The position numbers and the translations under genes are program-made. From contig JAKMFY010000020.1 of the NCBI GenBank assembly GCA_022425185.1, positions 1 to 23,618 on the forward strand: DNA of 23,618 nt, written 5' to 3'. This document shows, piece after piece, positions 1 through 23,618 of this stretch. Position 1 is the first letter of the stretch, and each line of letters begins with the position of its first letter. Source of the DNA: Candidatus Poseidoniaceae archaeon. GTDB lineage: Archaea > Thermoplasmatota > Poseidoniia > Poseidoniales > Poseidoniaceae. The notes under the pieces are model-generated. The model was not told the DNA's origin and did no database searches. It saw only the letters and a list, made by a program, of their open reading frames with translations.

Positions 1-165
1 GATATCATCACAACTCGATGGATTTGGAAACGAAGCATAGAGACGGAAATAAACAAAACTGTAACCCAGACGGCTGTATTATTCGGAGTCATGTTGATGC
101 CAATCGGCCTAGCCATCCACCTCATATCCGTACAACTGAAGAAGGCAAAGAACACGCATTCATAA
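1..165 (+). CDS. C-terminal end of a membrane protein (5' truncated)
   Basis: An open frame runs from base 1 to a TAA at 163-165 and gives about 54 residues, cut by the window edge. It has a basic, charged stretch (RWIWKRSIETEINK), then one hydrophobic segment of about 20 residues (VLFGVMLMPIGLAIHLISV), then a short basic tail (QLKKAKNTHS). This pattern fits the last transmembrane helix and cytoplasmic end of an integral membrane protein. It ends 22 bases before crtB and points the same way, so it is probably in the same operon. A carotenoid-pathway membrane enzyme (a cyclase or a UbiA-type prenyltransferase) would fit the context, but nothing in the fragment proves it. An overlapping 63-residue frame from base 18 has no coding character and was not chosen. 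Confidence 0.55.
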   Translation, partial: DIITTRWIWKRSIETEINKTVTQTAVLFGVMLMPIGLAIHLISVQLKKAKNTHS

Positions 166-175
166 CCAAAAAACC

Positions 176-180
176 GGAGT
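176..180 (+). promoter_or_regulatory. Shine-Dalgarno site of crtB
   Basis: GGAGT lies 7 bases before the ATG at 188, in the short gap after the preceding stop codon. It supports 188 as the crtB start and suggests internal initiation within an operon. Confidence 0.6.
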
Positions 181-187
181 CGAAAGT

Positions 188-1180
188 ATGCAAGCAGAAA
201 TCACTGTAGATGAAGCATATCTGCAGTGTGAAGAAATTTGTAGGAAAGCATCCTCTACTTTCTTTGCAAGTTTCTCAGCGCTACCGATTAAGAAAAGAAA
301 GGCAGTACACGCAGTTTACGCATTGTGTCGATATCTTGATGACATAGCAGACGGCGATACCCGCCCAAACGTCAAAGAATCTAATGCATTAAATCAGCTC
401 GTTTTCGAACGAGATACACTGCTTCGATCGATTCATCAATCAAAACCAAGCAATTCCGAAGAAGAACACAAATATCGTTTGATGGCCTTAGTCGATGCCA
501 AAGAGCGATTAACACGTCTGTTTAATGGGGATAAAACTGCAACACACAACGAACCGATTTTTGTTGCTATGCATCATGTATTCAAACAGTTCCAGTTCCG
601 ACTCGATGATTTCGAAACCATCATCGAAGGGATGGAAGATGACCTCTTTGAAGTCCGACTCAGAACGTGGGATGAAGTTCGTTCATACTGTTACAAAGTC
701 GCTTCTGCTGTTGGACTCGTTCTGATCGAAATCTATGGATGCGATGATGCTGGTGCCCGTATTCACGCTATTGACATGGGTATCCAGTTGCAGATGATCA
801 ATATTCTTCGAGACGTTGCTGAAGATTACCAAGCTGGAAGAATATACCTTCCAATTCAAGCCTTAGCAGAATACAATATCGATGTAGATGAACTCGGAAA
901 AACAGACTTTGGAACCAATCAGCGATGGAAAGCATTCGTTCAAGAATACATCGAAGTGGTACGAAGACATCAGCAATCAGCGAAACATCTCTTTGAATAT
1001 CTTGATTCAAAATCAAGATTACAACCACAACTCATGTGTGAAGCATACGATGCTATTTTCCATGAAATCGTACGACGATCGGGAGACGTATTTAGCAGTC
1101 GACCAAAATTATCCAAATGGAGAAAACTTCGATTGGCTGCGAAACTTTCACTACGAAGAATACGTGCTAAATGGTCTTGA
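188..1180 (+). CDS. crtB: Phytoene synthase (squalene/phytoene synthase family)
   Basis: 330 residues, a normal length for the family. CrtB joins two geranylgeranyl diphosphates head to head, through prephytoene diphosphate, to give phytoene, the first committed step to C40 carotenoids. The first Asp-rich Mg-diphosphate site is RYLDDIAD (residues 48-55). The second is NILRDVAEDYQAGRIYLP (205-222), where NxxRDxxED and the GRxYLP signature are intact. The region around 140-165 (EGMEDDL...RTWDEVRSYCYKVAS) also matches the family. The ATG at 188 has an SD site 7 bases upstream and starts a normal-length N-terminus. The C-terminus is basic (KWRKLRLAAKLSLRRIRAKW), perhaps for membrane contact. Squalene synthase is the alternative, but the overall pattern reads as CrtB. 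In marine euryarchaea carotenoids may feed retinal for rhodopsin or membrane pigments; no desaturase, cyclase or rhodopsin gene is visible here. Confidence 0.93.
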   Translation: MQAEITVDEAYLQCEEICRKASSTFFASFSALPIKKRKAVHAVYALCRYLDDIADGDTRPNVKESNALNQLVFERDTLLRSIHQSKPSNSEEEHKYRLMALVDAKERLTRLFNGDKTATHNEPIFVAMHHVFKQFQFRLDDFETIIEGMEDDLFEVRLRTWDEVRSYCYKVASAVGLVLIEIYGCDDAGARIHAIDMGIQLQMINILRDVAEDYQAGRIYLPIQALAEYNIDVDELGKTDFGTNQRWKAFVQEYIEVVRRHQQSAKHLFEYLDSKSRLQPQLMCEAYDAIFHEIVRRSGDVFSSRPKLSKWRKLRLAAKLSLRRIRAKWS

Positions 1181-1237
1181 TGCAACAGCATAGGGCACAC
1201 CCAATGGATTGAAACCCTCACGACCACTCGGCTGTTC

Positions 1238-2014
1238 ATGGTTGAGGTTTTACCCGTATCTGTCACGGTTCTTTTGCCCACTCGCAATGAAGAAGAAGCA
1301 TTGGGTGCTACAGTCGATGCTATCCCTCGAGGATGGTGTGAATCACTCGAAATCATGATCGTGGATGGTTCTTCCACAGACCGTACAAGAGAAATTGCCC
1401 TTGAGAAGGATGTTCGCGTCCATCTTGAACCTCGTAAAGGATATGGAAGAGCATATCGTACTGGCTTTGCTGTTGCTTCAAATGACATCATCGTAACAAT
1501 GGATGCAGATTGCACCTATCCTGCAGAACTTATTCCAGAACTTGTCAAGAGACTCCTTGATGAGGATTTGAAATTCATCACCTGTGATAGATTGAGTATG
1601 GCAGAATCTGGTTCAATGTCGGGTCTTCATGGATTTGGAAACTGGGTTCTTTCATTCACAGCTCGAGTCTTGTACGGCTACGGAATCAAAGATTCTCAAT
1701 CAGGAATGTGGGTATTTCGCAAGGATATTTTCGAAAATGAAAAGATGCGTCCAACCAACGATGGAATGCCTCTCTCAGAAGAAGTCAAAATTCTTGCACG
1801 AAAGCACCTTGGAAAGAAAAAGGCAATTGAAATCTCGGTTCCATACAGAGAGCGTGTTGGAGAAGCGGAAATTCATACATGGGGAGATGGTTGGAAGAAT
1901 TTACGTTTCCTTTATGCTAAGCGAATTGGATTAGCACGCACTCGATCTGAATGGGGTCCTCTTGATGATAATCCAGACAGTCTAAACGGCGATCTTCCAG
2001 AGCAGAAGAAGTGA
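1238..2014 (+). CDS. GT2 glycosyltransferase, dolichyl-phosphate hexose synthase-like
   Basis: 258 residues in a GT-A fold of family GT2. The N-terminus carries VLLPTRNEEEALGATVDAIP (residues 11-30), then IVDGSSTDRT (41-50) with the nucleotide-binding Asp43, then the metal-binding MDADCTYP (88-95, DxD = Asp89/Asp91). KDSQSGMWVFRKD (151-163) and LSEEVKIL (179-186) match the acceptor-side motifs of dolichyl-phosphate mannose/glucose synthases. Such enzymes move a hexose from a nucleotide sugar to a polyprenyl phosphate on the cytoplasmic face. There is no C-terminal transmembrane segment, so it is the short, soluble type. It follows crtB by 57 bases on the same strand. No good SD site precedes the ATG, so it may be leaderless or start a few codons away. 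Donor and acceptor cannot be told from sequence. Confidence 0.82.
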   Translation: MVEVLPVSVTVLLPTRNEEEALGATVDAIPRGWCESLEIMIVDGSSTDRTREIALEKDVRVHLEPRKGYGRAYRTGFAVASNDIIVTMDADCTYPAELIPELVKRLLDEDLKFITCDRLSMAESGSMSGLHGFGNWVLSFTARVLYGYGIKDSQSGMWVFRKDIFENEKMRPTNDGMPLSEEVKILARKHLGKKKAIEISVPYRERVGEAEIHTWGDGWKNLRFLYAKRIGLARTRSEWGPLDDNPDSLNGDLPEQKK

Positions 2015-2107
2015 TTATTCCTCTTCAAGGAATTTCAGTGGAGCCAGTTTCGAATCGATGGCTACTCTCTGTTGAAGCATGAGCATGAGTGGGACAAACA
2101 CCCACAA
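2015..2107. other. Convergent intergenic gap
   Basis: 93 bases separate the GT2 gene from the facing giant surface-protein gene. It contains a short tandem direct repeat (CATGAGCATGAG, about 2079-2090). There is also a weak hairpin of GTGGG (2089-2093) with CCCAC (2101-2105), and a T/C-rich stretch just after the GT2 stop. No strong poly-T terminator and no convincing small gene is seen. Confidence 0.4.
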
Positions 2108-5100
2108 TCAGACATTATCCCAATCCAAGACCTCTTCCTCGGAGTCATCGGATGTATCTTCCTCTGAGTCATTCTTGTCTTCCATTCCGTTTCCAAAAAC
2201 GCCCCATGTATCGATTAATTTCATCTCAGCGTTGACTTGCCGGCGACGTTGAATTGTGATGAGTAGGCCAACGAGAAGAACAAGAGAAACCGCTCCAATT
2301 AATACTGGAGTCGACAAGAAACCGCCGCCATCTTCATCAACGACTTTTAACGGTTCAAAGAGAATGTCGATATTGGCATTCTCACCTTCACCATCTGTTG
2401 CAATGACTTTCAAACTTGGAGTACCCTTTCCTTCAGGTTGGAATTCAAGTGACCCTGTCCAGACAGAATCTCCATCATCATCAGAGAGATTGAAACTCCA
2501 TGATTGAATGAGGTGATTAATATCGACACGCACATCATCTGTTGAGCCATCCGCATCAACTAACTGAACCGAAACCTCTAGAATTACAATTTCACCAGAT
2601 ACGAATTCTGTTTGTGAAAGCTGCAAACTGGTTTGTACCAACTCCGGCAGACTCGACCGTACTGTGAAGTTGATGTGATCTTGTGAGAAAGCACCGCGGG
2701 AATCCTCCACGTAGAGAGAGAGATGATGAGACCCTGGTGCAAAGACTTGAGAGAACGTCGATTGTGTGCTTAAGACTGTCACTTGGCCGTTGTTTTGCTG
2801 GGTTGTAGAAGGCCATAGCCTCCATTCGCGAACAACAAGATCTCCATCTGCATCTGATGAATCGCCCTCAAAGAGTATGGTCACACCCGGATCAATTGAT
2901 TCGAGATTTAGTGGTGAGAGAATCGTAGCAACAGGATCGCTTGCCTCAATGATCAAGTGTACATATTCAATTCGAATTGCTCCAGTCGAATCAATCAATT
3001 CAATTTGTACGTCCTGTTCGCCTACATCAAGATTGACTGAATGCGTAATTGATGCATTAACATCAGTTAGCAATGGGACGTAAGTTTCTGTTCCTGAATC
3101 GTATTCCCGAATTGTCATTGTAAACTCATCGCCATCGTAATCAATGCTTGAACGGGCATCAAAGAGAATCATATCCTTTGATGAATGACTGCTGTTATTC
3201 TGTGGTGAATCAAGACCGAGAACTGGAGCCGATGTCGAGACTGAAAGCGAACGGGTCGTTGTCACTGCAGGGTTGATACCGTCACTAATAGAGAGAGTAA
3301 TGACATGTTCACCTGAACTCAATCGTTCTTCGAACGTCAACCAATCCTCATCTTCAGGAGTGAGAAGACCATCTACATCGCTCATCCAAACAATTTGAAG
3401 GAATTCCGAACCTGCTGCAGGTTCAAGTTCTGTACAATGCCAATCTCCTCCTTCTGGGAAAGTTGAACAGGCTGAATCCCAGTCACCACTTCCATTGGCA
3501 CTAAACGGGATGAGGATTGAAGAATCAAGATTATCAAAGACATCGAGATCTTCAATAATCGCTCTAGGAACGGAATTATCGATGGTAATAAGTTCAGAAT
3601 ACACAGACATTTGTCCACCATGCTCCATTCGGTTATCGGTTACCCTCAACTCAATTTGGTGAACGCCTCTCGAAAGATATCCGTCCCAAGAAATATTCTC
3701 GATGTTATTCCCCACCATTAGAGTTCCATCGACGTTGGACCACCATTCAAATGAAACATCATTTCCTTCAGGATCGTATGATGAACTGCCATTGAAGAAA
3801 ATAATATCTTCACTTGCAGTTCCATTTCTCTCAAGGGTAAACGACGATTCCGGCATTTCGTTGTACAATTTAACTTCAACTGAATAGGTATCGTTGTTAC
3901 CCACATCATCAAAGGCAATGACGGTCAAGAAAAAGGAAGCAGGAGGATCGTCTGTAAAATGATCAAAGGTGTACGAAAGTTCCTGTGGACAAGTATACTG
4001 ATTGCCCCAACCCGTACCTTGGCGGTTGTAACCACCGAATTTGATGAGGCATGCAAAATCGTCTCCCTCAGGATCAAATGTTCCAGTGGTATTGATCACA
4101 ACCGTACCAGTTTGTGGCATAATCAGTTCACTGAACTGAGTTAAACTCGGTTCAAATGTCACATTCAATTCAGGAGCGAGATTGGTTAATTCAATTGTTC
4201 TACTTTCCGAAACACAATGTCCAGCATCATCACAAACTTCCAGTGTAAGAGTATGAAGTCCATCAGATAAGCCACATGCCCATTGATCGTTCGTATTCGC
4301 TGTAAATGGCACTCCGTTACTTGGACCGTTTGAGGGGCCCCATGATCCCGTACATGATGATTCAATGTCTCCATCAAGGTCGCTTGTCCATACAAAGGTG
4401 AGTTCATCTTCATCCAAATCCCATGTATCTGATGCATTGAACACGACAGCGCCTTGTGATGGGAAAACCGAACCATCTAACGGAGAAGTCCACATCAAGA
4501 ACGGCTCTTGGTTATCTAAATCCAAAAGACAATACATAATTTGGTCAGAATCAAGAACGGTTGTGGTTGAATTACTTACGCTATCATATCCGCAGTTTAC
4601 TGTTACGTCATTGTATGCCGACGGCCCCGTATTGCTCCATCGTTGACCAATAAAATCGGTTAGTTGTACTGTCCCTATGTCATTGGTAAACTTGGATACA
4701 GATGGCTCAAATTGACTAAATGAAACGTTTGCAAAAGCCGCGGGAACACCATTGGAGAGGTTGTTAACAACCCAAATAGTAACATCCCAAGCGATGTCAA
4801 TCGTAGCGCCTGTTGGGATGTTGGCAATGGTCAAATCCAAATTGTTCGGTTGGTGAAGATGAAGAGTTGAAGAAGCGTCAAGGTCTAGAATATGATTCCC
4901 TGTAGCGTCAAGAAAATTAGAGAAGTTGACATCAGCATTTTCTAAGAAAATATTTCCAGTACAGTCTGAATCGATTGTGTTCCCATAGCCTCCTAAATTT
5001 GGATGATTCACTAATTTCAGACATTCAGTACCTCGTAGAACCGTATTGCTGAGTGTGGAAGGATAAGCCCCGTTATGGTTGGCATCCCAGAAGATTCCAG

Positions 5101-6889
5101 AGTGATTTCCATCGATGGATAAATCTTCAATTTGACCTGCAGCTTGTTCGATATAAACTGCGTATTCAGTTGTTGATTCATGCTCTAGATTCGCTCCTAG
5201 TATATGGAATCGGCCACCTTGAGAACCTGTGGTTAATCCTCCATTATCGATGTAAAGAGGAGTGAACGAAGAGCCGATATCAGTTACAGTCAGATTCTCA
5301 AGCCATAAATCAACAGAATCCTCAGCATACACACCATGTCCTGAGGATGAGTGAACCTCACACGTTCGACAGGTAACATCCCCAGATGTCGATTCAAGAT
5401 CATTCGATTTCTTGAAGGATAAACCTGCAGTTTGGAGAGGAGTTACACCAAGTGAACCATCATTTTCTGAGGTGACATTCGTGAGCGTTACGTATCGAGA
5501 ATCATAGACATGTGCGCCAGAGTATCCATTGTCGTTTGTATCAAGTCCATCGACGACAACAGTAGCAGAATCGATGTACAAACCATGCTCAGAGTTGTTA
5601 TGGAAGTGCCAATCTGATCCTTGTAATGCTCCACCAGATGAAGACCAAAGTGCTGGACCTGGGGAACCACTGATTTCAACGTCTTCTAAATGTGCGGCAA
5701 AGTATGAACTTGTAATCGCTAAGCCTGCACTGTGAGGTCCTTGTCCAGCCTTACCTGCATCGTTAATTGTAAGATTTCTGAATGTAGTACTTGAATCGAC
5801 GTAATGAAGACGAACACCAACGGTTGATGAATCATCAATAAGGACATTCTCAAGCCAGGCACCAGTCGCATTTACTTCGATTGCAGCCACAGCTATGTCT
5901 GCTGTTTTTGCACCTGCTGAACCTGTACCTAGAACAGATAAGTTGGTGAAATCAGCAGTTTCATAATTTGTGTAATTGAAATGATTATCCTTGTCGAGAT
6001 AAACACCGCGATACATGCTGTTTGTGATCACAACATCCCTGAACACACCGCGCGTGTTACCTGAATCATCGATATGCCGAACAATAATTCCTGTATCGCT
6101 TTTATCGATTCGTAAGTCCTCAAACAATGGAACACTGTCTTCCACCCAAACAGCAGTTGGCTCACCTAGAGTCGCTCCTGAGATATTATCCATGACAATA
6201 TCCTTGAAGATTCCACCTGAACCTCCCCAAAGATTCAACCCTCGCAACAAGTGATCAGTGAAGTAAGCACGCTCAACGATGGGGGTTGAACCGGAACCTA
6301 CAGACATACCGATACCATAACGCCAATCGTTTTGGAAGGGCAAGAAGCGACCTGCTTGCTCGACATGCAAGTCGCGTATGACTGGACTGGAACTTCCAAA
6401 CATGTCAATTCCGACTCGATCTGGATTGAAAATGGTGACATTGTTCAGTACAGGGTTGGAGCCATACAACGTTAAGCCAAATATCGAATCTTCAATATGA
6501 AGATGATTTATGATGCTCCCTCGGCCGTTGGATGATGAGTTGAATTGAATTCCTTCATGATCACTTGTACTCGTTGAACTTGAAGAGAGGACAACTGGAC
6601 AGGTTGGTGTTCCTTGTATCGTAATCCTTCCATCGACAACAATACGTACACCTGATGACAAGGTAACGTTCGTACATGATGTAATCAAGAGTTCATCCTG
6701 AATATCCACATAATAATTTGAAGTTAAATCCACAGTACCCGACCATGTTGTTGTCGATCTTGCAGAAACATAAGCCTCAGCCTCAGAATTTTTTTGTTCA
6801 AGAGGCTCCCCATTCGCCATTGGTGAAAGCGACATGAAAAGAAGAAGGCAAAGGAATACGCCTGCCACCAACGGTTGCCTCCTTACCAT
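2108..6889 (-). CDS. Giant exported surface protein: beta-helix plus PKD/Ig-like repeats with C-terminal membrane anchor
   Basis: 1593 residues. It starts with a signal peptide (basic n-region MVRR, hydrophobic core VAGVFLCLLLFMSL, likely cleavage near residue 27). Residues about 60-690 are short repeated units such as VSGS/NxT/GLYID, GVYLD and GVYAED. This is the pattern of a right-handed parallel beta-helix (NosD/pectate-lyase-like). From about 770 to 1440 come at least six PKD/Ig-like modules with recurring FNASDTWDLDEDELTFVW, FNGSSSYDPEGNDVSFEWWS and LFEGDSSDADGDLVVREW elements. Another beta domain follows. One transmembrane helix (about 1528-1547) is followed by RRR and an acidic cytoplasmic tail. 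N-x-S/T sequons are frequent, which fits archaeal N-glycosylation. It probably sits outside the membrane as an adhesin, cell-wall-like protein or polysaccharide-binding protein; no catalytic residues are evident. The ATG at 6889 is preceded by GATGAGTTAAC. Confidence 0.9.
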   Translation of the reverse strand: MVRRQPLVAGVFLCLLLFMSLSPMANGEPLEQKNSEAEAYVSARSTTTWSGTVDLTSNYYVDIQDELLITSCTNVTLSSGVRIVVDGRITIQGTPTCPVVLSSSSTSTSDHEGIQFNSSSNGRGSIINHLHIEDSIFGLTLYGSNPVLNNVTIFNPDRVGIDMFGSSSPVIRDLHVEQAGRFLPFQNDWRYGIGMSVGSGSTPIVERAYFTDHLLRGLNLWGGSGGIFKDIVMDNISGATLGEPTAVWVEDSVPLFEDLRIDKSDTGIIVRHIDDSGNTRGVFRDVVITNSMYRGVYLDKDNHFNYTNYETADFTNLSVLGTGSAGAKTADIAVAAIEVNATGAWLENVLIDDSSTVGVRLHYVDSSTTFRNLTINDAGKAGQGPHSAGLAITSSYFAAHLEDVEISGSPGPALWSSSGGALQGSDWHFHNNSEHGLYIDSATVVVDGLDTNDNGYSGAHVYDSRYVTLTNVTSENDGSLGVTPLQTAGLSFKKSNDLESTSGDVTCRTCEVHSSSGHGVYAEDSVDLWLENLTVTDIGSSFTPLYIDNGGLTTGSQGGRFHILGANLEHESTTEYAVYIEQAAGQIEDLSIDGNHSGIFWDANHNGAYPSTLSNTVLRGTECLKLVNHPNLGGYGNTIDSDCTGNIFLENADVNFSNFLDATGNHILDLDASSTLHLHQPNNLDLTIANIPTGATIDIAWDVTIWVVNNLSNGVPAAFANVSFSQFEPSVSKFTNDIGTVQLTDFIGQRWSNTGPSAYNDVTVNCGYDSVSNSTTTVLDSDQIMYCLLDLDNQEPFLMWTSPLDGSVFPSQGAVVFNASDTWDLDEDELTFVWTSDLDGDIESSCTGSWGPSNGPSNGVPFTANTNDQWACGLSDGLHTLTLEVCDDAGHCVSESRTIELTNLAPELNVTFEPSLTQFSELIMPQTGTVVINTTGTFDPEGDDFACLIKFGGYNRQGTGWGNQYTCPQELSYTFDHFTDDPPASFFLTVIAFDDVGNNDTYSVEVKLYNEMPESSFTLERNGTASEDIIFFNGSSSYDPEGNDVSFEWWSNVDGTLMVGNNIENISWDGYLSRGVHQIELRVTDNRMEHGGQMSVYSELITIDNSVPRAIIEDLDVFDNLDSSILIPFSANGSGDWDSACSTFPEGGDWHCTELEPAAGSEFLQIVWMSDVDGLLTPEDEDWLTFEERLSSGEHVITLSISDGINPAVTTTRSLSVSTSAPVLGLDSPQNNSSHSSKDMILFDARSSIDYDGDEFTMTIREYDSGTETYVPLLTDVNASITHSVNLDVGEQDVQIELIDSTGAIRIEYVHLIIEASDPVATILSPLNLESIDPGVTILFEGDSSDADGDLVVREWRLWPSTTQQNNGQVTVLSTQSTFSQVFAPGSHHLSLYVEDSRGAFSQDHINFTVRSSLPELVQTSLQLSQTEFVSGEIVILEVSVQLVDADGSTDDVRVDINHLIQSWSFNLSDDDGDSVWTGSLEFQPEGKGTPSLKVIATDGEGENANIDILFEPLKVVDEDGGGFLSTPVLIGAVSLVLLVGLLITIQRRRQVNAEMKLIDTWGVFGNGMEDKNDSEEDTSDDSEEEVLDWDNV

Positions 6890-6991
6890 GTTAACTCATC
6901 GAAAGCAATGCCATTTGAAGCCATCCGTTGGTTGATTAAAGCAAAATCACTTACCCCAAGCGATAAAACCCGTATACTCAAGGGGTAAATC
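6890..6991. promoter_or_regulatory. Divergent promoter region
   Basis: 102 bases between the surface-protein gene (-) and the RAM-protein pair (+), so both promoters must lie here or inside the coding ends. AT-rich TATA-like elements are GATTAAAG (6934-6941), readable on either strand, and GATAAAAC (6962-6969). The latter is about 25-30 bases before the plus-strand ATG. AGGGGT (6981-6986) lies 5 bases before that ATG and can serve as its SD site. Exact boxes are a guess. Confidence 0.4.
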
Positions 6992-7225
6992 ATGCCTGAG
7001 GCATTTATCTTGTTCAAAACTGAGCCGTCGCATGAGCGTGATGTCTACCTCTCTCTCACATCACACCAAGCGGTACAAGAAGTCCATGCCCTCTACGGAG
7101 AATTCGATTTACTTGCCCGAATAAGCAGTGATTCAGCACAAAATTTAACCAACCTTTTGATGAAAGAGTTTAGGACTATCGAAGGGATTCGAGACACGCA
7201 GACACTTATTGCAGTCGACTACTGA
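6992..7225 (+). CDS. Stand-alone Lrp/AsnC ligand-binding (RAM) domain protein, copy 1
   Basis: 77 residues that form just the regulation-of-amino-acid-metabolism (RAM, Lrp/AsnC C-terminal) domain. The order is strand EAFILFKTEP, a helix (SHERDVYLSLTSHQAVQEV), then LYGEFDLLARISSD with the family GxFDxxA core. A second helix follows, and it ends with EGIRDTQTLIAV, the usual RT.T strand. There is no helix-turn-helix, so it is unlikely to bind DNA alone. RAM domains form dimers and octamers that bind amino acids, and solo RAM proteins can pair with full-length Lrp proteins. AGGGGT 5 bases upstream supports the ATG. It is followed 9 bases later by a paralogue with about 38 percent identity by my gap-free count (29 of 77). 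Confidence 0.85.
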   Translation: MPEAFILFKTEPSHERDVYLSLTSHQAVQEVHALYGEFDLLARISSDSAQNLTNLLMKEFRTIEGIRDTQTLIAVDY

Positions 7226-7231
7226 GGTGAT
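7224..7231 (+). promoter_or_regulatory. Strong Shine-Dalgarno site of the second RAM gene
   Basis: GAGGTGAT overlaps the stop codon of the first RAM gene and ends 3 bases before the ATG at 7235. This implies coupled translation of the pair. Confidence 0.7.
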
Positions 7232-7234
7232 GAA

Positions 7235-7468
7235 ATGGCAATAGGATTTGTATTGATTACAACAAAACCCGGTGAAGAAGAAAGGGTTCGTACTGCGTTA
7301 GATTCCATCGAACATGTGACCGACCGTTGGATGTTATTTGGCGAATTCGATATTATCGCTCGCGTTCAAGCGGACGATGAATTTGTACTCACCCGATGCA
7401 TTGTTGAGGAAATACGGCCCATTCAAGGCATAAAAGACACGAAAACAATGATTGGCGCTGAACTCTAA
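7235..7468 (+). CDS. Stand-alone Lrp/AsnC ligand-binding (RAM) domain protein, copy 2
   Basis: 77 residues, the same length as its upstream neighbour and alignable to it without gaps. Conserved blocks are FxLxxTxP at the N-terminus, LxGEFDxxAR (residues 34-43), DxxxxLT (47-53), and ExRxIxGIxDTxTxI near the end. This is again a RAM domain with no DNA-binding part. Tandem duplication followed by divergence, possibly into a heteromeric ligand sensor, is the simplest reading. A strong SD overlaps the preceding stop. Its TAA ends at 7468, directly against the stop of the facing ATPase gene at 7469, with no spacer. Confidence 0.85.
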   Translation: MAIGFVLITTKPGEEERVRTALDSIEHVTDRWMLFGEFDIIARVQADDEFVLTRCIVEEIRPIQGIKDTKTMIGAEL

Positions 7469-9829
7469 TCAGATGGACTGATGAAGTTGTCTGGAAAGAT
7501 TTCGAGCTCTGTTAGGACACCCAGACAAACGAAATCTGAGAATTGCCTCACGAATTGAGGGGACTTTTTGTTGCGGCTCTAAGAAAGAGCGTAACGCCCA
7601 CCATCGTGCAACCAGTCGATTTGCTGTTGCTGATTCTACAGATTCGATTAAAGCGATATCAACGATCGAATGAATGTGTTGAGCCCGAAACGGTTCTGTT
7701 TCAAGCAACGCTTCACACAGAAGGAGTTGAACTGATGCTTTGTAGAGTGGCTGTTTCAACTGTTCCGAGACGCGTTCAACTTCCTTAATGGTTAGAGCAA
7801 ATTCCATTGTATTTGGCTTAGATGCTGCTACAGACGCTTTCGCTGATAGGAATTGAACGAGAGTGTCATGCTCAGATGCAATTGAAATCAATTGATCTCG
7901 AAGGAAAGCAGCTCCTGAAAAATCACCTTTGTGAAGCGCTATTGAATGTTTCATAACAACAAGGGACGTGAGGACGATTTGCCGAACTGAAGGCTCCTCT
8001 GGAGGAATAATGTCTTGAATCATCCGTTCTAAAACAATCAATTGTTCAGATTTATTTTCATCGACGAGGTCATCGATTGCTCTAGAGATAACAGACAATT
8101 GGAGGCGTAATTTTTCATTCGGATCTTCGAGAACTTTGTATGCTTTTTCAAACGATTCTATCGTCCCTTTTTTCCCTTCAAAGTGAGCGATTTGAAGACG
8201 AAGATGATCAAGTCTCGAATCCTCTTTCACTTCCGAAATATACTCTTTGGCGATTTCGAGTTCTGCTCGATTCAGGGCGTGTTGGGTTGCGAGTCCAATC
8301 AATTCAATATTCTCTGGTTGTAAGAGAACCGCTTCATCGAGAAGAGTTGCGAAGGATCCTGAACGTTCGTGCATTAGTACGGTCGCTTGTTGAGACAACA
8401 ATGATCCAATGTCTTGTTCTCCACGTTGAATTCGATGATGAAACTCAGCGATGGCAGAAAAGGAATCACTGTTTTGGGACCAATGTTCAATCGATTCGAG
8501 ATGAAGTTTATCCAATTCATCATCAGTTAAGTTTGAACGGCAAACGTTACGCACGAGATGTTGCATTTCCATGGACAAATCATTCGGTATCCATCGCAAC
8601 AAAGCATGCTCATCGAGAAGAGATACGTCATCAGGATTTATCACTCGCTCTGCTGGAACAGGGAAAGGAAGCATGAGGAAAGGAGGTAGTGCGTCATGCA
8701 CATCATTGGACACTTCGCCAAGAACGACTTGTTCGACATAGTTTCGAACGTCATCACTCTGTTCAGGCAAAGGAGTAGAATCATCGTACATCAAGATAGC
8801 AAGAGGATGCCCGCCAAGGCGTTCAGCGATTTCTGTTCTCTTTTTATCGTCCATCTCTTCACCAAGCAATTGTATTGCTTGCTTTGTTTCCAATGGACCC
8901 AGTGAAAGCACTGGACCTTCTGTTGCGAATGGTTGAGGCTCTCTGCCAATGAGAATTGTTGGTATATTCATCTCCTTCAAGGAAGAAAACAATTGAGAAA
9001 AGGCATCTTTATGACGATCACTTACTGCTTGGATATCATCGATGATGAGTACTGTTTCTGGTTGATTGATGAAAAGAGAAACATAAGCCGATACATCGAG
9101 CATCGTCGAGGTCTCAAAACCAAAACGTTGCATAAGCATTGAAACGTCTGTGTAAGCATCAACTCCTGCCCAACGCACTGTCTTACCATCTTTAGCTAAA
9201 ATCTCTGCAAGAGAACGGGCAAGAGTTGATTTGCCAATTCCAGGTAATCCGCGAAGATGAATCTGTTCTCTTGCATCGAGATGTTTTAACAATCGTTGCG
9301 TTTCCTTTTCCCTTCCAATGAGAGAAGTAAATGTTGGCGCTTGTCCAAAAATTTGCGAAGATGCATCAGATCTGGAAGTAACCTTTTCATCACTGTTCTG
9401 AAGAACGAAATCTCGCCCCTCTTCAGTAATATGGACAACCTTTCTCTTTCGCCTCCCACCTCCTAAAACATGAGCTTGTCGCGTGAAAAGAAGTTCTTTC
9501 TCTTCGAGTGTCGACATGGGTTGGAAAAGGGCGGAACGAACGACTCCTATACCGTCGGCTATGCCTTCAAGAGAAAGAGAACGTGGCACGTCCCATGCAG
9601 ATTCGAGAGAGGCTGGATGCGTGTCCAACCATCGTAAAATCCGTAGCATAGAGGAGGATAACACGTTGATTCCTAGTGTATCGAAGCACGCCATACATTT
9701 GGATTTGTCCGCTTCGTGTTTGAGAAGAAGAAATGCGCGTTCTTTTGACCTATGAGTGCGAGCAATTTCCATGCCGGTCGATGCTGCATCCATTGATTTG
9801 CCGGCATCTCCCGGCGTATATCTCTTCAA
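7469..9829 (-). CDS. STAND/NB-ARC-like ATPase with N-terminal winged helix and helical repeat C-terminus
   Basis: Up to 786 residues. Residues about 46-145 look like a winged-helix domain, ending in a basic hairpin (GGGRRKRKVVHITEEGRDFV) like MarR-type wings. The ATPase follows: GREKE (172-176), Walker A GLPGIGKST (194-202), Walker B VLIIDD (260-265), sensor-like ILIGRE (292-297), and GGHPLAI (339-345). The last matches the GxPLA motif of NB-ARC/STAND proteins. The rest, about 400-786, is all helical and resembles degenerate TPRs. The likely role is a soluble ATP-dependent signal-sensing switch or transcription regulator; the input is unknown. The longest start (9829) lies 74 bases inside uvrC. 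Met20 (ATG at 9772, 767 residues) or Met46 (9694, 741 residues, the edge of the recognisable domain) are more likely. The stop abuts the second RAM gene. Confidence 0.82.
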   Translation of the reverse strand: MKRYTPGDAGKSMDAASTGMEIARTHRSKERAFLLLKHEADKSKCMACFDTLGINVLSSSMLRILRWLDTHPASLESAWDVPRSLSLEGIADGIGVVRSALFQPMSTLEEKELLFTRQAHVLGGGRRKRKVVHITEEGRDFVLQNSDEKVTSRSDASSQIFGQAPTFTSLIGREKETQRLLKHLDAREQIHLRGLPGIGKSTLARSLAEILAKDGKTVRWAGVDAYTDVSMLMQRFGFETSTMLDVSAYVSLFINQPETVLIIDDIQAVSDRHKDAFSQLFSSLKEMNIPTILIGREPQPFATEGPVLSLGPLETKQAIQLLGEEMDDKKRTEIAERLGGHPLAILMYDDSTPLPEQSDDVRNYVEQVVLGEVSNDVHDALPPFLMLPFPVPAERVINPDDVSLLDEHALLRWIPNDLSMEMQHLVRNVCRSNLTDDELDKLHLESIEHWSQNSDSFSAIAEFHHRIQRGEQDIGSLLSQQATVLMHERSGSFATLLDEAVLLQPENIELIGLATQHALNRAELEIAKEYISEVKEDSRLDHLRLQIAHFEGKKGTIESFEKAYKVLEDPNEKLRLQLSVISRAIDDLVDENKSEQLIVLERMIQDIIPPEEPSVRQIVLTSLVVMKHSIALHKGDFSGAAFLRDQLISIASEHDTLVQFLSAKASVAASKPNTMEFALTIKEVERVSEQLKQPLYKASVQLLLCEALLETEPFRAQHIHSIVDIALIESVESATANRLVARWWALRSFLEPQQKVPSIREAILRFRLSGCPNRARNLSRQLHQSI

Positions 9830-11498
9830 AACAAATGAAGGACGAGTACTCTATGTTGGCAAAGCAACTCGACTGAATGAACGAATACGTTCGTATTTTG
9901 CCACGAATCCGGATCGCCAAATGATTCCTGAGTTAGTATCACGTTCAGACGATGTCGAATGCATTGTTACAACAACACCTCAGGAAGCGCTCATCCTTGA
10001 ACGACAATTGATCCGAGAACATAAACCAAGATTCAATTCAATGTTGAAAGATGACAAATCGTATCCATACTTGGTACTAACAGCAGAAGAATTTCCTCGC
10101 ATTATGTACACTCGTCATCCACCAAAGAAAGCACATCGTTGGGGTCCTTTTCCAAATGCTGGTGCTGCAAAGCAAGTGATGCAATTACTACGACGCCACT
10201 TTGGAATTCGAGACTGTAAGGAACTCTTACCTCAAGGGTGTTTAGCAATGCACATTGGTCTATGTACAGGGCCATGCATCAATGCTGAAGGTTACAATGA
10301 ACAAGTCTCAATGGTTAAGAAAATTCTCAATGGAGAAGCGACTGAATTACTTGAGGAACTTGGAGAAAAGATGGACGAATGTTCGAGCAAGATGATGTTT
10401 GAAAGAGCTGCATATTATAGAGACCAGATACGTTCCATCCGCACAACAATCGGACAGCATGTCGTTTCAAGTAAGTTGTATCGAGACTGTGACGCAATTG
10501 GTTTTGCTGAACAAGGCGACCTTGCTGCATTGATTGTCCTTCATGCAGATGAAGGTGTCGTCAAGGGCCAAGAAGTCTGGCCTTACGTTCATCGAGGAGA
10601 TATTGGCGAAACCGTTAGTCACTTCATCAGTGAACACTATGTTAACAGAAGACCGCCTCGTTTGTTACTCACACCGACACCACTCCTTGATGGCTTACAA
10701 GAATGGTTAGATGAACGACGCGGTTCCGCTGTTGAAGTGCGAACGCCGGTCCGTGGTGATATGGTTACACTTCGAACGCTTGCAGATCAGAACGCTGAAA
10801 TTCAAGTTTCTCGATTGTCGAATAAATCCAGTGGTTCTCTGGAACAGAGGGCTGCAGATGAAGCGGCTTTGTTGCTCGGTTCTGAACAAATGAATCACGT
10901 TGTTTGCTTTGATATGGCTCAACTTCAGGGCGATGAACGAGTTGGTGCAAGTGTTGTCATGCGTCATGGCCGACCTGCAAAGAAAGAGTATCGAACATAC
11001 ATCGTAAAAGGGGATGCTATGGATGATTTACGTATGATGAAAGAAGTCATAGAACGATGGTTAAAGCGTCAAGAAGAATGGCCTGATTTGCTACTTCTTG
11101 ATGGAGGTCAGACACATCTGGATATCATCAGAAAATTGCTCAAAGAACATGGAGTTCAAGATCGATTTGAATTAGCAGCACTCGCAAAACGGGAAGAGAC
11201 ACTCTTCAGAGAAGACAAGGAACCCATTGTCCTGGATCGTAGAGGGAGAGTGTTTGTTCATGCCCGAGATGAAGCCCATCGGTTTGTCAACACATTCCAC
11301 CGAAAGAGAAGAAAGAAGTCTCGCTTAGGCGATCCTTTGGAAAATGTTCTTGGCCTCGGAGCAAAAAAACTACAGACATTGATCCGTCATTTCGGTGGAC
11401 GTCAAGGCATTAGCAATTCGAGTATTGAAGATCTCAAGACAGTACCTGGCATTGGCCCATCTCTTGCAGACCGAATTCACGAAGCATTGCATCGTTAA
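9756..11498 (+). CDS. uvrC: Excinuclease ABC subunit C
   Basis: 580 residues, slightly shorter than E. coli UvrC. It is the dual-incision nuclease of UvrABC nucleotide excision repair. The N-terminal GIY-YIG nuclease has PGVYLF (residues 19-24), LYVGKATRLNERIRSYF (32-48) and EALILERQLIREHKPRFN (77-94). C154, C162, C170 and C174 match the four-Cys cluster of UvrC. A UvrB-binding UVR region covers about 195-232. The C-terminal RNase H-like nuclease has CFDMAQLQGD (384-393) and LLLDGGQTHL (446-455) with conserved Asp386 and Asp449, then AHRFVNTFHRKRR. Two helix-hairpin-helix units end the protein (LGLGAKKLQTLIRHFGG, VPGIGPSLADRIHEAL). The ATG at 9771 (Met6, ahead of the GIY domain) is at least as likely as 9756. 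UvrC in an archaeon is generally taken as acquired from bacteria. Its stop overlaps the facing gene by 4 bases. Confidence 0.96.
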   Translation: MRAISMPVDAASIDLPASPGVYLFKTNEGRVLYVGKATRLNERIRSYFATNPDRQMIPELVSRSDDVECIVTTTPQEALILERQLIREHKPRFNSMLKDDKSYPYLVLTAEEFPRIMYTRHPPKKAHRWGPFPNAGAAKQVMQLLRRHFGIRDCKELLPQGCLAMHIGLCTGPCINAEGYNEQVSMVKKILNGEATELLEELGEKMDECSSKMMFERAAYYRDQIRSIRTTIGQHVVSSKLYRDCDAIGFAEQGDLAALIVLHADEGVVKGQEVWPYVHRGDIGETVSHFISEHYVNRRPPRLLLTPTPLLDGLQEWLDERRGSAVEVRTPVRGDMVTLRTLADQNAEIQVSRLSNKSSGSLEQRAADEAALLLGSEQMNHVVCFDMAQLQGDERVGASVVMRHGRPAKKEYRTYIVKGDAMDDLRMMKEVIERWLKRQEEWPDLLLLDGGQTHLDIIRKLLKEHGVQDRFELAALAKREETLFREDKEPIVLDRRGRVFVHARDEAHRFVNTFHRKRRKKSRLGDPLENVLGLGAKKLQTLIRHFGGRQGISNSSIEDLKTVPGIGPSLADRIHEALHR

Positions 11499-14400
11499 TC
11501 GAATTGGTCATTTTGCATCGCTTCAAAGGGATCGATTCCCTCTTCATATCCGCCAACTTGTCGATCAACTAAACCAGCCATCTGAGCAAAGTCTGATTCA
11601 GATAAGCCCATTTTCTGAGCCTTCAATAGTGAATTCTTTGATTCCCGTGCAGCTTTCTTCTTTCGCTTTTTCTTACGTCGCCTACGAATAAGGAGAATCA
11701 AAAGGATGACAACAACGGCAGGATATGCCCAGAATTGACCGAGAAGATACATCCATGTCACTTGTAATCGGATTGTAATCTCATCATCAAGATCCTCAGG
11801 TGGAATCGTGTATGTTATCACCTGACGACCATCTTCCATTGTGAGAACCATATTACCTTGTGTTGAGGTAGCTTCAATTGCTTTGATGCCCTTTGGCAGT
11901 GTGAAACTTACTGGTCCAGAAAGATCTAATTCTGTTTCTTCATGAACAGTGGTATCCCATGAACCAGTTTCGAAGACCAACGCCTCTCCATCTTCTGGTG
12001 GGAAGGTTATGCCATCAGCAGTAACGATACTGTTTGAAAACATCGAAGAGATGCTGTCCATCATCGAAACCATTGGAGAAAGGAATGGGGATTTGATTGA
12101 ATCTTCAGTGAGCAACGAGAATGTAAGGAGATCGAGATCACCTGAGAAAAGATCTCCCCACGGACTGGAAATAGCCAACGTGTATCTCACTTTTGGAATC
12201 TTAATCGAAACACTGAGTGGAATTTCATCGCTAACAGTTAGACCAGGTTCTCCAAGTCCAGCAAGACTGGTAATAATCTCAAAATCACCAATATCAACTT
12301 CGTTAAATGGTGAATCTTCAAATTCAGTGAGTTCCTTTGAGAGTATCTGTATTTCATTGGTTAATTTGACACCAACATCTGTACCAAAATCCATCAAGCC
12401 TTGTGATGTGAGATTGAATTGAATGAGTCTGTCCTCATCACAATCTGATATGTCTTCGTTATCGGGATCGAGACACTTTTCAATGACCTTTGGAGTATCT
12501 GTTCGACTCATAATATCGCCCATTAACCGAACCAAGTCACTTGGAATAACATCCATTCGTATGGTCGTATCATCATTAACATCATAGTAGCCTTGTGGTA
12601 AAGCAACTCGATGAACGACTGCACTTGCTTCAAGGCCAAACTCAACCGATACTGACTTTGTCCACTCGTTGATATCAAAGGTTCCAAAATCAATATCCAG
12701 CGTTGTTGAGACACATGTCTTCTGAGTTTGAACACAGATGACCGTTCCATCTTCGTTCTCTATCGGATGATTGTACGTGTATGGCGAAGGACCTGCAATT
12801 GATATCTCGTTACGGTTGTCACCCTCTAGAGAATGTTGGAGGATAATTCTATCCTCACCGTCTATGGTTTCAATCCAACTCGGTAAAATTAACTCCAAGG
12901 TAATCTCCGTTGGAGGGAGATCTGAAGGAATCATATTTTCAAGGAAATCAGTATTCAGAACGGTTTCGAGAGAAAGACCAGCATCCATCACACGACGTAA
13001 ATCATCTTCTGTAATGTTGTCAATCTGTTCTGAGAAGTCTGTTTCAGGGATATTATCCCGGATAATATCGAGTAAACCAAGATTGAATGTATTGCTTGTT
13101 GAACGAAGATAAATCGGATGATTATATCCCATTGCAGATGGACCTTGAATACAATATGAGATTGTTGAGGGAGGAGTCACTGTTTCTGAACAGCCAGTAG
13201 AATGGGTGTAATTCAGCCCTCCTGCTGCACCTTGTATCCCATCTGCTACAGAATCACTCACCCACGTTAATTGACTCATCTCAATATTTTGATTTCCAGG
13301 GATTGAATCTGAAAAGGCATCTCCGATTGAATCTACTGGAAATTGATCTGTGAAATCATCAAGTGGAGCAATTCCATTTTCATAAGCAAGACGGATTCCA
13401 TCAGAAGTAATCTGTGGAATTGTTGCCAGACTGGATAATTCGACAAGAGAGATCCCCCAGTTCGTCATCGTGGTTTCATCGAGATAATTTAATCCAGCGA
13501 CAAAGTCAATTTGGACAGCTTGTTCATCGAAAAGATCAACTGTTAGGTAAAGAGAAACCGCTTCATCATTAGGATCGAGTTCAACCACCTGAGTTGTGGA
13601 TGAATTTCGGTAAGCCATGGTAAGGCTCACTGTTTGATCGATACGAGGGTCACCTACTCCTGCATTGAGATTGTCGACCGTCCATTCGCCTGCAAAGTAG
13701 GCAGGAGGGCCCGGTCGAGCAGCCACAGAACCATTACTATCAACACCAATAATGGTTGCATAATCTGGCGGATTAATCGAGAAAGTTGAAGCATGGCCAG
13801 GCTCAGCGAAAACATCGAATTTTGTTGTAAGCTCAGAACCCATAATCAACAGACCTTGATATGCACGTTCTAAATCTAAATCTGTATTCTCGAGAAGATT
13901 GAACGTACTGGTAGACAAACTAATATCGGCTATTGTCGAGAAGCATAATGGAGGGTCGAAGACGTTGTTTTGACTTGCTCCTTCTCCACCATAAATCGAA
14001 TCTATTGAAGCATCTGTTGTACAAGGAATTGTCGTGCCTCCCTCTGTATAAGATGTATCGTATTGTGTATTAATGCCGTTTACAGTTCCGAATCCTGATG
14101 CAAGAAGATCTTGAATTGTGCTCTGGACTTCTCCAAGCATTCGATCCCCCACTGTCCCAGAGCCATCATCATAAGCAAAGTAACTACGAATCATGTCTGC
14201 AGGAATTCCATCATTTACATCCAAGCCATCGTTTGCAAGTGCTGATTGTATAAGCGGGTCGTCAAGTCCAACTTTACTTCTATCGAATTCTCGAATTGCC
14301 CAACTCAATGAGAGCGTGATTCTGGAGGTATCTTCCAAATCGAAGTCATATGTACCACGGATCCAATCTTGCTGATTTGGTGTTCCATCGTCGTTTGAAT

Positions 14401-14545
14401 CGTAGTCATCGCATTCGCTCATACCTGCACCATCACATGCAGCCATTCCATCAGCAGAGGCTAATGGAGCAATGATCGGTATTACGAAAAACAGTGTGAA
14501 ACATAGACAAAAAAAGCGAATTTTCCCATTACTCTCGGCGTCCAT
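11495..14545 (-). CDS. Exported, C-terminally membrane-anchored protein of unknown function
   Basis: 1016 residues, not recognised as a named family. It has a signal peptide (KIRFFCLCFTLFFVIPIIAP core, cleavage near residue 31). Next is a Cys/Asp-rich stretch (ACDGAGMSECDDYDSNDDG, around 35-53) that resembles a Ca-binding thrombospondin-type-3-like loop. A long, mostly beta exported region covers about 60-930. One transmembrane helix (about 934-953) is followed by a very basic block (RRRRKKKRKKK) and a cytoplasmic tail of about 60 residues. The tail, with NSLLKAQKMGLSESDFAQMAGL and GIDPFEAM, is helical and not low-complexity, so it may bind a cytosolic partner. Extracellular Cys residues are scattered in pairs. 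GGGGTT lies just before the ATG. Topology is secure; function is unknown. Confidence 0.85.
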   Translation of the reverse strand: MDAESNGKIRFFCLCFTLFFVIPIIAPLASADGMAACDGAGMSECDDYDSNDDGTPNQQDWIRGTYDFDLEDTSRITLSLSWAIREFDRSKVGLDDPLIQSALANDGLDVNDGIPADMIRSYFAYDDGSGTVGDRMLGEVQSTIQDLLASGFGTVNGINTQYDTSYTEGGTTIPCTTDASIDSIYGGEGASQNNVFDPPLCFSTIADISLSTSTFNLLENTDLDLERAYQGLLIMGSELTTKFDVFAEPGHASTFSINPPDYATIIGVDSNGSVAARPGPPAYFAGEWTVDNLNAGVGDPRIDQTVSLTMAYRNSSTTQVVELDPNDEAVSLYLTVDLFDEQAVQIDFVAGLNYLDETTMTNWGISLVELSSLATIPQITSDGIRLAYENGIAPLDDFTDQFPVDSIGDAFSDSIPGNQNIEMSQLTWVSDSVADGIQGAAGGLNYTHSTGCSETVTPPSTISYCIQGPSAMGYNHPIYLRSTSNTFNLGLLDIIRDNIPETDFSEQIDNITEDDLRRVMDAGLSLETVLNTDFLENMIPSDLPPTEITLELILPSWIETIDGEDRIILQHSLEGDNRNEISIAGPSPYTYNHPIENEDGTVICVQTQKTCVSTTLDIDFGTFDINEWTKSVSVEFGLEASAVVHRVALPQGYYDVNDDTTIRMDVIPSDLVRLMGDIMSRTDTPKVIEKCLDPDNEDISDCDEDRLIQFNLTSQGLMDFGTDVGVKLTNEIQILSKELTEFEDSPFNEVDIGDFEIITSLAGLGEPGLTVSDEIPLSVSIKIPKVRYTLAISSPWGDLFSGDLDLLTFSLLTEDSIKSPFLSPMVSMMDSISSMFSNSIVTADGITFPPEDGEALVFETGSWDTTVHEETELDLSGPVSFTLPKGIKAIEATSTQGNMVLTMEDGRQVITYTIPPEDLDDEITIRLQVTWMYLLGQFWAYPAVVVILLILLIRRRRKKKRKKKAARESKNSLLKAQKMGLSESDFAQMAGLVDRQVGGYEEGIDPFEAMQNDQFD

Positions 14546-14590
14546 GTTAACCCCACAATCCGAAGACCTTCAAAGGACTTCCCCATACGA

Positions 14591-15721
14591 GTGGTTAGTG
14601 ACGTGGCTATGGACGAACTTTCTGCAGTCATTGTTCCCATCCAATTTGGAGAGGTTATGTACGAAAATCTTCGTCGATTAAATGCCTTGAACAAACAGTA
14701 TTCACCTGTACGTATCAACGAAGAACTCGCACTTCCAATTCATTCTGAAATCACCTCTTTTCATTCAATGGAGATTCCTTACAGAATTGAACGAATGAAG
14801 TTTGAACATTCACCACCTTCATTGAATCCTCACCAGCAATTGAAGGAAGTAATTCAGGGACTGATTCCTCAAGGGATGGGACATGTTTTGGAGTTCATAC
14901 CTACAAAATGGGAACGCTTAGATGATCTTATTCTTTTTCCGAAAGAAGCGTTTACTCAACCTATTTGGGACGAGATAATTGAAGATAAGAACGACTTCTT
15001 TGAACAGATTGCAAATGTATTGCAAGGACAAAGAGTTGGACGTCAACAACCAATTGCAAACGACACAATTCGCTCATCTCAGATGGAATTATTGCTTGGC
15101 GATTCTGGTTGGGTCGAGGTAAAAGACAACGGATTGTTCTATGGATTTGATGCATGTAAAGTGATGTACTCTTCGGGAAATGTTACCGAACGACACAGAA
15201 TGGGCTCACTTGATGTTAAGGGTGAAATCGTAGTTGATGCCTTTGCAGGGATAGGATACTATTCCCTGCCTTTGCTTGTACATGGGAAAGCCGCCCATGT
15301 GCATGCTTGTGAGTTAAATCCGGAGAGTATCAAGGCGTTGAAATGGGCTGCTGAAAAGAATGGTGTTTCCCATTCGATTACAATCTATGAAGGAGATAAT
15401 CAGTCAACACTCCCTACATTACGAGGCATAGCAGATCGGGTCCTTTTGGGATTACTTCCAAGTTCTGAAGCAACGTGGAAGCCTGCTATTTCAGCACTCA
15501 AAGAGGAGGGTGGAACCCTCCATATTCACATGAATGTTGAAGAAGAACATATCGAACAATGGATGATAGATACAATTCAAACTTGCTTGGGTTTTTCAAA
15601 ACAAGATGGCCGTGACTGGTACTGTACCTATCAACATCTTGAGAAGGTAAAGTGGTACGCACCACGTGTACGTCACGTCGTACTCGATGTTTCATTCTCA
15701 TCAAGTAACTCTGCATCATAG
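14591..15721 (+). CDS. taw2: tRNA-Phe wybutosine synthesis aminocarboxypropyltransferase (Taw2/TYW2)
   Basis: 376 residues from GTG 14591; ATG 14609 (Met7, 370 residues) is more likely. Trm5/TYW2 family. Taw2 transfers the 3-amino-3-carboxypropyl group of SAM to the imG-14 tricyclic base at position 37 of tRNA-Phe. RVGRQQPIANDTIRSSQMELL (about 148-168), FYGFDACKVMYSSGNVTERHRMG, and the SAM-binding VVDAFAGIGYYSLP (214-227) are typical of the Trm5/TYW2 superfamily. The key sign is DRVLLGLLPSSEATW (282-296). TYW2 enzymes have LGLxPSSE here, whereas Trm5 methyltransferases have an NLP motif. ACELNPESIKALKWAAEKN (239-257) is the acidic-loop region that binds the SAM ribose. The last 49 bases overlap the end of the facing cyclophilin gene. 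Partners Taw1, Taw3 and Trm5 are not in the window. Confidence 0.9.
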   Translation: MVSDVAMDELSAVIVPIQFGEVMYENLRRLNALNKQYSPVRINEELALPIHSEITSFHSMEIPYRIERMKFEHSPPSLNPHQQLKEVIQGLIPQGMGHVLEFIPTKWERLDDLILFPKEAFTQPIWDEIIEDKNDFFEQIANVLQGQRVGRQQPIANDTIRSSQMELLLGDSGWVEVKDNGLFYGFDACKVMYSSGNVTERHRMGSLDVKGEIVVDAFAGIGYYSLPLLVHGKAAHVHACELNPESIKALKWAAEKNGVSHSITIYEGDNQSTLPTLRGIADRVLLGLLPSSEATWKPAISALKEEGGTLHIHMNVEEEHIEQWMIDTIQTCLGFSKQDGRDWYCTYQHLEKVKWYAPRVRHVVLDVSFSSSNSAS

Positions 15722-16701
15722 ACAGTCAATTCAGTTGATTCGCTTTTTTGGCTCAAGGCAAACATTGTACCGCCACCAATTGCAACTGCCAAACCGAGTA
15801 AAATTAAGATGAGAATTCCGCTTGAAACTCCTCCATCTTCGTCTCCAGCGACGCCTTGACCACTCAGTTCCCCATTTGGATCTGCGACACCAATCATCTC
15901 AATTTTGTTGATTCGAACCTCATAAACTGGACGTCCGGCTGATGAAAATGGATTATCAAGATCGGTTCCAGTTGCATCGTCTGATGTAGGCACTTCTGCA
16001 ATTGCTCTAACATGGCTCATCCCTTGGCGAACAATACCAAAGGTCGCATATCCGCCATCGTCTCTGTTCTCAGGATCGAGCCCGTGAGCTTCTGTTTCAG
16101 CAATATACCATTGTGAATCTGCAGAATCTTCTTCTGCACCTCGAGCCATTCCAATGGCTCCATCAACGTGACTTAGATTCTCATCATGCTCGAGTGGAAT
16201 GGTCTCACCTGTCCCTCCCGAGCCACAATTCAGATTTGTGGCAGGGTAAGCGAGGACTGTTGTACATTCTGGGTCTCCTGATTGAGTGACGAAATCATTG
16301 ATGACTCGATGGAAGAAAATACCATCATACAATCCATCTTCGACATGTTCAACCATGTTTTCAACCGTGATTGGAGCCCATTGAGGAAACAATTCAATGA
16401 TGATAACACCATTGACTTCGTCCTCAAAATGCCCTGGTGTGTATGTGACGTCAATGGAAAAAACTGGGTCGTTGTAGTAGGAATATTGCATTGGCGTGTC
16501 TTCAACGATTGGGCCATCTTCCCATGTTGATGGATCGATTCCATTGCTTCTCCAATCAGGCTCTTCTTGAGCAGATGTAAGGCTTGGCATCATCAGAAAG
16601 ATTGCAATAAGAACAAACGAAATCCTGTAGAGTCCGCCTCGTCGCATATCATAGCCATTGTGTGCTAATTCATCAAACATGCGTTCATTGTCGTTGGTCA
16701 T
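15673..16701 (-). CDS. Exported membrane-anchored cyclophilin (peptidyl-prolyl cis-trans isomerase)
   Basis: 342 residues. A hydrophobic signal segment (YRISFVLIAIFLMMPSLTSA, residues 25-44) ends in SAQ, a likely cleavage site. The cyclophilin domain covers about 80-270. It shows IIELFPQWAPITVENMVEHV (101-120), the active-site FFHRVINDFVTQSGDP (129-144, with His131-Arg132), GAIGMARGAEEDSADSQWYI (181-200) and FGIVRQGM (221-228). The usual QFFI strand reads QWYI. A Gly-rich linker leads to a C-terminal helix (about 294-316) and an acidic tail of about 25 residues, so the catalytic domain faces outward. It would speed proline isomerisation while exported proteins fold. ATG 16701 overlaps colD by 17 bases. 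Met19 (ATG 16647) gives a classical signal peptide and may be the true start. It is the last gene of the colC-like/colD operon. Confidence 0.9.
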   Translation of the reverse strand: MTNDNERMFDELAHNGYDMRRGGLYRISFVLIAIFLMMPSLTSAQEEPDWRSNGIDPSTWEDGPIVEDTPMQYSYYNDPVFSIDVTYTPGHFEDEVNGVIIIELFPQWAPITVENMVEHVEDGLYDGIFFHRVINDFVTQSGDPECTTVLAYPATNLNCGSGGTGETIPLEHDENLSHVDGAIGMARGAEEDSADSQWYIAETEAHGLDPENRDDGGYATFGIVRQGMSHVRAIAEVPTSDDATGTDLDNPFSSAGRPVYEVRINKIEMIGVADPNGELSGQGVAGDEDGGVSSGILILILLGLAVAIGGGTMFALSQKSESTELTVYDAELLDENETSSTT

Positions 16702-17860
16702 CGAGGCACGATTTCAACAGGTCAGCAAATTCTGCAAGTTGTTGCGATATGTCATAGTGGTGGTTACCGACAAAGAAACCTTGTTCATGGATTTTATTTG
16801 CAGCATCAAGCGGGCCATGAATACTGTGATCAAGGTGTTCAATAACGGGATTGAGGGTGAAATTACCTGCAACGATTGGTCTGGTTTCAATACCAGCTTC
16901 TCGAAGAACATCGAGAACAGGAGCACGTTCACACCAATCAGGTAACACAATTGAAAAGCCAAACCACGACGATTCGCCAATCTCTTTTTGAATCATGATT
17001 TCTGGCACCTCTTTCAACAAATTCTGGAACGTTACTGCATTCTTTCTTCTTCCTGAAATGATGCCATTCACTTTACGAAGTTGTGCTTGTCCAATGGCAC
17101 CTGACATTTCAAGCGGGCGTAGATTGTATCCTGGAAGGACGAAGCGGAATGATTCCATAAATGGGTCATTTGATTTCTCAACAACGTGATTTTCTTGAGG
17201 AAGATTCCTGGTCCAGCCGTGAGCGCGAAGTGAAAGCATAACGTGGTACAACTCTTCATCATCAGTGACCGTAACACCACCTTCCATTGTTGAGATATGG
17301 TGACTAAAGAAGCAACTGAAGGTGCCAGCAAGACCGAATGTCCCCGCTTGCTTACCATCGATTGTCGCCCCTAGAGATTCACAGTTATCTTCGATGACAT
17401 ACAAATTGTTCTTTTCTGCGATTTCTAATAATCGATGATAATCAACAGAGTTTCCAAGAAGATTAACTGCGAAAATGAGTTTTGTTTTCTCAGTAATTGC
17501 TGCCTCGATTGCATCAAGATCAATATTCAATGTTTCTTCATTAATATCGACAAAGCGCATTGTGAGCCCATATTGATGCACTGGAAAATATGTGGTTGAC
17601 CAAGAGACAGCTGGTACGAGAACCTCATCCCCTGGCTTCAAGTCAATTCCTTTAGCGTAAATCATTCCTGCAACTGCAAGAAGATTTGCGGAAGAACCTG
17701 AATTGGACATAAGTGCGTATTTTGCTCCGAAGAATGAAGCAAATTCTTTCTCGAATTTTTCGACTTCTGGTCCCATACTGAAACGATCGCTTTCGATTAC
17801 TCGTTGAATCGCATCGTATTCTTCATGGTCCCAAGTACTGGTTGCTAGTGGTAAACTCAT
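16685..17860 (-). CDS. colD: GDP-4-keto-6-deoxy-mannose 3-dehydratase (ColD-type, DegT/DnrJ/EryC1/StrS family)
   Basis: 391 residues of the PLP-dependent DegT/DnrJ fold type I, close to the length of bacterial ColD. The cofactor site is SNSGSSANLLA (52-62) and VIEDNCESLGA (155-165, with the PLP-pyridine Asp158). The lysine that binds PLP in aminotransferases is replaced: FSHHISTMEGG (185-195) has His at 187. A His here defines the sugar 3-dehydratases ColD and E1/RfbH. There is no [2Fe-2S] cysteine set as in E1, and RAHGWTRNLP (212-221) with LPGYNLRPLEMSGAIG (242-257) reads as ColD. ColD removes the 3-hydroxyl of GDP-4-keto-6-deoxy-D-mannose, using glutamate and PMP. The start codon overlaps the upstream reductase stop (ATGA) and has GGAGGT 6 bases before it. 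Gmd, which makes the substrate, is not in the window. Confidence 0.87.
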   Translation of the reverse strand: MSLPLATSTWDHEEYDAIQRVIESDRFSMGPEVEKFEKEFASFFGAKYALMSNSGSSANLLAVAGMIYAKGIDLKPGDEVLVPAVSWSTTYFPVHQYGLTMRFVDINEETLNIDLDAIEAAITEKTKLIFAVNLLGNSVDYHRLLEIAEKNNLYVIEDNCESLGATIDGKQAGTFGLAGTFSCFFSHHISTMEGGVTVTDDEELYHVMLSLRAHGWTRNLPQENHVVEKSNDPFMESFRFVLPGYNLRPLEMSGAIGQAQLRKVNGIISGRRKNAVTFQNLLKEVPEIMIQKEIGESSWFGFSIVLPDWCERAPVLDVLREAGIETRPIVAGNFTLNPVIEHLDHSIHGPLDAANKIHEQGFFVGNHHYDISQQLAEFADLLKSCLDDQRQ

Positions 17861-18777
17861 TGTAATACCTCCCTGAGATGGTCATACGTGAACATCAATG
17901 CTTCTTCAAATTGCGTTTTTGGTGACCAGCCGAATTCTTTCTGCTTTGAAAGTTCCAAACAGCGTCGTTTTCGGCCTACTGGACGGTTTAAATCATGCTG
18001 GAGTTCACCGCCATAGCCAATTACTTTGGCCATGTACTGATGCATCTCATTGACGCTTACTTCAACTCCGGAACCAACATTCATGACCTCTGGTAATTCA
18101 GAAAATCTCGACAATGCTGTATTCAAAAAATCAGCCAAATCTGGTGCGTAGAGAAATTCTCTCTTAGCAGTGCCATCTCCCCAGATGACAATCGGCTTGT
18201 TTCCATTTTCTTTTGCTTGATGCATTCGATGAAGAATGGCAGGCAACATATGACCGGTTTCCAGAGAGAAGTTGTCATAGGGCCCGAATAAATTGCATGG
18301 ATGAACGGTTTTGAACGAGACTCCATGTTGTTCATTTGCCATAGCGCATGCCCTATAAACCACGTATTTGGATAGAGCATAGCCTTCGATTGGCCCCTCA
18401 AAAGCGCCATCTCCTAGAGAATCTTCTCTCAACGGTTGAGGGGCATCGTTTGGATATACGGTCGCACTTCCAACATTGATCATGTTGCTGATTCCATGTT
18501 CAACACACCCTCGAATAAGATTGAGCCCCATCATCACGTTGCTATCAAAAGAATGGTGTTTCGTCGTTGTATTGGAAGCAATTCCAGAAACATAAGCGGC
18601 GCAATGAATAACTGCATCAATCTTGATCGATTTCAAAAAATTCATCGTCGTATTCGAATCGGTTAAGTCCAATTCTTCACGGTTTGGAGAATGAACGGTA
18701 TGGCCTGATTTCTCAAGCAGTGGAACGAGGTGACGCCCCAACATCCCAGAGCCGCCTGTCACGAGAACATTGGCCAT
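17857..18777 (-). CDS. GDP-fucose-synthase-like SDR epimerase/reductase, probable GDP-3,6-dideoxyhexose synthase (ColC-like)
   Basis: 306 residues, an extended short-chain dehydrogenase of the GDP-L-fucose synthase (GMER/Fcl) and ColC group. The NADP site is VTGGSGMLGRHL (6-17). The catalytic triad is Ser104 (GSATVYP), Tyr133 and Lys137 (YALSK). HPCNLFGPYDNFSLETGHMLP (159-179) and VIWGDGTAKREFLYAPDLADF (197-217) are close to GMER, with His176 at the place of the catalytic His. The catalytic Cys of GMER (Cys109 in E. coli, in GSSCIYP) aligns with Thr106 here, so C-5/C-3 epimerisation may be lost or changed. Coupling to colD suggests it reduces the C-4 keto group of the ColD product to a GDP-3,6-dideoxyhexose. 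Plain GDP-fucose synthase or GDP-rhamnose reductase are alternatives. It is probably the first gene of its operon, with a TATA-like box about 26 bases upstream. Confidence 0.85.
   Translation of the reverse strand: MANVLVTGGSGMLGRHLVPLLEKSGHTVHSPNREELDLTDSNTTMNFLKSIKIDAVIHCAAYVSGIASNTTTKHHSFDSNVMMGLNLIRGCVEHGISNMINVGSATVYPNDAPQPLREDSLGDGAFEGPIEGYALSKYVVYRACAMANEQHGVSFKTVHPCNLFGPYDNFSLETGHMLPAILHRMHQAKENGNKPIVIWGDGTAKREFLYAPDLADFLNTALSRFSELPEVMNVGSGVEVSVNEMHQYMAKVIGYGGELQHDLNRPVGRKRRCLELSKQKEFGWSPKTQFEEALMFTYDHLREVLQ
17867..17872 (-). promoter_or_regulatory. Strong Shine-Dalgarno site of colD
   Basis: On the minus strand GGAGGT (within AGGGAGGT) lies inside the last codons of the upstream reductase, 6 bases before the colD ATG at 17860. 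Together with the ATGA overlap it fixes the colD start and indicates coupled translation. Confidence 0.75.
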
Positions 18778-18798
18778 GCGTCGTGCTACTACCTCGAC

Positions 18799-18808
18799 CT
18801 TAAATAGG
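18799..18808 (-). promoter_or_regulatory. Archaeal TATA-like box upstream of the dideoxysugar operon
   Basis: On the minus strand CCTATTTAAG is centred about 26 bases before the ATG at 18777. This is the spacing expected from a TATA box to a transcription start at or next to the start codon, so the first gene may be leaderless. A GAGGT 13 bases from the ATG is rather far to act as an SD site. The 88-base gap 18778-18865 must also hold the promoter of the divergent glycosyltransferase operon, for which I see no clear box. Confidence 0.5.
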
Positions 18809-18850
18809 AATGTCCATAGGGAAAATCAGTCACTTTGGTGAGGAAGATAA

Positions 18851-18855
18851 GAGGG
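18851..18855 (+). promoter_or_regulatory. Shine-Dalgarno site deciding a TTG start
   Basis: GAGGG lies 10 bases before TTG 18866. A TGA in the same frame at 18857-18859 rules out any earlier start, so TTG is the first possible initiation codon ahead of the conserved N-terminal strand. Confidence 0.5.
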
Positions 18856-18865
18856 TTGATGTATT

Positions 18866-19621
18866 TTGAAAATCCTCATCTGTACAATCTCTCGCAACAA
18901 TGCAAAGCGATTAAAGAAATGGAATCGACAACTGAACTCTTTACTCGACAACCTCTTACAGAACAATTCTGTGGAACTTTCAATTTACGAAAATGATTCT
19001 ACAGATGGGACTGGGCAAATCCTCACTCAATATGCTTCTGAATTGTCCAAAAGATGCACAACGACATTTACTTCAACCAAACTCGGAACTGAACATTTGA
19101 TCGGAAAGGAAGGAGCGAGAGTCAAAAATATTGCTGCTGCACGGAACAATTGCCTTGAGCAGGCCTCGGATCTAGGCATGTTTGAGAAGATCATTTTTGT
19201 CGAAACAGATGTCATTTACAACCCATCTGATGTTTTGACAATGTTGCATCACCCAGGAGACATCGTATCAGGATTTACAACCAATGCCATGGGAGAATTC
19301 TACGACGCTTGGGCAACCAGGAAAACATCGGAAGAAACATGGTGGAATCACGGTATTCCTGAGGTAGAAACCCCTGTATGGTCGACGTTCAACGGAGTTT
19401 GCGTCTACAATTCTAAACCCTTCTCTGAAGGCGCTAGGTTTGCTGGAATAAATCCAAGAACGAATGAAATTGATTGCGATACTACTGTCATTTGTGAGGT
19501 GTTTCGGATTATGAAAGCCAGTGAAATCATTATGCTTCCGATCAAAGTCCGACATCCACCAAATACATTCAAGGAACGTCTTTATTTTCTCAAACAACGC
19601 TTCCTTAGAAGAGGTGCATAA
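18866..19621 (+). CDS. GT-A glycosyltransferase resembling CAP59-type mannosyltransferases
   Basis: 251 residues starting with TTG. The N-terminal strand KILICTISRNNAKRLKKW is followed by VELSIYENDSTDGTGQIL (36-53). ARVKNIAAARNNCLEQA (84-100) and KIIFVETDVIYNPSDVLTML (108-127) come next, with ETD at 112-114 as the likely metal site. The order SIYENxSxDxT, RNxxL, DVxxxxxD is that of the eukaryotic CAP59/CMT1 alpha-1,3-mannosyltransferase family, here in an archaeal setting. This assignment is by motif memory only. There is no signal peptide and no obvious membrane helix; the basic end KERLYFLKQRFLRRG could touch the membrane. It is the first gene of a three-gene operon divergent from the dideoxysugar genes, which suggests a role in adding a nucleotide-activated sugar to a surface glycan. 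Sugar and linkage are unknown. Confidence 0.75.
   Translation: MKILICTISRNNAKRLKKWNRQLNSLLDNLLQNNSVELSIYENDSTDGTGQILTQYASELSKRCTTTFTSTKLGTEHLIGKEGARVKNIAAARNNCLEQASDLGMFEKIIFVETDVIYNPSDVLTMLHHPGDIVSGFTTNAMGEFYDAWATRKTSEETWWNHGIPEVETPVWSTFNGVCVYNSKPFSEGARFAGINPRTNEIDCDTTVICEVFRIMKASEIIMLPIKVRHPPNTFKERLYFLKQRFLRRGA
19611..19616 (+). promoter_or_regulatory. Shine-Dalgarno site fixing the start of the second glycosyltransferase
   Basis: GAGGTG lies 6 bases before ATG 19623, within the last codons of the previous gene. It supports 19623 over the longer in-frame start at 19521, which would add 34 residues overlapping the upstream gene. Confidence 0.7.
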
Positions 19622-19622
19622 A

Positions 19623-20516
19623 ATGAAAACCGCCCTCTTTACTGTTAGCTTTAATCGACCGGATTTAATGCAACAACTCCTCGATGGACTCAATGAAAAT
19701 ATAGACGACTTAGATGGACTTGATGTCTATCATTACATCGATGGCGGTCCTAAATCAGACCAACCTGCTATTCAAAAAATAATCGAGGATTCTGAAGTAC
19801 CATTCACTTCAATTGTTCTTCGAGAAGAGAATTACGGCGTAGGAAGGAACCTCATCGGAGCAAGACGTGATCTGTTTGATGCTCATGGATATGATCGTGT
19901 TATTTTGATTGAAGACGACCTTATTCCCGGACCGAACTTTATCAAAACAACACTCTCACTCGCAAATTGGGCGAAATCATTCAATGATGTTGGTATGGTT
20001 CAGGTATGGAATCTTCCACATCGAGAAATCACTGAAACTGACCTCGATATCGTTGAACCAACGCACGAGCATTTCTACTCGTATTGTATTGATGTCGAAG
20101 TTTGGAATGAAATTAAAGACACGATTTACGCATATGAAAGCCAGTACTTGCTAGGTGTATCCTATGCAAACAAGGACTGGAAAGCGATCCGGAAGAAATT
20201 CATGAAACCACGTTATAGTAAGAATCGAACGATGAGAGAATCACCTACACTTCTCTCATCAGATTATGAACATCCAGCTCCGTTTGGAAAGCGACTCAAG
20301 CGAACAGTTCCTACTGGACAAGATGCAATAACAGCACTCGCATTGTGGGAGAAAGGGTTTGTTCGTATCGCAACGCTTGCTCCAAGGGCAGTCATGAAGG
20401 GGATTGATGGCGTCCACAGCACTGCTGAAGTCTTTGACAAACTTGGACTCAACAAGCAAGCACAGTATGTTTGGCAACAAGAAGTTCCGCTTACATTTAG
20501 ACTTTTGAATGAATGA
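19623..20516 (+). CDS. GT-A glycosyltransferase with GnT-I-like EDD motif
   Basis: 297 residues from ATG 19623. The N-terminus TALFTVSFNRPDLMQQLLDGL (3-23) and LREENYGVGRNLIGARRDLF (66-85) precede RVILIEDDLIPGPNFI (92-107). E97-D98-D99 is the metal-binding motif in the same context as GT13 N-acetylglucosaminyltransferase I (EDDLxxxPxFF). TVPTGQDAITALALWEKG (228-245) may carry the catalytic acid side (Asp233). GIDGVHST follows near the C-terminus. No membrane segment is seen, so it should act in the cytoplasm on a lipid-linked or nucleotide-activated intermediate. It differs from its GT neighbour, so the pair is not a recent duplication. Donor and acceptor are unknown. Its stop overlaps the next start (ATGA). 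Confidence 0.75.
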   Translation: MKTALFTVSFNRPDLMQQLLDGLNENIDDLDGLDVYHYIDGGPKSDQPAIQKIIEDSEVPFTSIVLREENYGVGRNLIGARRDLFDAHGYDRVILIEDDLIPGPNFIKTTLSLANWAKSFNDVGMVQVWNLPHREITETDLDIVEPTHEHFYSYCIDVEVWNEIKDTIYAYESQYLLGVSYANKDWKAIRKKFMKPRYSKNRTMRESPTLLSSDYEHPAPFGKRLKRTVPTGQDAITALALWEKGFVRIATLAPRAVMKGIDGVHSTAEVFDKLGLNKQAQYVWQQEVPLTFRLLNE

Positions 20517-22501
20517 GTTCATGGCCTACTGTTAAGTCAAAGCATCGCCATCCTCTTCAAGGTCGACACATTGCGTATTACATGGCAGAGGAGGTACTGG
20601 GTGCAGAAGCCCTCGATATCCCTCCTACACCTGAGATTCCATCTCAGATAACTATTGAAGCCAAAACCGATTCTGCTCGTAGTCGAATCCAACTGAACAT
20701 CACGTTAGGAGCAACAATTGCATTTTGTATAACATTCCTCCTTTTTGCAATGACATTTGGTGAAATGCTCACATCAGAATCTGAGACTCAGTCTTCATAT
20801 GAATGGTGGGAAACACCCCTCGATGAACGTCACATGATGGATCTTCCTATGGATACAATGAGAGCACAGTTGCCCGAAAATGGAACCTACGAGATACTAC
20901 CCTATACGGAACATTTTGTAACGGTCGAATTACCAGCATCTGAACAAGATGTTGGGTTTCCTGATGAAGCGAAAATGCATGTAGCTATTTGGCTTCCAGA
21001 TGTTCCTGAAGGTACCAAGGTCCCTGTTATCATGACAATTCATCCGTACTATGACTTCGGGGGCGAAGGAATGCCGGGCGTTGGTGCTGATTCAAATCCA
21101 AACACAATCCCTGACGGTGGTGTAGGCAAGTGGGTCTATGACACGTTTGTACCTCACGGGTATGCTCTGGCTCAAGCAAGTACCTTTGGAACAGGGCAAT
21201 CCACACACTGTCAAGATGTGAAAGGACTTGGAGAACAAACAGGAATTCAGGCGGTTGTTGACTGGCTTGGAGTCCAGAACTGGTCGAATGGAAATGTCGG
21301 CTTGATGGGTAAATCCTATGCAGGTACAACCAACTGGGAAGCAGCTCAACAGCCATCTGAACATCTGAAGACCATCGTTCCAATTTCAGGTTCGATCGGT
21401 GTACAGGAAATGTTCTACCGAAATGGTTCCTCTGAAGCTCGAGCAATGGGGTATGATGCTGCATACCAAGCAGCAACGACTGATTTGACAACTGATGACC
21501 TGCGAGTCTGTTCCGATGACTTAGCAGGCCCCCTTAATCCATGGACGACCTATGCATGGGCTGAATTCGGTGGTGGAGATTGGAGCGATTATTGGGATGA
21601 GCGACGCCATTTACCAGATGTTCTCGAAAACTATCGAGGCAGCGTCTACTTAGTTTGGGGATTACAAGACTGGAACGTCGATCCTTATCATGCGTTCCCA
21701 ACCTATCAGTTGATGCGGGATGCTGGAATCAATGCTAGAGCTATTGCAGGCCAATGGGCACACAATTATCCTGATCAACCGGATCGACACAGTGAACTTG
21801 GAACAGGATACGGTGGAGAAGCCTATCCAAATATGAGTCGAATGGATTGGGCTGTTGAATTGTTTGGATGGTTCCAATATTATCTGAAAGACATCGGTGA
21901 CGAACCTGAGCCGATGGTGCAGATTCAAACAAACGATGGCCAATGGCACGTTGAGGAAACATGGCCTCCGGAAGACATGGTTTGGCAAATGGAAGAAATC
22001 GGAAGTGATTGGTCAGGCGATGGAGTGGTCAATGGACTGGGTGGTTCGGTTACTCTTACAAGCCCACAATACGAGGAAGCATTGCATATCTCTGGACTCC
22101 CCACATTGCATGTTGATGTAACAACACAAGCCTGTAATGGTGGTCAGATTTTTGCTACTATGTTCGATGATACGACAAACCTGCGCCTTGGTCATGCGAC
22201 TATGGATATTCGCTATCGTGATGGTGGATTTGAAGCAAATCCTGCAGCACCGTTTTCCGGATATACGATGTTAATGGAATTTAATCCAATGGATGTTATC
22301 GTCCCAGCTGGACATTCAATACGAATTGAACTTACAGAAACTGGAGAAGATTATCTTCCTGGTCCTTGTGCAACAAATCCACTTGGTGGATTATCTATTG
22401 ATGGAGGAATGATTGGCCTTCCATTGATCGATCGTCCTGTCAACGATGATGCTTGGTTCCTTGCTCCTGCTTGGTGGGAACAACAACCGATACCTGCTTG
22501 A
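20513..22501 (+). CDS. Membrane-tethered S15-family peptidase/CocE-NonD hydrolase (Xaa-Pro dipeptidyl-peptidase type)
   Basis: 662 residues. A cytoplasmic N-terminus of about 60 residues precedes one hydrophobic helix (LGATIAFCITFLLFAMTFGEM, 65-85), so the enzyme is probably a type II membrane protein facing outward. The alpha/beta hydrolase core (about 130-460) has the nucleophile elbow NVGLMGKSYAGTTNW (261-275, Ser268). The acid is in VWGLQDWNVD (381-390, Asp386 or Asp390) and the base is in GQWAHNYPD (413-421, His417). A beta-jelly-roll X-Pro-dipeptidyl-peptidase C-terminal domain covers about 470-660. S15 enzymes cleave X-Pro dipeptides; relatives hydrolyse esters, so substrate is open. 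It fits a protein- and peptide-scavenging heterotroph. ATGA overlap with the preceding glycosyltransferase and no own SD site suggest translational coupling. The stop abuts the facing gene at 22502. Confidence 0.88.
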   Translation: MSSWPTVKSKHRHPLQGRHIAYYMAEEVLGAEALDIPPTPEIPSQITIEAKTDSARSRIQLNITLGATIAFCITFLLFAMTFGEMLTSESETQSSYEWWETPLDERHMMDLPMDTMRAQLPENGTYEILPYTEHFVTVELPASEQDVGFPDEAKMHVAIWLPDVPEGTKVPVIMTIHPYYDFGGEGMPGVGADSNPNTIPDGGVGKWVYDTFVPHGYALAQASTFGTGQSTHCQDVKGLGEQTGIQAVVDWLGVQNWSNGNVGLMGKSYAGTTNWEAAQQPSEHLKTIVPISGSIGVQEMFYRNGSSEARAMGYDAAYQAATTDLTTDDLRVCSDDLAGPLNPWTTYAWAEFGGGDWSDYWDERRHLPDVLENYRGSVYLVWGLQDWNVDPYHAFPTYQLMRDAGINARAIAGQWAHNYPDQPDRHSELGTGYGGEAYPNMSRMDWAVELFGWFQYYLKDIGDEPEPMVQIQTNDGQWHVEETWPPEDMVWQMEEIGSDWSGDGVVNGLGGSVTLTSPQYEEALHISGLPTLHVDVTTQACNGGQIFATMFDDTTNLRLGHATMDIRYRDGGFEANPAAPFSGYTMLMEFNPMDVIVPAGHSIRIELTETGEDYLPGPCATNPLGGLSIDGGMIGLPLIDRPVNDDAWFLAPAWWEQQPIPA

Positions 22502-23230
22502 TCAATCTTCGTCGTCTTCTTCGTAAGGTTGCCACTCTTCTTGGCCTTCTTCGCGGTACCACCAGTAGCCATCATCATCCTCAAACCACTCAGTTCCGTT
22601 TTCGTCGATGGAGTAATTTTCATCATCTTCATCTTCATATTCTTCTTCTTGAACAGCAGTTGGATCAGCGAGTCCAGATTCACTCGAAATCATAGCCTTG
22701 ACGTTTTGTAATTCATCTTCGTCATCAGTAAAGACACGGTTTTCAGTTCGGATTTGCGCTTGGTGATCGCCTGCTTCAATCGCTTCATCTGAATCTGCAT
22801 AGAAATCATCTGTCATTCGAGCTTTGAAATCTTCAAATTCATCTCTACCAAAACTGCCAGTGAATTCTTTGCCAGAAGCAGACATCAAATCATCAAGATT
22901 CTTCCTTTTTCCAAGATTAAGATCAGGCGAATCTGGAGCATCTCCTGCGTAGAATGAATCTTCTTCAGCGAATTTTGGGAAAGAACGCCCTTTGGGGTCG
23001 GATTCTTCAATCGCCTCGATGACTAAGTCATGTTCATCCTCGTCAATTTCTTCGTCTTCGTAAGCAGTTCCAACGACATCAACAAGTTTGCCAAGGGCTC
23101 GGCCGAGCTTCTTATCATCGCTGGCATGCTCGGAAGTGAGTTTCTCAACTTGCTTGAGAAGACGCTCATAGGGTGTGCCAGTAAGAGCGCCGAGAAATCT
23201 TCCGAATCCCCCTCGTTTCTTCTTGGCCAT
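22502..23230 (-). CDS. Very acidic soluble protein with aromatic C-terminal motif, function unknown
   Basis: 242 residues, not recognised. The N-terminus is basic (MAKKKRGGFGRFLGAL), followed by a helical segment (about 20-60). Then comes EEIDEDEHDLVIEAIEES (60-77), which reads like a short SHOCT-type helix pair. The middle is low-complexity and rich in Asp and Glu. The end has NGTEWFEDDDGYWWYREEGQ (211-230) and EEWQPYEEDD, a Trp/Tyr-rich element reminiscent of WW or GYF-like short beta modules. There is no signal peptide or membrane helix. The basic head and acidic tail could allow self-association or contact with nucleic acid or ribosomes; this is only inference. No SD site precedes the ATG at 23230, so it may be leaderless. 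Base use follows its Asp/Glu content and is not a sign of transfer. Confidence 0.75.
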   Translation of the reverse strand: MAKKKRGGFGRFLGALTGTPYERLLKQVEKLTSEHASDDKKLGRALGKLVDVVGTAYEDEEIDEDEHDLVIEAIEESDPKGRSFPKFAEEDSFYAGDAPDSPDLNLGKRKNLDDLMSASGKEFTGSFGRDEFEDFKARMTDDFYADSDEAIEAGDHQAQIRTENRVFTDDEDELQNVKAMISSESGLADPTAVQEEEYEDEDDENYSIDENGTEWFEDDDGYWWYREEGQEEWQPYEEDDED

Positions 23231-23296
23231 GGGACTTGCTTGTGTCGAGGGGCTTTCAAAGATTGTGCTTTTTTGCAGTTCATTGATGAATCACCG

Positions 23297-23618
23297 ATGC
23301 TTCGGACGTACGTGGTCGAACCATGGTTGGTAGAAGCGATGCGTTCTTACAACGCGGAATCGCATTCTATGAGGCATTCCTATGCAGCACAGTTGCACCT
23401 AACCGGTCCCTTATTCCGAGACCTTGTCCTATGGGCACTGCAGGCATTACCCGATGAAATCCTCGTCGGATTAGATGTTCATCCTGATCGGAAACACATC
23501 GATGAGGTTCAGAGTGCATTTGAAGGCAGTGAACATGTCTCAAATCTCTTTGGTGGACATGGGCTTGTCATCAAAGAAGCACATGTTGTCAATCGAGGCG
23601 ATTCATATTCAGTACACC
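23297..23618 (+). CDS. N-terminal fragment of an unrecognised protein (3' truncated)
   Basis: From ATG 23297 the frame stays open to the window end, giving 107 codons. It begins MLRTYVVEPWLVEAMRSYN, continues HSYAAQLHLTGPLFRDLVLW, ALQALPDEILVGLDVHPDRK and ends near VVNRGDSYSVH. It looks soluble and mixed alpha/beta, with several His residues (HSMRHSY, LDVHPD, GGHG). I cannot name a family. Both other forward frames close within the fragment. A later in-frame Met at residue 15 (23339) is a possible start. It runs divergently from the acidic-protein gene, with 66 bases between the two starts. Confidence 0.55.
   Translation, partial: MLRTYVVEPWLVEAMRSYNAESHSMRHSYAAQLHLTGPLFRDLVLWALQALPDEILVGLDVHPDRKHIDEVQSAFEGSEHVSNLFGGHGLVIKEAHVVNRGDSYSVH

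Follow-up and report, generated by a model that had tools for sequence, protein, structure and literature searches.

In bacteria, GDP-L-colitose is made by ColD (PDB 2gms and 3gr9) together with ColC, the GDP-L-colitose synthase. ColC and GDP-fucose synthase (Fcl or GFS) share an epimerisation dyad, Cys109/His179. In human GFS, changing this cysteine to serine (C116S) slows the enzyme about 440-fold, and the variant yields about 70% prematurely reduced product and about 30% GDP-L-fucose (PMC12362431). DdahC from Campylobacter has threonine in this place (T110/H180); it is described as a C4-reductase "devoid of epimerase activity," and the accessible part of that description reports that T110C raises reductase efficiency, with no gain of epimerase activity reported (PMC7949155). 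Other Campylobacter C4-reductases act in vitro on a 3,6-dideoxy-4-keto heptose without epimerising it; the products are D-arabino and D-lyxo, and the reductases of HS:3 and HS:53 give opposite outcomes at C4 (PMC10680097). The C4-reductases of group r2 do epimerise.

Tyvelose, as far as the accessible parts of two papers describe it, is CDP-linked (PMC7725333, PMC8987622). The phrase "GDP-tyvelose" did not occur in the open-access papers that we searched. As for archaea, a 2020 genome survey, in its accessible part, describes the L-fucose and L-colitose pathways as absent from TACK archaea (PMC7725333). This implies that the pathways were found in other archaea. An archaeal colitose pathway had thus already been implied in print, and the remark in an earlier sequence-only reading of this DNA, that it knew of no described archaeal case, was not quite right.

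A colC-colD pair in a marine archaeon

We analysed a stretch of 23,618 nucleotides (the window) from a genome that is 76% complete. Its closest named records among database matches are Poseidoniales or Euryarchaeota MAGs, which makes the host a marine archaeon of the Poseidoniales, much as the sequence-only reading had guessed. Both genes of the pair lie on the minus strand where that reading had placed them: a colC homolog (17857..18777, 306 amino acids) and colD (16685..17860, 391 amino acids). The colC stop overlaps the colD start (ATGA, 17857..17860, minus strand), and GGGAGG lies upstream of this second start, in keeping with the proposed coupling to a GDP-fucose synthase homolog (phmmer E = 7e-60). 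The pair is kept in related genomes, with dN/dS of about 0.02 for ColD (two of four pairs usable) and 0.08-0.10 for ColC (three of four usable). Together with the phmmer E-values, this conservation and the low dN/dS show that the gene pair is beyond chance.

The 391-residue protein belongs to the DegT family. Its best match in the PDB (phmmer) is ColD (E = 3e-133, 447 bits), followed by E1 (194 bits) and aminotransferases (139 bits and below), and it is 55-64% identical to 20 bacterial ColD proteins. The PLP lysine of aminotransferases is replaced by His187 (codon at 17300..17302, minus strand), within the motif FFSHHIS (encoded at 17291-17311). In the alignment, His187 falls on His188 of E. 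coli ColD, which is exactly where a pair of mutant ColD chains among the PDB matches deviate from wild type. In this alignment column, all four aminotransferases have lysine, while 45/45 ColD rows and 2/2 RfbH rows have histidine, which bears out the replacement claimed earlier. The protein has four cysteines and no CxC, and so lacks the [2Fe-2S] cysteine set of E1-type iron-sulfur enzymes, in which CxC spacing occurs. Phylogeny together with RfbH and aminotransferases puts the protein inside the ColD clade, with SH-aLRT support of 100 for the MGII group. The ColD tree was built from the window protein, two plasmid ColD proteins, eight of the 15 named MGII loci that were retrieved, 18 bacterial loci out of 34, and 16 of 120 listed database proteins; in it, the MGII proteins form one clade with its own stem. 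The PDB scores and the tree rule out E1/RfbH, and the ColD-like identity proposed from the sequence holds up. We conclude that this is a predicted ColD-type GDP-4-keto-6-deoxy-D-mannose 3-dehydratase.

The same genome encodes GDP-mannose 4,6-dehydratase (GMD; contig C284), at 442.5 bits against the TIGR01472 cut-off of 415, which rules out a missing GMD. The sequence-only reading had suggested looking for manC and manB as well. A mannose-1-phosphate guanylyltransferase-like and a phosphomannomutase-like protein are present, but both score under the curated cut-offs. That reading had also named two grounds for doubt, namely grouping with aminotransferases and a genome that lacks GMD; what we found was placement in the ColD clade and a GMD above its cut-off.

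Position 109 and the likely product

The 306-residue protein scores 251.7 against the NCBIfam Fcl equivalog, under its cut-off of 500. Alignment and a fold search of its model indicate a GFS-type fold with the Ser/Tyr/Lys triad; the fold search confirms the GFS family and does not separate epimerases from reductases. Where E. coli GDP-fucose synthase has its epimerisation base, Cys109, this protein has Thr106 (codon at 18460..18462, minus strand), so the Cys/His dyad of ColC and Fcl is absent and the Thr/His dyad of DdahC-like C4-reductases is present. Position 109 is cysteine in 34/34 bacterial ColC proteins adjoining ColD and in 3/3 plasmid ColC-like proteins, each of which adjoins a ColD (plasmid searches were a source of comparison sequences). 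It is also cysteine in five of five fucose synthases (Fcl from E. coli, one from genome G106, and three from plasmids). It is threonine in all 19 MGII homologs that cover it. Among the best 120 of 2193 database matches, threonine is found at 109, with Ser107, Tyr136, Lys140, and His179 kept.

At 24 columns that separate ColC from Fcl, the MGII proteins have the ColC letter at 11 (Cys161 is one) and the Fcl letter at 4, which suggests descent from ColC. Twenty columns that are near-invariant across ColC and Fcl are wholly or mostly altered in MGII, several of them beside active-site motifs. The MGII proteins sit on a long stem (the tree leaves out L006, a fragment, and L157, which has many N) and are 35-41% identical to bacterial ColC, where ColD keeps 55-64%. 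Among bacterial pairs with equal ColD identity (60-64%), ColC identity is 48.9-63.1% (n = 29; from 190 pairs of 20 of the 34 bacterial loci), as compared to 38.7% for the archaeal protein to bacteria. By these identities, the divergence of ColC is out of step with that of ColD.

We propose a scheme that starts from features seen at the sequence level: the ColD assignment, GMD, the Thr/His dyad, and, as described below, island polymorphism and co-occurrence of a GT69-like gene. GMD would convert GDP-mannose to GDP-4-keto-6-deoxy-D-mannose. On this, ColD, with PMP, His187 as the base, and glutamate as the amino donor, would act at C3, removing the hydroxyl and leaving GDP-4-keto-3,6-dideoxy-D-mannose. 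The ColC homolog, with its triad and His179 kept and threonine for Cys109, would then reduce C4 without inverting C5. The product would be a GDP-3,6-dideoxy-D-hexose, either D-arabino (tyvelose) or its C4 epimer (D-lyxo), and not GDP-L-colitose. Given the opposite outcomes of the HS:3 and HS:53 reductases, homology does not tell which C4 configuration to expect. The neighboring GT69-like transferase would probably move the dideoxy sugar onto a surface glycan or glycoprotein, so that a ColC-ColD pair, most likely of bacterial origin, supplies a swappable glycan island. A surface-glycan role is likely. We infer each reaction, and likewise that epimerisation has been lost, which configuration C4 has, what the sugar is used for and where it is located, and which way transfer went. 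Taken whole, the scheme has in our view a somewhat better than even chance of being right.

The strongest competitor is that the pair makes GDP-L-colitose as in bacteria, with Thr106, water, or another residue as the base and His179 as the acid, and with C5 inverted before reduction. The pairing, gene order, and short overlap are the same as in bacteria, the 11 ColC letters among the 24 separating columns would fit, and His179 is kept in 120/120 of the best matches (of 2193). Also, only C5 of the ColD product needs inversion, so a weak base might do. GFS with serine for cysteine still epimerises weakly (PMC12362431), so threonine need not abolish epimerisation. But Cys109 is present in all 37 bacterial ColC and five Fcl proteins examined, its replacement by serine costs human GFS about 440-fold, and the 20 altered columns also count against it. 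DdahC, with the same dyad, reduces without epimerising (PMC7949155); since the accessible part of its description reports no epimerase gain for T110C, the dyad may not be the sole determinant. We consider colitose unlikely, if still credible, and the GDP-colitose of the sequence-only reading is doubtful.

It is less probable still that a separate RmlC-type epimerase, encoded elsewhere, inverts C5 while ColC only reduces, giving GDP-L-colitose or its C4 epimer. Such a route is described for the GDP-3,6-dideoxy-heptoses of Campylobacter HS:5 and HS:11 (PMC10680097), but reading the genes of the cassette and of the gmd contig by eye turned up no such epimerase. More doubtful again is that ColC reduces GDP-4-keto-6-deoxymannose to GDP-D-rhamnose and the ColD product goes to another enzyme. 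A ColC homolog with the same threonine does occur in four genomes without detected ColD, an observation that also agrees with our own scheme, since it fits a general C4-reductase; against the rhamnose reading, the genes overlap in the window, 16 of 17 genomes with ColD carry both, and the cassette shows no second reductase gene. Finally, membership in DegT might suggest a normal sugar aminotransferase able to cope without its lysine; the PDB scores (447 versus at most 139 bits) and the place inside the ColD clade rule this out. On balance, we infer that a GDP-3,6-dideoxy-D-hexose, in the tyvelose configuration or as the C4 epimer, is a likelier product than GDP-L-colitose.

A site with alternating sugar cassettes

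Beyond a divergent intergenic stretch of 88 bp (18778..18865, with the start of the next gene taken at TTG) lies, on the plus strand, a CAP59/GT69-like glycosyltransferase of 251 amino acids (18866..19621; Pfam PF11735, E = 1.8e-22), the candidate dideoxy-sugar transferase. Next is a putative GT-A-fold glycosyltransferase of 297 amino acids with no Pfam family (19623..20516, plus strand); its model is mediocre (pLDDT 68), and the best Foldseek match is GnT-I (1fo8, E = 8.6e-8). The conserved flanks are an S15/CocE-type peptidase (20513..22501, plus strand), an exported cyclophilin-type peptidyl-prolyl isomerase (15673..16701, minus strand; its start codon is uncertain, and with the called start it runs 17 bases into colD), and a Taw2-like tRNA wyosine enzyme (14591..15721, plus strand), which served as the marker for locating the site in other genomes. 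So the glycosyltransferase and exported-protein genes noted earlier do adjoin the pair.

colC and colD are held in a four-gene cassette. In seven of seven genomes read from other genera, no sugar gene is found at its junction. Within the genus, the same site carries this cassette in some genomes and other sugar cassettes in others: ColD is in 17 of 24 genomes, and 16 of these 17 have both ColD and ColC. The GT69-like gene is in 16/17 genomes with ColD versus 0/7 without. On a tree of the flanks (21 of the 24 genomes; G029, G149, and G152 left out), the cassette changed at least four times, and still four with G129 and G153, where the site was not seen whole, set to unknown. By its gene content, the locus is a polymorphic replacement glycan island, with alternative sugar cassettes at one site in close relatives.

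The sequence-only reading did not mention this polymorphism. A viral origin of the cassette is unsupported: single-protein scans of viral contigs, which detect close relatives only, gave one ColD-like match (33% identity) and none for ColC.

In the part of the literature on MGII glycans that we covered, we found nothing on this locus and no description of O-antigen-like allele swapping in it. Such swapping at a defined Poseidoniales locus is a possible basis for escape from viruses or grazers. For marine archaea that are widespread and uncultured, the proposed scheme sets out a concrete, testable route to a rare sugar. It also suggests that D-series 3,6-dideoxyhexoses can be reached by a GDP-based route alongside the CDP-based one. 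A tentative picture, with chances a little short of even, is that GDP-tyvelose or its C4 epimer is made in a planktonic genus of archaea, via a ColC turned pure reductase, for a serotype-like surface-glycan locus with repeated swaps. More generally, "colitose" should not be read off a ColC-ColD pair before position 109 has been checked for cysteine.

Relation to known systems

The predicted dehydratase resembles bacterial ColD in sequence (55-64% identity), in histidine for lysine, in lacking CxC, and in its adjoining ColC homolog; it differs in its archaeal host and its single clade with its own stem. The partner shares with ColC the GFS fold, the Ser/Tyr/Lys triad, His179, the gene order and overlap with colD, and ColC-type letters at 11/24 columns, but it has threonine for the epimerisation cysteine, 35-41% identity, and a long stem. 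With DdahC, the GDP-6-deoxy-heptose C4-reductase of Campylobacter jejuni (PDB 7anh), it shares the GFS-family fold and the Thr/His dyad (PMC7949155). The locus as a whole is similar to O-antigen-like replacement flexible genomic islands, as the accessible part of PMC8430335 presents them: in both, close relatives differ by swaps of glycosyltransferase and sugar-nucleotide genes at a single site. In contrast to those islands, its role in the outer envelope is putative; it is also small (about four genes) and belongs to an uncultured euryarchaeal genus.

The ColD-ColC gene pair

The two ORFs proposed in the sequence-only reading, a 391-residue ColD (16685-17860, minus strand) and a 306-residue GDP-fucose-synthase homologue that we call ColC (17857-18777, minus strand), are borne out by the sequence of the window, as is their translational coupling: colC and colD overlap at ATGA. 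The pair is carried on contig C178 of a 1.67 Mb genome that is 76% complete. Among named records, proteins 94-98% identical to the window's ColD are found in two Candidatus Poseidoniales / Poseidoniaceae MAGs and in four entries titled Euryarchaeota or euryarchaeote. In bacterial loci too, colC comes before colD and overlaps it slightly, and an ORF of the size of gmd often precedes colC; in two annotated plasmid records, the order is gmd-colC-colD.

Among its PDB matches, the 391-residue protein is closest to ColD (447 bits), ahead of E1 (194 bits), another putative 3-dehydratase (154 bits), and aminotransferases (139 bits or less). These matches include wild-type ColD and two point mutants, which set the column of the catalytic His, and the window's protein has His there. 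According to a review, a Lys-to-His change is the mark of 3-dehydratases, and ColD is without the iron-sulfur cluster found in E1 (PMC8987622). The phylogeny proposed in the sequence-only reading agrees: when 51 proteins are placed in a tree, the nine sequences from Poseidoniales (MGII) form one clade within ColD (SH-aLRT 100), set apart from two RfbH (with His) and four aminotransferases (with Lys). The nearest rows to this clade are unnamed database proteins.

Precursor supply and distribution

The sequence-only reading proposed a look for gmd, manC and manB in the full genome. GMD is present (442.5 bits versus a curated cut-off of 415). For manC and manB, there are proteins with the corresponding best NCBIfam matches, but neither reaches its curated cut-off: the mannose-1-phosphate guanylyltransferase-like protein scores 204 bits (cut-off 440) and the PgmG phosphomannomutase-like protein scores 355 (cut-off 600).

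A draw of 115 genomes from the order showed GMD in 44, spread over 7 of 21 genera and including all five of those from the window's genus. ColD was found in 4 of the 115, every one in that genus. Across 389 genomes drawn from the phylum, six had a match to ColD: five from the window's genus, and one distant homologue (39% identity) that adjoins gmd. At this locus, L183 (genome G174, another Thermoplasmatota family), a 430-residue ColD-like protein (1390-2682) with the motif FFSHAITTIEGG is directly followed by a gmd-like gene (2714-3709); perhaps this is a second archaeal 3-dehydratase module. The IMG/VR contig L184 also codes for a ColD-like protein (33%).

In the window's genome, gmd is on a different contig from the Taw2 flank. 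In genomes of ColD-less genera, it lies about 9-27 kb from that flank (G006, G051, G066, G002) or 76 kb from it (G022). In a genome of the order's other family (G106, locus L092), the gene adjoining gmd encodes a GDP-fucose synthase of the Cys type that shares 58% identity with Fcl of E. coli, so an ordinary fucose pathway may exist in Poseidoniales as well. According to PMC7725333, TACK archaea lack the L-fucose and L-colitose pathways. In the portions consulted of the open literature (subscription papers lay outside the search), we found no description of the locus under colitose with archaea or Euryarchaeota, GDP-tyvelose, tyvelose with archaea, or glycans of Poseidoniales / Marine Group II.

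A variable island within the genus

In other genera, the S15 peptidase and cyclophilin genes are at most 0.5 kb apart in all seven genomes with both flanks read. In six of the seven (L128, L129, L131, L133, L135, and L138), one ORF of 129-151 residues is called in the gap; neither of the two that were scanned had a Pfam match. An eighth locus, in G045, lacks the S15 match. In the window, four genes fill the 3.8 kb that separates these flanks.

We found at least six contents at this site in the window's genus. The first is GT297 (a GT-A-fold glycosyltransferase, 19623-20516) and the GT69-like gene (18866-19621) with ColC-ColD. The second is GT297 with ColC, a TupA-like ATP-grasp protein, a Lys-type DegT protein and a 221-residue protein, and the third combines the genes of both. 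The fourth and sixth each have two GT4-type glycosyltransferases and a relative of the 221-residue protein; to these the fourth adds ColC and a protein whose methyltransferase matches are below threshold, and the sixth adds a methyltransferase but has no ColC. The fifth has GT297, a GT4-type glycosyltransferase and a 196-residue protein. The alternative cassette (at L125 5201-9057 and L016 5435-8330) comprises the Lys-type DegT aminotransferase, the TupA-like protein and the 221-residue protein, which belongs to no Pfam family. It occurs without ColD in G136, G140 and, partly, G129, and after ColD in one genome (G142). Locus L014 (CALDQY010000081.1) is titled Rhodobiaceae bacterium, which looks like a mislabel: in length and match it equals contig C81 of G055, a genome placed in the window's genus.

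ColD is present in 17 of the 24 genus genomes, although contig ends cut or split the gene in five of these (to 45 residues in G149). ColC is present in 20, four of which lack ColD. The GT69-like gene is present in 16: 16 of the 17 genomes with ColD and none of the seven without (Fisher p = 2e-5, ignoring linkage and kinship). The exception, G150, is cut there. The GT69-like protein belongs to the Pfam family "Cryptococcal mannosyltransferase 1," whose donor is GDP-mannose; GDP-3,6-dideoxy-D-mannose could conceivably fit as its donor.

A tree built from four flank proteins of 21 genomes of the genus requires at least 4 changes in the state of ColD, versus a shuffled mean of 6.1, so the state is somewhat clustered. 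Treating as unknown the two ColD-less genomes in which the site is only partly visible leaves the count at 4. The sister pairs G008/G103 and G147/G143 differ in state. In the remaining five ColD-less genomes (G103, G136, G140, G143, and G151), other genes occupy the site, so an assembly gap does not explain why ColD is missing from it.

ColC: descent and likely product

The MGII partner of ColD looks to be derived from ColC but remodelled, as judged from separating columns, a tree, and pairwise identities. Of the 24 columns that tell 37 bacterial ColC from 5 Fcl, the MGII proteins agree with ColC at 11 and with Fcl at 4, and have a letter of their own at 9. The tree groups MGII with bacterial ColC against Fcl (support 95), with a stem of 3.48 that warrants a long-branch warning; the MGII stem in the ColD tree is 0.48. 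Mean identities of the window's proteins to those of 20 bacteria are 60.2% for ColD and 38.7% for ColC, while bacterial pairs at 60-64% ColD identity have ColC identities of 48.9-63.1% (n = 29).

We withhold the label of GDP-colitose synthase, which the sequence-only reading implied for ColC, because the catalytic dyad of GDP-fucose synthase (Cys109/His179 in E. coli) is not intact: MGII ColC has Thr at the place of Cys109. Lau and Tanner (2008) reportedly assigned the roles of base to this Cys and acid to His179. In both epimerisations, the Cys is described as the base and His179 as the acid, and the C116S variant of the human enzyme is ~440-fold slower and releases ~70% of the sugar prematurely reduced (PMC12362431). 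DdahC from Campylobacter jejuni has Thr110 and His180 at the dyad places, and its epimerase activity was undetectable (PMC7949155). Since the ColD product has no stereocentre at C3, skipping the inversion at C5 would give a D sugar. C4-reductases of C. jejuni leave out this inversion in vitro on the heptose analogue, one giving D-arabino and another D-lyxo, so homology cannot predict the outcome at C4; of those reductases, group r2 epimerises C3 and C5, and the others tested neither (PMC10680097). If the facial preference of GDP-fucose synthase holds, the product would be GDP-3,6-dideoxy-D-arabino-hexose, which has the tyvelose configuration.
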